Assembly (NCBI GenBank): GCA_017745075.1
Contig: JAGIAD010000002.1
Location: 186,001 to 250,000, forward strand
Source: Sphingobacteriaceae bacterium
GTDB lineage: Bacteria > Bacteroidota > Bacteroidia > Sphingobacteriales > Sphingobacteriaceae
Direction: 5' to 3'
Length of the DNA stretch: 64,000 bases
Shown here: in pieces, positions 1-64,000 of the stretch
Layout of the letters: each line of letters opens with the position of its first letter
How positions within the stretch are numbered: position 1 is the first letter of the stretch
Translations under genes and position numbers: made by a program
The notes under the pieces: model-generated
The model's input: only the letters and a program-made list of their open reading frames with translations
Databases searched by the model: none
Told to the model about the DNA's origin: nothing

Positions 1-1188
1 GTTAACAATGGTTCTTTTAGCGGAAATGGTGGAGCAACCTCATATAATGGTGTAACCGCAATTACCCCTAATTTTGTAAATGGTGTTGCACAAAAGGATT
101 TAAGCTGGGAGAAATCTACACAATGGAATATTGGTACCGATTTGGAAATTGATAACGGTAGATATGCCCTTTCCTTCGATGTGTATAACAAAGAAGTAAA
201 ACAAAAACTTTTTAATGTTGATTTGCCGGTTACATCAGGCTATGACAATGCTTTCACCAATGCATTTGCGGTTCGTAACGCAGGTTTAGAGTTGACTTTA
301 ACTGCAAATCCTTTCCGCAAGGAATTTAAGTGGAATAGCTCTTTTAATATCTCTTATAATAAAAATCAGATCATGAGTTTGCCGAATGGTGGCCGTGATA
401 TTATTTTGAGTGGAGATCGTTTTGATAAAAACCACGTGCTTTCTGTAGGTAGTCCACTAAATGCTTTCTATTTATATCGTACAAAAGGTGTATTTTCTAC
501 TTCAGCCGATATTCCCCAGAACCCTTATACCGGAGAAAGATATAGAAACAGTAATGGAACATTTAGTGCAGGTGATTTTTACCTGGCCGATCTGGATGGA
601 GATTATTTTATAGATATTTTTAATGATGGTATCAATCCGGATAAAGCTCCAATTGGCGATCCTAACCCACGTTTTACCGGTGGTTGGACCAATAACTTTT
701 CTTATAAAAATTTCTCTTTGGGGATTTTCGTAACATTCACTCTCAAGCGTGACGTACTAAATCTATTTGATTCAGATCGTTTTACGAACGCAACTGATGC
801 TAATGCGGTATATAATTTTGCCAGTGTCTCTTCACCGGATTTAGACCGCCTCAACATCTGGAGAAACCCTGGAGATCAGGCTGAATATGCAAAACTCGAT
901 TTGGGATCCTATCGATATTATTATACGGCTGCACAATCCTTTTTCCTCGAAAAGGGTGGCTATGCAAGGATCAAAAGTATCAACCTTGGTTATGATTTCA
1001 GCCCTAAAATCATAAGAAAATTAGGCTTAAGTCAGCTGAAATTATACGCTATTGCTGATAACGTATATATGTTCCAGCAATCAAAAAAATTACCAGATGC
1101 AGAAGCTGTTAGCGGATATGGGGAGTATAATGGAACTGGGTATCCTATTCCAAGAAAATATACTTTAGGTGTACAAGTTCAATTTTAA
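1..1188 (+). CDS. SusC/RagA-type TonB-linked outer membrane protein, 3' part
   Basis: The reading frame is open from base 1, so the gene begins outside the window and only about 395 C-terminal residues are present. They have the repetitive, aromatic-rich beta-strand pattern of a TonB-dependent barrel: alternating strands such as NGRYALSFDVYNK, WNSSFNISYNKN and YARIKSINLGYDF. The protein ends in the strand YTLGVQVQF, with the terminal aromatic residue typical of outer membrane barrels. A SusD homologue follows 12 bp downstream, which is the diagnostic SusC-SusD arrangement. The family imports oligosaccharides or peptides with SusD acting as the lid. The substrate cannot be told from this fragment. 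The plug domain and signal peptide would lie upstream of the window. Confidence 0.93.
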   Translation, partial: VNNGSFSGNGGATSYNGVTAITPNFVNGVAQKDLSWEKSTQWNIGTDLEIDNGRYALSFDVYNKEVKQKLFNVDLPVTSGYDNAFTNAFAVRNAGLELTLTANPFRKEFKWNSSFNISYNKNQIMSLPNGGRDIILSGDRFDKNHVLSVGSPLNAFYLYRTKGVFSTSADIPQNPYTGERYRNSNGTFSAGDFYLADLDGDYFIDIFNDGINPDKAPIGDPNPRFTGGWTNNFSYKNFSLGIFVTFTLKRDVLNLFDSDRFTNATDANAVYNFASVSSPDLDRLNIWRNPGDQAEYAKLDLGSYRYYYTAAQSFFLEKGGYARIKSINLGYDFSPKIIRKLGLSQLKLYAIADNVYMFQQSKKLPDAEAVSGYGEYNGTGYPIPRKYTLGVQVQF

Positions 1189-1200
1189 TATCGTCAATAA

Positions 1201-2718
1201 ATGAAAAATATAATCACAAAAATCGGTGTACTTATTGCAGTGGCTACAGCGGTTACCGTAAGTTCCTGTAAAAAATTATTATATGAGGAACCTAAGGACG
1301 CACCTTACGAACAAACCTTCTGGCAGTCATCAAAGGATGTAAGAAGTGCCATTGCCGGTAATTATGCCATGATGCGCAGTGCGATTACTAATAAAAACAA
1401 TCGTTATTTTATGTATGGTGATGCTATTGCCAAAAACTATTTTACGATCCAGTATACAGGGGATGGTTTAGAAGGAATTCAGGGTGGAGATTTTACCTTT
1501 CAATACAATCTTAATACCTTGGCAAATTATACTTTATATTATAAAAGTATTGCCATGTCTAATCTGATTTTGAAAAAAGTAAATGCTATGAGCGATGCGC
1601 AATTGTCTGCTGAAGACGATCCTGCACAATTCCGGAATTCAGCGATTGGCCAGGCATATTTCCTTCGTGCATTAAGTTACTTTATGATGGTAAGGGTATG
1701 GGGTGATGTACCGTTGGTTACAGAGTCTTACGACGATCCGATCAATGCGCCACAATTGCCAAGAAGTTCAAAATCGGACGTTATGAAATTGATTGAAAAT
1801 GATTGTCACAAAGCCATTAATCTATTAAGCTGGAATTATGCCAATACCGGAGACGCAAAGGTTACTGCAAATAAAGGTTCAGTATATGCCCTTTTAGCGC
1901 ATTTGTATCTTTGGAGAGCAACCATGTCTGACGTTTCAGTTGATGCGCCTAATTTGACTGATGTGAACAATGCCGATACAACCATAAATACATTAATTAG
2001 CAAAGGAGGCTATGCTTTAACAGATACCGCTAATTATAAAAATACTTTTATTGGTCGTTCTTCCGAAGGTATATTCGAAATTAACATCAGCGAGAATACA
2101 TTGGAAGGTTCTAATAGTTCCATAGGTTCTTATTTTTTAAATGAGAATTATATTAAGGGTTATGGAAACAATCCACGTTTTTATACTACGCCTCTGTATC
2201 TTAATAATCATTTCGAAACAACTACTGATATCCGTTATAAAAAGGGCTTTGACCTTGCTAACCCAGATAAACCAATGAGTATAAAGTACAGTAATGTAAC
2301 GTACAGAAATCCTGGGCAAAAATTAGACCCTTATCTGAGTAATAACATTATCATTTTCAGACTGGGCGATATGAAACTACTTAAAGCGGAAATTGCACTT
2401 TATAAGAAGGATGCAGCAACAGCTATTGGTATTATCAATGATTTCAGAAAAAGAAATGACCCCAATCCGGTATTAATTCCTGCTGGAAGCTCCGTAGATC
2501 AGGTAATGGATGAATATGCTTATGAGCGTGGTAAAGAAATGTACCTGGAAGGACATTTATTCTATGATTTGCTTAGGACCAGAAGATACGGTCTTATCGT
2601 AGATTGGCTTACAGAAAGCAGGTTTAGAAGAGAAGGTTTTTATTGGCCTGTAGACCCTGCATTGTTTAGAAACAATCCGTTATTGAAACAAACACCATAT
2701 TGGTTGGGTAAAGTATAA
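1201..2718 (+). CDS. SusD/RagB family nutrient-binding outer membrane lipoprotein
   Basis: This 505-residue protein has a lipoprotein signal peptide with the lipobox VSSC (Cys23) followed by KK. The mature N-terminus (EEPKDAPYEQTFWQSSKDV) and the TPR-like helical segment containing GQAYFLRALSYFMMVRVWGDVPLV are hallmarks of the SusD family. The C-terminus has the usual ERGKEMYLEGHLFYDLLRT block. SusD proteins are surface-exposed lids that bind substrate for the partner SusC. It starts 12 bp after the SusC-like gene, and two further lipoproteins follow on the same strand, so all four are probably one uptake operon. The ligand is unknown. No sulfatase, peptidase or glycosidase sits directly beside it to suggest one. 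Confidence 0.95.
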   Translation: MKNIITKIGVLIAVATAVTVSSCKKLLYEEPKDAPYEQTFWQSSKDVRSAIAGNYAMMRSAITNKNNRYFMYGDAIAKNYFTIQYTGDGLEGIQGGDFTFQYNLNTLANYTLYYKSIAMSNLILKKVNAMSDAQLSAEDDPAQFRNSAIGQAYFLRALSYFMMVRVWGDVPLVTESYDDPINAPQLPRSSKSDVMKLIENDCHKAINLLSWNYANTGDAKVTANKGSVYALLAHLYLWRATMSDVSVDAPNLTDVNNADTTINTLISKGGYALTDTANYKNTFIGRSSEGIFEINISENTLEGSNSSIGSYFLNENYIKGYGNNPRFYTTPLYLNNHFETTTDIRYKKGFDLANPDKPMSIKYSNVTYRNPGQKLDPYLSNNIIIFRLGDMKLLKAEIALYKKDAATAIGIINDFRKRNDPNPVLIPAGSSVDQVMDEYAYERGKEMYLEGHLFYDLLRTRRYGLIVDWLTESRFRREGFYWPVDPALFRNNPLLKQTPYWLGKV

Positions 2719-2744
2719 GTTGTTTTTATTAAGAGATTAAAAAT

Positions 2745-3431
2745 ATGAAAAATAATATATTAGTATATCTTTCATTAATATTACTGGCGCTAACGGCTTG
2801 TAAAAAAAATGATTATAAAAGGGATGGCGGCCCAAGTGACCCCAATGTAAACTTAAGTACTTACGATTACTTAAAGTCTAACCGCAATTTCGATTCTTTA
2901 GTGAAAGTGATAGACAGGGCAGGTTTAAAAGATGCGGTAAATGGTAATGTAACCCTTTTTGCAACTACAAATTATGGCATAGCTGCGTATGTGAAAGCCA
3001 AAAAATATCAGAAATCTATCCAGCTTGGAACAGAAAACTTTGACTTCGGTATCAAGGATATTCCGGCACAGGAATTAAATGATTCATTAAAGACCTATTT
3101 ATTTGCGGGCAAGATCAACAGAGACCAGATGACAATTGGCGGTAAGCTTTATAATAGTTTACTGGGTTCTATTCCAAATGTTCAATATTTGATCAAATTG
3201 AGGCGTTCTTACGAGTATACACAGTATGTTAACTATGTAGATTATGTAACTTATACTAAAGTAATCGGAACCCGCGATGATCAGGAGGCTGATCAGAGTA
3301 CTATTCCCGATTCACAAAAAGATAAGGCTGTGGATTGCCAAACGTCAGGAATCATTACCACAAATGGTATTGTTCATGTATTAAATGGAAACCACAGGTT
3401 ATTTTTTAATGCACAATCTTTGGGCAATTAA
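2745..3431 (+). CDS. Fasciclin (FAS1) domain lipoprotein
   Basis: This 228-residue lipoprotein has a signal peptide ending in the lipobox LTAC followed by KK. The body resembles a single FAS1 fold: an N-terminal stretch STYDYLKSNRNFDSLVKVIDRAG, then NGNVTLFATTNYGI, which matches the FAS1 H1-type motif (TLFAPTN), and a late GIITTNGIVHVLNG, which matches the H2-type motif (NGVIHVID). FAS1 lipoproteins are common third members of Pedobacter SusCD operons and are thought to act in surface binding or adhesion. It lies 26 bp after SusD on the same strand. The FAS1 call is made by motif and is fairly secure; the biological role is inferred only from context. Confidence 0.8.
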   Translation: MKNNILVYLSLILLALTACKKNDYKRDGGPSDPNVNLSTYDYLKSNRNFDSLVKVIDRAGLKDAVNGNVTLFATTNYGIAAYVKAKKYQKSIQLGTENFDFGIKDIPAQELNDSLKTYLFAGKINRDQMTIGGKLYNSLLGSIPNVQYLIKLRRSYEYTQYVNYVDYVTYTKVIGTRDDQEADQSTIPDSQKDKAVDCQTSGIITTNGIVHVLNGNHRLFFNAQSLGN

Positions 3432-3448
3432 TTTAATCGCAATTAATT

Positions 3449-4432
3449 ATGAAAATGAAATACATTTTAGGCTTATTACTCTTGTTAAGTGTAGTGGCCT
3501 GTAAAAAAATACAGAATGGTTTTCTAAGTGATTCCATTCGATATAAAGACAATAATATTTATGCAAAAAGAGGCTTGCCTCTTTTTCAGTCAGATAGAAT
3601 TAACGCAGATGGTTCTACGCCGCCTTTTACCTATAAATTGCTCAATTTGAGAAAAGAAGATGGTTCTCCTGCACCGGCAGAGTTTTCGAAGGAATACGAA
3701 ATTACTGTTTTTAAGACCGGTGCTAATTTTGATCCAGAAACAGATGTAACCCTTGAGCTTTTGAATAAAAAAAGGGAGGTGGTGAAAAAGAAACCAATGG
3801 AGTTTAATGAATTGAGCGGACAACTTACCTTTAACAAAGCATCTGGTTTCTTACCTCTGGGAAGATATGTATATGATGTAGAAATGACTAATGGTACTGG
3901 TACTAAGCTGTTTCCTAAATTAGCAACAATTAATGTGGTGGATCCCACTATAGAAGACCTGTTTGAGATTACTGATAATGTAGCTAACGGCTTTAATGAT
4001 GTTACAGGTGTAGCAACGCCAATGAAAAACCCAATCATTACCTGTACAAAAATTTCATCTCTTGGTGCAAGAGCTATACTTAAAATGGTGGATAAAAATG
4101 GAAATGTCTTTAATCCTAAAGCTGGTGAGATCATACAGAGAGGAGACCGTCCGGTTTTTGAAAACTATGCAAAGTTTAACCCCGTTATCAAAACGGATAC
4201 CGCAATGATTTGCGATTTTGAGTTAGCACCTTTTCCTTTAACAAAATATGTTACACCAACTACCGATTGGGGTTTTTTAATGTATTATAGAATACCGAGT
4301 ACCTTTATAAAATCAATAGATGGCTTTCCATCATCACCAGGTTTCTCTGTAAACCCAAGGTGGTCTTGGAGACTCAAATTAGAAGGTACTTATGTAATAC
4401 AGGTGAAATTTACTGATGTAATCAAAAAATAA
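3449..4432 (+). CDS. DUF5007-like lipoprotein of the SusCD locus
   Basis: This 327-residue protein has a lipoprotein signal peptide with the lipobox VVAC (Cys18) followed by KK. The mature part appears to be beta-rich, with immunoglobulin-like strand spacing (YEITVFKTGANFD, DVTLELLNKKREV, GRYVYDVEMTNGTG). It resembles proteins annotated DUF5007 that sit with FAS1 lipoproteins in Pedobacter SusCD operons; this is recall, not a search result. It is the last gene before a strong terminator at 4451-4487, so it closes the operon. A surface accessory or glycan-binding role is inferred from position and lipidation. Confidence 0.6.
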   Translation: MKMKYILGLLLLLSVVACKKIQNGFLSDSIRYKDNNIYAKRGLPLFQSDRINADGSTPPFTYKLLNLRKEDGSPAPAEFSKEYEITVFKTGANFDPETDVTLELLNKKREVVKKKPMEFNELSGQLTFNKASGFLPLGRYVYDVEMTNGTGTKLFPKLATINVVDPTIEDLFEITDNVANGFNDVTGVATPMKNPIITCTKISSLGARAILKMVDKNGNVFNPKAGEIIQRGDRPVFENYAKFNPVIKTDTAMICDFELAPFPLTKYVTPTTDWGFLMYYRIPSTFIKSIDGFPSSPGFSVNPRWSWRLKLEGTYVIQVKFTDVIKK

Positions 4433-4450
4433 TATCACGAAATACATAAA

Positions 4451-4487
4451 AAAAACGGCAATTTTCACATCGAAAATTGCCGTTTTT
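4451..4487. terminator. Bidirectional intrinsic terminator
   Basis: A 16-bp perfect stem (AAAAACGGCAATTTTC paired with GAAAATTGCCGTTTTT) encloses a 5-nt loop. It is flanked by A5 on one side and T5 on the other, so it can end transcription from both directions. It lies between the SusCD operon and the convergent DUF4397 gene. Confidence 0.93.
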
Positions 4488-4515
4488 GATTGATATGACA
4501 ATTACAGAAATCCTG

Positions 4516-5217
4516 TTATTTGATCAATACCGCCTGTAAACTCAATGGACGTTCGGTATCATTTGCAGGTGTTACCAAACCGCCACAAATAATATCATAA
4601 TGATAACCTGCTGTAAAGCTGGTGCTGCCTATTGTAGCTTTAACTGTTCCCGTTGAAGTTTCTTTTGCATCAAGCGAATAGGTGCCGGCATCTACAGTGA
4701 TAAAACCACTTGCGCTTTTGTAAGCTTTATTGCTGATTAAGGCCGTGGTTGCACTGGTTTTTGCCAGGTCAAGGGCAGGGGCGTCTGGCGATAGGTTGAT
4801 GAAACGGATGTAAGCTTTATCAGTTGAGGGAGTGGAGAGATCATCGCCAACAGTAAAAATATCCAAAGCTCCCGGTTTGTTAATGAGGTAAGCAGAATAG
4901 TATGTCGTTGCACTTAAAGTTACAGTTTTGGTTAAAACACTCTCTGTGCTGCTGGCCGTAGTAAATTTTAAACTATAAGAACCTGCCGCATAAGAGGTGT
5001 AGGAAGTAGACCCGCCGAATGGCAAAGCTGCCGAATTAACCATCGTGCCATTAAAATAAGCATTATAAGTTGCTAAAGAGGGCGAAGTATTAATTACCCT
5101 GATATAAGAGATATTGGGATCAACAGTTTCGGCTTTTTTGCAGGAAGTAAGTGCCGTAAAAGCAAACAGGACAAATAAGGAAAGCGCTCTAAAATAACAT
5201 GGAGTAGAATTCTTCAT
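4516..5217 (-). CDS. DUF4397 domain lipoprotein
   Basis: This 233-residue protein has an N-terminal signal peptide and the lipobox LTSC (Cys26) followed by KK. Two repeated blocks, YIRVINTSPSLATYNAYFNG near residue 38 and YIRFINLSPDAPALDL near residue 135, are the signature of DUF4397, a beta-sandwich found in exported Bacteroidota proteins. Function is unknown; the family is probably structural or adhesive. It stands alone on the minus strand, sharing a terminator with the SusCD operon and facing away from the arginine operon. Confidence 0.85.
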   Translation of the reverse strand: MKNSTPCYFRALSLFVLFAFTALTSCKKAETVDPNISYIRVINTSPSLATYNAYFNGTMVNSAALPFGGSTSYTSYAAGSYSLKFTTASSTESVLTKTVTLSATTYYSAYLINKPGALDIFTVGDDLSTPSTDKAYIRFINLSPDAPALDLAKTSATTALISNKAYKSASGFITVDAGTYSLDAKETSTGTVKATIGSTSFTAGYHYDIICGGLVTPANDTERPLSLQAVLIK

Positions 5218-5799
5218 AGTTTTTAAAATTTGATTTAATATTAAGAAACATCAATAAAACGACGGCTCAGCAGCATTCGCTACAGCAATACAAATATTGG
5301 GCTTTAACCGGCATTTTTGTATGTTAAAAGTTGTTAAGCAGATGTTAAAATTTGATGCTCTTTTTTAACAATCTTAATACTGACCGGAGAGATCACGATA
5401 AAATGAATTACCGGCCAAATAATTCTTAGCAGTTGTATGCCCTTCAAACCCTGATTAAGTCAGGTTAATTTAAAAAAAACAAAAGCTTAACATAAAAAAA
5501 TCACGATATTATTGTGTAACTCGATTTTTATTTAAACCTTTGCACCTCAATAGAGTTAAAGCCGTTTGAATACGCAAGAAATGATTAAACAAATTTTATA
5601 TAAACTTTCAGTTTCCCCGACACAAACAGTGTGCGGGAAAGGTTTGTTTATTAATCATTGTCAGCCCGTATTTTATTCTCCCATAAGCCGGCAAAATTTC
5701 ACTCCACGTATTTAGTACCTATACTAAACGTAACGAGGAATTGATCCTCTCTAAAAACCCAATTAACAAGAATACTTATAATTTTTCGTTAGAAAACGA
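5218..5799. promoter_or_regulatory. 582-bp divergent spacer and leader of the arginine operon
   Basis: No convincing protein gene is seen. A candidate Bacteroidota promoter for the arginine operon consists of TTG at 5512-5514, a 20-bp gap, then AACCTTTG at 5535-5542, one mismatch from TAnnTTTG. It leaves a long leader of about 250 nt. The leader contains a hairpin at about 5612-5641 (TTTCCC and GGGAAA arms around an inner ACAC/GTGT pair), a 44-codon open frame at 5581-5715, and a 6-bp hairpin (TTCGTT/AACGAA) at 5785-5800 touching the start codon. No ArgR-type box or known riboswitch was recognised. Assignment of the promoter is tentative. Confidence 0.4.
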
Positions 5800-6498
5800 A
5801 TGGATATTAACGAATTTATAGTGCAGGTTGCACTTCCTGAACATCGTGTATTTGCCGAAGAAATTGTAACCGAAATGGCCGAATCTGCTAAAGCACGAGG
5901 CACCGGTATAGCCAAGCGTTCGCCAGAGTATGTTGCAGGCAAGATGGTCGAAGGCAAAGCTGTAATTGCTTTCCACAAGGATGGCACATGGGCCGGATTC
6001 TGCTATATAGAAACCTGGAGCCATGGACAGTTCGTGGCCAATTCCGGATTAATCGTTTCTCCTAAATTTAGGAAAGCAGGTTTGGCACATGCCATTAAGC
6101 AGAAAGTTTTCGAGCTTTCCAGAAGCCTATACCCAAAGGCAAAGATTTTTGGCTTAACTACAGGTTTGGCCGTGATGAAAATCAATTCCGACCTGGGGTA
6201 CGAACCGGTTACCTATTCTGAACTTACACAGGATGAGGAATTTTGGAAAGGCTGCCAAAGCTGTGTAAACTTCGAGATATTGAAGATGAAGGAACGTAAA
6301 AACTGCATGTGTACGGCCATGCTTTACGATCCGGCCACACAAAAGCACGATGCCGCCAAGAAGTTTGCCGAAGAACTGCAGAAAAAACCCAAATTATATG
6401 AGCGCTTTATGCGCATTAAACAGCGCTTGGTGGTTAAACCTAAGCCAAAAACCGGATTAAAAGCCCTTTTATTTTTATTTACCTTTTTATTTAAGTAG
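5800..6498 (+). CDS. GNAT acyltransferase of the arginine operon, probable N-acyl-glutamate synthase
   Basis: This 232-residue protein has a GNAT core: a strand-turn GLIVSPKFRKAGLAHAIK (residues 84-100) contains the R-x-x-G-x-A type acyl-CoA loop, and KINSDLGYEPV matches the late GNAT block. As first gene of an operon with argG, argC, argD, argF' and argB, it most likely makes the N-acylglutamate that starts the pathway, in place of classical ArgA or ArgJ, neither of which is present here. Because the ArgF' downstream looks succinyl-specific, the donor may be succinyl-CoA rather than acetyl-CoA; this is inference. Four cysteines (residues 152, 155, 169, 171) form a CxxC-x13-CxC pattern, unusual for a GNAT and possibly metal-binding. 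argG starts 1 bp after its stop. Confidence 0.75.
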   Translation: MDINEFIVQVALPEHRVFAEEIVTEMAESAKARGTGIAKRSPEYVAGKMVEGKAVIAFHKDGTWAGFCYIETWSHGQFVANSGLIVSPKFRKAGLAHAIKQKVFELSRSLYPKAKIFGLTTGLAVMKINSDLGYEPVTYSELTQDEEFWKGCQSCVNFEILKMKERKNCMCTAMLYDPATQKHDAAKKFAEELQKKPKLYERFMRIKQRLVVKPKPKTGLKALLFLFTFLFK

Positions 6499-6499
6499 C

Positions 6500-7693
6500 A
6501 TGAAAAAAGTTGTTTTAGCATTTAGCGGAGGCTTAGATACCTCGTTTTGTTGTATTTACCTGGCAAAAGACCGTGGACTGGAAGTTCACTCGGTGATTGT
6601 AAATACCGGTGGTTTCTCTGATGAAGAGTTGCAGGAAATTGAGAAAAGGGCTTATGCTTTAGGCGTTAAATCGCATGCTGTGGTAGATGAAACCGAAGGT
6701 TATTATGATAATTGCATCAAGTACCTGATTTTTGGCAATGTACTTAAAAATGCCACCTATCCGCTATCGGTAAGTGCAGAACGCGTAAGTCAGGCAACTG
6801 CTATTGCCAACTATGTTAAAAAAATCGGGGCTGATTATGTGGCCCACGGCAGTACCGGAGCAGGTAACGATCAGGTACGTTTTGATATGATTTTCAACAT
6901 CCTGATCCCTGAAGTTGAGATTATTACCCCGATCAGGGATTTAAAGTTATCACGCGAAGCGGAAATAGAATATTTGGCGCAACATGGTGTTGAATATAGT
7001 GCCGAAAAAGCAAGATATTCCATCAATAAAGGGTTATGGGGGACTTCGGTAGGAGGAAAAGAAACTTTAACCTCTCATGAAACTTTACCAGAAAGTGCCT
7101 GGCCAACACAGGTTTCGGAAACCGGATCACGTAAGGTAGAATTAACTTTTGTAAAAGGCGAATTGGTAGCCATTGATGGTGAAAAATTAGCTCCTGTTAG
7201 GGCAATCCAGAAATTACAGGCCATTGCACAACCTTTCGGTATCGGAAGGGATATCCATGTGGGAGATACTATTATCGGCATTAAAGGTCGCGTTGGCTTC
7301 GAAGCCGCCGGACCGATTATTATCATTAAAGCGCACCATACTTTAGAAAAACATACCTTAACCAAGTGGCAGTTAAGCTGGAAAGAGCAGTTATCATCTT
7401 TCTATGGTAACTGGTTGCACGAAGGGCAGTTCCATGATCCGATCATGCGGAATATAGAGGCATTTTTAGCCGACACGCAAAAATTTGTGAGCGGTAAAGT
7501 ATTTGTAGAACTGTTGCCATACCGTTTCCAGATTATCGGAATCGAATCAGACCACGATTTAATGAGCAATAAATTTGGTAGCTACGGTGAAATGAATAAT
7601 GCCTGGACCGGCGAAGACGTTAAAGGTTTCTCTAAAATATTCGGTAACCAGGTGATGATCTGGCATAAAGTGAATAGTGAGGTTGAAGGCTAA
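6500..7693 (+). CDS. argG: Argininosuccinate synthase
   Basis: This 397-residue enzyme condenses citrulline and aspartate with ATP to argininosuccinate, the penultimate step to arginine. The N-terminal VVLAFSGGLDTSFCCIYL carries the SGGLDTS PP-loop that binds ATP; GSTGAGNDQVRF is the conserved substrate block near residue 117, and PIRD follows. Length matches the family. The start ATG lies 1 bp after the stop of the GNAT gene, so the two are probably translationally coupled. It is placed early in the operon, upstream of argC, as is common in Bacteroidota. Nothing is missing from the catalytic motifs. Confidence 0.97.
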   Translation: MKKVVLAFSGGLDTSFCCIYLAKDRGLEVHSVIVNTGGFSDEELQEIEKRAYALGVKSHAVVDETEGYYDNCIKYLIFGNVLKNATYPLSVSAERVSQATAIANYVKKIGADYVAHGSTGAGNDQVRFDMIFNILIPEVEIITPIRDLKLSREAEIEYLAQHGVEYSAEKARYSINKGLWGTSVGGKETLTSHETLPESAWPTQVSETGSRKVELTFVKGELVAIDGEKLAPVRAIQKLQAIAQPFGIGRDIHVGDTIIGIKGRVGFEAAGPIIIIKAHHTLEKHTLTKWQLSWKEQLSSFYGNWLHEGQFHDPIMRNIEAFLADTQKFVSGKVFVELLPYRFQIIGIESDHDLMSNKFGSYGEMNNAWTGEDVKGFSKIFGNQVMIWHKVNSEVEG

Positions 7694-7742
7694 AAGGTTG
7701 AAGGCGTAATCTTGATACTCGATCCTTAATACTTGATACTAA
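7676..7742. repeat. Word-like low-complexity spacer repeat
   Basis: The argG-cupin spacer is built from short near-repeats: GGTTGAAGGC twice, then CTTGATACT twice, separated by CGATCCTTAA. Similar AAGG/TTGAAGG and TACTTGATACT words recur at about 10810-10860, 12861-12900 and 14190-14215 in the same operon. Confidence 0.55.
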
Positions 7743-7743
7743 A

Positions 7744-8094
7744 ATGAACAAAATCCTTTCAAAAGAACATTGTTTAAGTCACTATAAATGGGGGGATAAC
7801 TGTGATGGATGGAATTTTGTAAGCAAGCCTGATGTGGCCATTAAACAAGAGTTAATGCCGGCTCAAACTGCTGAGAAATTACATTTTCATACTTATGCAG
7901 AGCAGTTTTTCTTCATCATGAAGGGGCAGGCAACCTTTTTAATTGAAGGTGAAAAGTTTATTGTTGAGGCTAACAAAGGTTTGCAGATTAAAGCTGGCGA
8001 TAAACATAAAATTATGAATGATGGCATTGATGATTTGGAATTTATTCTTTTCTCCTACCCATCAACCCAAAATGACAGGACTGATTGTGAATAA
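7744..8094 (+). CDS. Small cupin-domain protein
   Basis: This 116-residue single-domain protein has the two cupin motifs: H-x-H-x(n)-E-Q-F in LHFHTYAEQFFFIMKG (residues 46-61) and a second GDKHKIMN block near residue 87, with a candidate metal-binding His in each motif. It lies within the arginine operon between argG and argC, 50 bp after argG and 31 bp before argC. Its function is unknown; cupins of this size may be sugar or amino-acid derivative epimerases or binding proteins. Position alone suggests a link with arginine metabolism, but it could equally be a passenger gene. Confidence 0.75.
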   Translation: MNKILSKEHCLSHYKWGDNCDGWNFVSKPDVAIKQELMPAQTAEKLHFHTYAEQFFFIMKGQATFLIEGEKFIVEANKGLQIKAGDKHKIMNDGIDDLEFILFSYPSTQNDRTDCE

Positions 8095-8125
8095 TATAGC
8101 AATAATAGCACTAAACTCATAGAGG

Positions 8126-9109
8126 ATGAATAAAATTAAAGCAGGCATAATTGGTGGTGCAGGTTACACAGGGGGCGAAATGTTGCGCATCCTTGTTAAT
8201 CACCCAAATGTCGAAATTGCTTTCGTAAACAGTACCAGTAATGCCGGAAACCTGATTTCTGATGTGCATACTGATTTGATCGGCGATACAGATTTAAAAT
8301 TTGTAAGCGATATTCCACAAGATATCGATGTGTTGTTTTTATGCGTTGGCCATGGCGATGCGAGAAAATTTTTAACCGCAAACCCGATCAACGAAAATAT
8401 TAAAATCATCGATTTATCGCAGGATTTTAGGTTGCATCAGAAATCGGCATTCGAAGATCGCGAATTTGTATACGGATTGCCAGAACTGAATCGCGATAAA
8501 ATTAAAACGGCTAAAAACATTGCTAATCCGGGCTGTTTCGCAACCTGTATCCAGTTGGGTTTATTGCCTTTGGCAGCAAAAAGACTGATCCAGAAAGAAG
8601 TTCATATCAACGCAACAACGGGTTCAACCGGTGCCGGACAAAGCCTGGCTGCCACTTCGCACTTCAGCTGGAGAAACAACAACCTCTCTATCTATAAGGC
8701 ATTTGAGCACCAGCACCTGAACGAAATCAGTGAAAGTTTATTGCAATTGCAGCCTTCACTTTCGGAAGTTTTAAATTTTGTGCCACAGCGGGGTGCTTTT
8801 ACCCGGGGAATTTTGGCCGCCATGTACCTGGAAACGGATTTAACCCTGGAGGAAGCACAAAACATTTACGAAGAATATTATAGTGCTCATCCTTTTACAC
8901 ATGTTAGTCAGAAAAACATCGATTTGAAACAGGTGGTAAATACCAATAAAGCACTAATTCATGTAGAAAAACATGGCCGTAAATTATTTATCATCAGCAT
9001 TATCGATAACCTTTTAAAAGGCGCCAGCGGACAAGCGGTTCAGAATATGAACTTAATGTTTGGTCTGGATGAAACCGCGGGGCTTAAATTGAAGGCGGCT
9101 AATTTTTAA
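8126..9109 (+). CDS. argC: N-acyl-gamma-glutamyl-phosphate reductase
   Basis: This 327-residue enzyme reduces N-acylglutamyl-5-phosphate to the semialdehyde with NADPH. The N-terminus AGIIGGAGYTGGEMLRIL is the NADP-binding GxxGxxG motif. The catalytic cysteine is Cys137 in NPGCFATCIQLGLLPL, and GSTGAG at about residue 166 and the HQHLNEI histidine block near residue 192 are the conserved partners. Length fits the type with about 330 residues. It is followed not directly by argD but by a 574-bp gap containing an inserted four-helix-bundle gene. Confidence 0.96.
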   Translation: MNKIKAGIIGGAGYTGGEMLRILVNHPNVEIAFVNSTSNAGNLISDVHTDLIGDTDLKFVSDIPQDIDVLFLCVGHGDARKFLTANPINENIKIIDLSQDFRLHQKSAFEDREFVYGLPELNRDKIKTAKNIANPGCFATCIQLGLLPLAAKRLIQKEVHINATTGSTGAGQSLAATSHFSWRNNNLSIYKAFEHQHLNEISESLLQLQPSLSEVLNFVPQRGAFTRGILAAMYLETDLTLEEAQNIYEEYYSAHPFTHVSQKNIDLKQVVNTNKALIHVEKHGRKLFIISIIDNLLKGASGQAVQNMNLMFGLDETAGLKLKAANF

Positions 9110-9233
9110 TTAAGACCAAAGCTGAAAGACCAAAGACTAAAGCAAGGATAGCATGGTGCAAACATAAAGGAAATGATCATTTAGATATTGCATTAAGTTT
9201 TAGTCTTTTTGCTTTTACCTTTAAGCTTAGAAA
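9110..9233. repeat. Left flanking spacer of the inserted gene, with AGACCAAAG words
   Basis: The bases after argC contain repeated words (AAGACCAAAG, AAAGACCAAAGACTAAAGC). The complementary words CTTTGGTCTTTAGTCTTTAG occur at about 9645-9670 on the other side of the four-helix-bundle gene, so the gene is bracketed by loose inverted repeats. No recombinase is nearby. Confidence 0.5.
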
Positions 9234-9590
9234 ATGAGAGATTATCAGAAGTTAGATGTTTGGGAAAAATCACATTTGATGGTTTTATATGTTTACAAGT
9301 CTGTTTTGCCTGGTTTTCCTGTTCATGAAAAATATGATTTGCAAAGCCAAGTGAAACGGGCAGCTTATTCTGTTCCGCTCAATATTGTTGAAGGAGCTGG
9401 CCGGCGCACAGAGAAGGATTTTGCCCATTTTCTTGATAATGCTTTGGGCTCAGTCCAAGAATTAGAGTACGCTTGTTTTCTAGCAAAGGATTTGGAATAC
9501 CTTGAAGAAAGTAAGTATTTAGAAATATATAAAATGACAGGTGAAGTTAAAGCAATGTTAATTGGCTTAATTAAACACCTAAGACCTTAA
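9234..9590 (+). CDS. Four-helix bundle protein (S23/IVS family)
   Basis: This 118-residue protein is of the family first known from intervening sequences in 23S rRNA genes. Hallmarks are the N-terminal DYQKLDVWEKSHLMVL, the central KRAAYSVPLNIVEGAGRRT (usually RRAAVSIPSNIAEG) and the SVQELEYACFLAKDLEYL helix. Members fold as four-helix bundles and form pentamers; their cellular role is not established. Here the gene interrupts the arginine operon between argC and argD, flanked by inverted word repeats, and looks like a late insertion that does not break either neighbour. Same-strand orientation should keep the operon readable. Confidence 0.9.
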   Translation: MRDYQKLDVWEKSHLMVLYVYKSVLPGFPVHEKYDLQSQVKRAAYSVPLNIVEGAGRRTEKDFAHFLDNALGSVQELEYACFLAKDLEYLEESKYLEIYKMTGEVKAMLIGLIKHLRP

Positions 9591-9683
9591 CAGGATTGAA
9601 TGCTATTGAATTGAGCTAACTGTTATTTTAGAGAATGACAGGAATCTTTGGTCTTTAGTCTTTAGTCTTTAACCTTAACAAAA
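9591..9683. repeat. Right flanking spacer with TCTTTAGTCTTTAG words
   Basis: The spacer before argD ends in a run of TTTGGTCTTTAGTCTTTAG and a further TCTTTA. This is the inverse of the words left of the four-helix-bundle gene at about 9112-9143. The tract ends 14 bp before the argD start. Confidence 0.5.
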
Positions 9684-10814
9684 ATGAACTTATTCGACGT
9701 TTACCCACTTAACGATATAGAAATAACCAAAGCAGCAGGCAGCAATGTTTGGGATGCTAATGAACAACAATATTTAGATTTGTATGGCGGTCATGCAGTA
9801 ATTTCAATAGGCCATACCCATCCACATTATGTAAGCCGTTTAACTGACCAGTTAAACAAAGTTGGATTTTACTCCAACTCTGTGAAGATTCCTTTACAGG
9901 TTCAGCTTGCTGAAAAATTGGGAGAAGTTTCCGGTAAAAAAGATTTCCAGCTTTTTTTATGCAATTCCGGTGCCGAAGCAAACGAAAATGCCTTAAAACT
10001 GGCTTCTTTCTATAATGAGAGAAAAAAAGTAATTGCTTTTACCGGCGCTTTCCACGGGCGTACCGCTTTGGCGGTTGCCGTAACTGATAACCCTAAAATT
10101 GTAGCTCCTGTTAACCAGACCGAAAATGTAATCTTTTTGCCTTTTAATAATGAAATAGCTTTAGAGGAAACCTTTAAGGCGCAGGGCAATGACATTTCAG
10201 CGGTAATTATCGAGGGTATACAAGGTGTTGGTGGCATTAAAGAGGCTTCAAAAAGTTTCTTGCAAAAAATCCGCTCACTTTGTGATGAATATAATGCCGT
10301 TTACATTGCCGATAGTGTACAATGTGGTTACGGCCGTACAGGCTCTTTCTATTCGCACGATTATTCGGGCGTAGAAGCCGATATATATACCATGGCCAAA
10401 GGAATGGGTAATGGATTCCCCGTAGCGGGGATTTCTATTGCGCCTAAATTTAAACCTTGGCATGGAGAGTTAGGTACAACTTTCGGGGGGAACCATTTGG
10501 CTTGTGCTGCGGCTTTAGCGGTTTTGGAAGTGGTAGAAAAAGATAACCTCATCAAAAATGCTGAAGAAGTAGGTAATTACCTGATTGCAGAACTTAAAAA
10601 ATTTAAACAGGTAGTAGAAGTACGTGGTCGTGGGTTAATGATCGGAATTGAATTGCCTTCTGAACTGGCATACGTTAAAAAAGAGTTACTGTTTACACAC
10701 CATATTTTTACCGGAGAAGCAAAACCGAATGTAATCCGTTTATTACCTGCTTTAAATTTAACGAAAGCACATGCCGATGAATTTTTAGCAGCGTTTAGTA
10801 AGCTGGTAAAATAA
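9684..10814 (+). CDS. argD: N-acylornithine aminotransferase (class III, PLP)
   Basis: This 376-residue class-III aminotransferase converts N-acylglutamate semialdehyde to N-acylornithine using glutamate. The PLP lysine is in MAKGMGNG at residue 239; FLCNSGAEANENALKLA near residue 92 and AFHGRT near residue 123 bind cofactor phosphate and ring. The usual DEVQ motif reads DSVQ here, a mild oddity to note. Although generic tools may call it ornithine or acetylornithine transaminase, the operon places it in arginine biosynthesis; given the downstream ArgF', its substrate may be the N-succinyl compound. Confidence 0.93.
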   Translation: MNLFDVYPLNDIEITKAAGSNVWDANEQQYLDLYGGHAVISIGHTHPHYVSRLTDQLNKVGFYSNSVKIPLQVQLAEKLGEVSGKKDFQLFLCNSGAEANENALKLASFYNERKKVIAFTGAFHGRTALAVAVTDNPKIVAPVNQTENVIFLPFNNEIALEETFKAQGNDISAVIIEGIQGVGGIKEASKSFLQKIRSLCDEYNAVYIADSVQCGYGRTGSFYSHDYSGVEADIYTMAKGMGNGFPVAGISIAPKFKPWHGELGTTFGGNHLACAAALAVLEVVEKDNLIKNAEEVGNYLIAELKKFKQVVEVRGRGLMIGIELPSELAYVKKELLFTHHIFTGEAKPNVIRLLPALNLTKAHADEFLAAFSKLVK

Positions 10815-10973
10815 GGTAGATGACGGGTAGGTAGAAGGCTGGAAGGCTAAGAATTGTAAATTAAAAAATTAAATCAGGCGGTATCAATCGCAATTATAAA
10901 TTTTGAGCGTTGGAAGATGGAGTGGTAATAAACCTCACCCGTCCGGCGCTCAACCTTTAACTTTATAAAAAAG

Positions 10974-11948
10974 ATGAACTTGTTCACTTCCGTACATGAT
11001 GTTCCAAGCATCAAACAGTTTGTAAATGATGCACTTGCTTTAAAGGAAAATCCTTTTGCATACCAGGATTTGGGTAAAAACAAGACTTTGGGTCTGGTTT
11101 TTATGAACCCGAGCTTACGTACCCGGTTAAGTACGCAAAAAGCGGCCTTGAATTTGGGTATGAATGTAATGGTAATGAATATGGATAAAGAAGGCTGGGC
11201 TTTAGAAACACAGGATGGTGTAGTGATGAACGGAACAACGGTTGAACATATCCGTGAAGCTGCAGCCGTAATGGGACAATACTGCGATATTTTGGGTTTG
11301 CGTTCCTTTCCGAAGTTGAATAACCGGGAAGAGGATTATAGCGAGGATTTCTTTAACAAATTCGTTAAATTTTGCGCTGTACCTGTAGTGAGTTTGGAAA
11401 GTGCAACACGCCACCCGTTACAAAGTTTTGCCGATATTATTACCATCCATGAAACCTGGACAAAGAAGCCTGATGGACGGAAACCAAAGGTAGTTTTGGC
11501 CTGGGCGCCTCACGTTAAGGCTTTACCACAGGCGGTACCAAATTCTTTTGCCGAGTGGATGTGTAAAGCACAGGAGGAAGGCATGATCGATTTTACGATT
11601 GCCCAGCCAGAAGGTTACGAACTTTCGGAAGATTTTACACCTGGAGCAAACATTCAGTATAATTTAGAAGAAGCCTTATCAGGAGCAGATTATGTGTATG
11701 TGAAAAACTGGAGCAGTTATAAAGAATACGGTAAAGTATTAACCTATCCTGATGGCTGGATGATGAACAACGAGAAGTTGAAATTTACCAATGATGCAAA
11801 AGTAATGCACTGTTTACCCGTACGTCGCGATTTGGAATTATCATCCGAAATTTTAGACGGACCAAATTCCTTGGTGATCCACGAGGCAGGTAATCGTTTG
11901 TGGGCCGCACAGGCGGTGATTAAAGCAATGTTGGAAAAATTGAAATAA
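10974..11948 (+). CDS. argF': N-acylornithine carbamoyltransferase ArgF', probably succinylornithine-specific
   Basis: This 324-residue transcarbamylase makes N-acylcitrulline from carbamoyl phosphate and N-acylornithine. Carbamoyl-phosphate motif SLRTR (residues 47-51), RHPLQSFAD and MHCLPVRRD are present, and the protein resembles Bacteroides fragilis SOTCase throughout (NKTL, RTRLSTQKAALNLGMN). The residue that separates acetyl- from succinylornithine enzymes (Glu92 in Xanthomonas AOTCase, Pro90 in B. fragilis SOTCase) is Val90 here, in GTTVEH. Published mutants, including Glu92 to Val, turn the acetyl enzyme into a succinyl enzyme, so succinyl specificity is predicted. No ordinary ornithine carbamoyltransferase is in the window. 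Confidence 0.93.
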   Translation: MNLFTSVHDVPSIKQFVNDALALKENPFAYQDLGKNKTLGLVFMNPSLRTRLSTQKAALNLGMNVMVMNMDKEGWALETQDGVVMNGTTVEHIREAAAVMGQYCDILGLRSFPKLNNREEDYSEDFFNKFVKFCAVPVVSLESATRHPLQSFADIITIHETWTKKPDGRKPKVVLAWAPHVKALPQAVPNSFAEWMCKAQEEGMIDFTIAQPEGYELSEDFTPGANIQYNLEEALSGADYVYVKNWSSYKEYGKVLTYPDGWMMNNEKLKFTNDAKVMHCLPVRRDLELSSEILDGPNSLVIHEAGNRLWAAQAVIKAMLEKLK

Positions 11949-11966
11949 TAGTTTTTGCCTAAATTT

Positions 11967-12012
11967 AACCGCAGATAAAAAGGATGAACAGATATACTTT
12001 TTATCTGTGGTT
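11967..12012. repeat. Imperfect inverted repeat AACCGCAGATAAAAAG / CTTTTTATCTGTGGTT
   Basis: Two 16-base arms with one mismatch flank a 14-bp centre in the argF'-argB spacer. The same kind of arm (ATCTGTGG / CCACAGAT) recurs at 50274-50334. It is a dispersed spacer palindrome rather than a terminator, as no T-run follows. Confidence 0.75.
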
Positions 12013-12029
12013 AACTACTAAAATAGATT

Positions 12030-12860
12030 ATGAAACAGCTCACTATCATAAAAATTGGTGGAAATGTAATTGATAATTCAGAAAACCTGCATCAGTTTTT
12101 ATTGGATTTTACGGCTTTGCCCGGAGATAAAATTTTGGTTCATGGTGGAGGTAAAATTGCAACCGAGTTGAGCGAGTCGTTAGGCATTGAGGCCAAAATG
12201 ATTGAGGGCAGACGGATTACTGATATCGAAACCTTACGGATCGTGACGATGGTTTATGCTGGCTTAATCAATAAGAACATGGTAGCACAATTACAGGCAA
12301 AAGGCAGCAATGCCATTGGTTTGAGCGGTGCAGACGGAAATGTGATCAAAGCAACCAAAAGACCGGTAAAAGCTGTAACCTACGGTAATGAGCCAGGGCC
12401 CTTAGCCGGTTCAGTAATCGATTATGGTTATGTGGGCGATTTGGATGAAAACGCTGTGTCATCAGGTACTTTAGATAGTTTGTTGAAAGCTGGCCTGGTT
12501 CCGGTATTATGTGCCATTACACATGATGGAAATTCGCAGTTACTTAATACCAACGCTGATACCATTGCTTCTTCTGTTGCCGTGGCCATGTCATCTTTAT
12601 ATGAAACACGTTTGGTATATTGCTTTGAGAAAAAAGGTGTACTAAAGGATGTTAATGACGATGCTTCAGTTGTGAGAGAAATTAAAGCAAATGAATTTGA
12701 AGGTTTAAAAGCAGATGGAACGGTACAGGGAGGAATGATTCCCAAACTGCACAATGCTTTCGAAGCGATTAAAAAAGGTGTTTCTGCCGTTTATATCGGT
12801 AAAGCAGATGAACTGGCCGAACTTGCTGACGGCACTTTTGGAACAAAAATGCTGAAGTAA
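12030..12860 (+). CDS. argB: N-acylglutamate kinase
   Basis: This 276-residue amino-acid kinase phosphorylates N-acylglutamate at the gamma carboxyl. The N-terminal TIIKIGGNVIDN carries the GGN phosphate loop, KILVHGGGKIATEL is the second glycine-rich loop (about residues 35-48), and NADTIASSVAVAM near residue 175 and the GGMIPKLHNAFEAI block near residue 235 bind nucleotide and substrate. The protein lacks the N-terminal helix of arginine-inhibited kinases, so feedback by arginine may act elsewhere; that is inference from length. It lies 81 bp after argF'. Confidence 0.95.
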   Translation: MKQLTIIKIGGNVIDNSENLHQFLLDFTALPGDKILVHGGGKIATELSESLGIEAKMIEGRRITDIETLRIVTMVYAGLINKNMVAQLQAKGSNAIGLSGADGNVIKATKRPVKAVTYGNEPGPLAGSVIDYGYVGDLDENAVSSGTLDSLLKAGLVPVLCAITHDGNSQLLNTNADTIASSVAVAMSSLYETRLVYCFEKKGVLKDVNDDASVVREIKANEFEGLKADGTVQGGMIPKLHNAFEAIKKGVSAVYIGKADELAELADGTFGTKMLK

Positions 12861-13282
12861 AGGTAGGGAGGTTTAAGGTAAAAGGCCGAAGGCGGGAGAG
12901 AAGCAAAGGAACGTCAGCTCATATTTTAATAGTTTAACTACCAGGACACGAAGAATTAGAATATAATTAGTGCCTTTGTATCTTAGTGGTAAAGAATTTT
13001 GCTCTTGCATGGAAAAAGAAACCGATTAACCACTGCTTTTGCAGGCTAAACCTGATAGAAACGGAAATACTTTTTATACTCAAAACGAGAAAGATAGCTA
13101 TGTCCTTCCTCCTCGCAATGACGATGAATGTATGAAATGGCAGAAGTTAAAAAGATTGAAGTGATAGCAGGACTGGAACATCAATAGAATTACTGAAATT
13201 GCTTTTCAAAACAGAAGGGAAAAAATATAAATCTGTTTAATTAAATAATCTGTGTAATCAACCCGCAGGAAAATTAATAATC
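12861..13282. other. 422-bp spacer between argB and proC, no gene seen
   Basis: The stretch begins with AAGG-type words (12861-12900) and contains a fragment TCCTTCCTCCTCGCAATGACG at 13103-13123. This matches one arm of the CGTCATTGCGAGGAGGAA repeat whose full copy is at 26802-26898, so part of this spacer is a decayed repeat. I see no open frame with coding character and no terminator, so operon read-through to proC is possible but not assured. Confidence 0.5.
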
Positions 13283-14095
13283 ATGTCAAAAAAAATAGCC
13301 ATAATTGGTAGCGGAAATATTGGTTTATCTTTAGCAAAAGGTTTGGTGAAAGCCGATTTTGCCAAGGCTGCCGATATTACGTTAACCCGTAGAAATATTG
13401 ATCATTTAAAGGCGTATGCCGAGGCAGGTTTTAACGTTACTAATCATAATAAACAAGCCGTTATTGCTGCTGATGTTGTGATTTTAGCCGTTCTGCCCCA
13501 ACAATTAAATACGGTTTTAGATGAAATCAAGACTTCGGTTATACCGGCTAAACACCTTGTTATTTCAGTGATTTCGGGAGTAAGCTGTGCTGCGGTTAGG
13601 GAAAAGCTGGGAGATGATGTTGAAGTGATCCGTGTAATGCCGAATACTGCAATTGCCATAGGCCAGTCAATGACCTGTATGGCCAGCGATAATGCTTCAG
13701 CAGAAAACATTAAAGAGGTAACCAGGATGTTTGAAACAGTGGGTTCGGTGGTAAAAATAAACGAAGATTTAATGACATCGGCCACGGCGCTTTGTGCCTG
13801 TGGTATTGCATTCTTTTTAAGGGCAATCAGGGCAGCATCTCAAGGTGGGGTCGAAATTGGTTTTCATGCCGATGAAGCATTGAAAATGGCTGTACAAACC
13901 GCCAAGGGAGCAGCAGATTTACTTTTATTAAACGCAACACACCCCGAAACTGAAATAGATAAGGTAACTTCGCCGAAAGGTTGCACCATTGCTGGCTTAA
14001 ATGAAATGGAACACAATGGTTTTAGCTCATCGCTGATAAAAGGTATCAAACTTTCGGCCTTAAAAGCCGGAAATTTGTATACTAAAGAGGGTTAG
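13283..14095 (+). CDS. proC: Pyrroline-5-carboxylate reductase
   Basis: This 270-residue enzyme reduces pyrroline-5-carboxylate to proline with NAD(P)H. The N-terminal KIAIIGSGNIGLSLAKGL is the Rossmann GxGxxG motif, AVLPQQL and VISGVS follow in the normal order, and VIRVMPNTAIAIGQSMTCM near residue 112 and the C-terminal block TSPKGCTIAGLNEME near residue 232 (usual SPGGTT) complete the family signature. Placement inside the arginine operon fits the shared glutamate-semialdehyde chemistry and occurs in other Bacteroidota. Confidence 0.93.
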   Translation: MSKKIAIIGSGNIGLSLAKGLVKADFAKAADITLTRRNIDHLKAYAEAGFNVTNHNKQAVIAADVVILAVLPQQLNTVLDEIKTSVIPAKHLVISVISGVSCAAVREKLGDDVEVIRVMPNTAIAIGQSMTCMASDNASAENIKEVTRMFETVGSVVKINEDLMTSATALCACGIAFFLRAIRAASQGGVEIGFHADEALKMAVQTAKGAADLLLLNATHPETEIDKVTSPKGCTIAGLNEMEHNGFSSSLIKGIKLSALKAGNLYTKEG

Positions 14096-14215
14096 CGGTG
14101 TAGGGTTTAAGGCTTAAGGTTAATTGCAACATCAAAAGAATAAGCCAAAAGCAAAATAAAAGGTAGAAAGTTTAAAGATGTGTTTATTCTTACTTGCTAC
14201 TAATTACTTGATACT

Positions 14216-15283
14216 ATGTCATTAGAAAATATACAAAAAGAAAGTCTGGATTTATTGCGGCAGTTAATCCGTATCCAGTCTTTCAGTAAAGAAGAAGACA
14301 GAACTGCGAATTTAATTGCCCAGTTTCTGGAAGAGAGGGGGATCAGAACCCAACGCAAAATGAATAACGTTTGGGCCTACAACAAACATTTTGATGCCAG
14401 TAAGCCAACTTTGTTGTTAAACTCCCATCACGATACGGTTAAACCAAACTCTGGCTATACGCGCGATCCTTACGATGCGGCAATTGAAGGCGATAAATTA
14501 TTTGGCTTAGGTAGCAATGATGCAGGTGGATGTTTGGTTTCGCTTATCGGTACATTTTTATATTATTACGAACAGGAAAATTTAAAATATAATATCTGTT
14601 TGGCCGCTACAGCCGAGGAAGAAATTTCGGGCAACAATGGCTTAGAGCTGGTATTGCCGGATTTAGGTGAGCTTGAGTTTGGTATTGTAGGCGAACCGAC
14701 TGAAATGAACCTGGCCATTGCTGAACGAGGCCTGCTGGTATTAGATTGTGTATCGCATGGAAAAGCTGGTCATGCTGCCCGCGAGGAGGGCGAGAATGCC
14801 ATTTACAAAGCATTAAAAGATATTGAGTGGTTCAGAAATTACCAGTTTCCTAAAGTATCCGAGGTTTTTGGGCCATTAAAAATGACAGTAACAATTATCA
14901 ATGCAGGCTCACAGCACAATGTAGTTCCGGCAAATTGTACTTTCACGGTTGATGTACGTGTAACAGATGCCTATACCAATGAAGAAGTATTGGAAATTAT
15001 CCGTGCAAATGTAGATTGTGATGTTACACCACGCTCTATCCGTTTAAAACCTTCGTCCATCGATAAAAATCATCCGGTTGTGCAGGCTGGGATTGCACTG
15101 GGCCGAACAACTTATGGCTCGCCAACTACTTCCGATCAGGCTTTACTGGATATTCCATCGGTAAAAGTGGGGCCGGGCTTTTCTGGCCGCTCACACATGG
15201 CTGATGAGTTTTTGTATGTACGTGAGGTTGCCGAAGGGGTTGAAGGATACATTAACATGTTGAAACCGGTTGTACAAGGTTAA
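14216..15283 (+). CDS. argE: M20 family N-acyl deacylase (N-acylcitrulline or acylornithine deacylase)
   Basis: This 355-residue member of the M20 metallopeptidase family has the metal-binding pattern HHDTVKP near residue 77, an Asp in GSNDAGG near residue 104, AEEEISGNNG near residue 138 and a C-terminal HMADEF histidine near residue 332. In ArgF'-type pathways the deacylase acts on N-acylcitrulline after the transcarbamylase step, releasing citrulline for ArgG. Given Val90 in ArgF', N-succinylcitrulline is the likeliest substrate; family annotation alone would say acetylornithine deacetylase or DapE-like. Its position between proC and argH supports the arginine assignment. Confidence 0.88.
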   Translation: MSLENIQKESLDLLRQLIRIQSFSKEEDRTANLIAQFLEERGIRTQRKMNNVWAYNKHFDASKPTLLLNSHHDTVKPNSGYTRDPYDAAIEGDKLFGLGSNDAGGCLVSLIGTFLYYYEQENLKYNICLAATAEEEISGNNGLELVLPDLGELEFGIVGEPTEMNLAIAERGLLVLDCVSHGKAGHAAREEGENAIYKALKDIEWFRNYQFPKVSEVFGPLKMTVTIINAGSQHNVVPANCTFTVDVRVTDAYTNEEVLEIIRANVDCDVTPRSIRLKPSSIDKNHPVVQAGIALGRTTYGSPTTSDQALLDIPSVKVGPGFSGRSHMADEFLYVREVAEGVEGYINMLKPVVQG

Positions 15284-15440
15284 AGGTAAAGGGCTTTAGG
15301 GGATAAGGATTAGGTGCCTGATCTAAATATTTGAATGCTTTGTATGCCCTGTAAAAGACTCAGTGAATGCTGTGGTAAAAATAATATAGCTTAGCGTGCT
15401 TTGCGAAAGCCTGGCGCCCTTAGCGGTTAAATAAATTAAA

Positions 15441-16772
15441 ATGAAGATTTGGCAAAAAAATATTGATGTAAATCAGTTTGTAGAAAATTTTACTGTAGGT
15501 AAAGACCGTGAACTCGATCTGCAAATGGCAAAATTTGATGTGCTGGGTTCACTGGCTCACACGGAAATGTTGGAAACCATTAATTTGCTGACAGCTGAAG
15601 AATTGAAAACAGTTCAGCAGGAACTTAAAAATATTTACGCTGAAATTGAAGCCGGAAATTTTACCATCGAAGACAGTGTAGAAGATGTACACTCGCAGGT
15701 AGAGTGGCTGCTTACCCAGCGCATTGGTGAAGCAGGCAAAAAAATTCACAGTGGCCGCTCGCGCAATGACCAGGTTTTGGTCGATTTAAAGCTGTTTTTC
15801 CGTGCCTGCATCGAAGATATGGTTAACCAGACTTCTACTTTGTTTAACCAGTTAATAGCGCTGAGTAATACCCATAAAGATAAACTATTACCAGGTTATA
15901 CGCATTTGCAGATTGCCATGCCGTCGTCTTTTGGTTTGTGGTTTGGTGCTTATGCAGAAAGCCTTGCCGATGATATGGAACTGATGTTGGCCGCCTGGAA
16001 AATTACCAATAAAAACCCACTGGGTTCTGCAGCAGGTTATGGCTCATCATTCCCTTTGAACAGAACTTTAACCACTAAACTACTGGGATTTGAAAGCTTA
16101 AACTATAATGTGGTTTATGCACAAATGGGACGCGGTAAAACCGAAAGGATTCTGGCGCAGGCCATGAGCGCTGTAGCAGCAACACTTGCTAAAATGGCGA
16201 TGGATGTTTGTTTGTTCATCAACCAGAATTTCGGGTTTATCAGTTTTCCAGCAGAACTGACAACGGGTTCAAGCATTATGCCGCACAAAAAAAATCCGGA
16301 TGTTTTCGAACTGATCCGTTCGCGTTGTAATAAAATTCAGGCCTTACCGAATGAAATTGCCATGATGATTACCAATTTACCTTCAGGCTATCACCGCGAT
16401 TTACAGCTGTTAAAGGAAAATCTTTTCCCGGCAATTACTTCGCTAAATGAGTGCCTGGAAATCGCCACCTTTATGTTCCAGAACATTACCATAAAGGATG
16501 ATATCTTAAAGGATAAAAAGTACGATTACCTGTTTAGTGTTGAAGTGGTTAATGAACTTGCCCTACAGGGTGTTCCGTTTAGAGAAGCTTACAAAATTGT
16601 TGGAGAGCAGATTGAAAGTGGTACTTTTGCCCCATCGAACCAAATACACCATACCCACGAAGGCAGTATAGGTAATCTTTGCAACGAGCAGATTACTGAT
16701 GCAATGAATGCTGTATTGGCACAGTTTGGCTTCGAAAAAGTGAATAAAGCAATAGCAGATTTAATAGCATAA
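15441..16772 (+). CDS. argH: Argininosuccinate lyase
   Basis: This 443-residue enzyme splits argininosuccinate to arginine and fumarate. Signature GSSIMPHKKNPDVFELIR near residue 275 carries the flexible catalytic serine loop; GYTHLQIAMPSSFG near residue 153 holds the catalytic histidine region, and SGRSRNDQVLVDLKL near residue 108 binds substrate. N-terminal 20 residues (IWQKNIDVNQFVENFTVGKD) are typical of Bacteroidota forms. Stop and the next start are 1 bp apart, so it is coupled to the aminotransferase that follows. Confidence 0.96.
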   Translation: MKIWQKNIDVNQFVENFTVGKDRELDLQMAKFDVLGSLAHTEMLETINLLTAEELKTVQQELKNIYAEIEAGNFTIEDSVEDVHSQVEWLLTQRIGEAGKKIHSGRSRNDQVLVDLKLFFRACIEDMVNQTSTLFNQLIALSNTHKDKLLPGYTHLQIAMPSSFGLWFGAYAESLADDMELMLAAWKITNKNPLGSAAGYGSSFPLNRTLTTKLLGFESLNYNVVYAQMGRGKTERILAQAMSAVAATLAKMAMDVCLFINQNFGFISFPAELTTGSSIMPHKKNPDVFELIRSRCNKIQALPNEIAMMITNLPSGYHRDLQLLKENLFPAITSLNECLEIATFMFQNITIKDDILKDKKYDYLFSVEVVNELALQGVPFREAYKIVGEQIESGTFAPSNQIHHTHEGSIGNLCNEQITDAMNAVLAQFGFEKVNKAIADLIA

Positions 16773-16773
16773 T

Positions 16774-18027
16774 ATGAAAGTTTCAGTAATAGCCAACTCA
16801 TTAATTGGCTCAGAAATTATAAAAATTGGTAACGAAGTTAACGAGATGAAGCGCAAAGGCGCATCGATTGCTAACCTTACTATTGGCGATTTCGATTCGA
16901 ATATTTACCCGATACCGGCTGAATTAAAGGCCGGAATTGTGGAAGCCTATAATGCCAATCAAACCAATTATCCGCCTGCTGATGGTGTTTTGCCATTACG
17001 CGAAACGGTTTCTGAATTATTAAAAGACAGATTTGGATTAGAATACAACACCAATAGTATTTTGGTTTCAGGTGGCTCACGCCCACTGATTTATGCTACT
17101 TACCTGGCCTTGATCGATCCTGGCGATACCGTAGTTTTCCCTGCTCCATCCTGGAACAACAATCACTATTCTCATTTAACTTCAGCTAAAACCATTGCTG
17201 TAGAAACTGATGCTGAGCATAATTTTATGCCAACAGCCGCGCAATTGAAACCACATTTAAAAGGCGCAACTTTACTGGCTTTATGTTCGCCATTAAATCC
17301 AACCGGAACGATGTTCGATGCAGATTCGCTGGCCGAAATCTGTGATGCTGTTTTAGAAGAAAATGCTTCACGCGGGGCAGATGAAAAACCATTGTACATG
17401 ATGTACGATCAGATTTATTCGCTTTTAACTTTTGGTAAGGTGCACGTAAATCCGGTTTCTTTAAGGCCAGAGATGAGGCCATTTACCATTTTTGTAGATG
17501 GCAGTTCGAAATGCCTGGCTGCAACCGGTGTGCGTGTGGGTTGGGGTTTTGGTCCAGAAGATATCATTAACAGAATGAAAGCTCTGGTAGGCCATATGGG
17601 GGCCTGGGCTCCAAAAGCCGAGCAGGTAGCCATGTCTAAATACTTTAACGATAAGCCACAGGTTGATGCATTCTTAACCGGCTTTAAGGCGCAGGTACAG
17701 GATAGCTTAAATGCGCTTTACAATGGTTTTAACGAATTAAAAGCAGAAGGTTTTAATGTTGATGCGGTAGAGCCAATGGGAGCCATTTACCTGACCATTA
17801 AAATCGATTATATTGGAAAGAAAACAGAAGATGGCCAGGTTTTAAAAGACAGTGCAGATGTAAATTTTTACCTGATCAAAGAAGCAGGTGCCGCTTTGGT
17901 CCCTTTCTCTGCCTTTGGAAATGAAGACAGTATGCCGTGGTTTAGGGCATCAGTTGGTGCCTGCACTTTACAGGACATTAAAGATATGTTACCGAGAATT
18001 AAAACAGCTTTAAGTAAGTTGAAATAA
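16774..18027 (+). CDS. Class I/II pyridoxal-phosphate aminotransferase
   Basis: This 417-residue fold-type I aminotransferase is AspC-like. SGGSRPLIYATYLAL binds the PLP phosphate; PLNPTG near residue 170, DQIYS near residue 211 and the PLP lysine in SSKCLAATGVRVGW near residue 248 are in order. It probably uses aspartate or another common amino acid, but the exact substrates cannot be read from sequence. As last gene of the arginine operon, 1 bp after argH, it may supply aspartate for ArgG or glutamate for ArgD; that is inference. A clear terminator follows at 18044-18080. Confidence 0.88.
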   Translation: MKVSVIANSLIGSEIIKIGNEVNEMKRKGASIANLTIGDFDSNIYPIPAELKAGIVEAYNANQTNYPPADGVLPLRETVSELLKDRFGLEYNTNSILVSGGSRPLIYATYLALIDPGDTVVFPAPSWNNNHYSHLTSAKTIAVETDAEHNFMPTAAQLKPHLKGATLLALCSPLNPTGTMFDADSLAEICDAVLEENASRGADEKPLYMMYDQIYSLLTFGKVHVNPVSLRPEMRPFTIFVDGSSKCLAATGVRVGWGFGPEDIINRMKALVGHMGAWAPKAEQVAMSKYFNDKPQVDAFLTGFKAQVQDSLNALYNGFNELKAEGFNVDAVEPMGAIYLTIKIDYIGKKTEDGQVLKDSADVNFYLIKEAGAALVPFSAFGNEDSMPWFRASVGACTLQDIKDMLPRIKTALSKLK

Positions 18028-18043
18028 AATTATAAGCATAAAG

Positions 18044-18080
18044 AAAAACCCTCTTCAGTTAATTTTGAAGAGGGTTTTTT
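18044..18080 (+). terminator. Intrinsic terminator of the arginine operon
   Basis: A 14-bp perfect stem (AAAAACCCTCTTCA / TGAAGAGGGTTTTT) with an 8-nt loop is followed by T. It starts 17 bp after the aminotransferase stop and closes the operon. Confidence 0.93.
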
Positions 18081-18091
18081 GTTAATTTGAT

Positions 18092-18195
18092 CGTCATTTC
18101 GAGCGGAGTGAAACGCAGTCGAGAACCCGCAGGTTAGCGAAGCTAAATCTCGAGATAGATCTCTCCGCTACACTGCGTTTCGGTCGAGATGACGG
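18092..18195. repeat. Palindromic spacer repeat, CGTCATTTCGAG family
   Basis: It begins CGTCATTTCGAGCGGAGTG and ends with the inverse CGGTCGAGATGACG, with GAAACGCAG / CTGCGTTTC as inner arms and TCTCGAGATAGATCTCTC near the middle. Related full or half copies are at 47840-47870, 51171-51349 and 60290-60334. No coding capacity is seen. Confidence 0.85.
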
Positions 18196-18265
18196 GTTTT
18201 TAAGAGATGCTTTAGATTTAGAACTTCATACTGGGGACATAGGACTCCAAACTCCCGGCTCCCAA

Positions 18266-19690
18266 CTAATCTTCCCTGCTTCCATCATCAGCCATCCTCA
18301 CCATTTTAGGTTCGAATTTAGCCACCACATCAACCAGTTCTGTTTGTGCAGCCATTACTTTATGGATGTCTTTATAGGCCATTGGTGCTTCATCTAAACC
18401 AGCTCCAATTAACGTAACATTGTGATCCTTTAAAATGGCTTTCATATCCGATTTAGTAATTGATTGAAAAGCTTTCGAACGGCTCATTTGACGTCCTGCG
18501 CCATGCGATGCCGAGTTGATTGCACTTGTCTCACCTTTACCCCTCACTAAAAACCCCGGTGCAGTCATGCTTCCCGGTATAATCCCCATCACACCTTTGC
18601 CAGCAGGTGTAGCGCCTTTTCGGTGCACTATTACTTCTTCACCATCAAGGATTTCTTTCCAGGCAAAATTATGATGGTTTTCTACTTTGGCCAAAACTTT
18701 TGCCCCGATTGCTTTAGTCAGCCTTTTATGGATCACCTCGTGACAAGCAGAAGCATAATCGCCGGCAAGGTTCATCGCGATCCAATATTCTTGCCCTTCG
18801 GCCGTGTTCATATCCAAATAAGCCAGGTTTACAGCCTCTTTAGGCAATTTACAGATATCCTTAGCCAGTTTGGTATAATAACCCGCAATGGTAGCACCTA
18901 AACCGCGCGAACCGGAATGGGTTAATAAAGCTACATAACGACCTTTATCAATATTTAAAATCTCATCACGTTCTGCAAAATCGATAATTCCCCATTCTAC
19001 AAAGTGGTTACCACCGCCTGATGTACCTAATTGTGCCCAGGCTTTTCCATGTAAGTTTTTAAGAAAAGTAGTTGAGTTAAAAGCTTCGTTATCCAATACT
19101 TCGTGTTCGGCTCTTTCCAATCCCCTAAACTCTCTACCTGCTCCGAATTTAGTAAAAGCAATCAATTCGCGTTTGTACATGGCATCTTTCCCAAAATAAT
19201 GTTTTTCGGGGATATCGAAAATACTTAAAGCCATCCGGCAACCGATATCTACGCCTACGCCGTAAGGTATAATGGCATTTCTGGTTGCTAATACACCTCC
19301 GATCGGTAAACCATAACCTTGATGGGCGTCGGGCATTAAAGCCCCCGCTGCCGATACCGGTAGTTTCATGGCAATATCCATTTGGTTTCGCGCGCCTTCT
19401 TCAATGTAATCAGCGCCAAATACCGCGTAGGGCTTTGCGTGGCTTACCAGTTCAATGGTTTCATCTTTTGGTGCATTGGCTGCTTCAATCATAGCTGTAG
19501 CCAGTGGATTTAAAACCGGATCATCCAAAAAACTTTCCGGGTAATCTTTTACTTTTTTAAATAAGGCCAGCAATTCTTTTTTTTCGGTACCCGTAAAATT
19601 TTCTTTCAGAATATCTAAAGCTAAACCTACTGTTTTTCCTTCGGTATAACCTATCTCGATCAGGTTGTTACCTGTTATGTTGTTGTTCAT
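18266..19690 (-). CDS. rtcB: RNA 3'-terminal-phosphate / 5'-hydroxyl ligase RtcB
   Basis: RtcB joins RNA 3'-phosphate (or cyclic phosphate) ends to 5'-OH ends with GTP and Mn2+, repairing cleaved tRNAs and other RNAs. The 474-residue form has the metal cysteine in GVGVDIGCRMAL (Cys151), GGGNHFVEW near residue 226, HSGSRGLG near 258, PGSMTAPGFLVRG near 372 and the guanylate-accepting histidine in SASHGAGRQ near 396. The frame runs upstream to 19750, but that extension would overlap the next gene and adds no conserved sequence, so I chose the ATG at 19690, 13 bp after rlaP. It is the last gene of the RNA repair cluster, and no archease gene is adjacent. Confidence 0.95.
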   Translation of the reverse strand: MNNNITGNNLIEIGYTEGKTVGLALDILKENFTGTEKKELLALFKKVKDYPESFLDDPVLNPLATAMIEAANAPKDETIELVSHAKPYAVFGADYIEEGARNQMDIAMKLPVSAAGALMPDAHQGYGLPIGGVLATRNAIIPYGVGVDIGCRMALSIFDIPEKHYFGKDAMYKRELIAFTKFGAGREFRGLERAEHEVLDNEAFNSTTFLKNLHGKAWAQLGTSGGGNHFVEWGIIDFAERDEILNIDKGRYVALLTHSGSRGLGATIAGYYTKLAKDICKLPKEAVNLAYLDMNTAEGQEYWIAMNLAGDYASACHEVIHKRLTKAIGAKVLAKVENHHNFAWKEILDGEEVIVHRKGATPAGKGVMGIIPGSMTAPGFLVRGKGETSAINSASHGAGRQMSRSKAFQSITKSDMKAILKDHNVTLIGAGLDEAPMAYKDIHKVMAAQTELVDVVAKFEPKMVRMADDGSRED

Positions 19691-19703
19691 TTTTATCGTT
19701 TTT

Positions 19704-20765
19704 TTAATCTGCATAAAGCTCTGTTCGCATCTCAACAAGTAAAGATTCAACTAAAGCTGTATCTGGCTTGTCCATGAGTTTGCTTTTGGTTGTTTCTTGT
19801 TCAATTTGTTCCATTAGAGTCTCTGCCATTTTTAATACGTCGTCGTAGTCAAGTTCTCCTCTTTTAATCATGAGTAACTCATCCCGATTTTGTCGTTTTA
19901 CATTTAATTTTCCATCCCGTACAATCTCAAGTGCCACTTGTAATAACCTGATGGTGTGCATCATGTTTTTCGAATCATAATCCTTACCATGATTCTTATT
20001 TAAACTGTATCGATCCTCGTTTCTTTTTTCTACCCATTCCCAATATTCACTATACTCTTTGCAGTAAGAAGAATAACTATCCTTGTTGAAGAATAAATAA
20101 GCAATTCCCTTTTCTCCAGGGGGTATGGCAGATACTGAAACTTCATTGGCATTTGTTTTATTTGCTATGCCTTTATAGGGGATGTTTATTTCATTGTTGT
20201 AAAATAAAGCATAAAGATCTTTGGTGTGCGGAATTTTTGATAATCCACAGTTTTCCTGTAAGATATTCCTTTTTTTTAGCCATGTTTTAACTTTAACTAC
20301 CGAATAATTCTCTGTTATATAACAAAAATCAAGCACCGTTTTTCGAGACTTTGGCATTGGATTTAAAATTTTTTTATTTAAACCTTTTGCCTTTCTGATC
20401 TGGGTTAAAGCATATCCGCCAAATGTATCTTTACACAATTTGGATAAGAACATCGTAATGTTTAATTTCTCCATTATCGGATGCTTATATAAAATGCAGT
20501 CTTCAGGAGTTGCTAAAATTTCAACAATATTCGGATTATTCTTGATTAACAATTCTATAAAGCGTCCAATTTCATAATAAACCTCATCATTACTCTCATT
20601 GCTGATTTGTGGGATATACTTTAAGCCAAAGAACATGCTTTTAGGCATGTAATAAATACCCTTTATATCTGTATCAGATTCAGGAGTATTTAAGCCATAA
20701 GCTTTACTGCCACTTAAACATTCGAATAACAAGAGATTTTTATCTTTTAGATCTTTAATTGTCAT
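19704..20765 (-). CDS. RlaP-type nucleotidyltransferase (pol-beta superfamily), second copy
   Basis: This 353-residue protein starts with a compact pol-beta nucleotidyltransferase signature: CLSGSKAYGLNTPESDTDIKG (residues 17-37), with the GS loop and the SDTD metal-binding acidic pair. Helical regions follow. This matches the family called RlaP (RNA ligase-associated pol-beta, PF10127, earlier YcgL), described from conserved neighbourhood with RNA repair ligases. It is expected to add nucleotides to RNA ends, but its chemistry is not established. Its start overlaps the end of the upstream paralogue by 11 bp, and rtcB starts 13 bp after its stop, so the three are one translational unit. Confidence 0.85.
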   Translation of the reverse strand: MTIKDLKDKNLLLFECLSGSKAYGLNTPESDTDIKGIYYMPKSMFFGLKYIPQISNESNDEVYYEIGRFIELLIKNNPNIVEILATPEDCILYKHPIMEKLNITMFLSKLCKDTFGGYALTQIRKAKGLNKKILNPMPKSRKTVLDFCYITENYSVVKVKTWLKKRNILQENCGLSKIPHTKDLYALFYNNEINIPYKGIANKTNANEVSVSAIPPGEKGIAYLFFNKDSYSSYCKEYSEYWEWVEKRNEDRYSLNKNHGKDYDSKNMMHTIRLLQVALEIVRDGKLNVKRQNRDELLMIKRGELDYDDVLKMAETLMEQIEQETTKSKLMDKPDTALVESLLVEMRTELYAD

Positions 20766-21516
20766 AACTCTTTATAGTTTTTCTAAAGAAAATATCGAGG
20801 GCTTCCCCGCTAAAACTTTCTTTTGTCAAATCTTTAGCTTCATCTCTACATCTTTCAAATTCATGATCGATATATTCGCTTAATTGAGGGACTATTTTTA
20901 CCAGAAATCCTTCATCAGACGTTGATTTAAGCAAAATAAGTTCGCTAACAATCTGCTGTAAATTTCGGGGCATTAAGGTAATTAATGGTCCTATTGTCAT
21001 GGGCGCAATAGTGTTTTTTTCTAAGCACCATTTTGCTGAAAGTAATGACCTAAGCACATAAAAAAGCTTTTTTATTTTGATTTCACCTTCATTTGTACCA
21101 GTTTCTAAAGCACCAAGCGCGATACCCAGGTAATGATTAACGTTTGTTTTTCTATAAAAATATTGCTGGCATAATTTCCACAAGTCCTCTTTGAAATTAT
21201 TATGCTCCATATAAATTATTGGTGACTGTAGCCATTCAAACGGAGTTGTATTTGATTTTCTGATCAGTTTGAGCGCTTTCCTTATATCCCAGCCATTGAT
21301 ATCAAGTTCATTATTTATTGGGAAATCAAGATGATCTGGGCTATCAGAAACCGATAAATAGTCATCCAAAGGGCGTGTATAAATAAATCTTACATCATAA
21401 TCGCTATCTGGTGACGGGAATTCCCAGCCTCTACTTCCAGACTCACAGGCAAATAATATTTTGATGTTGTGCTTGCGCTCTATTTCGCCAAGTTTCCTTA
21501 TTATCTCGGTTTTCAT
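20755..21516 (-). CDS. RlaP-type nucleotidyltransferase (pol-beta superfamily), first copy
   Basis: This 253-residue protein has the pol-beta motif FACESGSRGWEFPSPDSDYD (residues 22-41) and then VRFIY, giving the GSRxW loop and the SDYD acidic pair needed for two-metal catalysis; the pattern is that of RlaP/PF10127. A later conserved block KIKKLFYVLRSLLSAKW near residue 146 is helical. It is shorter and only distantly similar to the second copy, so the two are unlikely to be a recent duplication. It lies directly downstream of the tRNA-like RNA array, whose last hairpin ends 15 bp before its start codon. Confidence 0.87.
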   Translation of the reverse strand: MKTEIIRKLGEIERKHNIKILFACESGSRGWEFPSPDSDYDVRFIYTRPLDDYLSVSDSPDHLDFPINNELDINGWDIRKALKLIRKSNTTPFEWLQSPIIYMEHNNFKEDLWKLCQQYFYRKTNVNHYLGIALGALETGTNEGEIKIKKLFYVLRSLLSAKWCLEKNTIAPMTIGPLITLMPRNLQQIVSELILLKSTSDEGFLVKIVPQLSEYIDHEFERCRDEAKDLTKESFSGEALDIFFRKTIKSYDN

Positions 21517-21531
21517 TTTTCTCTAATTAAT

Positions 21532-21563
21532 CCCCGGCAGGCAACATTCACCTCGCCGAGGGG
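21532..21563 (-). promoter_or_regulatory. Leader hairpin before the first rlaP gene
   Basis: On the minus strand CCCCUCGGC pairs with GCCGGGG, with two bulged bases, giving a GC-rich hairpin in an AT-rich spacer. The next bases are AUUAAUUAGAG, not a U-run, so this is not a standard terminator. It may mark the end of the processed RNA array or shield the mRNA 5' end of rlaP-rlaP-rtcB. Confidence 0.5.
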
Positions 21564-21587
21564 TTTCTAAATTTAGTTTTAATTAAT

Positions 21588-21650
21588 GAGGCTACAAGTG
21601 CAAAATGTATCTAACTTTTTGGACGAAGTAACATTTAGCAACGGCACTCA
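21588..21650 (-). ncRNA. Y RNA-like unit 1 (degenerate, core element only)
   Basis: This unit is read from 21650 downward. It keeps the core GCCGUUGCUAAAUGUUAC and then UUCG (the complement of CGAAGTAAC at 21624-21632) shared by all six units. No T-arm or D-arm is recognisable after it, so it is either a decayed unit or the trailing half of a longer RNA. It is closest to the rlaP genes. Confidence 0.4.
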
Positions 21651-21664
21651 TTTTTTGAGAGAGC

Positions 21665-21764
21665 GAAAATTTTTAAGAGCAATACTGGCAAGTGTGTATT
21701 TACTAGCAGAATTCGAACCTGCACTATATTCAACCAATCGAAGTAACACTTGCGCAACGGCATC
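21665..21764 (-). ncRNA. Y RNA-like unit 2 (T-arm present, D-arm lost)
   Basis: The core GCCGUUGCGCAAGUGUUAC, then UUCG (complement 21739-21747), is followed by a good tRNA T-arm, GCAGG-UUCGAAU-UCUGC (21706-21722). After it, AAUAC and GUAUU can pair as an acceptor-like hairpin. No D-arm with GG is seen. The order of parts is the same as in units 5 and 6. Confidence 0.5.
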
Positions 21765-21778
21765 TTAACTTTTTAATG

Positions 21779-21908
21779 AACAGAAGCAAAAAGCAACAAA
21801 AGTCTACGGGGCATGTCGTTGCCGGAGTCGAACCGGATAATCTTGCTGGCTTTACAACTTCATTATTCCTCCCCTCAGTTGTGACGAAGTAACTCTTGTT
21901 TACGGCAT
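21779..21908 (-). ncRNA. Y RNA-like unit 3 (T-arm present, altered rest)
   Basis: The core GCCGUAAACAAGAGUUAC, then UUCG (complement 21885-21893), is followed by an ACAACU / AGUUGU hairpin, then a T-arm CCGG-UUCGACU-CCGG (21822-21836). GCAAC and GUUGC then close a longer acceptor-like hairpin. The D-arm is not recognisable. Confidence 0.5.
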
Positions 21909-21909
21909 T

Positions 21910-22004
21910 CTGTTTTTATGACTTAAACTATTCTACGTGGGTAGAAGCTGGACTTGAATCAACATTCTGGTCTTGAATCGAAGTAACTTTTATCTACGGC
22001 ACTT
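21910..22004 (-). ncRNA. Y RNA-like unit 4 (compact, permuted tRNA layout)
   Basis: The core GCCGUAGAUAAAAGUUAC, then UUCG (complement 21979-21987), is followed by a weakened T-arm with loop UUCAAGU (21947-21963). Next is a perfect 6-bp acceptor hairpin UUCUAC-CCAC-GUAGAA (21931-21946), then a D-arm-like GUUU/AAAC stem-loop (21912-21928). The order T-arm, closed acceptor, D-arm is retained in only about 95 nt. Confidence 0.6.
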
Positions 22005-22021
22005 ATTTGTATTTTAATTAA

Positions 22022-22150
22022 GCAAGGTTAAAGGCAAAAAGAGACTATTTTCCTGCTCTACCAGCTGAGCTACCCATTTACATGGGGCAGGGCTCGAACC
22101 TGCGACACGGGCATTAAGAGTGCGAAGTAACTCTTCTTTACGACACTTGC
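22022..22150 (-). ncRNA. Y RNA-like unit 5, permuted tRNA mimic (well formed)
   Basis: This 129-nt unit is read from 22150 to 22022. Ends GCAAG and CUUGC pair, followed by more stem (GUAAAG with CUUUAAC, then AAGAG with CUCUU). The core GUUACUUCG is at 22123-22131. Then come a T-arm GCAGG-UUCGAGC-CCUGC (22087-22103), a closed acceptor stem CCCAU-GUAA-AUGGG (22073-22086) capped by a GNRA-type loop, and a textbook D-arm GCUC-AGCUGGUA-GAGC (22055-22070). In a true tRNA the D-arm precedes the T-arm, so this is a circular permutation, as in bacterial Y RNAs. It lies next to a Ro homologue. Confidence 0.82.
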
Positions 22151-22177
22151 TTGTTTTCTATTTTTTTCTATAATTAG

Positions 22178-22305
22178 GCAAGGTTAAAGGCAAAAGAGAC
22201 TGTTTTCCTGCTCTAACCATTGAGCTATTCTGTTTAAAGAAGTAGGACTCGAACCTACAACCAGGGCGTCCTGAATGCGAAGTAACTCTTTTTAACGACA
22301 CTTGC
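22178..22305 (-). ncRNA. Y RNA-like unit 6, permuted tRNA mimic (well formed)
   Basis: This 128-nt unit is read from 22305 to 22178. The end stem GCAAG/CUUGC continues, after a 5'-strand UGUC bulge, with GUUAAA/UUUAAC and AAGAG/CUCUU (3'-strand bulge UUGCC). The core GUUACUUCG is at 22278-22286. T-arm GUAGG-UUCGAGU-CCUAC is at 22242-22258, acceptor hairpin UUCU/AGAA at 22228-22241, and D-arm GCUC-AAUGGUUA-GAGC at 22210-22225. Compared with unit 5, arm sequences differ but pairing is kept. It is the unit nearest the Ro gene, 53 nt after that gene's stop codon. Confidence 0.82.
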
Positions 22306-22326
22306 TTTTTTATAAATGTTTTTTAA

Positions 22327-22354
22327 TATCCCACAGCCATTTTACTGTGGGATA
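22327..22354 (-). promoter_or_regulatory. Strong hairpin between the Ro gene and the RNA array
   Basis: A 10-bp perfect stem (TATCCCACAG / CTGTGGGATA) with an 8-nt loop begins 3 bp after the Ro-gene stop on the minus strand. The downstream minus-strand bases are A-rich rather than U-rich, so it is a weak intrinsic terminator. It could be a processing or mRNA-stabilising hairpin separating coding from non-coding parts of one transcript. Confidence 0.6.
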
Positions 22355-22357
22355 GGT

Positions 22358-23875
22358 TTATATTTCGATCTTACTTATTTTTTCAAGCGCAGAAACTGCA
22401 TCTTCCATTCCAGAAAGTATATCGAAAATTTTATCAGACCAACCGGCCAACAAATACACATCATTTTGTCTAACATCTACCGGTTGAGTACTGTAGCCAG
22501 CTAAATCAAACAAATACAGTTTGGCATTTGGTGCGATTTTTTTATACTTAGACCACGAATTTGCGAAAGTGCTGTTGATATTATTGTTATTCCACATTTG
22601 CGTATCTGTAAATATCATTACTTTGTCAGTAACCTTTCTTTGCCTTATTAAGTCATCGATTACCAGATGTCCATTTGTAGCGTAGCCAACCTCACCTTCA
22701 CGTCTGTAATATTCCATTACATTAGCTAAAACATTTTGTTTCGGCATATTTATTACTTTATACCTGTCTCCAAACATACCAGTGGTTACATTTTTGCATT
22801 GCGACTGAAGTAACATAGCAAGCATTAAACCTATATCGTATAACAATACAGTGCTTCTAGCTGAAACTGGTTTTTGCATTGATCCGGAAACATCGCAGGC
22901 AATTACAATTGAGGTATCAAATCCAAAACCTTTTATGTTCTTTGCGCTACACATTACAGCGTTTTCCAAAGCATCTAATATTGCTGATGTAAAGCTCGAT
23001 TTAATGGATTTTAACTCTCTGTAGGCAGACAAAAATCTGAACGGAAGTTGTCTCGAATTTAAAACTGCTTTTTCATTAGCAAGGTAATCGCAAACTAGCT
23101 CAATGTGCTTAGCCGAAACATTAGCCTCTAAAATATTACGCAGGTTTCTTAGCATAGCCATGTAGCCGATCTTTTTGCTTTCGATCATCTCCTCCCATTT
23201 TCTGGTTACAGCTAATGCTCTGGCAGTTTCATCTGCAAATCTGTTTTTACCCAAAGCAGAAAGTTCAGTTTCCCATGTGTATGGCGTATCCAGGCTATCA
23301 GATGCTATCTTGTTAAAAATAGCTTGCTGAGCAGCATTTTTAGCTTTAGGGTGTACCAGAAATAAAGCATCCTTTAGTTTTACCGCTGCATTTCTATTGT
23401 ATTTAGCAAATTGATACTCATCAAAATTGTTAAAAGCTCCTATCAAACCTTTTTGTATTTGTTTTGAAAGCTTATTCAATTTTTTAATTTCAGTTCGCTT
23501 GTTGGCAATTTGATAGTAAGCTAACATTTCAGTGATCTCATCTGCACGTAAAACAACTCTGTTAACAGTTTTACTTACAATAGAGTTACCCGATGTCTTT
23601 TTTGCCAGCTCTACCGATAAAACCATTGGTATAGACCTTAAATTCATTTCAGTTCTGGCATAAATAGCCAATCTGGCGATAAATTCAGGATTACATTTTT
23701 CAATTAAACCTTTGATTCTTTCTAATCTGGTATCTCCAGCTTCATAAAACGAATCGTTCAATCCCGTAGTAACAACTGCAGTATATAGTTCCATTTCAGG
23801 ACTCATCACATATGCTTTTGCACCCTCATGATTTTTTATTGCCTGTGTGTTTTTGTTAAAGAAATTGAATTTCAT
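22358..23875 (-). CDS. Ro60/Rsr homologue (TROVE domain plus von Willebrand A domain)
   Basis: This 505-residue protein has an N-terminal helical-repeat TROVE domain (about residues 10-310; YTAVVTTGLNDSFYEAGDTR and IARLAIYARTEMNLRSIPM are typical) and a C-terminal vWA domain with the MIDAS motif DVSGSM at about 328-333 and MIFTDTQMW near 420. Ro binds Y RNAs on its outer surface and misfolded or damaged RNA ends in its ring, and in bacteria works with exonucleases such as PNPase. Here it heads a minus-strand cluster with Y RNA-like genes, RlaP and RtcB, opposite a WYL regulator, the counterpart of the rsr-yrl-rtcBA locus of enterobacteria. Confidence 0.93.
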   Translation of the reverse strand: MKFNFFNKNTQAIKNHEGAKAYVMSPEMELYTAVVTTGLNDSFYEAGDTRLERIKGLIEKCNPEFIARLAIYARTEMNLRSIPMVLSVELAKKTSGNSIVSKTVNRVVLRADEITEMLAYYQIANKRTEIKKLNKLSKQIQKGLIGAFNNFDEYQFAKYNRNAAVKLKDALFLVHPKAKNAAQQAIFNKIASDSLDTPYTWETELSALGKNRFADETARALAVTRKWEEMIESKKIGYMAMLRNLRNILEANVSAKHIELVCDYLANEKAVLNSRQLPFRFLSAYRELKSIKSSFTSAILDALENAVMCSAKNIKGFGFDTSIVIACDVSGSMQKPVSARSTVLLYDIGLMLAMLLQSQCKNVTTGMFGDRYKVINMPKQNVLANVMEYYRREGEVGYATNGHLVIDDLIRQRKVTDKVMIFTDTQMWNNNNINSTFANSWSKYKKIAPNAKLYLFDLAGYSTQPVDVRQNDVYLLAGWSDKIFDILSGMEDAVSALEKISKIEI

Positions 23876-23914
23876 AATTGTTGAATTAAGTGTTTAATCT
23901 TTGTTTTACATGTG

Positions 23915-23944
23915 CAAATTTCTTTGCCGTTCTGACATTACAAA
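23915..23944 (-). promoter_or_regulatory. Candidate promoter of the Ro/RNA repair operon
   Basis: On the minus strand TTTG (23941-23944) is followed after 18 bp by GAAATTTG (23915-23922), one mismatch from the Bacteroidota -7 box TAnnTTTG. It lies about 40 bp before the Ro start codon. The proximal dyad at 23958-23978 ends 14 bp upstream of the -33 element, a usual place for an activator. Confidence 0.45.
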
Positions 23945-23957
23945 GATGCCATCACCA

Positions 23958-23978
23958 CTGCGCGGCTGATTTGCGTAG
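23958..23978. promoter_or_regulatory. Dyad operator-like element, proximal copy
   Basis: CTGCGC and GCGTAG, separated by 9 bp, form an imperfect dyad. An identical layout with the same half-sites is repeated at 24070-24090, and AGAAAT lies just downstream of both copies. It sits in the divergent region between the Ro gene and the WYL regulator and is a likely binding site of that regulator. Confidence 0.6.
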
Positions 23979-24069
23979 TAAGAAATATTTTGTAATTATA
24001 TGTTTAATTAATTGATATTCAGCATGATAAATTTTATTTTTTATTAAAAATAATTCTTTTAGCTGTTAA

Positions 24070-24090
24070 CTGCGCAATTGTATTGCGTAG
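24070..24090. promoter_or_regulatory. Dyad operator-like element, distal copy
   Basis: The second copy of CTGCGC-N9-GCGTAG lies 112 bp from the first and 74 bp before the WYL gene start. Both half-sites are identical to the first copy while the 9-bp centre is largely different, which is the pattern expected of a protein-binding site rather than a random duplication. Confidence 0.6.
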
Positions 24091-24163
24091 ATTAGAAATG
24101 CTTTCATATATTTAGCTTAAAGAAATCACCAGATTTTTGGCATAAACTTAAAATCACGCTAAA

Positions 24164-25192
24164 ATGGCTGTAAATAAATTGGCGCTCATCCGTTACAAAA
24201 CCATCGACGATTGTTTGAGAAACCGTTTCCGAAAATGGACTTTAGATGATCTTATCGAAAAAGTATCAGAAACACTTTATGAGCTGGAAGGCATTACCAC
24301 AGGTGTAAGCAAGCGTACCGTTCAGGCCGATATCCAACTGATGCGTAGTGATAAACTGGGCTACAATGCTCCGATCGTAGTAAAAGATAAACGCTTTTAT
24401 GCTTATGGCGATCCAAATTTCAGTATCACCAAAGCGCCGATCAATAATGCGGATGTAGATAAAATGAAAGAAATTGTTGGCGTGCTGAAACAGTTTAATG
24501 CCTTTAATTATTTCGACGAAATGAGCGATATGATTGCCCGTCTGGAAAATAACCTCTACAAATCTACCAAACAGAGCGGTAATAATATCCAGCTGGAAAG
24601 CAATAAACTGGTTAAGGGTTTGGAATGCATTCCACCTTTATATCAGGCCGTTTTAAATAAACGGTCACTGCTGATCGAATATAAATCGTTCAAAGCACAG
24701 CAATCGCAACAGGCGATTTATTATCCATACCTGTTAAAAGAGTACAGGAACCGCTGGTTTCTGATATGTAAGGCGAAAAAACGGCCTGGGATATTAAATT
24801 TAGCTTTAGATCGTATTGTCGAATTTCAGGAACTGCCCAATGAAGAATTTGTTGCTTACCAAGGGGTAGATTTCGACCGCTATTACGATGATTTAATCGG
24901 CGTAACCAAGAGCGAGCGCGACCGTGCCCAAAAAGTTATCCTCGAGTTTACCAATGATCATGCTCCTTATGTATTAACCAAACCTTTGCATTCGTCGCAA
25001 ATAGTATTGGCTAAAAATGATAAAACGACCACTTTCAGAATCGATGTGGTATTAAACTACGAACTGGAGCGGGAGATTTTGGGTTTTGGCGAATGTGTTA
25101 AAGTGCTTTCGCCAAGGTTTTTGATTGCTAAAATTAAGCGACGTCTAGAACAGACTTACAGACAATATGAAATAACAGAAGTAAAACAATAA
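24164..25192 (+). CDS. WYL-domain transcriptional regulator of the RNA repair locus
   Basis: This 342-residue protein has an N-terminal winged-helix-like region (about residues 1-75; TLDDLIEKVSETLYEL and TGVSKRTVQADIQLMRS fit a DNA-binding helix) and a WYL domain (about 155-225) whose YYPYLLKEYRNRWFLICKAK and LALDRIVEF are the conserved WYL and arginine blocks. A C-terminal WCX-type extension follows (about 235-335). WYL domains are thought to sense nucleic-acid ligands, and such regulators often control RNA repair or defence genes. It is transcribed divergently from the Ro gene, and two identical dyads lie between them, so it probably controls the locus and itself. Confidence 0.87.
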   Translation: MAVNKLALIRYKTIDDCLRNRFRKWTLDDLIEKVSETLYELEGITTGVSKRTVQADIQLMRSDKLGYNAPIVVKDKRFYAYGDPNFSITKAPINNADVDKMKEIVGVLKQFNAFNYFDEMSDMIARLENNLYKSTKQSGNNIQLESNKLVKGLECIPPLYQAVLNKRSLLIEYKSFKAQQSQQAIYYPYLLKEYRNRWFLICKAKKRPGILNLALDRIVEFQELPNEEFVAYQGVDFDRYYDDLIGVTKSERDRAQKVILEFTNDHAPYVLTKPLHSSQIVLAKNDKTTTFRIDVVLNYELEREILGFGECVKVLSPRFLIAKIKRRLEQTYRQYEITEVKQ

Positions 25193-25273
25193 GTGAAGAT
25201 ATGGGTACTGCAACTAGTTAAACGTTTTAGTAATTCAGTTCTTATTTGTACTTTAAGAGCATAATAACCAACT

Positions 25274-26794
25274 ATGAGCACAACCAAATATATCCTGTCT
25301 ATCCTTATGGCTTGTTCTTTAGGCGTATTTGCGCAGCAAGCTACTCCTCAATGGCGGCCAGATTATCATTTTACTGCACCAACCAATTGGTTAAATGATC
25401 CTAACGGTTTAATTTACCTCAATGGTGAATACCATTTATATTATCAGTATAATCCAGTCGAAAATAAATGGGGACATATGAGCTGGGGGCACGCCAAAAG
25501 TAAAGATCTGGTAAATTGGGAACATCTTCCGGTTGCCATACCCGAGAAGATTACTAAGGATACCACCACCATGATTTTCTCTGGTTCGGCAGTTTTGGAT
25601 AAACAAAATGTAAGTGGTTTAGGAAAAGGCAAAGCACCCATTTTGGCATTTTATACGGCTGATTTACCTAAACAGCATAATGAATCGCAGTATATGGCTT
25701 ATAGCAACGATGGTGGTTTAACATTTACCGATTATGGTAAAAATCCAATCATCGACTTAAACAAAAAAGATTTCCGCGATCCGAATGTGTGGTGGCACGA
25801 AGCTTCTAAACAATGGATCATGACGGTTGCAATGGTTGATGAGCATCAGGTACGGTTTTACGGTTCAAAAGACCTGAAAGACTGGTCTATGCTCAGCGAT
25901 TTTGGTAAGCGAGGTAACCAGGGTAGTGGTTGGGAATGCCCTTTCATCATTCCGTTGGCGGTTGATGGAGATAAGAACAACACCAAATGGGTACTGATGG
26001 TTTCGCTCTTTGGGCCGAAAGGACCAACCATTCAGTATTTTGTAGGTGATTTTGACGGCAAAACTTTTAAAAATGATAACGATGCACAGTTAACTTTGCT
26101 GGTTGATGATGGCGATTCGTTTTATGCGGCCATTCCATGGAACAATGCGCCAAATGATAAACGCATTCTTTTGGGCTGGTTGCAGCCGGGCGGTAGAGAG
26201 ACCTTCCCATGGAAAGGGCAGATGTCCATCCCGAGAGACCTGGCATTAAAAACCACCCCTGAAGGTATAAGGTTGTTTCAACAACCAAGTTCGGTTATTG
26301 CAGGCAACCTTAAAAAACTGTCCAAAAACCGGCTAATATCCAAGCAGAATCTGGTTATTAGCGGCGGTGAATTGAAACTGGGTGAAATTACCAATACAAA
26401 CTGGATTGAAGCAGAGTTTGATCTGCGTGATGCTAAAAATGCGGGCTTTAAGCTGACTCAGTTAAAAGACGGGCAAGGGAAAGTGATTAAAGAAATCGAG
26501 GTGGTTTATCGAGCTGATAAAAACGAACTGTATGTAGATTGCTCGCGCTCAGAAAAAGGGATCAAAAACGATAAAAATATTATTCAAAACGCTAAAATGA
26601 ATCCCGTTGGCGGTAAAGTGAAAATTCAGATCCTGATTGATAAATCATCACTTGAAGTTTTTGGCAATGGTGGTGAAAAGGTGATTTCGACCATGATTTT
26701 CCCGGACGAAAAAGCAACGGGAATAACGGTGTTTGCTAAAGATGGAAGCAGCGTATTAAGCCGTTTAAAGATCTGGGATTTGAGTAGGAAATAG
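25274..26794 (+). CDS. Glycoside hydrolase family 32 fructan hydrolase
   Basis: This 506-residue exported enzyme has a signal peptide ending near AQQA (residue 20). The GH32 triad is intact: nucleophile Asp41 in WLNDPNGL, transition-state Asp in FRDPN (168-170) and acid/base Glu222 in GWECPF. A C-terminal beta-sandwich (from about residue 350; SSLEVFGNGG is typical) completes the family fold. GH32 members release fructose from levan, inulin or sucrose; exo-levanase or invertase cannot be separated here. It has no SusCD partner in this window and seems to be a single gene. Confidence 0.93.
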   Translation: MSTTKYILSILMACSLGVFAQQATPQWRPDYHFTAPTNWLNDPNGLIYLNGEYHLYYQYNPVENKWGHMSWGHAKSKDLVNWEHLPVAIPEKITKDTTTMIFSGSAVLDKQNVSGLGKGKAPILAFYTADLPKQHNESQYMAYSNDGGLTFTDYGKNPIIDLNKKDFRDPNVWWHEASKQWIMTVAMVDEHQVRFYGSKDLKDWSMLSDFGKRGNQGSGWECPFIIPLAVDGDKNNTKWVLMVSLFGPKGPTIQYFVGDFDGKTFKNDNDAQLTLLVDDGDSFYAAIPWNNAPNDKRILLGWLQPGGRETFPWKGQMSIPRDLALKTTPEGIRLFQQPSSVIAGNLKKLSKNRLISKQNLVISGGELKLGEITNTNWIEAEFDLRDAKNAGFKLTQLKDGQGKVIKEIEVVYRADKNELYVDCSRSEKGIKNDKNIIQNAKMNPVGGKVKIQILIDKSSLEVFGNGGEKVISTMIFPDEKATGITVFAKDGSSVLSRLKIWDLSRK

Positions 26795-26801
26795 TTGAAA
26801 T

Positions 26802-26898
26802 CGTCATTGCGAGGAGGAACGACGAAGCAATCTTTCAAGCTAATGATTGTTCCTGTAAAGATTGCTTCGTCGGCTGAAAAAGCCTTCTAGCAATGACG
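26802..26898. repeat. Palindromic spacer repeat, CGTCATTGCGAGG family
   Basis: The element starts CGTCATTGCGAGGAGGAAC and ends AGCAATGACG. Inner arms GACGAAGCAATCTTT and AAAGATTGCTTCGTC are perfectly complementary, 15 bp each. A fragment of the same element is at 13103-13123 in the argB-proC spacer. Confidence 0.88.
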
Positions 26899-26914
26899 GA
26901 AGTATATTATACAT

Positions 26915-26948
26915 AAAAACCTTTTCTAAACAAGTAGGAAAGGTTTTC
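26915..26948. terminator. Convergent terminator between GH32 and prfC
   Basis: AAAACCTTTTC pairs with GGAAAGGTTTT (11 bp with one G-U) around a 10-nt loop. T-runs on both strands allow it to serve both convergent genes. Confidence 0.75.
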
Positions 26949-26994
26949 GCATTATAGACTTCCGACTCCGGAGCTCTGACTCGGGACTAAAAAA

Positions 26995-28578
26995 CTAACT
27001 CTTAAACTCGCTTGTTTTATGGAACTCAATATCAGGATAATCCTGTTTGGTTAAATTGATCATGTATTCGCTATCGGCCAGGTAAACCGGGTTAGCTTCC
27101 TTATCGAAACCGATGTGCTGTTGTTTACGCTTCACAAATTCGTCGAGTTTTTTTCTGTCCGTAGAAGTTACCCAGCTCGAACGGGTATAACTCAAGGTCC
27201 GGAAACGGCATTTTGCACCATATTCGTGCTCCAGCCTGAAGTTGATTACCTCGAACTGCAGCTCGCCAACGGCACCGATTACTTTTCTGTTTCCGGGCTG
27301 CATGACGAATAACTGCGCCACACCCTCGTCTGTTAATTGCTCTATACCTTTTTCCAATTGTTTCGTACGCATCGGATCCATGTTTTCTACCTCTTTAAAG
27401 ATAGAAGGAGAGAAACTTGGTATTCCTTTAAACTGCAGTTTTTCACCTTCCGTTAAGGTATCGCCGATTTTAAAGTTACCACTATCGTAAAGGCCAACTA
27501 CATCACCTGGCCAGGCTTCTTCAACAATGCTTTTCTCGTTGGCCATAAAATCCATCGGATTGGAGAATTTCAATTTTTTATCCTGGCGGGTATGGTAATA
27601 GAATTTATTGCGCTCAAATTTGCCCGAACAGATCCTTAAAAAGGCAATCCGGTCGCGGTGCTTAGGGTCTAAGTTGGCATGAATTTTAAACACAAAACCA
27701 CTAAAGTTTTTTTCTTCTACCAAAACATCGCGCTCCTCGGCTTCGCGGTGTTTCGGGCTCGGTGCAATTTCAATAAAGGTATCCAAAAGTTCCTTGATCC
27801 CGAAGTTATTGATGGCACTGCCAAAAAACACTGGTGCAACCAAACCATCGGTGTATAAGTCCTTATCTATTTTACCATAAATGCCATCAACCAGCTCAAC
27901 ATCATCTTTTAATGTTTTGATCTCGTTTTCTTTCAGGTAATCCAATAAAGATGGATCATTTAAATCGTTTGCCGCCACAACCGAGTCGGTTACTTTGGTT
28001 TTATCGGAGTTGAATAAATTTAAATGCTTGTTGTAAATACTGTATACCCCTTTAAAGGTATGCCCCTGGCCAATTGGCCATGAAAGCGGACAAAGGCTGA
28101 TATTCAGTTTTTCTTCGATCTCGTCCAACAAATCGTAAGCTTCCTTACCTTCGCGGTCCATTTTGTTGATGAAGATAATTACCGGGGTATTTCGCATGCG
28201 GCAAACCGACATCAGTTTTTCGGTCTGCTCCTCCACACCCTTTACACAATCGACCACCAAAATCACGCTGTCTACAGCCGATAAAGTTCTGTAGGTATCT
28301 TCGGCGAAATCTTTGTGTCCGGGAGTATCCAAAATATTGATGCGTTTACCACTATATTCGAAACCCATTACCGAAGTTGCGACCGATATACCGCGCTGCT
28401 TTTCGATCTCCATAAAATCGGAAGTATTGCTTTGGTTCGCTTTGTTCCTTTTTACCGCACCTGCAGTGTTGATGGCCCCGCCAAAAAGCAGAAATTTTTC
28501 TGTCAGTGTGGTTTTGCCCGCATCGGGGTGACTAATAATGGCAAAGGTTTTACGTTTTTCTATTTCGGGGTTAAGCAT
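26995..28578 (-). CDS. prfC: Peptide chain release factor 3
   Basis: RF3 is a GTPase that removes RF1/RF2 from the ribosome after peptide release. The 527-residue protein has G1 [13 protein letters not shown] (residues 16-28), DTPGHKDF (G3), NKMDRE (G4) and the long RF3-specific domains 2 and 3 ([20 protein letters not shown] near residue 430). [11 protein letters not shown] is the switch I block typical of RF3 rather than EF-G. Single gene, convergent with GH32. Confidence 0.97.
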
Positions 28579-29021
28579 AATAAATTTTGGGTATTAAAGA
28601 TGATGAAACCTTGTTAAAGGAATTTAACAGCGATAAGATTTGAATATTGTTGTTTCATCAGGCCGCAAAGATAATAAAAAGCTTTATCATTAATTGTTAG
28701 GTTGTTGTATTGTTTTATTTGATATTATATATTTGAAAAGCAGGTACAGTGGTTCTGTTGTTATCGCGGTTCTGCCATACACTGTAGCTCCGATAGAAAA
28801 AAATCGGAGGCCGCCGTTTCTGTCAGGTTTAGGTTGGTTCTGTTGTGATTCTATTAACGTTTTATCCTGGCCAATCGTCAAGTTTCTACTATTTATCAGG
28901 TCTCATGTCGAAAATTATCCGCTTAAAATTAAAATTTCTCATCAATCATTCTTTAGTTTTGTGCTAAAATGTTTAGCTTTATTCATCCCTCCGTGTATTG
29001 CTAACTAAAATTTTACTGCCG
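28579..29021. other. 443-bp divergent spacer, no gene seen
   Basis: Several open frames cross this stretch but none has coding character or a recognisable motif. A hairpin CTCCGAT / ATCGGAG lies at 28788-28809, with repeated GGTTCTGTTGT words around it (28751 and 28835 regions). TAGTTTTG near 28955 matches the TAnnTTTG promoter box for the helicase downstream; I could not find a convincing -33 partner. Confidence 0.4.
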
Positions 29022-31289
29022 ATGCCCACTTTAGAAGAAACTTCTATGCCCGCAGAGATTGCGGCTAAATTTGTTAATTACACCTCAAAACATGTTTTCT
29101 TAACCGGAAAAGCCGGAACCGGTAAGACAACTTTTTTACGGAAACTTATTCAGCTTACGCATAAAAAAGCGTTGATTGTAGCCCCTACAGGTATTGCAGC
29201 TATTAATGCGGCAGGAGTAACCATACATTCGCTGTTCCAAATGCCTTTTGGTGCTTTTTTTCCTGATGCTGCGAGCACTTTGGTGAACGAGAACATCAAC
29301 TTCAATTTTAATACACCCAGAACTTTAGTCAAGCATTTAAACATGCAGGGTAATAAACGCCGCATGCTGCAGGAACTTGAATTATTGGTTATTGATGAGG
29401 TAAGTATGCTGAGGGCAGATATGCTGGATGCCATTGATTTTGCTTTACGTTATGTACGGAGAAACAGAAACCAGCCTTTCGGAGGTGTACAATTGCTGTT
29501 TATCGGCGATCTGCATCAGTTACCACCAGTGGTAAAAAACGATGAGTGGCGCATTATGGCTAAGTTTTATAAAAGTATTTATTTTTTTGATGCCCTGGCG
29601 CTGCAGGATAATGCACCGGTTTACATCGAACTGGATAAAATCTATCGCCAGGACGATTCAGTTTTTATCAACCTGTTAAATAACCTACGGAACAATAAAA
29701 TCACCCCGGAGGATACTGCTTTGCTAAAACAGCACTTTAAGCAGGATTTTAAACCCGCTGCTGACGAAAATTACATCACTTTAACCACACACAACAATAA
29801 GGCCGATAGTATAAACCGCGAACGGTTAGAGCAGCTAAATACCAAATCTTACTTTTTTGAAGCCAGGATCCAGGGCGAGTTTAACGAATACGCTTATCCA
29901 AACGATAAAAGATTAGAGTTAAAAGTTGGTGCACAGGTAATGTTTATCAAGAACGACATCACCGCCGAAAAACGCTATTACAACGGCAAAATAGGAGTGG
30001 TGCATCATATCGAAAAAGATGTAATCGAAATCGAACTCCCCGAAGATAAAGTGGTAATCCAGATTTCGCCTTATACCTGGGAGAATGTGAAATATAAACT
30101 GGACGAAGCCACCAACGAAATCAAGGAAAATGTAGCTGGTTCATTTATCCAATATCCTATTAAATTGGCATGGGCCATAACGGTCCATAAAAGTCAGGGT
30201 TTAACTTTTGATAAGGCCGTTATTGATGTGGGCGAAGCTTTTGCGCCGGGGCAGGCTTATGTGGCATTATCGCGTTTGCGTTCTTTAAAAGGATTGGTGT
30301 TAACATCCCACCTTCGCGATAGCGGTTTGCAGCAGGATCAGCATGTACACTATTTTTCCAAAACCAGGCAACCATCAGAGGTACTTAACCAGCAGATCAG
30401 CACGGAGAGTTATATTTTTATCCGCAGTTACCTGCTTGCCGCTTTTGATCTGAACCTGATACGCTATTATTTAAAAGAACACCGTCAGACTTTTGATAAA
30501 AGTGAAAAATCAGCGAAGCAAAAATATGAAGACTGGACACAGACGGTTTATGCCGATTTCCAGAAAATAACAGCTACTGCCGATACTTTTGTTAACCAGC
30601 TGAAAAATTTATTCGCCCAACAAACAGAACATACTTTATTTAATGTTTCGAAAAGGGTAGTGGCTGCGCTGAATTATTTTAATCCTTTGATTAAGGAAAT
30701 TTCAGACCGCTTTCTGATGCAGATAGAAACGGTTAAGGAAGAGAGACAAATAAAAACCTATGTTACCGAGCTGCTCGAACTCGAAATCCTGGTATACGAA
30801 CAACTGAAAAAGATGCACAAAAGTAAAGCGCTTTTACAGGCATTGATCGATGGTAAGGAGTTTAGCAAAGCCGATACCGATGCGCTATTGAACACTGTAG
30901 AAAGAAGCAAACAACTTGAGCAGGCCATTCAGTTAAAAGGCGAAACGCTGAAAGTAAAATCGGCTGCTGCAAAGAAGAAAAAAGAACCTAAAATTGATAC
31001 CAAGCTGGTAAGCTTTGAACTTTACGAGCAGGGTAAAACGATAGATGAAATTGCAAAAGAACGCGGTTTTTCTGCTGGTACCATTGAAGGGCATCTGGCT
31101 TATTATGTATCAACACAACAACTCGATGTAACCAAATTGGTGAAGGCCAATAAAATCAGAAACATTAGCGATGCAGTAGAAAGCCAGAAAACAAAATCGA
31201 TGGCCACGATAAGGGAGTTTCTAGGAAAAGATTATTCTTTTGGTGAGATTAAACTGGTGCTGGCATCGTTGTTCCCATCTGAGGAGTAG
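29022..31289 (+). CDS. Pif1/RecD-like helicase with C-terminal HTH_40 domain
   Basis: The ATG at 29022 gives 755 residues (an upstream TTG at 28998 is less likely). Superfamily 1 motifs are in order: Walker A GKAGTGKTTF (29-38), DEXX-like LLVIDEVSML (about 121-130), FIGDLHQLPPV, the AITVHKSQGLTFD block and VALSRLRSLKGLVLTS near residue 420. A helical middle region follows, and the C-terminus holds a helix-turn-helix of the HTH_40 type (ELYEQGKTIDEIAKERGFSAGTIEGHL). Such fusions are common in Bacteroidota and may unwind DNA or RNA-DNA hybrids; the in vivo target is unknown. Confidence 0.9.
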   Translation: MPTLEETSMPAEIAAKFVNYTSKHVFLTGKAGTGKTTFLRKLIQLTHKKALIVAPTGIAAINAAGVTIHSLFQMPFGAFFPDAASTLVNENINFNFNTPRTLVKHLNMQGNKRRMLQELELLVIDEVSMLRADMLDAIDFALRYVRRNRNQPFGGVQLLFIGDLHQLPPVVKNDEWRIMAKFYKSIYFFDALALQDNAPVYIELDKIYRQDDSVFINLLNNLRNNKITPEDTALLKQHFKQDFKPAADENYITLTTHNNKADSINRERLEQLNTKSYFFEARIQGEFNEYAYPNDKRLELKVGAQVMFIKNDITAEKRYYNGKIGVVHHIEKDVIEIELPEDKVVIQISPYTWENVKYKLDEATNEIKENVAGSFIQYPIKLAWAITVHKSQGLTFDKAVIDVGEAFAPGQAYVALSRLRSLKGLVLTSHLRDSGLQQDQHVHYFSKTRQPSEVLNQQISTESYIFIRSYLLAAFDLNLIRYYLKEHRQTFDKSEKSAKQKYEDWTQTVYADFQKITATADTFVNQLKNLFAQQTEHTLFNVSKRVVAALNYFNPLIKEISDRFLMQIETVKEERQIKTYVTELLELEILVYEQLKKMHKSKALLQALIDGKEFSKADTDALLNTVERSKQLEQAIQLKGETLKVKSAAAKKKKEPKIDTKLVSFELYEQGKTIDEIAKERGFSAGTIEGHLAYYVSTQQLDVTKLVKANKIRNISDAVESQKTKSMATIREFLGKDYSFGEIKLVLASLFPSEE

Positions 31290-31300
31290 ATCATTATTTT

Positions 31301-31335
31301 ACCACAGAGTTCACAGAGAGGAGGCACAGAGAATA
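31301..31335. repeat. CCACAGAG/CACAGAG repeat, left of the GxxExxY gene
   Basis: ACCACAGAG, TTCACAGAGAGG and GGCACAGAG follow one another. The inverse words CCTCTGTG and GCTGTGGTTA occur right of the gene at 31799-31830 and CTCTGTG...CCGTGGTTA at 31887-31918, so the gene lies between loose inverted repeats. Confidence 0.6.
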
Positions 31336-31406
31336 CCGAGTATATACAATAAATGTATTAGCAATATAAACGCGAAAAGGTGTTAATTCATTTTGCCACA
31401 AAGTTT

Positions 31407-31784
31407 ATGGAAGAAGATTTATTAACAAGAACGATTATTGGATTGGCTATAGATGTTCATACGGCTCTTGGCCCTAGATTGCTGGAGAGTGCTTACAAAG
31501 AATGTCTATTCTATAAAATTGATAAGGCGGGTTTTCGGGTCGAAAAGGAAAAAATTATGCCGCTGCTATTTGAAGATGTAAGATTGGATTGCGGTTATCG
31601 GATTGATATTTTAGTAGAGAATAAATTAGTTTTAGAATTGAAAAGTATCGAAAACTTAACTGATATTCATTTAGCACAAACCTTAACCTATATGAAATTA
31701 GGTGGTTATAGATTTGGATTATTAATGAATTTTAATGTTTTAAGATTAAAAGATGGAATCAAAAGAGTTGTTAATGGGTATTAA
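31407..31784 (+). CDS. GxxExxY protein
   Basis: The ATG at 31407 gives 125 residues; a TTG-type start upstream adds nine residues without conserved sequence. The family motif is G-x-x-(x)-E-x-x-Y in LGPRLLESAYKECL (about residues 22-35), and LVENKLVLELKSIENL with a PD-(D/E)xK-like E-L-K follows. It is a small protein of the PDDEXK-like superfamily with no established role. It lies in a repeat-rich gap between a helicase and a SprT-like gene, between inverted CACAGAG repeats, as this family and the four-helix-bundle family often are. Confidence 0.88.
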   Translation: MEEDLLTRTIIGLAIDVHTALGPRLLESAYKECLFYKIDKAGFRVEKEKIMPLLFEDVRLDCGYRIDILVENKLVLELKSIENLTDIHLAQTLTYMKLGGYRFGLLMNFNVLRLKDGIKRVVNGY

Positions 31785-31798
31785 AAACATTTCAGTTT

Positions 31799-31918
31799 CC
31801 TCTGTGCAAACTTTGTATGCGCTGTGGTTAAATTAGAAGCTGGGATAAAGCTTATTGTTAGTAGTTATTGCACCCCTCTCCGTTTTCTCTGTGCAAACTC
31901 GGTGTGCTCCGTGGTTAA
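31799..31918. repeat. CTCTGTG...GTGGTTAAATT repeat pair, right of the GxxExxY gene
   Basis: Two similar copies (31799-31832 and 31885-31918) read CTCTGTGCAAACT, a few bases, then GTGGTTAAATT. They are the inverse of the CACAGAG words left of the gene. A further related piece ACTTTGCGGTTAAATGG runs into the next start codon. Confidence 0.65.
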
Positions 31919-32010
31919 ATTGGAGACTGATAAAGCATATTTTAATGCTTATTAAATCCCTATCATAAAATTATGTTTTCTAAGTAAATCTTTGCGAACT
32001 TTGCGGTTAA

Positions 32011-32619
32011 ATGGAGAAAGTTAAAGTTTTAGCGCAGTACATGCCAGAACCTGCGGCACCGCTAATTGCCAAGTGGATTGATTATTTTCAGTGCGAATTT
32101 AAGATTTCTAAAACCCGCTCTACAAAACTGGGCGATTACCGTCACCCTTACCAGGGCAAAGGTCACCGGATTTCAGTAAATTTTAACCTTAACCATTATG
32201 CTTTTCTGGTTACTACTGTACACGAATTTGCACATTTACTTACCTGGAACGATTTTAAAAATAAAGTAAAACCACATGGCTCGGAATGGAAAAGGAATTT
32301 TCAGCGTATGATGGTCCCGTTCTTTGAGCTGAATATCTTTCCGGATGATATTCATAAAGCAATTGATAATTATATGTCCAATCCTGCGGCCTCAAGCTGC
32401 TCTGATCTGCATTTATCACGTGCTTTAAAAAAGTATGATAGTAAGCAAACGGAAACTTTACATTTAGAGCAATTGCCTATTCATACCAACTTTAAAATTA
32501 AAGATGGCAGGCGCTTTACCAAAGGAGAAAGGATTAGAAAACGGTATCGTTGTATCTGTCTGGATGATAAACGTTTATATCTGTTTAATCCCCTGGCTGA
32601 AGTTTTTTTAGTAGATTAA
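32011..32619 (+). CDS. SprT-like zinc metalloprotease domain protein
   Basis: This 202-residue protein has the zinc motif HEFAH at residues 71-75 in TTVHEFAHLLTW, and a third ligand is probably the histidine in KPHGSEWK (89), as in SprT/Spartan proteins. The C-terminal 60 residues lack the CxxC zinc ribbon of longer members. Spartan relatives degrade DNA-crosslinked proteins; the bacterial SprT role is not settled. It starts right after a repeat-rich spacer that supplies GCGGTTAAATGG at its start codon. Confidence 0.85.
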   Translation: MEKVKVLAQYMPEPAAPLIAKWIDYFQCEFKISKTRSTKLGDYRHPYQGKGHRISVNFNLNHYAFLVTTVHEFAHLLTWNDFKNKVKPHGSEWKRNFQRMMVPFFELNIFPDDIHKAIDNYMSNPAASSCSDLHLSRALKKYDSKQTETLHLEQLPIHTNFKIKDGRRFTKGERIRKRYRCICLDDKRLYLFNPLAEVFLVD

Positions 32620-32630
32620 CTTAACACTAA

Positions 32631-32691
32631 TGTCCTGCTGAACTTGTTTCAGCATCTTTATTTAACTGTTAAGACCCTGAAATAAATTACC
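32631..32691. repeat. Decayed CTGAAATAAATTCAG-type palindrome
   Basis: GTCCTGCTGAACTTGTTTCAGCAT and, after about 17 bp, GACCCTGAAATAAATTACC resemble the two halves of the element at 42487-42551. It is a weaker copy between convergent genes. Confidence 0.55.
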
Positions 32692-32736
32692 TTCGGTGAG
32701 CTCGTTAATGCTCGGTTTAGGGTGGTGTATACATTA

Positions 32737-34374
32737 TTATATTAACCTAAATTCATCTCCATCAAACAAACCCTTATCGCTTAATTTTAAATGTGGAATA
32801 ACCAGTAAAGCCATAAAAGAAAGTGTCATAAACGGAGCAAGTAAAGTAGAACCCAGATCTTTCGCAAATCTATCTATCGAGGTATAACTTTCCGCAACTT
32901 GATAACCGTTCTGATTACTCATTAACCCAGCAACAGGCAAAGCCAGAACTTCTTCCTTTCCATTTCCGAGTGCAACTACTCCGCCCGTTTCCTTAATTAC
33001 CAAATTTACCGCATCACAGATACTTTTGTCGTCGATGCCTACCGCAATAATGTTATGGCTATCATGTGCAACACTTGAAGCAATGGCTCCCTGTTTTAAA
33101 CCAAAGTTTTTTACAAAGGATATGGCAACAGGGGCATCGTGATAACGGTTTACCACTACCATTTTTAAAATGTCGTTTTCCGGATCGCTGATGATGTTTT
33201 GATTTGACACTTTTGGCTTAGCAGATAATCTATTTGTAATTAACTGTCCGTCTAAGGCTTCGATGACTGGTATTTCTGTTTGCCCGACAAAAGGATATGT
33301 AAAATCTTCTTCCTTTTTTAAGCTGCAGTCGAAATGGTTTACCGATTCTTTATCTTCCACATGTTTTATCCAGTCGCCCACGGTTTTGCCATTTTCGGCA
33401 AGCAATAGCCCATCAATATAGGTCTGTTTAACCCTGAAATTTTTTAAATCTTCTATTACGATAAAATCTGCCGGATCGTTAAGTTGTAATGTTCCAACAT
33501 CAAGCTTATAATGGAGTACAGGGTTGATACAGGCTGCCTGCAGGATATTGAAAATATTGGCTCCTTTTTCTACTGCCCTTGCGCAAAGCTGATTAATATG
33601 GTTTTCCACTAAACTATCCGGGTGTTTATCATCACTGCAGAACATTATCATTTCAGGCCAGTCATTCAGCAGACCGATCAGCGCTTCGAAATTTTTAGCT
33701 GCACTTCCCTCGCGGATAAGAATTTTCATGCCACGCTGTAATTTATCCAGCGCTTCTTCGGCTGTGAAACATTCATGGTCGGTAGAAATACCCGCATCGA
33801 TATATTGCTGCACGGCGTCGCCCCTTAAACCTGGAGCATGTCCATCAACGGGTTTGCCCAAATGGTGGGCGGCTGCAATCTTTTTTAAAGCTTCTTCATC
33901 CTGATTAAGTACACCCGGGAAATTCATCATTTCGCTGAGGTATTTTATCTCGGGCCGTTCTAAAAGTGCCTTTACATCATCATGGTTAAGTTCTGCACCG
34001 GCAGTTTCGAATATAGTAGCCGGAACACAGCTTGGTGCACCGAAATTAAATTTAAAAGGAACGCTATTGCCATTTTCGATCATAAACTCTACACCTTCCA
34101 TGCCGCAAACATTGGCAATTTCGTGTGGATCGCTTACTGTAGAAACTGTTCCATGAACAACGGCTAACCTTGCAAATTCACTCGGAATTAACATGCTGCT
34201 TTCGATGTGTACATGGCTATCAATAAAGCCCGGGGAAATAAAATGAGCGCCTTCCCGCTGACCGGAAATTTTGGTAATTGATTTTATTTTACCGGCTTCT
34301 ACCACGATTTCTCCAAAGAAAATATTTCGTTTCGGGATGTCGATGATATTTCCTTCGACTTTAAAGTTGCTCAT
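32737..34374 (-). CDS. ade: Adenine deaminase
   Basis: This 545-residue amidohydrolase converts adenine to hypoxanthine. The N-terminal metal motif [13 protein letters not shown] (residues 54-66), the glycine-rich GHAPGLRG near 178, STDHECF near 194 and the [10 protein letters not shown] aspartate near 252 are intact. C-terminal [21 protein letters not shown] is conserved in AdeC. Length fits the family. Standing alone between a SprT-like gene and the E1 dehydrogenase, it serves purine salvage. Confidence 0.94.
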
Positions 34375-34393
34375 TTATTTGTGTTTAAATAAT

Positions 34394-34454
34394 CATGACC
34401 CTGATTTATTTCAGGAGCTTAACTCAGAGATGCTGAAATAAATCCAGCATGACG
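34394..34454. repeat. CGTCATGCTGAAATAAATC-type palindromic repeat
   Basis: CATGACCCTGATTTATTTCAGG and GATGCTGAAATAAATCCAGCATGACG form two facing halves. The family includes 42487-42551 and 32631-32691. Located between the adenine deaminase and E1 genes. Confidence 0.75.
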
Positions 34455-34469
34455 ATAGGAGTTAATATT

Positions 34470-36446
34470 TTAATATTTTAATAATTTATCTATTGTTTCT
34501 GCTAACCTTGCCTTGGCTAGGAAATCTTCTTCCAATACTTTGCTCATCGGGATTGCGGTATCCAAACTTGCGCAACGCATCACGGGGGCATCTAAATGCC
34601 GGAAACAATGTTCTCCTATCCAAGCTGCTATTTCTGCCCCGAAGCCATTGGTTAAAGTGTCTTCATGTAAAATTAAAACCCTTCCGGTTTTTTCAACCGC
34701 TTGTTGCACGGCCTCTTTGTCCCATGGTTGAAGCGTGCGCAAATCAACTATTGTGGCTCCGCATTCCGGGTGCTCACTTGCATAATCCAAAGCCCAGTGT
34801 ACGCCTAATCCATAGGTAATGATGGCAAATTTATTCCCGCCTGCAAGTGTTACTGCTTTGCCAATTTCAGTGGTATAATAACCATCAGGAACAGGGCTTG
34901 TCAAACTTCTATATAAGTATTTGTGTTCAAAATATAAAACCGGATTTGGATCTTCGATCGCAGCCAGCAATAATCCTTTTGCATCTTCAGGGAAAGCCGG
35001 ATAAACGATTTTCAAACCTGGCGTTTTGGTAAACCAGGCTTCGTTACTCTGGGAGTGGAATGGTCCGGCACCTGTTCCTGCCCCCGTAGGCATGCGCACC
35101 ACTACATCGGCTTTTTCACCCCAACGGTAATGTGTTTTAGCGAGGTTGTTTACAATCTGATTAAAACCAACAGTTACAAAATCAGCAAATTGCATCTCTA
35201 CCACTGCCTTATAACCATTGATAGACAGGCCTAAACCAGCTCCTACAATAGCCGATTCGCAAATAGGAGTGTTACGTACCCTCGCCTTGCCATATTTGGT
35301 GGTAAAACCGTCTGTAATTTTAAAAGCGCCGCCATAATCGGCAATATCCTGTCCCATCAAAACCAGGTTGGGATACATCTGCATGGCTAAATCGAGCGCA
35401 TCGCTGATGGCATCTAAATATCTTTTTTCTGTTGAAGATTGACCGGGCTGAACAACCTCTTGTTGGTAAGGAAAATACATATCAGCTTCCTCCTTGCCGG
35501 CATTTGCCTCTGGTTCAGCTTCATTAAATGCTTCTTCAACTTCCAGCTCAATATCTCTTTTAATTTGAATTTTGATATCGATAACCGTATCGGAAGTTAA
35601 AATGCCCTGTTCAATTAAGTAGGTTTCGTAATTGTTAAGCGGATCTTTCTTTTCCCATTCATCAAACAGTTCTTGCGGAACATATTTAGTCCCTGATGCT
35701 TCTTCATGGCCACGCATCCTAAAAGTCATGCATTCGACCAGAACAGGTCGTGGGTCTTTTCTGATTTCCATGGCCAGCTGGTTAATGGTATCATAAACTT
35801 CAAGAATGTTGTTGCCGTCAATCTGCCGGCCCTCGATGCCATAACCAATGGCTTTGTCGACCAGGTTTTTGCACCTGTATTGCTCCGATTTTGGAGTTGA
35901 GAGCCCATAGCCATTATTCTCGATCAGAAAAATAACCGGCAGCCCCCATACGGCAGCCACATTTACTGCTTCGTGGAAATCACCTTCACTGGTCGCACCT
36001 TCCCCGGTGTAAACCAGGGTAGCATGTTGTTTATTGGCCAAAAGGTCGGCCAGTGCAATACCGTCTGCCAGGGCCATTTGTGGACCAAGGTGAGATATCA
36101 TGCCAATAATTTTATAATCTTGTGTGCCAAAATGAAAAGAACGGTCGCGGCCTTTTGTAAACCCTGTTACTTTACCCTGCCACTGGGCCATTAACTTTTT
36201 GAGTGGAATATCGCGGGAGGTAAAAACGCCCAGATTACGGTGCATGGGCAAAATATATTCATTGCTTTGCATGGCCAAAGTACTGCCAACCGCTATGGCT
36301 TCCTGACCAATACCGGAAAACCACTTGCCAATTCTACCCTGACGTAACAGTTTAAGCATTTTGTCTTCAACCATCCGGGGGTAAAGCAATCTTTTGTATA
36401 AATCCAATAAGAATTTGTCGTCTTTATCTCCTCGATTGAAATGCAT
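34470..36446 (-). CDS. Fused 2-oxo acid dehydrogenase E1 (alpha plus beta subunits)
   Basis: This 658-residue protein fuses an E1-alpha part (about 1-320) and an E1-beta part (about 330-658). The TPP motif begins at GEGATSEGDFHEAVN near residue 150 and ends in LIENNGYG near 176. The beta part begins with YLDAISDALDLAMQMYPNLV and contains GQDIADYGGAFKIT and the RMPTGAGTGAGPFHSQS segment. Such single-chain E1 enzymes of Bacteroidota decarboxylate pyruvate or branched-chain 2-oxo acids with separate E2 and E3 elsewhere. Substrate choice is uncertain; branched-chain is the usual annotation. It follows lutB by 28 bp. Confidence 0.92.
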   Translation of the reverse strand: MHFNRGDKDDKFLLDLYKRLLYPRMVEDKMLKLLRQGRIGKWFSGIGQEAIAVGSTLAMQSNEYILPMHRNLGVFTSRDIPLKKLMAQWQGKVTGFTKGRDRSFHFGTQDYKIIGMISHLGPQMALADGIALADLLANKQHATLVYTGEGATSEGDFHEAVNVAAVWGLPVIFLIENNGYGLSTPKSEQYRCKNLVDKAIGYGIEGRQIDGNNILEVYDTINQLAMEIRKDPRPVLVECMTFRMRGHEEASGTKYVPQELFDEWEKKDPLNNYETYLIEQGILTSDTVIDIKIQIKRDIELEVEEAFNEAEPEANAGKEEADMYFPYQQEVVQPGQSSTEKRYLDAISDALDLAMQMYPNLVLMGQDIADYGGAFKITDGFTTKYGKARVRNTPICESAIVGAGLGLSINGYKAVVEMQFADFVTVGFNQIVNNLAKTHYRWGEKADVVVRMPTGAGTGAGPFHSQSNEAWFTKTPGLKIVYPAFPEDAKGLLLAAIEDPNPVLYFEHKYLYRSLTSPVPDGYYTTEIGKAVTLAGGNKFAIITYGLGVHWALDYASEHPECGATIVDLRTLQPWDKEAVQQAVEKTGRVLILHEDTLTNGFGAEIAAWIGEHCFRHLDAPVMRCASLDTAIPMSKVLEEDFLAKARLAETIDKLLKY

Positions 36447-36474
36447 ATTTGGTTGTCTGGCTAATGGTTTCTGA

Positions 36475-37869
36475 TTAAGGTTCCTGTTCCTTTTTCATCT
36501 CTTCGAACTGTTTGGCAAAAGATTTATCGGCAACTTTTGGCATTTCGCGGTATTTACCCCAGCTCTTTTTGAAGAAGGTTTTGAGCATGAAGTTTTTAAA
36601 TTTTCCGCCAAAGAAATCCATCCATTTGCGCTTTTGCATCATCCTGCTGAACATGCTCCAGCCAATTTCTTCTTTTTTGCCATTTTCATGGGCCGCTGCA
36701 GCATCTCTACGGTTTAGCAATAACATTTTATGGATATCGATTTTTACCGGGCAAACCTCTGAGCATTTTCCGCATAGACTGGAAGCATAGCTTAAGTGTT
36801 TAAACTCTTCCATGCCTTTAAAATGTGGTGTAATTACCGAACCAATAGGCCCACTATAAGTGGTGTTATAGGTATGGCCGCCAATATTTTTATATACAGG
36901 GCAGGCATTTAAACAGGCACCGCAACGGATGCAGTATAAACCCTGTCTTTGGTCTTTTTGCGCCAACAAATTGGTACGCCCGTTATCCAGCAAGATCACA
37001 TACATTTCTTCAGGGCCATCGGTTTCGTTAGGTTGGCGCGGCCCGCTTAAAATGGTATTGTAAACGGTTAGGTTTTGTCCGGTTCCATGGGAGGCCAGTA
37101 AAGGCCAGAAGAGGTCAAGATCGGCTATAGAAGGAATGATTTTTTCAATCCCTACAATCGCGATGTGAATTTTAGGGAAAGTGGTACTTAAACGTGCATT
37201 GCCTTCATTTTCGGTTAAGGCAATACTTCCGGTGTCAGCGATTAAAAAGTTACCGCCACTGATGCCGATATCGGCCTTCAGGTATTTATCTCGGAGCAAT
37301 TCCCTCGCTTTTTGTACCAATTGCGGAGGAGTAGCATCTAAGGTAGTGCCAAATTTATCGTGAAATAACTGAGCAATATCTGTTGCACTTAGGTGCATGG
37401 CAGGAGTAACGATGTGATATGGTGCCTGCCCCAGCAATTGAACAATATATTCGCCCAGATCGCTTTCCAGCGATTCGATATTGTTTTGCTCCAGAAAGTC
37501 GTTCAGGTGGATCTCCTCGGTCGTCATCGATTTAGATTTGATGACCGTTTTCCCGTTATTTCTTTTAATGATGTTGAGGATTTCCTGCTGAGCTTCTGCC
37601 GCATCGTTTGCCCAAATTACCTTACCACCACGACGCTGAAAGTTCGATTCGAACTCGGGTAAAAACTTGTCGAGGTTTTCCATTACGCGCCATTTGATGA
37701 CATGTGCCTTTTTTTTAGAGGACTCAAGGTTTTCGAATTTCGATAATCCGCGCTCAACTGCCGCATTGTATTTACCAATATTATAATTTATGGTTTTACG
37801 GTGCGGTAAATCGAAAGCTTTCTCATCAGATTTCTCTAAAAATTCCTCGGCAGTTTTCATCAATGGCAA
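36475..37869 (-). CDS. lutB: LutB-type iron-sulfur protein of lactate oxidation
   Basis: This 464-residue protein has an N-terminal LUD (DUF162) domain and two 4Fe-4S motifs, CIRCGACLNACPVY (about residues 304-317) and CGKCSEVCPVKIDIHKM (about 354-370), as in LutB/LldF. LutABC oxidises L-lactate to pyruvate. LutA and LutC are not adjacent here; the neighbour transcribed after it is an E1 that may use pyruvate, so the pair may form a lactate-to-acyl-CoA route. That is inference from position. Confidence 0.9.
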   Translation of the reverse strand: MPLMKTAEEFLEKSDEKAFDLPHRKTINYNIGKYNAAVERGLSKFENLESSKKKAHVIKWRVMENLDKFLPEFESNFQRRGGKVIWANDAAEAQQEILNIIKRNNGKTVIKSKSMTTEEIHLNDFLEQNNIESLESDLGEYIVQLLGQAPYHIVTPAMHLSATDIAQLFHDKFGTTLDATPPQLVQKARELLRDKYLKADIGISGGNFLIADTGSIALTENEGNARLSTTFPKIHIAIVGIEKIIPSIADLDLFWPLLASHGTGQNLTVYNTILSGPRQPNETDGPEEMYVILLDNGRTNLLAQKDQRQGLYCIRCGACLNACPVYKNIGGHTYNTTYSGPIGSVITPHFKGMEEFKHLSYASSLCGKCSEVCPVKIDIHKMLLLNRRDAAAAHENGKKEEIGWSMFSRMMQKRKWMDFFGGKFKNFMLKTFFKKSWGKYREMPKVADKSFAKQFEEMKKEQEP

Positions 37870-37970
37870 TATTATTATAGGGGTAACGAAGAATAGCTAC
37901 TTTTAGTTTGACACTCCTTCGTTAAAAACCAAAGATAGGAATTTATGCAGGCACCAAAAGTAATATGCAT

Positions 37971-37997
37971 AAAAAAGCCCCAACATTTCGTTGAGGC
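37971..37997 (-). terminator. Intrinsic terminator after the M28 peptidase gene
   Basis: On the minus strand GCCTCAAC and GTTGGGGC pair (one mismatch) around a 5-nt loop, followed by T6. It starts 18 bp after the M28 stop. Confidence 0.85.
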
Positions 37998-38014
37998 CTT
38001 GCATTTTTTGAATA

Positions 38015-39649
38015 TTATTTTTTCGGATTTCCTTTTCCATCCATGTCTACTACCGGGCGTTTTGCTCTGTTGGCAAGCTCCCATGCAGTAAAATAGGTTA
38101 ATTTTGCTCTTTTTGCCAGTAAAGGGAAGTTAATTTTACTTACTTCATCTCCTGGTTTGTGGTAGTCCTGTTGTAACATGCCGTCATAATAGAAGATAAT
38201 CGGAATGCCCAGTTTAGCGAAATTGTAGTGGTCAGAACGTGTATAAATGCTCTCAGGATCTTTCGGATCGTCGTATTTATAATCCAGCTTCATTTTGGTG
38301 TAAGTAGCATTTACCTGCTCGCTGATGTTGGCCAGGTCGCTACTTAACATTTTAGAGCCTACTGAGTAAATGTAGTTTGCCGAATCTGGTTTGCCCAAAT
38401 ACTCTTCGCCTGTACGGCCAATCATATCGGTATTTAAATCTGCAATGGTATTGGCTACAGGGAAAACAGGGTGCTCAGAGTACCATTCAGAACCCCAAAG
38501 GCCTTTTTCCTCACCAACCACTGTCATAAATAAGATGCTGCGTTTAGGACCTTTACCTGCTTTTTTAGCATCGGTAAAAGCTTTTGCCATCAATAAAACA
38601 CCGGTAGTACCCGATCCGTCATCGTCTGCTCCATTATTTACCTTGTCTTTTGCATTTGGATTAGTTTCTAAACCAATATGATCATAGTGACCAGTTAAGA
38701 TCAATACTTCTTTTTTAAGAACAGGGTCAGAACCTTCTAAATAACCCAGCACATTTTCGCACCTAACCGGTGCTTCGTTTTTGGCAGCACTTGCCGAAAA
38801 GGGAACATTCACAATTTGCGAAGCAGGAGTAAGGCTTTCTGTAATCTTCTTTTGTAAATCGGCTACCGTAGTATTGGATGATTTTAACACATCGTCTGCC
38901 AAGGCTACAGAGATTGAAATGCGTGGAATATCGTTTTGTTTTTGAGCCTCGATAGCTGCATTTGTTTTTACGATTACACGGCCTTTATTTTGAGATTCCT
39001 TGCTGTCTTCGGTAATTCTATCTACACCTGGATCGATCAGGATAATGGCTTTAACATTATTTTCTGTAAAATACTTTGCCCTGCTTTCTAACATGGCGCG
39101 GTAAGCTTTCCTGTCAACCCGTGTACCAGGTTTAATGGTTGGGTCGCCACCACTAAACATCATCACTACCTTTCCTTTAATATCGGTTCCGGCAAAGTCG
39201 TTGTAGTTGTCTTTTTTGATTCCGTAGCCGATAAATACGATCTGATCAGTAGAAAAAGTGAAACCGTTGTCGCTGATTAAGTTTGGCAGAACTACATAAT
39301 CTTTCTGATATTCTTTCGGCTGACCGTTAACGGTTACGTGGCTTTCTTTTAAAGTAACATTTACCAGGTTAATTTTCTGGAAATAACTGCCATCTACCGG
39401 ACCTTTTAAACCAATGGATTTAAAATAATCACGGATATAATCAGCAGCCATCCAGGCACCCTTAGTTCCTGTTTCGCGACCTTCGTATTCATCAGAAGCC
39501 AGCACAGAAAGGTGTTTATATGCATTGTTAGGGTTAATCGCCTTGCTAAATTTGATAGCGTCTTTATTGGCTGGCAGTGGTTTAATCTGACCAAAGCAAC
39601 TTGCTGTAACAAGTGTGGCCAAACCAAGGGTTAAAAACTTTTTGTTCAT
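38015..39649 (-). CDS. Secreted M28 family zinc aminopeptidase
   Basis: This 544-residue protein has a signal peptide (about 20 residues, ending TASCFGQ). A PA-like insert appears near FAGTDIKGKVVMMFSGG (about residues 153-169). The M28 metal ligands are in LTGHYDHIG, NNGADDDGSGTTG, GEEKGLWGSEWY and NTDMIGR, in the expected order, with a late histidine in YTRSDHYNFAKLGIP. It cleaves N-terminal amino acids from peptides in the periplasm or outside. No neighbour suggests a more specific role. Confidence 0.92.
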   Translation of the reverse strand: MNKKFLTLGLATLVTASCFGQIKPLPANKDAIKFSKAINPNNAYKHLSVLASDEYEGRETGTKGAWMAADYIRDYFKSIGLKGPVDGSYFQKINLVNVTLKESHVTVNGQPKEYQKDYVVLPNLISDNGFTFSTDQIVFIGYGIKKDNYNDFAGTDIKGKVVMMFSGGDPTIKPGTRVDRKAYRAMLESRAKYFTENNVKAIILIDPGVDRITEDSKESQNKGRVIVKTNAAIEAQKQNDIPRISISVALADDVLKSSNTTVADLQKKITESLTPASQIVNVPFSASAAKNEAPVRCENVLGYLEGSDPVLKKEVLILTGHYDHIGLETNPNAKDKVNNGADDDGSGTTGVLLMAKAFTDAKKAGKGPKRSILFMTVVGEEKGLWGSEWYSEHPVFPVANTIADLNTDMIGRTGEEYLGKPDSANYIYSVGSKMLSSDLANISEQVNATYTKMKLDYKYDDPKDPESIYTRSDHYNFAKLGIPIIFYYDGMLQQDYHKPGDEVSKINFPLLAKRAKLTYFTAWELANRAKRPVVDMDGKGNPKK

Positions 39650-39676
39650 TATAATAATAGTTAGTTGAGTTTCTGC

Positions 39677-40114
39677 TTAGCACGAAATTTTTTCAACCCG
39701 GTTTTGATGGCGACCGCCTTCAAATGCCGTTGTTAAAAAGGTTTCAGTAATTTTTTTTGCTTCATCTTTTGAAACAAAACGTGCCGGGATACATAATACG
39801 TTAGCATTATTGTGCTGACGTACCAAAGCGGCTACTTCATTTTCCCAGCATAAGCCTGCTCTAATACCCTGATGTTTGTTTGCCGTTATGGCCACACCAT
39901 TGGCAGAGCCACAAAGTAAAATGCCATAGGTAAATTCGCCGTTTTCTACTGCTGTGGCAACAGGATGCGCAAAGTCGGGATAATCTACAGAATTTTCGGA
40001 ATGGGTGCCAAAATCTTTTAGCTCATAATCCTGTAAAAAATCCTTTAATAATTCTTTGTATTCAAACCCGGCGTGATCTGCGCCAATAGCGATTTTAATT
40101 TTTGTATCAGACAT
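39677..40114 (-). CDS. rpiB: Ribose 5-phosphate isomerase B
   Basis: The 145-residue form begins at the ATG of MSDTKIKIAIGADHAGFEY (40114); a TTG two codons upstream is less likely. DHAGFEYKE carries the Asp and His of the active site, CGSANGVAITANK (about 70-82) the catalytic cysteine, and NNANVLCIPARF follows. It interconverts ribose 5-phosphate and ribulose 5-phosphate. It lies between tatC and the M28 gene on the same strand. Confidence 0.95.
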   Translation of the reverse strand: MSDTKIKIAIGADHAGFEYKELLKDFLQDYELKDFGTHSENSVDYPDFAHPVATAVENGEFTYGILLCGSANGVAITANKHQGIRAGLCWENEVAALVRQHNNANVLCIPARFVSKDEAKKITETFLTTAFEGGRHQNRVEKISC

Positions 40115-40159
40115 TGTCAAATTTATAGAGAATTATGAATTCTGTGCGTAATGTTTCTG

Positions 40160-41041
40160 TTAGTTAGCATAAAAGGCTGCTTCGGCCTTTTTCTTCTTTC
40201 TTTCAATGTAAGCCGAAACAAAAATACTTGCTTCATACAATAAAAATAAAGGTGTAGCCACAATCAGCATCGTCATAATGTCTGGGGTAGGGGTTACAAT
40301 TGCCGCAATAATCAGAATAATTACAGTAGCATAGCGTCTGCTTGCCCGCATCAGTTTAGGGGTCATTAAACCGAGCTTTGATAAAATGAAAATAATCACC
40401 GGAAGCTCAAAAATAATCCCTGTACCTAAAGTAAGGGTTGCAACAGACGAGAGGTAAGAATCAACGGTAAAAGTATTTTTAATTTCAGAACTTACCGTAT
40501 AGCCAGTTAAAAAGTTAACCGATAGCGGACAAACTACAAAGTAGCCGAAAAAGATACCGATCACGAATAATAGTGATGCGAAGAATACAAAGCCACTGGC
40601 CGATTTACGCTCATTATCATGCAAAGCAGGCTTAACAAAACGCCAGATTTCCCATAACAGATAAGGGAAGCCTACCACTATTCCACACATTACACAAACA
40701 TTTAACTGCAGGTTAAACTGACCGGCCATTTCGGTGTTGATAATTTCGCCGTTGATTTTGGTAATACACATATCCTTACCCAGCGAAGGGAAGTGTTCTA
40801 CCAGTTTGCACATCATACGGTAAGTCCAGAAATCTGGTTTTTTAGGACCGAAAATGATTTTGTCAAGGATTTCCTCATTAAAGTAAAAAGCGATACCGGT
40901 AAAAACGGCGATGGCAATTACGGCTCTGATTAAATGCTTACGGAGAACATCCAGGTGATCAAAAAAAGACATTTCTGCCTCTAAAGTGGTGCTCTTTTGT
41001 CCGATTGCTTTGGTAAGTGAAGTTTTTTTATTGTCGCTCAT
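40160..41041 (-). CDS. tatC: Sec-independent protein translocase TatC
   Basis: This 293-residue membrane protein begins with the conserved cytoplasmic helix SFFDHLDVLRKHLIRA (usual HL-ELR-R) at about residues 25-40 and has six predicted hydrophobic segments, with FRLP-like GFPYLLWEIWRFVKPAL near residue 120. TatC binds twin-arginine signal peptides and forms the export core with TatA, which is not in this window. The last helices lie around residues 235-280. Confidence 0.94.
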   Translation of the reverse strand: MSDNKKTSLTKAIGQKSTTLEAEMSFFDHLDVLRKHLIRAVIAIAVFTGIAFYFNEEILDKIIFGPKKPDFWTYRMMCKLVEHFPSLGKDMCITKINGEIINTEMAGQFNLQLNVCVMCGIVVGFPYLLWEIWRFVKPALHDNERKSASGFVFFASLLFVIGIFFGYFVVCPLSVNFLTGYTVSSEIKNTFTVDSYLSSVATLTLGTGIIFELPVIIFILSKLGLMTPKLMRASRRYATVIILIIAAIVTPTPDIMTMLIVATPLFLLYEASIFVSAYIERKKKKAEAAFYAN

Positions 41042-41052
41042 GTTGAAAACAA

Positions 41053-41084
41053 AAATACCATTCTATTTGAATAGAATGGTATTT
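41053..41084 (-). terminator. Perfect 14-bp hairpin terminator between accC and tatC
   Basis: AAATACCATTCTAT and ATAGAATGGTATTT pair perfectly around a 4-nt loop. On the minus strand the stem is followed by TTTTTG and TTTT, giving an intrinsic terminator 28 bp after the accC stop and 11 bp before the tatC start. Confidence 0.93.
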
Positions 41085-41111
41085 ACGTGTTAAATATAAA
41101 AATAGTTTATA

Positions 41112-42452
41112 TTATTCTGAAAACTCAAACGTTTCCATAAATTTAGTGGTGAAGTTTCCCGCCCTGAAGTTAGGATCTTTCATCAATTGTAAATGGAAAG
41201 GGATAGTAGTTTTAATACCTTCAATTACAAACTCGCTTAAGGCACGTTCCATGGTACAAATAGCTTCTTCGCGGGTTTGGGCCACGCAGATTAATTTTGC
41301 AATCATCGAATCGTAATTTGCAGGAATTGAATAACCGGCATAAACGTGCGTATCTACACGAACACCGTGACCACCTGGTGAATGGAAATTCGTAATTTTT
41401 CCTGGTGACGGGCGGAAGTTATTTGCCGGATCTTCGGCATTGATACGGCACTCGATTGCGTGCATTTCCGGAGTATAGTTTTTGCCTGAAATCGGAATAC
41501 CGGCAGCAACTTTAATCTGTTCTTTAATTAAATCGAAGTTGATTACCTCTTCAGTAACCGGGTGTTCTACCTGGATACGGGTATTCATTTCCATAAAGTA
41601 GAAGTTACGGTGTTTATCAACCAAAAATTCGATTGTACCTGCACCTTCATAATTTACGGCCATAGCACCTTTAATTGCTGCTTCGCCCATTCTTTTGCGG
41701 AGTTCATCCGTCATAAAAGGAGAAGGAGATTCTTCTACCAGTTTTTGGTGACGGCGCTGAATAGAACAGTCGCGTTCAGATAAGTGACAGGCCTTGCCAA
41801 ATTGATCTCCGATTACCTGGATTTCGATGTGACGTGGATCTTCGATGTATTTTTCGAGGTATAAACCATCGTTGCCAAATGCTGCACCAGATTCCTGACG
41901 GGCACTGTCCCAGGCATTTTCAAAATCTTCGTCTTTCCAAACTACCCGCATACCACGGCCACCACCACCGGCAGTTGCCTTCAGGATAACAGGGTAACCC
42001 ATGTCGTTGGCAATTGCAATACCTTCTTTAACACTGGTAAGCAAACCTTCCGATCCGGGAATAGTAGGCACGCCTGCATTTTTCATCGTTGCTTTTGCAG
42101 AAGCTTTATCGCCCATATCGTTGATCTGCTCAGGGGTAGCACCAATAAATTTGATGTTGTACTCACGGCAGATATTAGAAAATTTAGCGTTTTCCGATAG
42201 GAAACCGTAACCTGGGTGTATCGCATCGGCATTGGTCAATTCTGCTGCCGAAATAATATTTGGAATATTTAAATAAGAATCTTTGCTGGGGGGTGGGCCA
42301 ATACAAACAGCCTCATCAGCAAAACGTACATGTAAACTCTCGCGATCTGCGGTAGAGTAAACAGCAACCGTTTTGATGCCCATTTCCTTACAGGTACGGA
42401 TAATACGCAAAGCGATTTCACCCCTGTTGGCAATAAGTATTTTTTTAAACAT
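41112..42452 (-). CDS. accC: Acetyl-CoA carboxylase biotin carboxylase subunit
   Basis: This 446-residue subunit carboxylates the biotin on AccB using ATP and bicarbonate. [18 protein letters not shown] (N-terminal), the ATP-grasp loop [14 protein letters not shown] near residue 160 and [13 protein letters not shown] near residue 287 are complete. It follows accB by 106 bp, with a palindromic repeat between them. Confidence 0.97.
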
Positions 42453-42486
42453 AATTTTTTACGTTTCGTCTCTGTTTTAAAATAAT

Positions 42487-42551
42487 CGTCATGCTGAATT
42501 TATTTCAGCATCCATTTAAAAAGAAGACCCTGAAATAAATTCAGGGTGACG
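42487..42551. repeat. CGTCATGCTGAATTTATTTCAG-type palindromic repeat
   Basis: The left half CGTCATGCTGAATTTATTTC and right half CTGAAATAAATTCAGGGTGACG are near-complementary and also palindromic by themselves. It lies between accB and accC, so it is probably transcribed inside the acc mRNA. Related to 34394-34454. Confidence 0.85.
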
Positions 42552-42558
42552 TCAATCT

Positions 42559-43035
42559 TTAAATAGGTTCTACTAAAAATAGCGGTTGATCGTATTCTAC
42601 AGGTGATGCATTATCAACAAGGATTTTAACAATACGGCCAGAAACCTCACTTTCGATTTCGTTGAAAAGTTTCATCGCTTCAATAATACAAACTACTTTA
42701 CCTGCACTAATCTCATCGCCAACATTAACAAACACTGGTTTCTCCGGACTAGCTGAGCGATAGAAAGTACCGATCATTGGTGATTTAATTGTGATGTATT
42801 TCGAAGTATCTTCTGCGGCAGGTACGGCAGGTGTTGCTGTAACCGGAGCAGTAGGAGCTGTAGCAACTGGTGCAGCAGCCTGTACAAGCGGAGCTTGCGG
42901 TACGGTTGCATGAACAACTGTTGGTGCTTGGTTTGTTTTGATCGTGATTTTGAAGTTTTCTTGTTCAATGGCAACTTCATTTACTCCAGAACGAGAAACA
43001 AATTTAATCAGTTCCTGTATTTGTTTGATATCCAT
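42559..43035 (-). CDS. accB: Biotin carboxyl carrier protein of acetyl-CoA carboxylase
   Basis: This 158-residue protein has an N-terminal helix region, an Ala/Pro/Thr-rich flexible linker (about residues 35-80) and a C-terminal lipoyl-like domain with the biotinyl lysine in [11 protein letters not shown] (about residue 124). It carries carboxybiotin between AccC and the carboxyltransferase. Normal length and motifs. Confidence 0.97.
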
Positions 43036-43199
43036 TTTTTAGGCTAGTTATGTAAAAAATAGTGTTTATTGAATTAACTAAGTTATACTTTTTTTGTTTT
43101 ATTTTTCTTTGTAACCTCTTCAGGTTGATGGTTTTATTGTTGAAGGTCACGATACTTTATCTATAAACACCGGCTCCCAGCTCCAACCTTCCCACTCAA

Positions 43200-44198
43200 C
43201 TACTCAGAGTCGTATGCCCATTTAAGGTAAACCGATCCCCAGGTAAAGCCGCCACCAAAGGCCGCTAAAATGATATTATCGCCTTTTTTCAATCTGCTTT
43301 CCCATTCCCATAAACATAAAGGGATGGTTCCGTTGGTTGTATTTCCATAACGCTCGATATTGATCATTACCTTATCGGTTGTTACTCCCATGCGATTTGC
43401 AGTGGCATCGATAATGCGTTTATTAGCTTGATGAGGTACCAACCAGGCAACATCTTCAGCGGTTAAGCTGTTACGTTCCATAATTTCGGCAGCCACATCG
43501 GCCATATTGGTTACCGCGAATTTAAATACGGTAGGGCCCTCCTGGTGTGCAAAATGCTCTTTGGCATCAACGGTTTCGTGGGTTGCCGGTTTAACGGAAC
43601 CACCGGCTTTCATGCCCAGGAAATCTCTTCCGGAACCATCAGTTCTCAAAATTGAATCCTGAACGCCTAAACCTTCTTCGTTTGGCTCTAATAGGGCACA
43701 ACCGCAACCATCGCCAAAAATAATGCAGGTTGTACGGTCTTCATAGTTAATAATCGACGACATTTTATCGCCGCCAACTACCAATACTTTTTTGTGTCTG
43801 CCCGATTCGATAAAAGATGCACCTGTTGAAAGGCCGAAAATAAAGCCTGAACAGGCCGCCTGTAAATCGTAACCCCATGCATTGGTTGCACCAATTTTAT
43901 CAGCCAAAACGTTTGCAGTTGCAGGGAAAGTAAAATCAGGAGTAGTGGTGCAAAAGATAATCAGTTCAATTTCCTTTGCATCAATTCCTCTCTTTTTAAG
44001 TAAACCATTTACAGCATGAACAGCCATATCTGAAGTACCCAGGCCTTCTCCCTTTAAAATTCTACGTTCTTTAATCCCCGTTCTGCTGGTAATCCATTCA
44101 TCCGAAGTGTCAACAATGGTTTCTAACTCTGCGTTTGTAAGCACATAGTCGGGAACGTAACCATTTACTGCTGTAATAGCAGCGTGAATTTTACTCAT
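43200..44198 (-). CDS. fabH: 3-oxoacyl-ACP synthase III (first FabH)
   Basis: This 332-residue condensing enzyme begins fatty acid synthesis from acetyl-CoA and malonyl-ACP. The catalytic triad is present: Cys in [13 protein letters not shown] (about residue 113), His in [10 protein letters not shown] and Asn in [11 protein letters not shown]. It follows plsX by 18 bp and precedes accB in the usual lipid synthesis block. A second FabH-like protein is encoded at 51882. Confidence 0.96.
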
Positions 44199-44216
44199 TT
44201 TAAGAATTTTAATAAA

Positions 44217-45155
44217 TTATTTAAATGCCATTCTAATTTTTTCTACCAATCCGGTTGTAATCATTTCCCGGGATTGCAGAACCATATTTTTAACAGCTAA
44301 CGGGCTGGAAATCCCATGTCCGATAACAACAGGGGCATTAACACCTAAAACCGGGCTTCCGCCGTACTGTTCATAATTAAAACGATCGAAGAACTCATCT
44401 TTAAGTCCTTTTTTGATGGTAAGCACGTAAAATGATTCTGCTAATTTTAGCATTACATTTCCGGTAAAACCATCACACACAATTACATCAGCTTTATCGT
44501 TAAATAAATCCCTTCCTTCCACATTTCCAACAAAGTTGAACAGGTTGGTTTCTTTCATTAACGGGAAGGTTGCCATGCTTAGCATATTTCCTTTCTCGTC
44601 TTCCTCACCGATATTCATCAGGGCAACCTTTGGGTCGTTGATCTGCAAAAGATTTTCTGCATATAAACTACCTAGAACACCAAATTGTAATAAAATATCG
44701 GGTTTACAGTCGGCATTTGCACCTACATCTAACAGTAAGCCGGTACCGCCTTTAATTTTCGGAAGAATTGTACATAAACAAGGGCGGATAATGCCCGGAA
44801 TGGTTTTAACGCTAAAAACTGCGCCAACCAGCATGGCTCCAGAGTTACCAGCACTTGCAAAAGAATCGATTTTACCTTCTTTTAAAAGATTAAAACCAAC
44901 TGCTATGCTCGAATTTGGTTTCTGAACGATTGCTTTGGTAGGATGTTCGCCCATACCAATTACTTCATCGGTGTGAACGTATTCAAAATGATCAGGATTA
45001 AAGCCTTCTTCTGCTAGAATGGGTTTAATCTGTTCAGTATCGCCAATAAGAACTAAATGCTCTCCGGCGTTAAGCGATTGATGAGCTGCTATTGCTCCCA
45101 AAACAATTGCCTTGGGAGCATAGTCTCCGCCCATTATGTCGAGGCCTATTTTCAT
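44217..45155 (-). CDS. plsX: Phosphate acyltransferase PlsX
   Basis: This 312-residue enzyme makes acyl-phosphate from acyl-ACP for phospholipid synthesis. N-terminal KIGLDIMGGDYAPKAIVLG is the family signature, with SAGNSGAMLVGAVF near residue 104 and CDGFTGNVMLKLAE near residue 225. It is part of the order yceD-rpmF-plsX-fabH, widely conserved in bacteria. Confidence 0.97.
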   Translation of the reverse strand: MKIGLDIMGGDYAPKAIVLGAIAAHQSLNAGEHLVLIGDTEQIKPILAEEGFNPDHFEYVHTDEVIGMGEHPTKAIVQKPNSSIAVGFNLLKEGKIDSFASAGNSGAMLVGAVFSVKTIPGIIRPCLCTILPKIKGGTGLLLDVGANADCKPDILLQFGVLGSLYAENLLQINDPKVALMNIGEEDEKGNMLSMATFPLMKETNLFNFVGNVEGRDLFNDKADVIVCDGFTGNVMLKLAESFYVLTIKKGLKDEFFDRFNYEQYGGSPVLGVNAPVVIGHGISSPLAVKNMVLQSREMITTGLVEKIRMAFK

Positions 45156-45254
45156 AGAAAAAATCTGTTTGTGTTAAGTCAGGATAGTCCTGAATTTTCA
45201 GTTGACTAAGGTATGACTAAAGCCGCTGAAAACACAAACAATTTTTTAAGAAAA

Positions 45255-45446
45255 TTACCCAATCTGAGTATTTTCGATAACCAGTTTGCCGTTGTAGTAT
45301 AGGTTACCATCAACGTTGTAAGCACGGTGAGGTACGTGAATAGCACCTGTTGCCGAGCATGTTGCTAAAGAAGGAGTAACAGCTTTATAGTGTGTTCTTC
45401 TTTTATTTTTTCTCTGTTTCGAGATTTTCCGTTTTGGATGTGCCAT
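45255..45446 (-). CDS. rpmF: Large ribosomal subunit protein bL32
   Basis: This 63-residue basic protein begins MAHPKRKISKQRKNKRRTH and has the Bacteroidota type without the zinc CxxC pairs. It follows yceD by 15 bp. The length and lysine/arginine content fit bL32. Confidence 0.97.
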   Translation of the reverse strand: MAHPKRKISKQRKNKRRTHYKAVTPSLATCSATGAIHVPHRAYNVDGNLYYNGKLVIENTQIG

Positions 45447-45461
45447 TGGTGTATAATCTAA

Positions 45462-45992
45462 TTATTTTTTTAACTTATTAAGGGCTTCCCAACGTGGGTC
45501 GCTTGTTTGTTCATTTTCTTCAGCCTGGTTTTCGATCGATAATTGATTTAAACGGTCAATCATCTCCTGATCGCAATCTTTACCTGCCTGCTCGCAGTTT
45601 TTGATATAAGGTACCGCTACGTTAATCATTTCGTATAAAGGCCCCGATATATCAATCTCGGTATCTTTACGGCTTAGCGTAATAATTTCCTCATTATCGC
45701 TCTCCAGTTCATCTTCAGCAAACTTTACAATCTGCCTTTCATAAAGATTTATTGGCAAGGGAAACTCAGATAAACATTTATCGCAATCTAAATTTACGGT
45801 ACCAATAACTTTGAATTTTAGAAGCAACATGGTCTCTTGTTTCTCAAGTTCCAGGTCTACTTTTAAATTTCCACTTTTAATTAACGAATACTCAAATGCA
45901 TTAAAAAAGCGATCATCAAGCTCATAATCAAACTGATGAGTTCCCAATTTTAATCCGGTAAACGGTAATGAAAATTGTTTTAGTGGGTTCAA
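45462..45992 (-). CDS. yceD: YceD/DUF177 family protein
   Basis: This 176-residue protein contains the DUF177 block LDCDKCLSEFPLPINL near residue 73, with the CxxC, and an acidic region (FAEDELESDNEEII) after it. It sits upstream of rpmF, as yceD does in most bacteria, where it is linked to 23S rRNA and ribosome formation. The C-terminal DPRWEALNKLKK is the usual ending. Confidence 0.9.
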   Translation of the reverse strand: MNPLKQFSLPFTGLKLGTHQFDYELDDRFFNAFEYSLIKSGNLKVDLELEKQETMLLLKFKVIGTVNLDCDKCLSEFPLPINLYERQIVKFAEDELESDNEEIITLSRKDTEIDISGPLYEMINVAVPYIKNCEQAGKDCDQEMIDRLNQLSIENQAEENEQTSDPRWEALNKLKK

Positions 45993-46107
45993 AGTACTGT
46001 AAAATTTTAGCCTGCAAATGTAGGGATAAAAAAATTAGATTAAAAATGTTTTTTGAAAATTGTTGATGTTAACTCTTGATTTTTAGATCTTACAGGTGTT
46101 CTGGTTG

Positions 46108-46203
46108 GTCGGGATTTGCAATCCCGACTTTAGGTAAAGGATTTTTAATCCCTGGGTGGACTGCAAATCTGCAGTTCAGCTAGCCAGGATTGTAAATCCT
46201 GGC
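46108..46203. repeat. Block of four successive small palindromes
   Basis: In order: GTCGGGATT-TGC-AATCCCGAC (46108-46128), GGATT-TTT-AATCC (46139-46151), an 8-bp stem around CTGCA-AATC-TGCAG (46158-46177) and GCCAGGATT-GTA-AATCCTGGC (46183-46203). All share a GGATT/AATCC-like core. The last ends 8 bp before the sulfurtransferase stop, so it may also stop transcription. Confidence 0.85.
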
Positions 46204-46211
46204 CAATAAAA

Positions 46212-47057
46212 TTACTGACCAGCCAATACCATTTCCTTATTATTCCTGCTCCATTCGCTCCACGAGCCAACATAAAGCTTAGGAATGGGCAAACCTGCAT
46301 AATCCATAGCCAAAAGGGTATGGCATGCAGTAATGCCAGAGCCGCAGTGTACAATTACATTTTCGGGTTTTACGTGCGCCAGGGCTTCTGCATATTTTTC
46401 TTTCAATATTTCGGGAGCAAGGAAAGCGCCGGTTGTATCTAGGTTTTCGGTATAAGGAATATTGGCTGCGCCTGGGATATGTCCGGCAATCAAATCAATA
46501 GGTTCAGTTAGACCGGCAAAACGGTTGGCATCGCGTACATCGATTACTATATAATCGTCGGTCCTGGCTACTTTTTCTACTTCATTGATGTCAGATAAGG
46601 GTAAGTTCCAGGCTGTGATTTCGTATTTTTCAACAGATTTTGGAATTTCTACTTTATCTGTGGTGGGGAAGCCTGCTTTAACAGCCGCCTGGAAACCGCC
46701 GTCTATTACCTGCACTTTTTCATGTCCAATGGCCTTGAGCATCCACCATAATCTTGCTGCCGCATTACCTCCGTTTTTATCATCGTACACAATAACATGG
46801 CTATGTTTGGTAATCCCCAATTTCTGTAAAACGGCAGAAAACTGATCAAAAGTGGGTAAAGGGTGCCGTCCGCCCGCTGCAAAATCGCCAATATTGGCCA
46901 GGTCTTCATTTACATCGGCAAAAAGTGCGCCTGCTAAATGCTGCTCATCGTACCTGGCTTTTGAGCCGGCACTCGCATCGATGATTACAATTTCTTCATC
47001 CTGGTTTAACCAGGTTAATTCTGAGGGTTTTATAATAGGTGATAATTTGTTTTCCAT
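46212..47057 (-). CDS. Sulfurtransferase (tandem rhodanese domains)
   Basis: This 281-residue protein has two rhodanese-like domains: an inactive N-terminal one (IIDASAGSKARYDEQHLAGALFAD) and an active C-terminal one whose loop VHCGSGITACHTLL holds the catalytic Cys near residue 238. The CGSGxTA loop points to 3-mercaptopyruvate sulfurtransferase rather than thiosulfate rhodanese (CRxGxR/T). It is probably a cytoplasmic enzyme of cysteine breakdown. Confidence 0.92.
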   Translation of the reverse strand: MENKLSPIIKPSELTWLNQDEEIVIIDASAGSKARYDEQHLAGALFADVNEDLANIGDFAAGGRHPLPTFDQFSAVLQKLGITKHSHVIVYDDKNGGNAAARLWWMLKAIGHEKVQVIDGGFQAAVKAGFPTTDKVEIPKSVEKYEITAWNLPLSDINEVEKVARTDDYIVIDVRDANRFAGLTEPIDLIAGHIPGAANIPYTENLDTTGAFLAPEILKEKYAEALAHVKPENVIVHCGSGITACHTLLAMDYAGLPIPKLYVGSWSEWSRNNKEMVLAGQ

Positions 47058-47068
47058 ATCTATATCCT

Positions 47069-47644
47069 TTATCCGTAATTAAACCAAACAGTATTTGCGC
47101 CATTGGCCTTTGCGTATTCTAGAAATTTTCTAAAATTTCTTAAATCCTGACCAAAATTGTTGCCAATATATCCTTCCCCTTTATCAAGGTCAAAGTCGGT
47201 GAAATAATATTCATAGTCCAAAGTATCGTTGCCATGACTATTTAATTTCTCGCTTAGGTTACAAAATTTTGAAAGCTTCTCAATCATCGTTTTTATCGTT
47301 TCCAAAACGAGATCTATATTCCCATTTAGTTTTTCTTTATTTGCAGCAATTTGCTCAAAAACTACTTGTTTTTCTTTTTCATTTTCGGCAACCATTAATC
47401 TGTAATCTATATATTCCTCATCCCAGTATTGTTCCATATCGTACAGAACTGTAATATCTGTTTTGATCATTCTACTTATCTGATCAAGCTCAGTTTCCCC
47501 ACTAATAACGTTTTTCCTGGACATTAGGTTGCAAAAAGTTCTGCTTAAACTATGTTGATTGAAATAATCGGTATGGCTATATGCATTTTGAAGAGAAAAT
47601 AATTCCTCGTGATTATTGGTAATTAGGTGAATGTCAAGTCCCAT
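47069..47644 (-). CDS. Protein of unknown function
   Basis: A start at the ATG of MGLDIHLITNNHEELFSLQ (47644) gives 191 residues; the frame also has an upstream MNRKLL start at 47662. I do not recognise the family. The protein is mostly alpha-helical in the middle (EKQVVFEQIAANKEKLNGNI), with an acidic DFDLDKGEGYIGNNFGQDLRN block before a final VWFNYG. No signal peptide or membrane segment. Its stop lies 11 bp before the sulfurtransferase start. Confidence 0.6.
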   Translation of the reverse strand: MGLDIHLITNNHEELFSLQNAYSHTDYFNQHSLSRTFCNLMSRKNVISGETELDQISRMIKTDITVLYDMEQYWDEEYIDYRLMVAENEKEKQVVFEQIAANKEKLNGNIDLVLETIKTMIEKLSKFCNLSEKLNSHGNDTLDYEYYFTDFDLDKGEGYIGNNFGQDLRNFRKFLEYAKANGANTVWFNYG

Positions 47645-47979
47645 AAGCAGCTTTCTGTTCAATTTTTGGCAAGATAAGAGATTTTGGAAATCGTACCTAA
47701 TTCATTTTTCGCTGTTAAAGCGAGTAATTCCAAACAGATATAATTTACCAATATTAACTCAGTTCCTCTTAAGCTTTCGGGTGCATGTTTGGTAATTAAA
47801 AGAAGAAAATAAAGGAAATTTAGAGTATTGAATATCTTCTACAGATTTCTCCGCTACGGTCGAAATGACGATTTTTCTTAGAGTCTGGTTTTTAAACATC
47901 CAATCTTCGGACTACTTGCGGACTTCTGACCTTTGGCTTTAGTCTTTACGCTTTGGTCTTTCAATTAACCTTCCACCTT
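47645..47979. other. 335-bp spacer with repeat fragments
   Basis: No gene is seen. Half a CGTCATTTCGA repeat (ATTTCTCCGCTACGGTCGAAATGACG, near 47845-47870) and TCTTTAG/TTTGG words near 47925-47965 (like those flanking the four-helix-bundle gene) fill it. Confidence 0.6.
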
Positions 47980-49059
47980 TTAAGAAGCATCATCTTTTAT
48001 ATCAAACTGTGTTTCTACCACTTTACCGCCAGTGCGCAACTGGTTTTTTAACATTTCTTCCTGTTCCCTGCGGTTTTTCACAATGTGGATGGCCGAAAAT
48101 AAAGCTTCGGTAAATGAAGTCGGATCGGCTAAATCTTTACCCGCAATATCATAACCTGTTCCATGATCGGGAGAGGTGCGGACGAAGTTTAAACCAGCGG
48201 TATAATTTACGCCATTATGGAAAGCTAATGTTTTAAAAGGAATCAGCCCCTGGTCGTGGTACATGGCCAGAACTGCGTCGAACTGCCTGTAGCTGCCATT
48301 ACCAAAAAAGCCATCAGCTGGATATGGACCAAAACAAATAATGCCTTTGTCAAAAGCTTCCTGAATGGCCGGGGTAATAATTTCAGCTTCCTCGGTACCC
48401 AATAAACCATTATCGCTGGCATGTGGATTTAAGCCCAGAACTGCAATTTTCGGTTTTTCGATCCAAAAATCTTTTTTCAGACTTTCGTTGATCAGCTTTA
48501 ATTTATTAACTATTTTATCTTTTGTAATTGATGAAGGAACATCTTTTATTGGGATATGGCCGGTAACAACGCCTACCCGTAAATTTTCGCTGATCAAAAA
48601 CATCAGCACATCTTTACTTCCACTTTTTTCTTGCAGATATTCGGTGTGGCCCGGAAAAGCAAAAGTTTCTGATTGAATGTTGTGTTTATTGATCGGAGCG
48701 GTAACCAGGGCATCAATATCGCCGTTTACCAGATCAGCAGTAGCACGTTCTAACGATAAAAGCGCATACTTACCACCCGTTGCGGTAACCTGGCCCAGTT
48801 CTATTTTCACATCTTCTTCCCAGCAATTGATCATGTTTGCTCTTTTTGCCTGTGCCTGATTGGCCTGGCTGATCACGTTAAAGCTGAAATCGCCCAGGCT
48901 GTTTGCCTTTCTGTGAAAAGAGGAAACTTTGGTGTGGCCATAAACAATTGGCGTACAGTAATTTAAAATGGCTGGATTTGATAATGTTTTAATAATTACC
49001 TCTAAACCTATACCGTTTATGTCGCCTATACTGATGCCAATTTTAAGTTTATTGCTCAT
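47980..49059 (-). CDS. pdxA: 4-hydroxythreonine-4-phosphate dehydrogenase
   Basis: This 359-residue enzyme of the deoxyxylulose-dependent vitamin B6 route oxidises 4-phosphohydroxy-threonine. GDINGIGLEVIIKTL (N-terminal), FPGHTEYLQEKSG with a metal histidine, YHDQGLIPFK and SPDHGTGYDIAGK with further metal ligands are present and in order. It is divergent from rsmA. Confidence 0.95.
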   Translation of the reverse strand: MSNKLKIGISIGDINGIGLEVIIKTLSNPAILNYCTPIVYGHTKVSSFHRKANSLGDFSFNVISQANQAQAKRANMINCWEEDVKIELGQVTATGGKYALLSLERATADLVNGDIDALVTAPINKHNIQSETFAFPGHTEYLQEKSGSKDVLMFLISENLRVGVVTGHIPIKDVPSSITKDKIVNKLKLINESLKKDFWIEKPKIAVLGLNPHASDNGLLGTEEAEIITPAIQEAFDKGIICFGPYPADGFFGNGSYRQFDAVLAMYHDQGLIPFKTLAFHNGVNYTAGLNFVRTSPDHGTGYDIAGKDLADPTSFTEALFSAIHIVKNRREQEEMLKNQLRTGGKVVETQFDIKDDAS

Positions 49060-49129
49060 AATTACTGGAAAATTTTAGCGCAAATTACTGATTTTCGTTT
49101 AAAGAGGTGCTTAACGGATAAAAATTAGT

Positions 49130-49145
49130 TATTTTGTACAAAATA
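49130..49145. promoter_or_regulatory. Perfect 16-bp palindrome between pdxA and rsmA
   Basis: TATTTTGT/ACAAAATA is a perfect dyad in the pdxA-rsmA divergent spacer. It could be an operator, or chance in AT-rich DNA; no second copy was seen nearby. Confidence 0.35.
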
Positions 49146-49253
49146 GAGTAGCCAAGGAAACACGGTTTGCACGGAGAGGGGGAAAAGGTTTTCCCATTTT
49201 TTCAGAAAATTTTTCTGTGGTTTCTGTGCCTCCGTGGCAAAATAAAGCGTAAG

Positions 49254-50039
49254 ATGAGTTTAGTAAAAGCAAAAAAGCATTTAGGTCAGCATTTCTTAAC
49301 CGATAAAGGCATTGCCAACCGTATTGTCGAGGCCTTGGTAAATACCGATAAATACCACCAGGTTTTAGAGGTGGGGCCGGGGATGGGCATCCTGTCTGAT
49401 TTTTTGTTGCAGCGGAAAGACCTAGAAACCTATCTGATTGATATTGATACCGAATCTTACCACTTTTTAAATGAGAAATATCCGCAGCTTGGCGACCGCC
49501 TGATTAACGGTGATTTTTTGAAACTTAATTTTGATGATGTTTTTCCCGGTCAATTTGCCATCATTGGTAATTTTCCATACAATATTTCTTCGCAGATTTT
49601 ATTTAAGATTTTAGATAACCGCCACAAGGTGGTAGAGATGGTGGGGATGTTCCAAAAAGAAGTGGCCCAGCGTTGCGCCGCACCTGCAGGCAGTAAAGAA
49701 TATGGTATTTTAAGCGTATTTCTTCAGGCTTATTATAAGATCGAATACCTGATGACCGTTAAACCCGGAACATTTAATCCGCCGCCAAAAGTACATTCAG
49801 CCGTGATCCGCTTAACCCGGAACGAAGTGGAGACTTTAGACTGTGATGAGAAGTTATTTTGGCGTGTAGTTAAGGCTGGTTTCAACCAACGTAGAAAAAC
49901 CCTGCGTAATGCCGTTTCTGCCGTGATGCCAAAAGATAAAATGGACGATCATATTTATTTCGAAAAGCGTGCGGAGCAATTAACTGTTGCCGATTTTGTG
50001 ACCTTAACGCAGCACGTGAGTAAGTTGATGGAAGCTTAG
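49254..50039 (+). CDS. rsmA: 16S rRNA (A1518/A1519) dimethyltransferase
   Basis: The ATG at 49254 (MSLVKAKKHLGQHFLTD) gives 261 residues; the longer frame from 49167 covers repeat-derived words. SAM motif EVGPGMGILSDFLL (about 39-52) and the catalytic NFPYNISSQIL (about 105-115) are intact. The enzyme dimethylates two adenines of helix 45. It sits alone after a CACGGAG/CTCCGTG word repeat at 49158-49245. Confidence 0.96.
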   Translation: MSLVKAKKHLGQHFLTDKGIANRIVEALVNTDKYHQVLEVGPGMGILSDFLLQRKDLETYLIDIDTESYHFLNEKYPQLGDRLINGDFLKLNFDDVFPGQFAIIGNFPYNISSQILFKILDNRHKVVEMVGMFQKEVAQRCAAPAGSKEYGILSVFLQAYYKIEYLMTVKPGTFNPPPKVHSAVIRLTRNEVETLDCDEKLFWRVVKAGFNQRRKTLRNAVSAVMPKDKMDDHIYFEKRAEQLTVADFVTLTQHVSKLMEA

Positions 50040-50556
50040 CGACTTTTTTGTTAAGCTGAGAGGCACGAAACATCTATTTCATAGGGTATGGGTTTATACT
50101 ATCGGTTGGTGTTTTACCGGCCAAAATAGAATTTGGAAATGAGCAGTCAGTGATTCTTGGTGGTGTGCAGCCCCGCTTTCGCTTATAGTTCTCGCTGCGC
50201 TCCGGGCTATTCCGCTCAATCTGGTTTAGGAACAAGGGTTTCTGCAGCCATGTCCTTAAGTTAAGATTTTTAGCCACAGATGCACACAGATAAACACGGA
50301 TTTTTATATCTGTGTTCATCCTTTTTATCTGTGGTTAAATTACGTCTACCTGCATCTAGGGTTTAACTTAACTACATTGAGCGTTACCCTGGAGCAACGA
50401 GGTACGAGGATCGGTTGGTGTCTTACCGAACGAAATAGCGTCAGGAAATGAGCATCCTGTGGTTTTTGGTAGCAATCAGCTGCTCGTGTTTTCTTGCAAA
50501 TCCGTGATTATTTTCATTGAATTTCTCCTTTCCTTTGCGGCATAATTTTAAACATC
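50040..50556. repeat. 517-bp spacer with a duplicated 70-bp segment and a CAGAT inverted repeat
   Basis: No gene is supported. A 70-bp segment at 50101-50170 is repeated at 50410-50479 with about 18 differences by eye count (ATCGGTTGGTGT and GGAAATGAGCA are fully kept). On the minus strand both would read close to CSFPxxIxxGKTPTD in one frame. Between them lies CCACAGAT...ATCTGTGG (50274-50334), related to 11967-12012. The spacer seems to be a mosaic of decayed elements. Confidence 0.6.
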
Positions 50557-51156
50557 ATGGTTAATTACAGCGAAATTTTCAGCGAACAAGGAATGGATTA
50601 TCAAACTTACCGCGCATTGATTGATCAACTTCTGTTAGAGGGAAAGACTACTGGTGATGTAACTTACGATTTGCACTATACTAAAATGAATGTGCAAAGG
50701 ATGAATCGCGTGGATAAAACGATTAGCTTAAATGATGAGTTGATTTCAAGCATTGGTCGTCTTAAGGAAAATTATAAATTTTTAGTAATTACTGAAGGAT
50801 GGTGCGGCGATGCTGCCCAGATTGTTCCGGTGTTTAATAAAATTGCGGTTGCATCGTTAGGTAAAATTGACCTGAGATTTGTTCTTAGAGATAAAAATCT
50901 GCCATTAATTGATGCGCATTTAACTAATGGTGGAAGAGCAATCCCCGTTTTAATTGTATTAAATCAATCTGCAGATCAAGTTCTGGCAACCTGGGGTCCA
51001 AGACCACAAATTTTGCAGGAGCTTTTAAAGGAATGGAGGAAAGAAATTACCGAAATGCCGGTTTTGGCAGAAAAACTTCACGGATGGTATGCTAAAGATA
51101 AAACACAAACCACGCAGCAGGGATTAAATGATCTTTTGGAAGGTTTGGAGAGTTAA
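50557..51156 (+). CDS. Thioredoxin-family protein
   Basis: This 199-residue protein has FLVITEGWCGDAAQIVPVFN (about residues 75-94), where WCGD replaces the classical WCGPC, so it keeps one cysteine only. A late cis-Pro-like RAIPVLIVLN (about 128-137) fits the thioredoxin fold. No signal peptide, hence cytoplasmic. With a single active-site cysteine it may bind or reduce by a monothiol route; role unknown. Confidence 0.82.
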   Translation: MVNYSEIFSEQGMDYQTYRALIDQLLLEGKTTGDVTYDLHYTKMNVQRMNRVDKTISLNDELISSIGRLKENYKFLVITEGWCGDAAQIVPVFNKIAVASLGKIDLRFVLRDKNLPLIDAHLTNGGRAIPVLIVLNQSADQVLATWGPRPQILQELLKEWRKEITEMPVLAEKLHGWYAKDKTQTTQQGLNDLLEGLES

Positions 51157-51170
51157 TTTTTGTGGAATAG

Positions 51171-51349
51171 TCGTTATTTCGACTGAAACGCAGTGAAATG
51201 GAGATCCTTCGACTACGCTCAGGATGAAAAAAAATGGGCGTCATCTCGACCGGAACGCAGTGGAGTGGAGAGATCTATCTCGAGAAATATCCAACTGCGC
51301 TGAACACTTATCTGGTTCTAAACTACGGTGCACTCCACTCGAAATGACG
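51171..51349. repeat. Two adjoining CGTCATTTCGA-family repeats
   Basis: A shortened copy (from 51171, TCGTTATTTCGACTGAAACG) is followed by a fuller copy at 51239-51349 starting CGTCATCTCGACCGG and ending CCACTCGAAATGACG. Related to 18092-18195. Confidence 0.8.
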
Positions 51350-51384
51350 GTATTGCGAGGGTCGTTCGCGAGAAAAATAATCTT

Positions 51385-51666
51385 TTAATCTACAGTAACA
51401 GTCAGACCCTCTTGCTGTAAAATTTTGCGGTATACTTCCATTTCGGTAAAAGATCCTTCTAAAACAGGGCATTTACCTTCATTATGCACTTTCCACGCAA
51501 TTTTTTCGGCCTGCGATTCGTTATAATCCAAATATTTCATCATGCAATAAATCACATGATCAAAGGTATTGATATCATCATTCCACAAAATAAGGCGATG
51601 TACAGTTTTAAGGGAAGTTAAAATCTCTTCGAGCGTAAAGGTCTCTTCTTTGGTTTCTGTAGACAT
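51385..51666 (-). CDS. clpS: ATP-dependent Clp protease adaptor ClpS
   Basis: This 93-residue adaptor delivers N-degron substrates to ClpAP/ClpCP. LILWNDDINTFDHVIYCMMKY (from about residue 26) is the N-degron binding signature, with the NDD acidic patch. AWKVHNEGKCPVLEGSFTEME is the second conserved block. No clpA gene is adjacent. Confidence 0.95.
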   Translation of the reverse strand: MSTETKEETFTLEEILTSLKTVHRLILWNDDINTFDHVIYCMMKYLDYNESQAEKIAWKVHNEGKCPVLEGSFTEMEVYRKILQQEGLTVTVD

Positions 51667-51881
51667 GGTGCAAAAATAACTATTTTTATGTAAGATGTAA
51701 TAGGTAAAATGGATGATAATCTGACTTATATCGAAATATCTGGTCCTGGGTTTATAATCGTATCGTTCAGTGGATGGTATTTTTGATTAATAAAGTCTGT
51801 ACTGCATCTTACATCGTACATTTTACATATTCTTCCGCCTCTTTTAATACATTTGCTAACCAAATAATAATAAATACAAGT

Positions 51882-52928
51882 ATGCACCAGTCTAAAATTG
51901 CAGGAATAGGTTATTACGTTCCTAAAAATGTATATACCAACGATGATTTAAGCCATTTTATGGATACCAGCGATGCCTGGATCCAGGAACGAACGGGCAT
52001 TAAAGAACGGCGTTTTGCAGATCGTAATGAGGAAACTACCACGACAATGGGTATTGAAGCTGCCAAAATTGCGATAGAAAGGGCTGGTATTACCGTTAAA
52101 GATGTTGATTTTATTGTTTTTGCTACCCTTAGTCCTGATTATTATTTCCCTGGTTGCGGTGTATTGTTACAACGCGAAATGGGTATGGGCGAGATTGGTG
52201 CATTGGATATCCGTAACCAGTGTTCCGGATTTGTGTATGCACTTTCGGTGGCAGATCAGTTTGTAAAAACGGGCATGTATAAAAATGTTTTGGTGGTAGG
52301 CAGTGAAAAGCACTCATTTGCAATGGATTTTGAAACCCGGAGCCGTAATGTTTCGGTAATCTTTGGCGATGGTGCCGGTGCAGTGCTGTTACAACCTACA
52401 GATGAGCCAGGAAAAGGAATTTTAAGTACACATTTACATAGTGATGGTGCTGATGCCGAAATTTTGGCCATGTATTATCCGGGTGCTCACGCTAATAAGT
52501 GGTTAAAGGATAAGCCCGCTTATCCGGAACAGGAATTGGGCGGATTATTTATGACTCATGAAATTTTAGAAAGTGGTGCTGCGTTACCTTATATGGATGG
52601 ACCGGCAGTTTTCAAAAAAGCAGTAGTGAAATTTCCTGAGGTAATTAAAGAGGCCTTGGCTGCCAATAATTTAACCGCAAAAGACATTGATCTATTGGTA
52701 CCGCACCAGGCAAATCTGCGTATCAGTCAATACATACAACAATTACTGGATTTAAACGACGACCAGGTTTTTAATAATATCCAAAAATATGGCAATACCA
52801 CAGCAGCTTCCGTGCCGATTGCTTTATGTGAAGCCTGGGAAGCCGGGAAGATTAAAGATGGAGATTTGGTTTGCCTGGCAGCATTTGGATCGGGCTTTAC
52901 CTGGGCAAGTGCGCTGATCAGGTGGTAG
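51882..52928 (+). CDS. 3-oxoacyl-ACP synthase III homologue (second FabH)
   Basis: The ATG at 51882 (MHQSKIAGIGYYVPKN) gives 348 residues; a longer frame from 51774 has no conserved sequence. Cys in IRNQCSGFVYALS (about residue 115), His in VPHQANLRISQ and Asn in YGNTTAASVPIAL form the KASIII triad. Compared with the first FabH (43200-44198), it has an insert of about 20 residues near AMYYPGAHANKWLKD, so substrate range may differ, possibly branched or longer primers. Monocistronic. Confidence 0.9.
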   Translation: MHQSKIAGIGYYVPKNVYTNDDLSHFMDTSDAWIQERTGIKERRFADRNEETTTTMGIEAAKIAIERAGITVKDVDFIVFATLSPDYYFPGCGVLLQREMGMGEIGALDIRNQCSGFVYALSVADQFVKTGMYKNVLVVGSEKHSFAMDFETRSRNVSVIFGDGAGAVLLQPTDEPGKGILSTHLHSDGADAEILAMYYPGAHANKWLKDKPAYPEQELGGLFMTHEILESGAALPYMDGPAVFKKAVVKFPEVIKEALAANNLTAKDIDLLVPHQANLRISQYIQQLLDLNDDQVFNNIQKYGNTTAASVPIALCEAWEAGKIKDGDLVCLAAFGSGFTWASALIRW

Positions 52929-52929
52929 G

Positions 52930-52999
52930 TTTAGGGTTTAGGGTTTAGGGTTTAGGGTTTATGGTTTATGGTTTATGGTTTATGGTTTATGGTTTAGGA
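52930..52999. repeat. Tandem heptamer tract, TTTAGGG x4 then TTTATGG x5
   Basis: Ten consecutive heptamers: four TTTAGGG, five TTTATGG and a last TTTAGGA. The tract starts 1 bp after the FabH stop codon. This is simple-sequence repetition without any sign of a telomere or integration. Confidence 0.93.
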
Positions 53000-53035
53000 A
53001 AAAATAGCCAGGCAAGTTAGAATAAAACCATTAAA

Positions 53036-53100
53036 CCATTAAGAAGTTAAGGACATTAAATTTTCACGGGACTTTCTTAACTACCTTAATTTCTTAATGG
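53036..53100. repeat. 17-bp inverted repeat after the second FabH gene
   Basis: CCATTAAGAAGTTAAGG (53036-53052) and CCTTAATTTCTTAATGG (53084-53100) are complementary with one mismatch, with a 31-bp centre. It ends 11 bp before the stop of the convergent gene. May serve as a weak terminator. Confidence 0.7.
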
Positions 53101-53111
53101 TCGTGGGATCG

Positions 53112-55562
53112 CTAGTTTTGTGCTTTTGGCTTAATAAAATCTGCTAAATAACTGCACTCTCCTGCTGCAACAGCATAAAAAGGTGTTTTACTATAATTAA
53201 ACCTTAATTCTTTGAGATAAGGGTTATTGTAATTCGCTTTGATGAAGTTTCTCCATTTCACATCCTTTTTGTCGTAGTAATAAAATGATAGCGGGCTGGC
53301 GTTCATAATGATCTGTTTTTGCAGACATTTAGCCAGCATGAAAGTACATTTTGCCTTAAAATTGGCATCGGTACTTAAAGCCCTGGCTTTCAAATACCAT
53401 GCTTTTGCCGTCTGTGCTTTTTTGTAATCCACGTCATACACATATTTTGCCGGGCTGCTGTTATCGTAAGATGACCAGTCGTAACTGATCAGGAACCAAC
53501 TGTTGCCAAAATAACCGGTCTGATAAACGGCGTTAGCCATTTTATAATAATAAAGGGCTGCATTCTTTTTATCGCTAACCAGTAATTTCTGCAAACGAAG
53601 CATTTCTGCAGCAAAAGCTTTTTTGGTAATAGATGCTTTGGCTGTTACATACTTTTTAGGGAAATCGTTAATGGTTTCAATGAAAGGATTAGCATAAAGT
53701 TTTGCATTTGAATCATCACCATACCAGTTCTCCGGGTTGAAATATTTATAATTTGGCGAAACCTTTGCAAACATCTGTACAGCTTTATCGTATTGGTGCG
53801 TACGCAGATAGGTAGTGCCGTAAAGTTCGTAAAAGTCGTCGTTTTTGAGCTGATTTAAAGCCGTTGCCAATAAACCGGTAACATCATTGCCCGCTGCTTT
53901 GGTTTTATAAAGCGCTAAGCCCTGCATACTTTTCGGGCTCAAATTTTTCTGCCAAAAATTAATACTCTGGTAGCTCATATTCTGGAAAAGCGAATACTCT
54001 TTTAACGTTTTGTGTTCAAGATCGCCTTTAACCATTGCCAATGCTGCTTTTGCAGTATCACCCATGGTCAAATAAGCAGGCGCCAGAATCTGCTGATAAA
54101 AATTCCTTGTGGTTCTGCTAAAACGTTTGTCGGCCCGATTATCATAATATTGATCGCTTGGCTGGTTTTTATTTTCTGCAAAACGCTTCTCATCCAGCCA
54201 TTTTAAGGTAGGTAACAAATCATTTTCGTTAAAAGGGTTACCCTTTTTGATGTTTTTTGCTTTAATCAATAAATCAACAATACGGTACTGATCGCGCAAT
54301 CTTTCTGGTAGTTTATCTGGTTTTAAAATAGCCAGATAATTTGCAGCCATAAAATCTTTGTTTTCCATCCAGGATAAATAGGCCGCAGTTAACGTGCCCA
54401 GTTCGGGTTGAGGGTATTTCTTTTCTGTGGCCAGTTTTACTGCAAAAGTTCTGATTTCGTTTAAGCGTTTCAGGTTGATGTTTTTTATGCTATCCCGGTA
54501 TTTAGAACCTCCATTATCCGAAAAATAATAGTTATAACCAGTTTTAGCGATATCATTTGCTTCAATAAGGTCTTGCTCCAGCTTATTTACTTCGCGCACC
54601 AGTAATGTGCCGTTCAGCTGGCTTTTGGGCTCATAGCTGTAGACCTTGTTGATGCTTTCTATTCCCGAATCGGCATTGCCGAATCCATTAATTGCCCATA
54701 TATTGGCTTTTTCGTTATTGGTTTTTGCATATTTTAAAGCACCCTGAACAGGAGAACTGGTATAGTAATAGTTTTTATAAGCCTGTATCCTCCGTTCCGG
54801 ATTGCTGGCAAAAACTTTTGAGAATAAAAAAGCAGATTCTTCTGGATTTCCCAACCTACGGGTTGATCCGGCATATAATGCCAATGCCCAACCCTTAGCC
54901 GCACTGTTTACCTTGCTGGTTTTAATGTATTTTTCGTAGGTTGATTTGCTCTCCGTATGCAATCCTGCAAAATGAAACATGCGTTCAGCCTGGTAAGCAT
55001 AACGTAATTTCAGAAAATCGTCTTTTTCTGCTGCTGTTAATGCTAAGCCTTCTTTGGCTTTGGCAGCCATTCCGGCAGTATCGCGGGGTGTTGCATCCCA
55101 AAGGCTGAATGCTACATTGGCCAATGGTTCGCAGCTTTTAGCAAATTGATAATATCTTAAAGGTGCTTTGTGTTTAGCCAGTGCCTGGATAAAACTGTTT
55201 TGTTGCAGGCTATCGGGTAATTGCGAAACATTACCCTCAAAATTTACCAATTTTACATCAGTGGCGCTATCTGTTTTATACATTACTTTTAGCACATCGT
55301 CCTTTTTAACATTTAGGTATTTCGCCCATTCACGGCTGTTGATATCTGGCTCACTCTCTACATCCGTTTCGCTGTTGAGGTAAACCAGCTGATTATAGGC
55401 AAATGGCGAATACTCATCTCCTTCAATATTGTTATGGAAATAGGTGATATAATAATCGTAAGGATCCATCTCGCCACCACAGGCAAGATTTATGGCAATT
55501 TCGCCGAAAAAGGTAATCAGGAATACACTAAAAATTAGCGATAACTTTTTGAAGGTTTTCAT
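53112..55562 (-). CDS. Large secreted protein of unknown function (helical repeats)
   Basis: This 816-residue protein has a signal peptide (to about residue 28, INLAC then GGEMDPYDYY). The body is mostly helical, with TPR-like stretches (NPERRIQAYKNYYY, HQYDKAVQMFAKV, DTAKAALAMVKGDLEHK). The CGGEMDPYD start could be a lipoprotein Cys28, but the preceding NLA is not an ideal lipobox. I do not recognise a named family; similar large proteins exist in Bacteroidota. Its start overlaps the end of the upstream gene by 35 bp, so the two are probably co-translated. Confidence 0.7.
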   Translation of the reverse strand: MKTFKKLSLIFSVFLITFFGEIAINLACGGEMDPYDYYITYFHNNIEGDEYSPFAYNQLVYLNSETDVESEPDINSREWAKYLNVKKDDVLKVMYKTDSATDVKLVNFEGNVSQLPDSLQQNSFIQALAKHKAPLRYYQFAKSCEPLANVAFSLWDATPRDTAGMAAKAKEGLALTAAEKDDFLKLRYAYQAERMFHFAGLHTESKSTYEKYIKTSKVNSAAKGWALALYAGSTRRLGNPEESAFLFSKVFASNPERRIQAYKNYYYTSSPVQGALKYAKTNNEKANIWAINGFGNADSGIESINKVYSYEPKSQLNGTLLVREVNKLEQDLIEANDIAKTGYNYYFSDNGGSKYRDSIKNINLKRLNEIRTFAVKLATEKKYPQPELGTLTAAYLSWMENKDFMAANYLAILKPDKLPERLRDQYRIVDLLIKAKNIKKGNPFNENDLLPTLKWLDEKRFAENKNQPSDQYYDNRADKRFSRTTRNFYQQILAPAYLTMGDTAKAALAMVKGDLEHKTLKEYSLFQNMSYQSINFWQKNLSPKSMQGLALYKTKAAGNDVTGLLATALNQLKNDDFYELYGTTYLRTHQYDKAVQMFAKVSPNYKYFNPENWYGDDSNAKLYANPFIETINDFPKKYVTAKASITKKAFAAEMLRLQKLLVSDKKNAALYYYKMANAVYQTGYFGNSWFLISYDWSSYDNSSPAKYVYDVDYKKAQTAKAWYLKARALSTDANFKAKCTFMLAKCLQKQIIMNASPLSFYYYDKKDVKWRNFIKANYNNPYLKELRFNYSKTPFYAVAAGECSYLADFIKPKAQN

Positions 55563-56553
55563 TGGTAAAATGTTTTAATAGGTCGGTGTCTAAATGGTAG
55601 AAAACAAGGTTCCGGTCTCTGTGTGCTAAATATCGGGATAAAAATTTAGAGCTGGCAAGTAAATCTTCAACAGAAACCCTTTCCCATCTTACTACATCAC
55701 CCCGTTTTAATCCCGCTGCAGGGTAATCAACCAAAAGATCGTAAAGAATGGAATTTCCCCTCTGTTTAAAAAGTTTTTTATCATCGATCTGGATTTTACT
55801 GATCCGTTTAGAAATTCCTGCATATTGCCCGTTTCTGAATACCACTGCCCACTCGAACAGCGGTAGGACCACATCAAGCGGTACCGGATATTGTCCTAAA
55901 TAATCTTTTAGGTACAGATCCATTTCATGTTGATCCAATATAGAATTTTGTGCACCATATTTACGCAGATTGCCCATGTTGTAACACATTAAGATGGCCT
56001 TTTCTACTGGTGGCACACCGCTTGATACAATATTTTTAACCTGGTGCAGGCGCAAGGTTACCGAAATGGTTTTCCCCTTTAAAAGCGGGTTGGCCTTTAA
56101 TTGTTCGAGGAATTTGAAATACCTGTTTCTCGTGCCTTTAGTCCAGTCGCAATCGATCTGGAGTTCATGATAGCTTTGTTTTCCGGCCTGCTTTACCTTA
56201 GCCTCCACAAATTTGGCAATGCGATCGGCCATCACCATGGTCTGCATGGTATCTATTTTGTTAAAAACCTGGTTTACAATAAACACCACCGGTATAATAT
56301 CGGTCTGTTTAGGTATCGGATCAGAAAATTTAATCGGCGAAACGGGTACTGGTAATTGCAGATCCGGATTAAAATCTACATCCATAATCCGTACATACAA
56401 AGATTTTGATTTAAACCGATTGAGATAAGTGCTTTCTTCCTTCTTGTTCTGGTAATCTGTTTTCCAATAATAAAAGGTAGGATGAACAATCGATTTTTGC
56501 TTACAACCAAGGAAGAGAAATAGAGAAATCACTAAAATACTTATCTTGCGCAT
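55528..56553 (-). CDS. Lipoprotein of unknown function, possible TIM-barrel (DUF3142-like)
   Basis: The ATG at 56553 (MRKISILVISLFLFLGCK) gives 341 residues with a clear lipobox FLGC (Cys17). YYWKTDYQ near the start, ELQIDCDWTKGTRNRYFKFLEQL near residue 140 and SVTLRLHQVKN near residue 175 suggest beta strands of a TIM barrel; the DCDW block is like that of DUF3142. Assignment is weak. It is followed, with a 35-bp overlap, by the 816-residue secreted protein. Confidence 0.6.
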   Translation of the reverse strand: MRKISILVISLFLFLGCKQKSIVHPTFYYWKTDYQNKKEESTYLNRFKSKSLYVRIMDVDFNPDLQLPVPVSPIKFSDPIPKQTDIIPVVFIVNQVFNKIDTMQTMVMADRIAKFVEAKVKQAGKQSYHELQIDCDWTKGTRNRYFKFLEQLKANPLLKGKTISVTLRLHQVKNIVSSGVPPVEKAILMCYNMGNLRKYGAQNSILDQHEMDLYLKDYLGQYPVPLDVVLPLFEWAVVFRNGQYAGISKRISKIQIDDKKLFKQRGNSILYDLLVDYPAAGLKRGDVVRWERVSVEDLLASSKFLSRYLAHRDRNLVFYHLDTDLLKHFTNENLQKVIANF

Positions 56554-56583
56554 ATCAATTTTATTGAACAAAAATAGTATAAA

Positions 56584-57036
56584 ATGCGGGCAGTTTTACA
56601 AAGAGTTACACAGGCGAGTTGCACTGTTGATGGCGAAATAACAGGAGCAATTGAAGGTGGATTTTTGGTATTATTAGGTATTGAGGACGCCGATGAGGTA
56701 GAAGATCTGGAGTGGCTGGCGCAGAAAATTATCGGGATGCGTGTTTTTAATGATGAAAACGGAATGATGAACAAAGCACTTGCTGATGTGGACGGGGATA
56801 TTTTATTGATCAGCCAGTTTACCTTGTTCGCATCTACCAAAAAAGGAAACCGTCCGGGTTTTACAAGGGCTGCACGTCCCGATGTAGCAATCCCACTTTA
56901 TGAAAGAATGATTGAAAAACTATCGGCTTTATCAGGTAAAAAAGTAAAAACCGGAATTTTTGGCGCCGATATGAAAATAGCGCTTTTAAACGACGGACCG
57001 GTTACGATTTTGATTGATACCAAAAATAAGGAATAA
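56584..57036 (+). CDS. dtd: D-aminoacyl-tRNA deacylase
   Basis: This 150-residue enzyme removes D-amino acids from tRNA. The N-terminal MRAVLQRVTQASCTVDGE, LISQFTLFASTKKGNRPGF near residue 78 (SQFTL motif) and the late NDGPVTILIDT (usual NxGPVT, Gly-cisPro motif) are complete. Starts 30 bp from the divergent lipoprotein gene. Confidence 0.96.
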   Translation: MRAVLQRVTQASCTVDGEITGAIEGGFLVLLGIEDADEVEDLEWLAQKIIGMRVFNDENGMMNKALADVDGDILLISQFTLFASTKKGNRPGFTRAARPDVAIPLYERMIEKLSALSGKKVKTGIFGADMKIALLNDGPVTILIDTKNKE

Positions 57037-57116
57037 AACTGTGGCGTAACTTATTAAGTATTGAATGGTCTAAAAAAACATATTAATTTACTCTAAGACT
57101 TTTAACCTAAGCCAAT

Positions 57117-58658
57117 ATGAAAGATAAAAATTCGAACCGTTTAACAGAGTATGGTTTCCTGGTATTTTTTTTAGCGCTAAAGCTAATTTTATCTTTTGTA
57201 TTGGTTAATTCGGTTTACGAATTACATCGCGATGAATTTCTGCATTTAGATCAGGCCAATCACCTGGCTGCGGGTTTTACCTCTGTTCCGCCTTTAACCT
57301 CATTGTTTTCATGGCTGATTAAAGCATTTGGCAATAGCTTTTTTATGGTAAGGCTTGTACCGGCATTGATGGGAGCTTTCACCATTTTGTATTGCTGGAA
57401 AATTGTTGGTTTTTTAAAGGGGAGCTTATTGGCCAAATGTTTGGTTGCAGTAGCGTGTTTATGTTCTTCCCTAATGAGACTAAATACCCTTTACCAGCCT
57501 AACTCTTTTGATGTTTTAGCCTGGACAGCCATCTTCTATTATTTACTGAGATATTTCGATAAACAGGAGGCTAAATACCTATATGCTTTTGCCATTTTTG
57601 TAGCTTTAGGCTTTTTAAATAAGTATAACATCCTTTTTCTCGTAATTGGTTTAATACCAGCTATACTCCTCACCTCAAAACGAAAAATATTTACCGATAA
57701 ACATCTTTATCTGGCCATTTTACTTGCACTTTTAATCATTTCGCCTAATGTAATCTGGCAGATTAACCATCACTTTCCGGTACTCGTCCACATGAAAACT
57801 TTGGAAGCTACACAATTGGTGTATGTAAACCGGATAGATTTTTTTATCGGACAATTCCTCTTTTTTATCAGCTCAATTTTTATTCTCTTGGCCGGAATAG
57901 GGAGTTTGATTTTTTATAAAGATTTCAGGAAATACAGCTGGATTATTCTGACTTATGTTATTACCCTGGCCGTATTCGGTTATTTTAAGGCTAAAGATTA
58001 TTACGCCTTGGGTTTATACCCGGTTTTACTGGCTTTTGGCGCTCATTATTTAAGCCGGGTTTTAGCTAAGTCGTATATACTAACAGGTTTGTTGTTCGCC
58101 TTTACGATTGGTTCATTTATTTTTCTTTTGCCATTTATAATGCCGTTTTATAGTCCTGATCAAATTGTTGCCGACCATGATAGATTTGAGCGGGCGGGAA
58201 CACTACGCTGGGAAGATGGTAAAAATCATGAGGTGCCGCAGGACTATGCTGATATGCAAGGCTGGAAAGAATTGGCTGCACTGGTTGATGTTGCTTACGG
58301 AAAGGTTAAAGATAAATCGGTGCTCCTGGTACGTGCCGATAATTATGGCCAGGCCGGTGCAATTAACTATTATTCGAAATATAAAAACATTAATGCCGTA
58401 TCGTACAATGCCGATTATCTTTATTGGTTTAAAATGGATAAGCCTATTAAAGATTTAATTATAATTACAGGATGGCATGATAAGGACCCGCAGCGCAAGA
58501 GAGAACAGCCTTATTTTAACAAGATTACCAAAATTGGAGAAATAAAAACACCTTATGTGAGGGAAAGAGGAGCAGGCGTGTTTTTATTAGAAGGTGCCAA
58601 AATTGAAGTAAACAGCATTATAAAATCAGAAATAGAAGAAGAAAAAAATGACCATTAA
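57117..58658 (+). CDS. Membrane glycosyltransferase of the GT39/ArnT type
   Basis: This 513-residue protein has about ten hydrophobic segments. The first periplasmic loop ELHRDEFLHLDQANHLAAGF (about residues 35-54) carries the Asp-Glu pair of GT-C enzymes such as PMT and ArnT, and PPLTSLFSWLIKAFGNS follows. The C-terminal 130 residues are soluble. GT39 enzymes transfer sugars from polyprenyl phosphates to lipid or protein; the acceptor is unknown. The MazG-like gene starts 11 bp before its stop. Confidence 0.85.
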   Translation: MKDKNSNRLTEYGFLVFFLALKLILSFVLVNSVYELHRDEFLHLDQANHLAAGFTSVPPLTSLFSWLIKAFGNSFFMVRLVPALMGAFTILYCWKIVGFLKGSLLAKCLVAVACLCSSLMRLNTLYQPNSFDVLAWTAIFYYLLRYFDKQEAKYLYAFAIFVALGFLNKYNILFLVIGLIPAILLTSKRKIFTDKHLYLAILLALLIISPNVIWQINHHFPVLVHMKTLEATQLVYVNRIDFFIGQFLFFISSIFILLAGIGSLIFYKDFRKYSWIILTYVITLAVFGYFKAKDYYALGLYPVLLAFGAHYLSRVLAKSYILTGLLFAFTIGSFIFLLPFIMPFYSPDQIVADHDRFERAGTLRWEDGKNHEVPQDYADMQGWKELAALVDVAYGKVKDKSVLLVRADNYGQAGAINYYSKYKNINAVSYNADYLYWFKMDKPIKDLIIITGWHDKDPQRKREQPYFNKITKIGEIKTPYVRERGAGVFLLEGAKIEVNSIIKSEIEEEKNDH

Positions 58659-58974
58659 CGAAGCACAGGAAACCGTAGACCGCTGGATTAATACCACAGG
58701 CATCCGTTATTTTAATGAATTAACCAATACGGCCATTTTAATGGAAGAAGTTGGGGAGGTTGCACGGATTATGGCACGGAAATATGGCGAGCAGTCGTTT
58801 AAAAAAAGCGATGAAGAGGTAAACCTTGCCGATGAAATGGCCGATGTAATGTTTGTACTGATTTGCCTGGCTAATCAAACCGGAATTAACCTAACCGAAG
58901 CTTTAGAAAAGAACCTGGAGAAGAAGAGTATCCGCGATGCCGACAGGCATAAGAACAATGAGAAGCTTAAATAA
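58648..58974 (+). CDS. MazG-like nucleotide pyrophosphohydrolase
   Basis: This 108-residue all-alpha protein has the MazG metal motif EEVGEVARIMARKYG (about residues 31-45) and a second EEVNLADEMADVMFVL (about 55-70), giving the EExxE...ExxD pattern. It hydrolyses nucleoside triphosphates, perhaps non-canonical ones. It overlaps the glycosyltransferase gene by 11 bp, a sign of co-translation, with no obvious shared pathway. Confidence 0.9.
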   Translation: MTINEAQETVDRWINTTGIRYFNELTNTAILMEEVGEVARIMARKYGEQSFKKSDEEVNLADEMADVMFVLICLANQTGINLTEALEKNLEKKSIRDADRHKNNEKLK

Positions 58975-59004
58975 GTCCGGAGTCCTTAGTCGGGAGTCCG
59001 AAGT

Positions 59005-59307
59005 CTAAGCGACGAACTCCATCAAACTTCTATAAGCTACAAAACGGTTTTTATACCTTTCGTTTAATGCTGCCTGTAAAGCCGGTGCAAATTCTTGCTG
59101 GTATTTATTGTAATGCTCCAGCGTTTCTGCTACATACTGAGCGCAATAAGTTACGCCCTCATTAGGCGAATCTACAACCTTTAACAGGCGGTTGGAAACA
59201 AACATACCTGTTGCCATTACTTCAGGGATGTGAACATCCTGCATCCACTGTAACCATTCTTCGGCTGCTGCATCTTCCAGGATGAGCGTAACATTATATA
59301 AAAACAT
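59005..59307 (-). CDS. DUF4286 family protein
   Basis: This 100-residue protein begins MFLYNVTLILEDAAAEEW and has LQWMQDVHIPEVMATGMF, matching DUF4286, a small ferredoxin-like fold protein of unknown role in Bacteroidota. No signal peptide. It stands alone. Confidence 0.85.
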   Translation of the reverse strand: MFLYNVTLILEDAAAEEWLQWMQDVHIPEVMATGMFVSNRLLKVVDSPNEGVTYCAQYVAETLEHYNKYQQEFAPALQAALNERYKNRFVAYRSLMEFVA

Positions 59308-59345
59308 ATTGCAAAGGTAAATAATATATAAATGCCAGAAAATGT

Positions 59346-59674
59346 ATGGACAACTGTTTTTATTCTTTAAGTGCTATTATTTGTTTAGTTTGTAATATCT
59401 TATTATCTAGGTTGATACGAAATAACGCCTCTCAAAAAATCGATAACTCAACGCGCAATTACATTTATACCGGTTACTTTACTGCCATATTTGGCGGGGT
59501 TTTGGGATTGGTAATCGGCTGTGATATCATGAAGAAAAAAAGATATTATATACTGGCGAAAGGGTGTTTTCTTATTCTTTAACGGACAGACAGCATGGCG
59601 CAAGAATTTTAATTTTAGCGGGTATTTGCTTCATTTTGTTGTTAACCTTAACTATTATTGCATTAGACACATAA
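59346..59674 (+). pseudogene. Small membrane protein with a frameshift in a poly-A run
   Basis: The first frame (from 59346) has two membrane helices (YSLSAIICLVCNILL and YFTAIFGGVLGLVIGC), then stops at 59582 after an unusual tail. A one-base shift at the A7 run 59535-59541 joins it to a second open frame that reads YTGERVFSYSLTDRQ, HGARILILAGICFILLL and TLTIIALDT to a stop at 59674, giving a typical third membrane helix and a total of about 109 residues. One extra A would restore it. It may be a sequencing error, a real mutation or slippage. Confidence 0.7.
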
Positions 59675-59692
59675 GTTACTTGCAATATCAAT

Positions 59693-60256
59693 ATGATTAC
59701 CATTACCACATCCTCTACCATAAAAGAACTCGAAGGAATTCTTGAACTTCAAAAGCAAAACTTAAAACAGGATTTAACACCCGAACAGATTAACACGCAA
59801 GGGTTTGTTACAGTTTCGCATTCGCTCGGTGACCTTGAGAAAATGCATCAATATGAGCCTAATATTATTGCAAAAGACGGAGATATTGTTGCGGCATATG
59901 TGCTGGGAATGACCGGACAATCAAAAAACGATATCCCGAGGCTCGTTGAAATGTACGAAAGTTTCGATCATATTTTATACCAGGGTAAACCGGTTTCTGA
60001 TCATCGTTATATTGTGGTTGGGCAGGTTTGTGTAGGGTACGCTTATCGCGGTAAGGGCTTGTTTGATCAATGCTATAATGCTTACAAAGATTACTTTAAA
60101 GGAAAATATGATTTTGCAATCACCGAAATTGCAAGTAGTAATCTTCGATCGATGAATGCACACAAGCGTGTTGGCTTCGAAGTAATTTACACCTATACCG
60201 ATAATAGCGGTGTAGAGTGGAATGTAGTGGTTTGGGACTGGCGCGAGTTAAATTAG
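59693..60256 (+). CDS. GNAT family N-acetyltransferase
   Basis: This 187-residue protein contains the acetyl-CoA loop VGQVCVGYAYRGKGLFDQ (about residues 108-125) with the R-G-K-G form of the Q/RxxGxG/A motif, and NLRSMNAHKRVGFEVIYTY near residue 150. Substrate unknown. It lies 18 bp after the frameshifted membrane protein gene. Confidence 0.88.
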   Translation: MITITTSSTIKELEGILELQKQNLKQDLTPEQINTQGFVTVSHSLGDLEKMHQYEPNIIAKDGDIVAAYVLGMTGQSKNDIPRLVEMYESFDHILYQGKPVSDHRYIVVGQVCVGYAYRGKGLFDQCYNAYKDYFKGKYDFAITEIASSNLRSMNAHKRVGFEVIYTYTDNSGVEWNVVVWDWRELN

Positions 60257-60289
60257 CTAATTTGTTAAATTGCGAAGAAATTTGGCTTT

Positions 60290-60334
60290 GTCGATGTAGA
60301 TCTCTCCATTCCGTTGCACTTCAGTCGAGATGAC
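60290..60334. repeat. Half copy of the CGTCATTTCGA-family repeat
   Basis: GTAGATCTCTCCATTCC and GTTGCACTTCAGTCGAGATGACG correspond to the right half of the element at 18092-18195. The rest of the spacer to 60490 holds TTAACC/GGTTAA words (CAGTTAACCGATTTGG, CAGTTAACCAATTT) and no gene. Confidence 0.75.
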
Positions 60335-60490
60335 GATAATATTTAATTTGGCAGTTAGTGATAGGTATTTGGATCAGTTAACCGATTTGGCTATGAACCA
60401 TTAACTGATAAGCAGTTTGGAGGTCAGTTAACCAATTTAAACAATTAACCATACTAATAAACTAATGACCAATGAACTATTGAACCATCT

Positions 60491-62314
60491 CTAAACCCCA
60501 TCCCCCCTTAAATTCCTGAATCTTTTTCTGGCCTCTGCGCTGAACATGCTTCCGGGATAATCCGTAATCAGTTTTTGGAAATATATTTTTGCCTGTGCAA
60601 TATCATTCAGTTTCTTTTCGTACAGATCACCTAAAGTAAATAGTGCATCATCTGTCCAGATCCCATCTTTAAATTCTTCCGTCACCTTTTTAAGGATATC
60701 AGCCGCTTTCTGAAAATCATTCGCTTTAATAAAAATCCGCGCTTTGCTCATCATTATCGCATCGGTTAAGCTGTTTTGCGGATAAGCAATTGCGATACTA
60801 TCCATTTTTTTTACCGCTCTTTCGGGCAGGTTTCTGAATAAAAGCATCTCTGCATCGGCATACATCTTTAAGGCGTTGCTATCGGCCGGGGTCTGGATGT
60901 TATCACTGATCAATAGACTCAGGTTCAATGCATCATTGGCAATCAGTTGAGAGGTAGCGGCTTTTAAAACCAAACATTGGCTGTTACTGTATTCGAAATT
61001 GCCTTGATAAAAGGAAAGTTTAGCACTCCTGAAACGGGCTTCGTTGCCTACAGGCTGACCCTCGAATTGTTTGCTTACCTGCTCGTACACCAAAAATGCT
61101 TCCCAGGGCTGATTGGTTAAAATGTAAATGTCACCTAAATCCAGTTTCAGCTGGCCAAGTTCCGTATCATTAATGCCTGGCATTTTAATCGCTTCTTCCA
61201 GTTCTTTTTCTGCTTTGGCAGGCTGGTTTAAATAGTAAGCCTGCAGATTGGCCAATTTTTTAATCGCGAAAAGGGTATTTCTGTTTTTGCCATTTTCTTC
61301 CAGTAAGGCTTCATAATCTTTTGCCAGCAGATCAAGATCAGCAGTTGTATATTTTCCGCTGGTGCGCAGGTTATATCTGGTATTGAGCATTTCTATTTTC
61401 GACGGAAGATAATACTGGTTGTCTTTTCCTTTGGTTAGCAGGTAATCATAAGCCTTAATCGCCGTTTCATAAGCGCCATTGTCTACAAAGGTATAAATGG
61501 CATTAAATAATGTTCCTCCATCTGCTTTCGTCCTTTTATCAAAAGCAATTAGCTGACGCAGGGCCATATCAAATTCCTGTTGCTGGATGTAATTCCAGGT
61601 AAGTAACTGGATATAAATTTCGGCATCGGGCTCTTTCTGTATTTTCTTTAAAATGGCCGCCTGAAAAGTCTCATAGTCGTTTTTGTCTTCAAAAACAGAC
61701 GATAATACCGCTTCGGCCTGAGGCAAGAGCTGTGGCATTGTGGCCATGGCATCCAGGTATTCCTGCATCAGCATGGGTTTATCCTTTTTGAAACGGTAAA
61801 TGTTCAACAGTTCGAAAGTAAAAGCCTGGTCGTTGCCCAGTAATTTTCGTCCCTGTTTAAAGGTTTGAACGGCAAAATCGTAATTTTCGAAACGGTAAAA
61901 GCTATTGGCCAGATTTCGGATCCTGAATTCTTCTTTAGGCAGTTTTGCAATTACCTCGCTAAAAATTTTGTTGGCCGCCTGTACGTCGCCTTTTTCCTGG
62001 TAGAGTTTACCCAAGGCTATGGAATAAAGTTCGTTTTGTTGATTTTTTTTAATCTCACGTTTTACCAATTTTTCGGCAATGTCATAACGTTTTAATTTTA
62101 ACAACGTATTAAAATAAATGTCGAAATAAGCATTGTTGTTGGGAATGGCGTAGAGTTTTTCGAACAGCACCGCAGCTTTTTCATAATCTCCATCCTGATA
62201 ATATTGAATCGCCAGTGTACTTTCATCTGGTGCAACCTGCTGATTGGGACGGAAAATCTGCGCATTGGTCCCAAGTGTCAGCAATAAAAATACGATGAAA
62301 AGCAAGCGGTTCAT
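60491..62314 (-). CDS. Exported tetratricopeptide repeat protein
   Basis: This 607-residue protein has a signal peptide (to about residue 19, TNAQIFRP) and many TPR-like units along its length: QYYQDGDYEKAAVLFEKLYA (first), NELYSIALGKLYQEKGDVQAAN, ILKKVTEEFKDGIWTDDALF and KIYFQKLITDYPGSMFSAEA near the C-terminus. Such proteins often scaffold envelope complexes; no specific partner is visible. It is divergent from the S9 homologue. Confidence 0.85.
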   Translation of the reverse strand: MNRLLFIVFLLLTLGTNAQIFRPNQQVAPDESTLAIQYYQDGDYEKAAVLFEKLYAIPNNNAYFDIYFNTLLKLKRYDIAEKLVKREIKKNQQNELYSIALGKLYQEKGDVQAANKIFSEVIAKLPKEEFRIRNLANSFYRFENYDFAVQTFKQGRKLLGNDQAFTFELLNIYRFKKDKPMLMQEYLDAMATMPQLLPQAEAVLSSVFEDKNDYETFQAAILKKIQKEPDAEIYIQLLTWNYIQQQEFDMALRQLIAFDKRTKADGGTLFNAIYTFVDNGAYETAIKAYDYLLTKGKDNQYYLPSKIEMLNTRYNLRTSGKYTTADLDLLAKDYEALLEENGKNRNTLFAIKKLANLQAYYLNQPAKAEKELEEAIKMPGINDTELGQLKLDLGDIYILTNQPWEAFLVYEQVSKQFEGQPVGNEARFRSAKLSFYQGNFEYSNSQCLVLKAATSQLIANDALNLSLLISDNIQTPADSNALKMYADAEMLLFRNLPERAVKKMDSIAIAYPQNSLTDAIMMSKARIFIKANDFQKAADILKKVTEEFKDGIWTDDALFTLGDLYEKKLNDIAQAKIYFQKLITDYPGSMFSAEARKRFRNLRGDGV

Positions 62315-62506
62315 AATCCTAAATTATAAATTTAAATGTAACATTTTAATACATCTTTAGCTAAAGCACATATACGTGTAAAACGTATTTTAAATGTTAC
62401 CTGTATTTTATTTTGAGTAAATTTTATAAATACTAAATTGAACCACAACTTATTATTTGCGTAAGTAACATTGTTGGTGTAAATCGCTTAAAATTGTTTG
62501 GTTACT

Positions 62507-62514
62507 TATTTTTG
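62507..62514 (+). promoter_or_regulatory. Candidate -7 box for the S9 homologue
   Basis: TATTTTTG fits TAnnTTTG exactly and lies 22 bp before the ATG at 62537. No clear -33 TTG was found at the usual distance, so confidence is low. Confidence 0.3.
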
Positions 62515-62536
62515 TCATCCGGTGAAGGGTTTATTT

Positions 62537-64000
62537 ATGTTGAAGAGAGTTTTTCTAATGTTAATGGTAGTATTGATCTGGGCCTGTAAGGGTTCAAACA
62601 ATGATACTATTCCTGTGGACAATTTTTTTAAAACGCAGGATAAAGCCTATTACCGTATTTCTCCCGATGGCAAAAGCCTTTCTTATTTAAAACTGCATGA
62701 TAAGAAACTTGATCTTTTTGTGGAGGACCTCGCTACAGGGAATAGCATACAGCTCACCCATTTAAACGGAAAAAATATCAGCTTTCAATTCTGGACAAGC
62801 AATAATGAACTGATTTATTATACCGAAGATGGTTCTAAAGAGCGTAGGTCTGATATTTTCGTCATTAATAAAGATGGAAGTAAGCAGGTACAGTTGAGTG
62901 CCAATGAAAAAAACAGGCTGAGGGTGATCGAAGATCAGCTGATTGACGATAAATACATTATCGTGGCTTCAAACAAGCGCGATTCGACCGTTTTTGATGT
63001 ATACCGCTTAAATGTCAGAAATGGAAAAATGGAAATTGCTGCAAAAAATCCGGGTAACATTACCAAGTGGATGACTGACAGCAAAGGGGTACTTAAAATT
63101 GCCGTTGCCAGCGATGGGGTAAATGAAACCTTAATGTACCGTGAAAAAGAAAATCAGGCTTTTGCCCCTGTAATTACAAATAATTTTGAAACTACCTTGC
63201 AGCCAATTGCCTTTTCGGAAGACCAACCCAATATACTTTATGCCATTTCAAGTGTTAACCGCGATAAAAATGTGCTGGTAGCACTTGATTTAAAAAGTGG
63301 TAAAGAAAAACAGGTGCTTTTTGCAAACGATACCCTGAATGTGGTGGATGCAACCTACTCGCGGTTCAGGAAAAAAATGCTCTTTGCAACCTGCGAAACC
63401 TGGAAAAGGGAAAAATTTTACCTTGACGACAGTGCAAAAGTTGCCTATTCCATAATAGACAAACTTTTGCCGGGAACCGAATGGGTAATTGTGGATAAGG
63501 ATAAAACAGATAAAGTGTTTGTAATACGCACCTTTACCGATAAAAATCCGGGCTCCTATTACCTGTACACAGCTGTTGATAAAAGCCTTAAAAAACTGAC
63601 CGATGTGAGTCCTTCCATTAAACCGGAAGATATGAATGCCATGAAACCGATCAGTTTCAAAAGCCGCGATAGTTTAACCATTAATGGCTATTTAACTTTG
63701 CCTAAAAACAAAAAGCCCATTAATTTACCGGTTGTGGTGTTGCCGCACAATGGGCCAAGATCAAGAAATAGCTGGGGTTATAATGCAGAGGTACAGTTTT
63801 TGGCCAACCGTGGCTATGCCGTTTTGCAGGTAAACTACCGTGGTTCTACGGGTTATGGAAAATCATTTTATGCTGCGGGTTTTAAACAATGGAGCGATAA
63901 AATACAGGAAGACGTAAATGATGGTGTAAAATGGCTTATTGCAGAGAAAATTGCCAATCCTAAAAAAATTGCCATTTATGGTAATGGTTTCGGTGGATAT
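62537..64000 (+). CDS. S9 (prolyl oligopeptidase) family lipoprotein, nucleophile replaced; 3' end cut by window
   Basis: About 488 residues are present and the frame is open at base 64000. A signal peptide with lipobox WAC (Cys17) leads to a beta-propeller region with WD40-type repeats (RISPDGKSLSYLKLH, ITKWMTDSKGVL), then an alpha/beta-hydrolase part starting near INGYLTLPKNKKP. GYAVLQVNYRGSTGYG is the family block. The nucleophile elbow, normally GxSxGG, reads YGNGFGGY at 63977-64000, so Ser is Gly. If the rest is normal, this is a non-catalytic S9 homologue. Confidence 0.85.
   Translation, partial: MLKRVFLMLMVVLIWACKGSNNDTIPVDNFFKTQDKAYYRISPDGKSLSYLKLHDKKLDLFVEDLATGNSIQLTHLNGKNISFQFWTSNNELIYYTEDGSKERRSDIFVINKDGSKQVQLSANEKNRLRVIEDQLIDDKYIIVASNKRDSTVFDVYRLNVRNGKMEIAAKNPGNITKWMTDSKGVLKIAVASDGVNETLMYREKENQAFAPVITNNFETTLQPIAFSEDQPNILYAISSVNRDKNVLVALDLKSGKEKQVLFANDTLNVVDATYSRFRKKMLFATCETWKREKFYLDDSAKVAYSIIDKLLPGTEWVIVDKDKTDKVFVIRTFTDKNPGSYYLYTAVDKSLKKLTDVSPSIKPEDMNAMKPISFKSRDSLTINGYLTLPKNKKPINLPVVVLPHNGPRSRNSWGYNAEVQFLANRGYAVLQVNYRGSTGYGKSFYAAGFKQWSDKIQEDVNDGVKWLIAEKIANPKKIAIYGNGFGGY

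What the first reader, a model, noticed from the sequence alone, without database searches (positions are those of the whole stretch)
18266..25192. WYL-controlled RNA repair locus joining Ro60, a tRNA-like RNA array, two RlaP proteins and RtcB
Seen: TROVE/vWA protein, six-unit non-coding array, two pol-beta nucleotidyltransferases and rtcB all on the minus strand in that order, opposite a WYL regulator. Known: Ro binds Y RNAs; RtcB seals 3'-P/5'-OH RNA; RlaP was named for its link to RNA ligases; enterobacteria have rsr-yrl-rtcBA under RtcR. Inferred: this locus is a Bacteroidota version in which WYL replaces RtcR, nucleotidyltransferases replace the RtcA cyclase, and the Y RNA is amplified to an array. 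It could repair toxin-cleaved tRNA.
Basis: partly seen in the sequence, partly recalled or inferred. Interest (0 to 1): 0.93.

Follow-up and report, generated by a model that had tools for sequence, protein, structure and literature searches.

The report
Ro60 operon with swappable Y RNAs
Beside the gene for a Ro60-type RNA-binding protein, this Pedobacter relative carries six predicted small RNAs that share one stem design but bear different tops, some shaped like tRNA, in a gene cluster with a predicted RNA-sealing enzyme; they would act as exchangeable adaptors that likely let Ro60 work on damaged tRNA and ribosomal RNA.

Summary
Minus strand, in order: a TROVE/vWA (Ro60) gene, an 841-nt spacer with six units, two RlaP genes, rtcB; a WYL regulator faces them. 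The units are not one amplified tRNA-like RNA but different Y-RNA-like RNAs with a common, covarying stem and different inserts: two permuted tRNA modules, a truncated one, a conserved T-loop module, a T-arm module, a plain hairpin. Relatives hold up to 11 units; in 11 of 80 named loci one unit copies 23S rRNA helices 69-71 (33/33 nt of the host's own 23S in one species). Among the 80, WYL and an RNA-end-repair enzyme go together (34 of 35 WYL loci, 0 of 45 without WYL), and the enzyme changes between RtcB and Rnl1/PNKP several times on the Ro60 tree. RlaP is near only 4 of 80, so 'RlaP replaces RtcA' is no general rule, though RtcA and RtcR have no match in this genome. Mechanism, inferred: Ro60 uses exchangeable Y-RNA adaptors to triage damaged tRNA and rRNA; decoys are the main rival. 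Transcription and binding are untested. New variant of a known kind.

The parts
24164..25192 (+). WYL-WCX transcription regulator, divergent from the other genes
   Evidence: Pfam WYL 1.9e-10, WCX 1.5e-9; PADLOC WYL 3.8e-22; homologue within the fetched flank in 35 of 80 relatives
22358..23875 (-). Ro60-type TROVE + vWA protein, 505 aa
   Evidence: PF05731 2.4e-31, vWA_Ro60 2e-8; PDB chains 9l5y and 9kop, named TROVE domain-containing protein, E 6.4e-24 over residues 13-492
22328..22353 (-). perfect inverted repeat (ATCCCACAG/CTGTGGGAT) just after the TROVE stop, before unit 1
   Evidence: read directly; kept in L007 and L009
22178..22305 (-). Y RNA unit 1: common stem + permuted tRNA-like insert (T-arm, closed acceptor, D-arm)
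   Evidence: YrlA E 5.8e-6
22020..22152 (-). Y RNA unit 2: common stem + permuted tRNA-like insert
   Evidence: YrlA E 9.3e-7
21915..22008 (-). Y RNA unit 3: tRNA-like, 3' half lost (about 46 nt) compared with P. soli and P. frigidisoli
   Evidence: alignment; not accepted by the unit parser
21779..21914 (-). Y RNA unit 4: common stem + 'module C' (GGGGAGGAATA...CCGGTTCGACTCCGG...GCCCC)
   Evidence: module in 61 units, one per locus in 61 of 81 loci; 21 of 33 consensus pairs with two-sided changes; no second full copy in own genome
21673..21768 (-). Y RNA unit 5: common stem + T-arm-only insert
21585..21652 (-). Y RNA unit 6: plain hairpin Y RNA (outer stem, internal loop, inner stem)
21532..21563 (-). 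G+C-rich inverted repeat between array and RlaP1, no T-run
   Evidence: read directly; similar in L007 and L009
20755..21516 (-). RlaP nucleotidyltransferase 1 (253 aa); GSRGW...DSDYD, a pol-beta-type motif by eye
   Evidence: PF10127 2.1e-69
19704..20765 (-). RlaP nucleotidyltransferase 2 (353 aa); GSKAY...ESDTD by eye
   Evidence: PF10127 2.7e-22; these two are the only RlaP matches found in the genome
18266..19690 (-). RtcB RNA ligase (474 aa), the only RtcB found in the genome
   Evidence: PF01139 1.3e-78

Best explanation
This is a Ro60/RtcB gene cluster facing a WYL gene, whose spacer carries six different units (five whole, one truncated) that share a covarying stem design and are predicted to be Y RNAs that bind Ro60 and serve it as exchangeable adaptors, likely steering damaged tRNA and rRNA to repair or decay. 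Shown here: the genes, the six units, the shared stem (outer helix, bulged U, a G-C and a covarying Y-R pair, internal loop, inner helix, UACUUCG), the different inserts, recurrence of the same design in 79 of 80 relatives, a 23S helix 69-71 copy in some relatives, and the tight WYL-ligase association. Inferred step 1: WYL senses a product of RNA damage and controls the genes as one operon. Inferred step 2: each Y RNA binds the Ro60 ring through the shared stem, and its insert (tRNA elbow, T-arm, module C, or 23S mimic) engages a protein that recognises that surface, such as PNPase, as published for YrlA in RYPER. Inferred step 3: the RNP presents broken RNA either to RtcB (with RlaP predicted to restore lost nucleotides) or to PNPase.
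For: Fair control: of 536 candidate units, 323 reach stem score 30 when the 3' side is sought with their own 5' strands, 24 with strands dealt from other units. In 468 accepted units the outer stem is 94% and the inner 90% paired, against 76% and 78% with dealt partners (the units had been accepted for pairing, which lifts the observed values). RNAalifold, without a given structure: tRNA-type units 18 of 24 pairs with two-sided changes, with 7-bp acceptor, 5-bp T-stem and 4-bp D-stem; module C 21 of 33; 23S type 12 of 64. Rfam YrlA fits tRNA-type units. Motif in sense and downstream of TROVE only, in the 80 named loci. Similar module order from Pedobacter to Flavobacterium, by eye. 23S mimic: 33/33 nt of own 23S in L042, 11 of 80 loci, the whole unit in at least 16 of 246 family genomes. 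WYL and ligase: 34 of 35 against 0 of 45. Ligase labels need 7-8 changes on the Ro60 tree. PNPase is present in the genome. A review passage (PMC8394870) says that YrlA's basal stem holds Rsr and its tRNA-like part binds PNPase.
Against: No transcription, Ro60-binding or partner-binding data. Single-sequence folding is weak (z -0.1 to -1.7). At the acceptance score of 26 dealt strands still gave 100 matches against 473. The inner stem was not in the RNAalifold consensus of the tRNA-type units, though it was in the other two. Rfam YrlA scores (35.8-42.2 bits) are below the curated 69. The array is seen in 45 of 46 loci without a detected ligase, so repair is not its only use. RlaP is near only 4 of 80 loci. 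The WYL-ligase count is not corrected for kinship: the 45 loci without WYL are two clades of the Ro60 tree (Chryseobacterium group, Sphingobacterium). No match to the Bacteroidota promoter pattern in front of the genes. No binding partner of the 23S mimic or module C is known to me.
Confidence: 0.45

Rival explanations
1. Decoys: the inserts are uncleavable baits that would sequester ribotoxins or phage nucleases. Each keeps a recognition surface (elbow, helix 69-71) but lacks parts that are often cut: the anticodon arm is replaced by the Ro stem, the acceptor end is closed, and the 23S mimic lacks the UUCCU of 23S.
For: Consensus of 32 aligned tRNA-type units has a closed acceptor and no anticodon arm; UUCCU absent in 11 of 11 mimics; the array is kept where ligases are not found, longest in the Chryseobacterium group; SUKH-like ORFs between units in some loci (that SUKH proteins are often immunity proteins is recalled); a passage of PMC7790460 proposes the YrlA tRNA-like domain as competitive inhibitor of the anticodon nuclease.
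Against: Lack of an anticodon arm is plain YrlA topology; loss of UUCCU may just follow from shortening helix 71; arrays are short (2-3 accepted units) in Sphingobacterium, which also lacks ligases; no toxin with these specificities was looked for in these hosts; the MazF helix-70 site is recalled only (one search found no paper).
Confidence: 0.3
2. Ordinary rsr-yrl-rtcB relative: several Y RNAs that act alike as gates and tethers for Ro60; insert differences are drift.
For: Same gene kinds as the enterobacterial operon; YrlA match; unit 3 is decayed in this strain without loss of the others.
Against: Insert classes are conserved across families with compensatory changes and in similar order (by eye); a 23S copy kept in 11 loci is not expected from drift.
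Confidence: 0.15
3. The inserts are substrates or sponges for RNA-modifying enzymes (T-loop for TrmA/TruB, helix 69-71 for RluD/RlmD-type enzymes; sites recalled), tuning tRNA and rRNA modification.
For: T-loop GTTC[GA]A in all 132 T+D units (largely by construction, since the class was defined by a T-arm pattern), and also in module C; YrlA is modified by DusA and TruB (PMC8394870 passage).
Against: Plain hairpin units have none of these sites; does not explain the link with ligases.
Confidence: 0.08

Closest known systems
Enterobacterial rsr-yrlBA-rtcBA operon with RtcR (Salmonella)
   Same: Ro60 homologue, tRNA-like Y RNA, RtcB and a divergent regulator in one locus (passages of PMC7790460)
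   Different: WYL instead of RtcR; no RtcA or RtcR match in the genome; six different units; two RlaP genes
YrlA (Rfam RF02553)
   Same: closed stem with T-arm, closed acceptor, D-arm in permuted order; fits at E 9.3e-7 and 5.8e-6
   Different: scores about half the curated cut-off; only model positions 24-84 fit in the window; units 4-6 give no YrlA match
RYPER (Rsr-Y RNA-PNPase)
   Same: proposed use of Y RNA as tether from Ro60 to an effector (PMC8394870 passage); PNPase present
   Different: several different effector modules; binding not tested
Bacterial Pnkp-Rnl-Hen1 repair systems
   Same: Rnl1 and PNKP genes stand where RtcB otherwise is, near the same Ro60/array, in 9 of 80 relatives; Hen1 N-terminal domain found in one of them, L081
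   Different: not in this window; of the published complex (PMC4411300) I saw only the start of the abstract in a listing, which does not name Ro60

Membership tests
Ro60/Rsr | TROVE domain plus vWA domain | tested here: met
   PF05731 2.4e-31 and PF25045 2e-8, both over their cut-offs
Ro60/Rsr | NCBIfam Rsr equivalog NF041674 cut-off (900 bits) | tested here: not met
   34.1 bits; a TROVE-vWA protein outside the Rsr equivalog
Ro60/Rsr | binds Y RNA | not testable with these tools
   needs pull-down
YrlA (RF02553) | permuted tRNA module: T-arm, closed acceptor, D-arm | tested here: met
   units 1 and 2 and relatives; not units 4-6
YrlA (RF02553) | Rfam gathering score 69 bits | tested here: not met
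   38.5 and 35.8 bits in the window, 42.2 in L042; not filed as RF02553
Bacterial Y RNA | encoded beside Ro60, ends paired in a stem with bulge and internal loop | tested here: met
Bacterial Y RNA | transcribed, bound by Ro60 or PNPase | not testable with these tools
   no RNA or protein data
Rtc operon (RtcR-RtcBA) | RtcB | tested here: met
Rtc operon (RtcR-RtcBA) | RtcA cyclase | tested here: not met
   no PF01137 match in the genome
Rtc operon (RtcR-RtcBA) | RtcR regulator | tested here: not met
   no PF06956 match in the genome; WYL instead

The most novel reading that the evidence does not exclude
Ro60 arrays are an evolving, genetically encoded toolkit of RNA mimics: one Ro60-binding stem displays look-alikes of tRNA elbows, of 23S helices 69-71 and of further RNA surfaces not yet identified, as uncleavable decoys against ribotoxins or as partner-specific adaptors. 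The repair enzyme behind it is exchangeable (RtcB or Rnl1/PNKP) under WYL control, and in one enzyme-less clade, the Chryseobacterium group, the arrays are longest, carry the 23S mimic and often have spare tRNA gene sets nearby.
Probability: 0.3. Interest if true: 0.9.

Novelty: new variant of a known kind. Interest (0 to 1): 0.72.

Why it matters
Bacterial Y RNAs are described mainly as tRNA mimics that tether Ro60 to PNPase. Here one Ro60 is paired with a set of different Y RNAs on a common stem, and some relatives carry a piece of 23S rRNA as the displayed module. That makes the question 'what is the Y RNA head for?' testable: swap heads on one stem and see which partners, RNAs or toxins change. 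The relatives were fetched by their Ro60, so Ro60 is constant by construction; but that the array stays beside it while the ligase is exchanged (RtcB or Rnl1/PNKP) or missing suggests that Ro60 and its RNAs, not the ligase, are the core of these loci.

Tried and rejected
Simple tandem amplification: rejected, since inserts differ; module C and the 23S type occur once per locus, other types one to several times. Genuine tRNA genes: rejected (ARAGORN none; the Rfam tRNA hit straddles stem and T-arm). Copies of particular isoacceptors: seven inserts of L042 and the six of the window were compared with ARAGORN predictions from fetched stretches of the two genomes (73 for C. arachidis, 53 own; 64 and 41 after merging identical letters; overlapping stretches are counted twice); best scores are shared between different tRNAs and acceptor stems differ, so only a generic elbow mimic is claimed. 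Parent RNA for module C: in the own genome only itself, a 23-base match to unit 2 (E 0.05) and a 16-base match at a tRNA-Leu (E 0.6); no Rfam match at it. The 23S likeness beyond helices 69-71: not significant (39 of 100 shuffles as good). Bacteroidota promoter pattern (recalled): 3 hits in the window, 3.7 expected, one inside rtcB and none in front of the operon. Single-sequence folding energies: uninformative. PADLOC: only the WYL protein matches. My unit parser mis-set the 3' end of unit 1 and missed unit 3 in the window; a few of its 473 units (e.g. L009 15292, L028 13708, L046 15663) look like chance hits and were left in the counts; the 5' motif was part of the search pattern, so its conservation is partly by construction. 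Five of the 473, with inserts over 235 nt, were dropped before the counts.
Full report
Where it is. The window is G000:C22:186001-250000. Its Ro60 protein is 96% identical to that of Pedobacter soli, so the host is very likely a Pedobacter. Ro60 of this kind is patchy: 18 of 119 genomes of the genus have a match.

Genes. Minus strand, in order: TROVE+vWA_Ro60 (22358-23875), array spacer (21517-22357), RlaP1 (20755-21516), RlaP2 (19704-20765), RtcB (18266-19690); WYL/WCX regulator divergent (24164-25192). The flanking genes, an aminotransferase (16774-18027) and a GH32 enzyme (25274-26794), look unrelated. In the whole genome RtcB and RlaP match only here, RtcA and RtcR have no match and PNPase is present elsewhere. 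The Ro60 protein falls far below the NCBIfam Rsr equivalog cut-off (34.1 against 900 bits) but aligns with two solved TROVE chains (9l5y, 9kop, E 6.4e-24).

The six units. Each whole unit has an outer stem, then RUGYCGU, an inner stem, UACUUCG, a variable insert, the inner stem's partner, a T-rich loop, and the outer stem's partner. The strict motif has six hits in the spacer and one in the rest of the window, inside an accB-like ORF. Inserts: units 1 and 2, T-arm, closed acceptor hairpin and D-arm, i.e. a tRNA in permuted order without anticodon arm; unit 3, the same type with the 3' half deleted compared with P. soli and P. frigidisoli; unit 4, module C; unit 5, T-arm only; unit 6, plain hairpin. 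Rfam YrlA fits units 2 and 1 at E 9.3e-7 and 5.8e-6 over model positions 24-84, below its cut-off.

Relatives. One scan of named genomes with a 28-sequence Ro60 alignment gave 488 confirmed stretches, of which the best 80 were kept (L007-L086); the sample is therefore anchored on close Ro60 relatives. In these 80, the strict motif has 218 hits in 78 loci, all sense and within 5 kb after TROVE, and none in any control region. A looser parser found 536 candidates in 81 loci (80 plus the window) and 473 accepted units in 80 of the 81; the locus without any, L051, ends 204 bases after the TROVE match. At the acceptance score of 26, dealt strands gave 100 matches against 473, so single units near the threshold are unsure; at score 30 it is 24 against 323. 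Of 468 units with inserts up to 235 nt, the outer stem is 94% and the inner stem 90% paired, against 76% and 78% when partners are dealt out anew; since units were accepted for pairing, this comparison flatters the observed side and the control is the fairer one. Every stem position shows at least two Watson-Crick pair types; the top position of the inner stem is often unpaired.

Structure by independent folding. RNAalifold on 32 tRNA-type units gives the outer stem with a single unpaired base, a G-C pair and a Y-R pair that switches U-A/C-G (17 and 12 sequences, 3 U-G), then a 5-bp T-stem, 7-bp closed acceptor and 4-bp D-stem; 18 of 24 pairs have two-sided changes; the inner stem is not in this consensus. 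Module C: 21 of 33 pairs (37 sequences, inner stem included). 23S type: 12 of 64 (11 sequences, inner stem included). The MAFFT alignments used no structure. They hold 37 module-C, 11 23S-type and 32 tRNA-type units, so part of the 61 and 132 found. Energies of the single window units are not clearly better than shuffles (z -0.1 to -1.7).

Insert classes (468 units in the 81 loci, by pattern): T-arm plus D-arm 132 (74 loci), T-arm only 90 (56), module C 61 (61 loci, one each), hairpin 140 (70), 23S type 10 (an eleventh, L050, fell in 'other'), D-arm only 8, other 27. By eye the order is similar across genera, for example A-A-C-T-h in P. soli and A-C-h-h in several Flavobacterium before RtcB (A = T+D, C = module C, T = T-arm, h = hairpin). 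So the array is a set of different RNAs, not a plain repeat expansion. Accepted units per locus range from 2 to 11: 2-3 in the five Sphingobacterium loci, up to 11 in the Chryseobacterium group.

The 23S mimic. In Chryseobacterium arachidis (L042) the insert at 12634-12666 is identical over 33 of 33 bases to the strain's own 23S rRNA (E 4.4e-11), in the segment known as helices 69-71 (names recalled); in all, 11 of 80 loci hit this segment. Next to it the mimic has a short hairpin with a G[UC]GA loop where 23S has the longer helix 71. The rest of the insert is conserved among the 11 but not like 23S (39 of 100 shuffles as good). The whole unit matches in 16 of 246 genomes of the family; the other 167 genomes with a match reach only about E 1e-10, the level of the 33-base 23S segment. 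Only three candidates per genome were scored, and 23S copies compete for them, so 16 is a lower bound. The window itself has no such unit.

Gene context in the 80 loci (tblastn within the fetched flanks of up to 9 kb, so divergent or distant genes can be missed). WYL 35 (43-93% identical; some, as in L026, L034 and L067, several kb from TROVE); RtcB 25; Rnl1 9; PNKP 10 (the nine with Rnl1, plus L022, which has RtcB); RlaP1 3; RlaP2 4. Each of the 34 ligase loci has WYL; the 35th WYL locus, L037, has a contig that ends about 5 kb after TROVE; none of the 45 loci without WYL has a ligase (Fisher 8e-22, not corrected for kinship). In L086 the RtcB hit lies upstream of the WYL gene. Pfam confirms Rnl1 in L036, L079, L080 and L081, PNKP in L030, L036, L079 and L080, and a Hen1 N-terminal domain in L081; the rest rests on tblastn. 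On a Ro60 tree of 81 rows RtcB needs 8 changes, Rnl1 7 (15 of 500 shuffles as low) and 'no ligase' 3, one of which is the cut contig L037. The ligase is thus exchanged while array and WYL stay, and WYL and ligase are missing together in two clades, Sphingobacterium and the Chryseobacterium group.

Viral contigs. Of 32 IMG/VR contigs with a TROVE relative, 8 have strict-motif units near it, some before TROVE rather than after, and 2 of these (alike in layout) also RtcB. Whether these contigs are true phages was not checked.

Mechanism. Known, from passages read: in Salmonella rsr, Y RNAs and rtcBA share an operon often regulated by RtcR (PMC7790460), activated by tRNA fragments (PMC8394870); YrlA holds Rsr by its basal stem and PNPase by its tRNA-like part (PMC8394870); RlaP is predicted to restore lost nucleotides before ligation (PMC7824862); WYL domains are predicted ligand sensors coupled to transcription in defence loci (PMC4012209). 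From this I infer that the shared stem binds Ro60 and that each insert engages a partner that knows that surface. Adaptor is preferred over decoy because a tether role is published for YrlA and a set of conserved heads fits several partners; persistence of the array without a ligase fits PNPase-type partners encoded elsewhere. Decoy stays close: the heads lack the anticodon arm and open ends, and UUCCU is absent from 11 of 11 mimics, but these facts have plainer causes too. Neither is shown.

Novelty. Several Y RNAs per Ro60 and tRNA mimicry are known in kind (Chen 2014, recalled; not held). In ten searches of the held library neither the listings nor the passages I opened mention rRNA-mimicking Y RNAs or Bacteroidota Y RNA arrays; I did not open most of the listed papers, and two highly relevant ones, Chen 2014 and Burroughs and Aravind 2016, are not held, so novelty of the gene neighbourhoods is uncertain. 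Hence: new variant of a known kind.

Changes made on checking: the count of loci without a ligase is 46 (45 without WYL); the claim that arrays grow where ligases are lost was cut to the Chryseobacterium group; 16 of 246 is now a lower bound; 'one copy each' is limited to module C and the 23S type.

Noticed in passing
L143 (G142:C17:195800-198800); L024 4292-6290; L041, L045, L047, L051, L052, L054, L056, L075, L076, L086: Arrays of extra, partly odd tRNA genes near the Ro60 locus: 11 of 80 loci hold 5 or more tRNA genes, 10 of them without WYL or ligase (Fisher p 0.02, not corrected for kinship). In C. arachidis the array lies about 12-14 kb before TROVE and two tRNA-Leu in it lack the long variable arm.
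   Followed up: partly
L042 11069-11596 and 12869-13708: DUF6584 and SUKH-like (SMI1_KNR4, below cut-off) ORFs lie between Y units in this Chryseobacterium array; homologues lie in the fetched stretches of 18 and 15 of 80 loci.
   Followed up: partly
L042 12199-12310 and 12 other Chryseobacterium-group loci by eye: A further insert type with GAATAACAGTAAGGA...GTGCATGTCTGTC and no T-arm; origin unknown.
   Followed up: no
L095, L096, L098, L100, L102-L106: A second Pedobacter Ro60 type (about 55-60% identical) with an RtcB homologue before TROVE instead of after the array.
   Followed up: no
L201-L205, L209, L213, L215: IMG/VR contigs with Ro60 relatives and Y-type units; L209 has two units before and five after TROVE.
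   Followed up: partly
L037: Contig labelled Limnohabitans whose Ro60 sits among Flavobacterium on the tree, probably mis-binned; it has WYL and the 23S-type unit.
   Followed up: no
window 42829 (-): Single strict-motif hit inside an accB-like ORF, taken as chance.
   Followed up: yes
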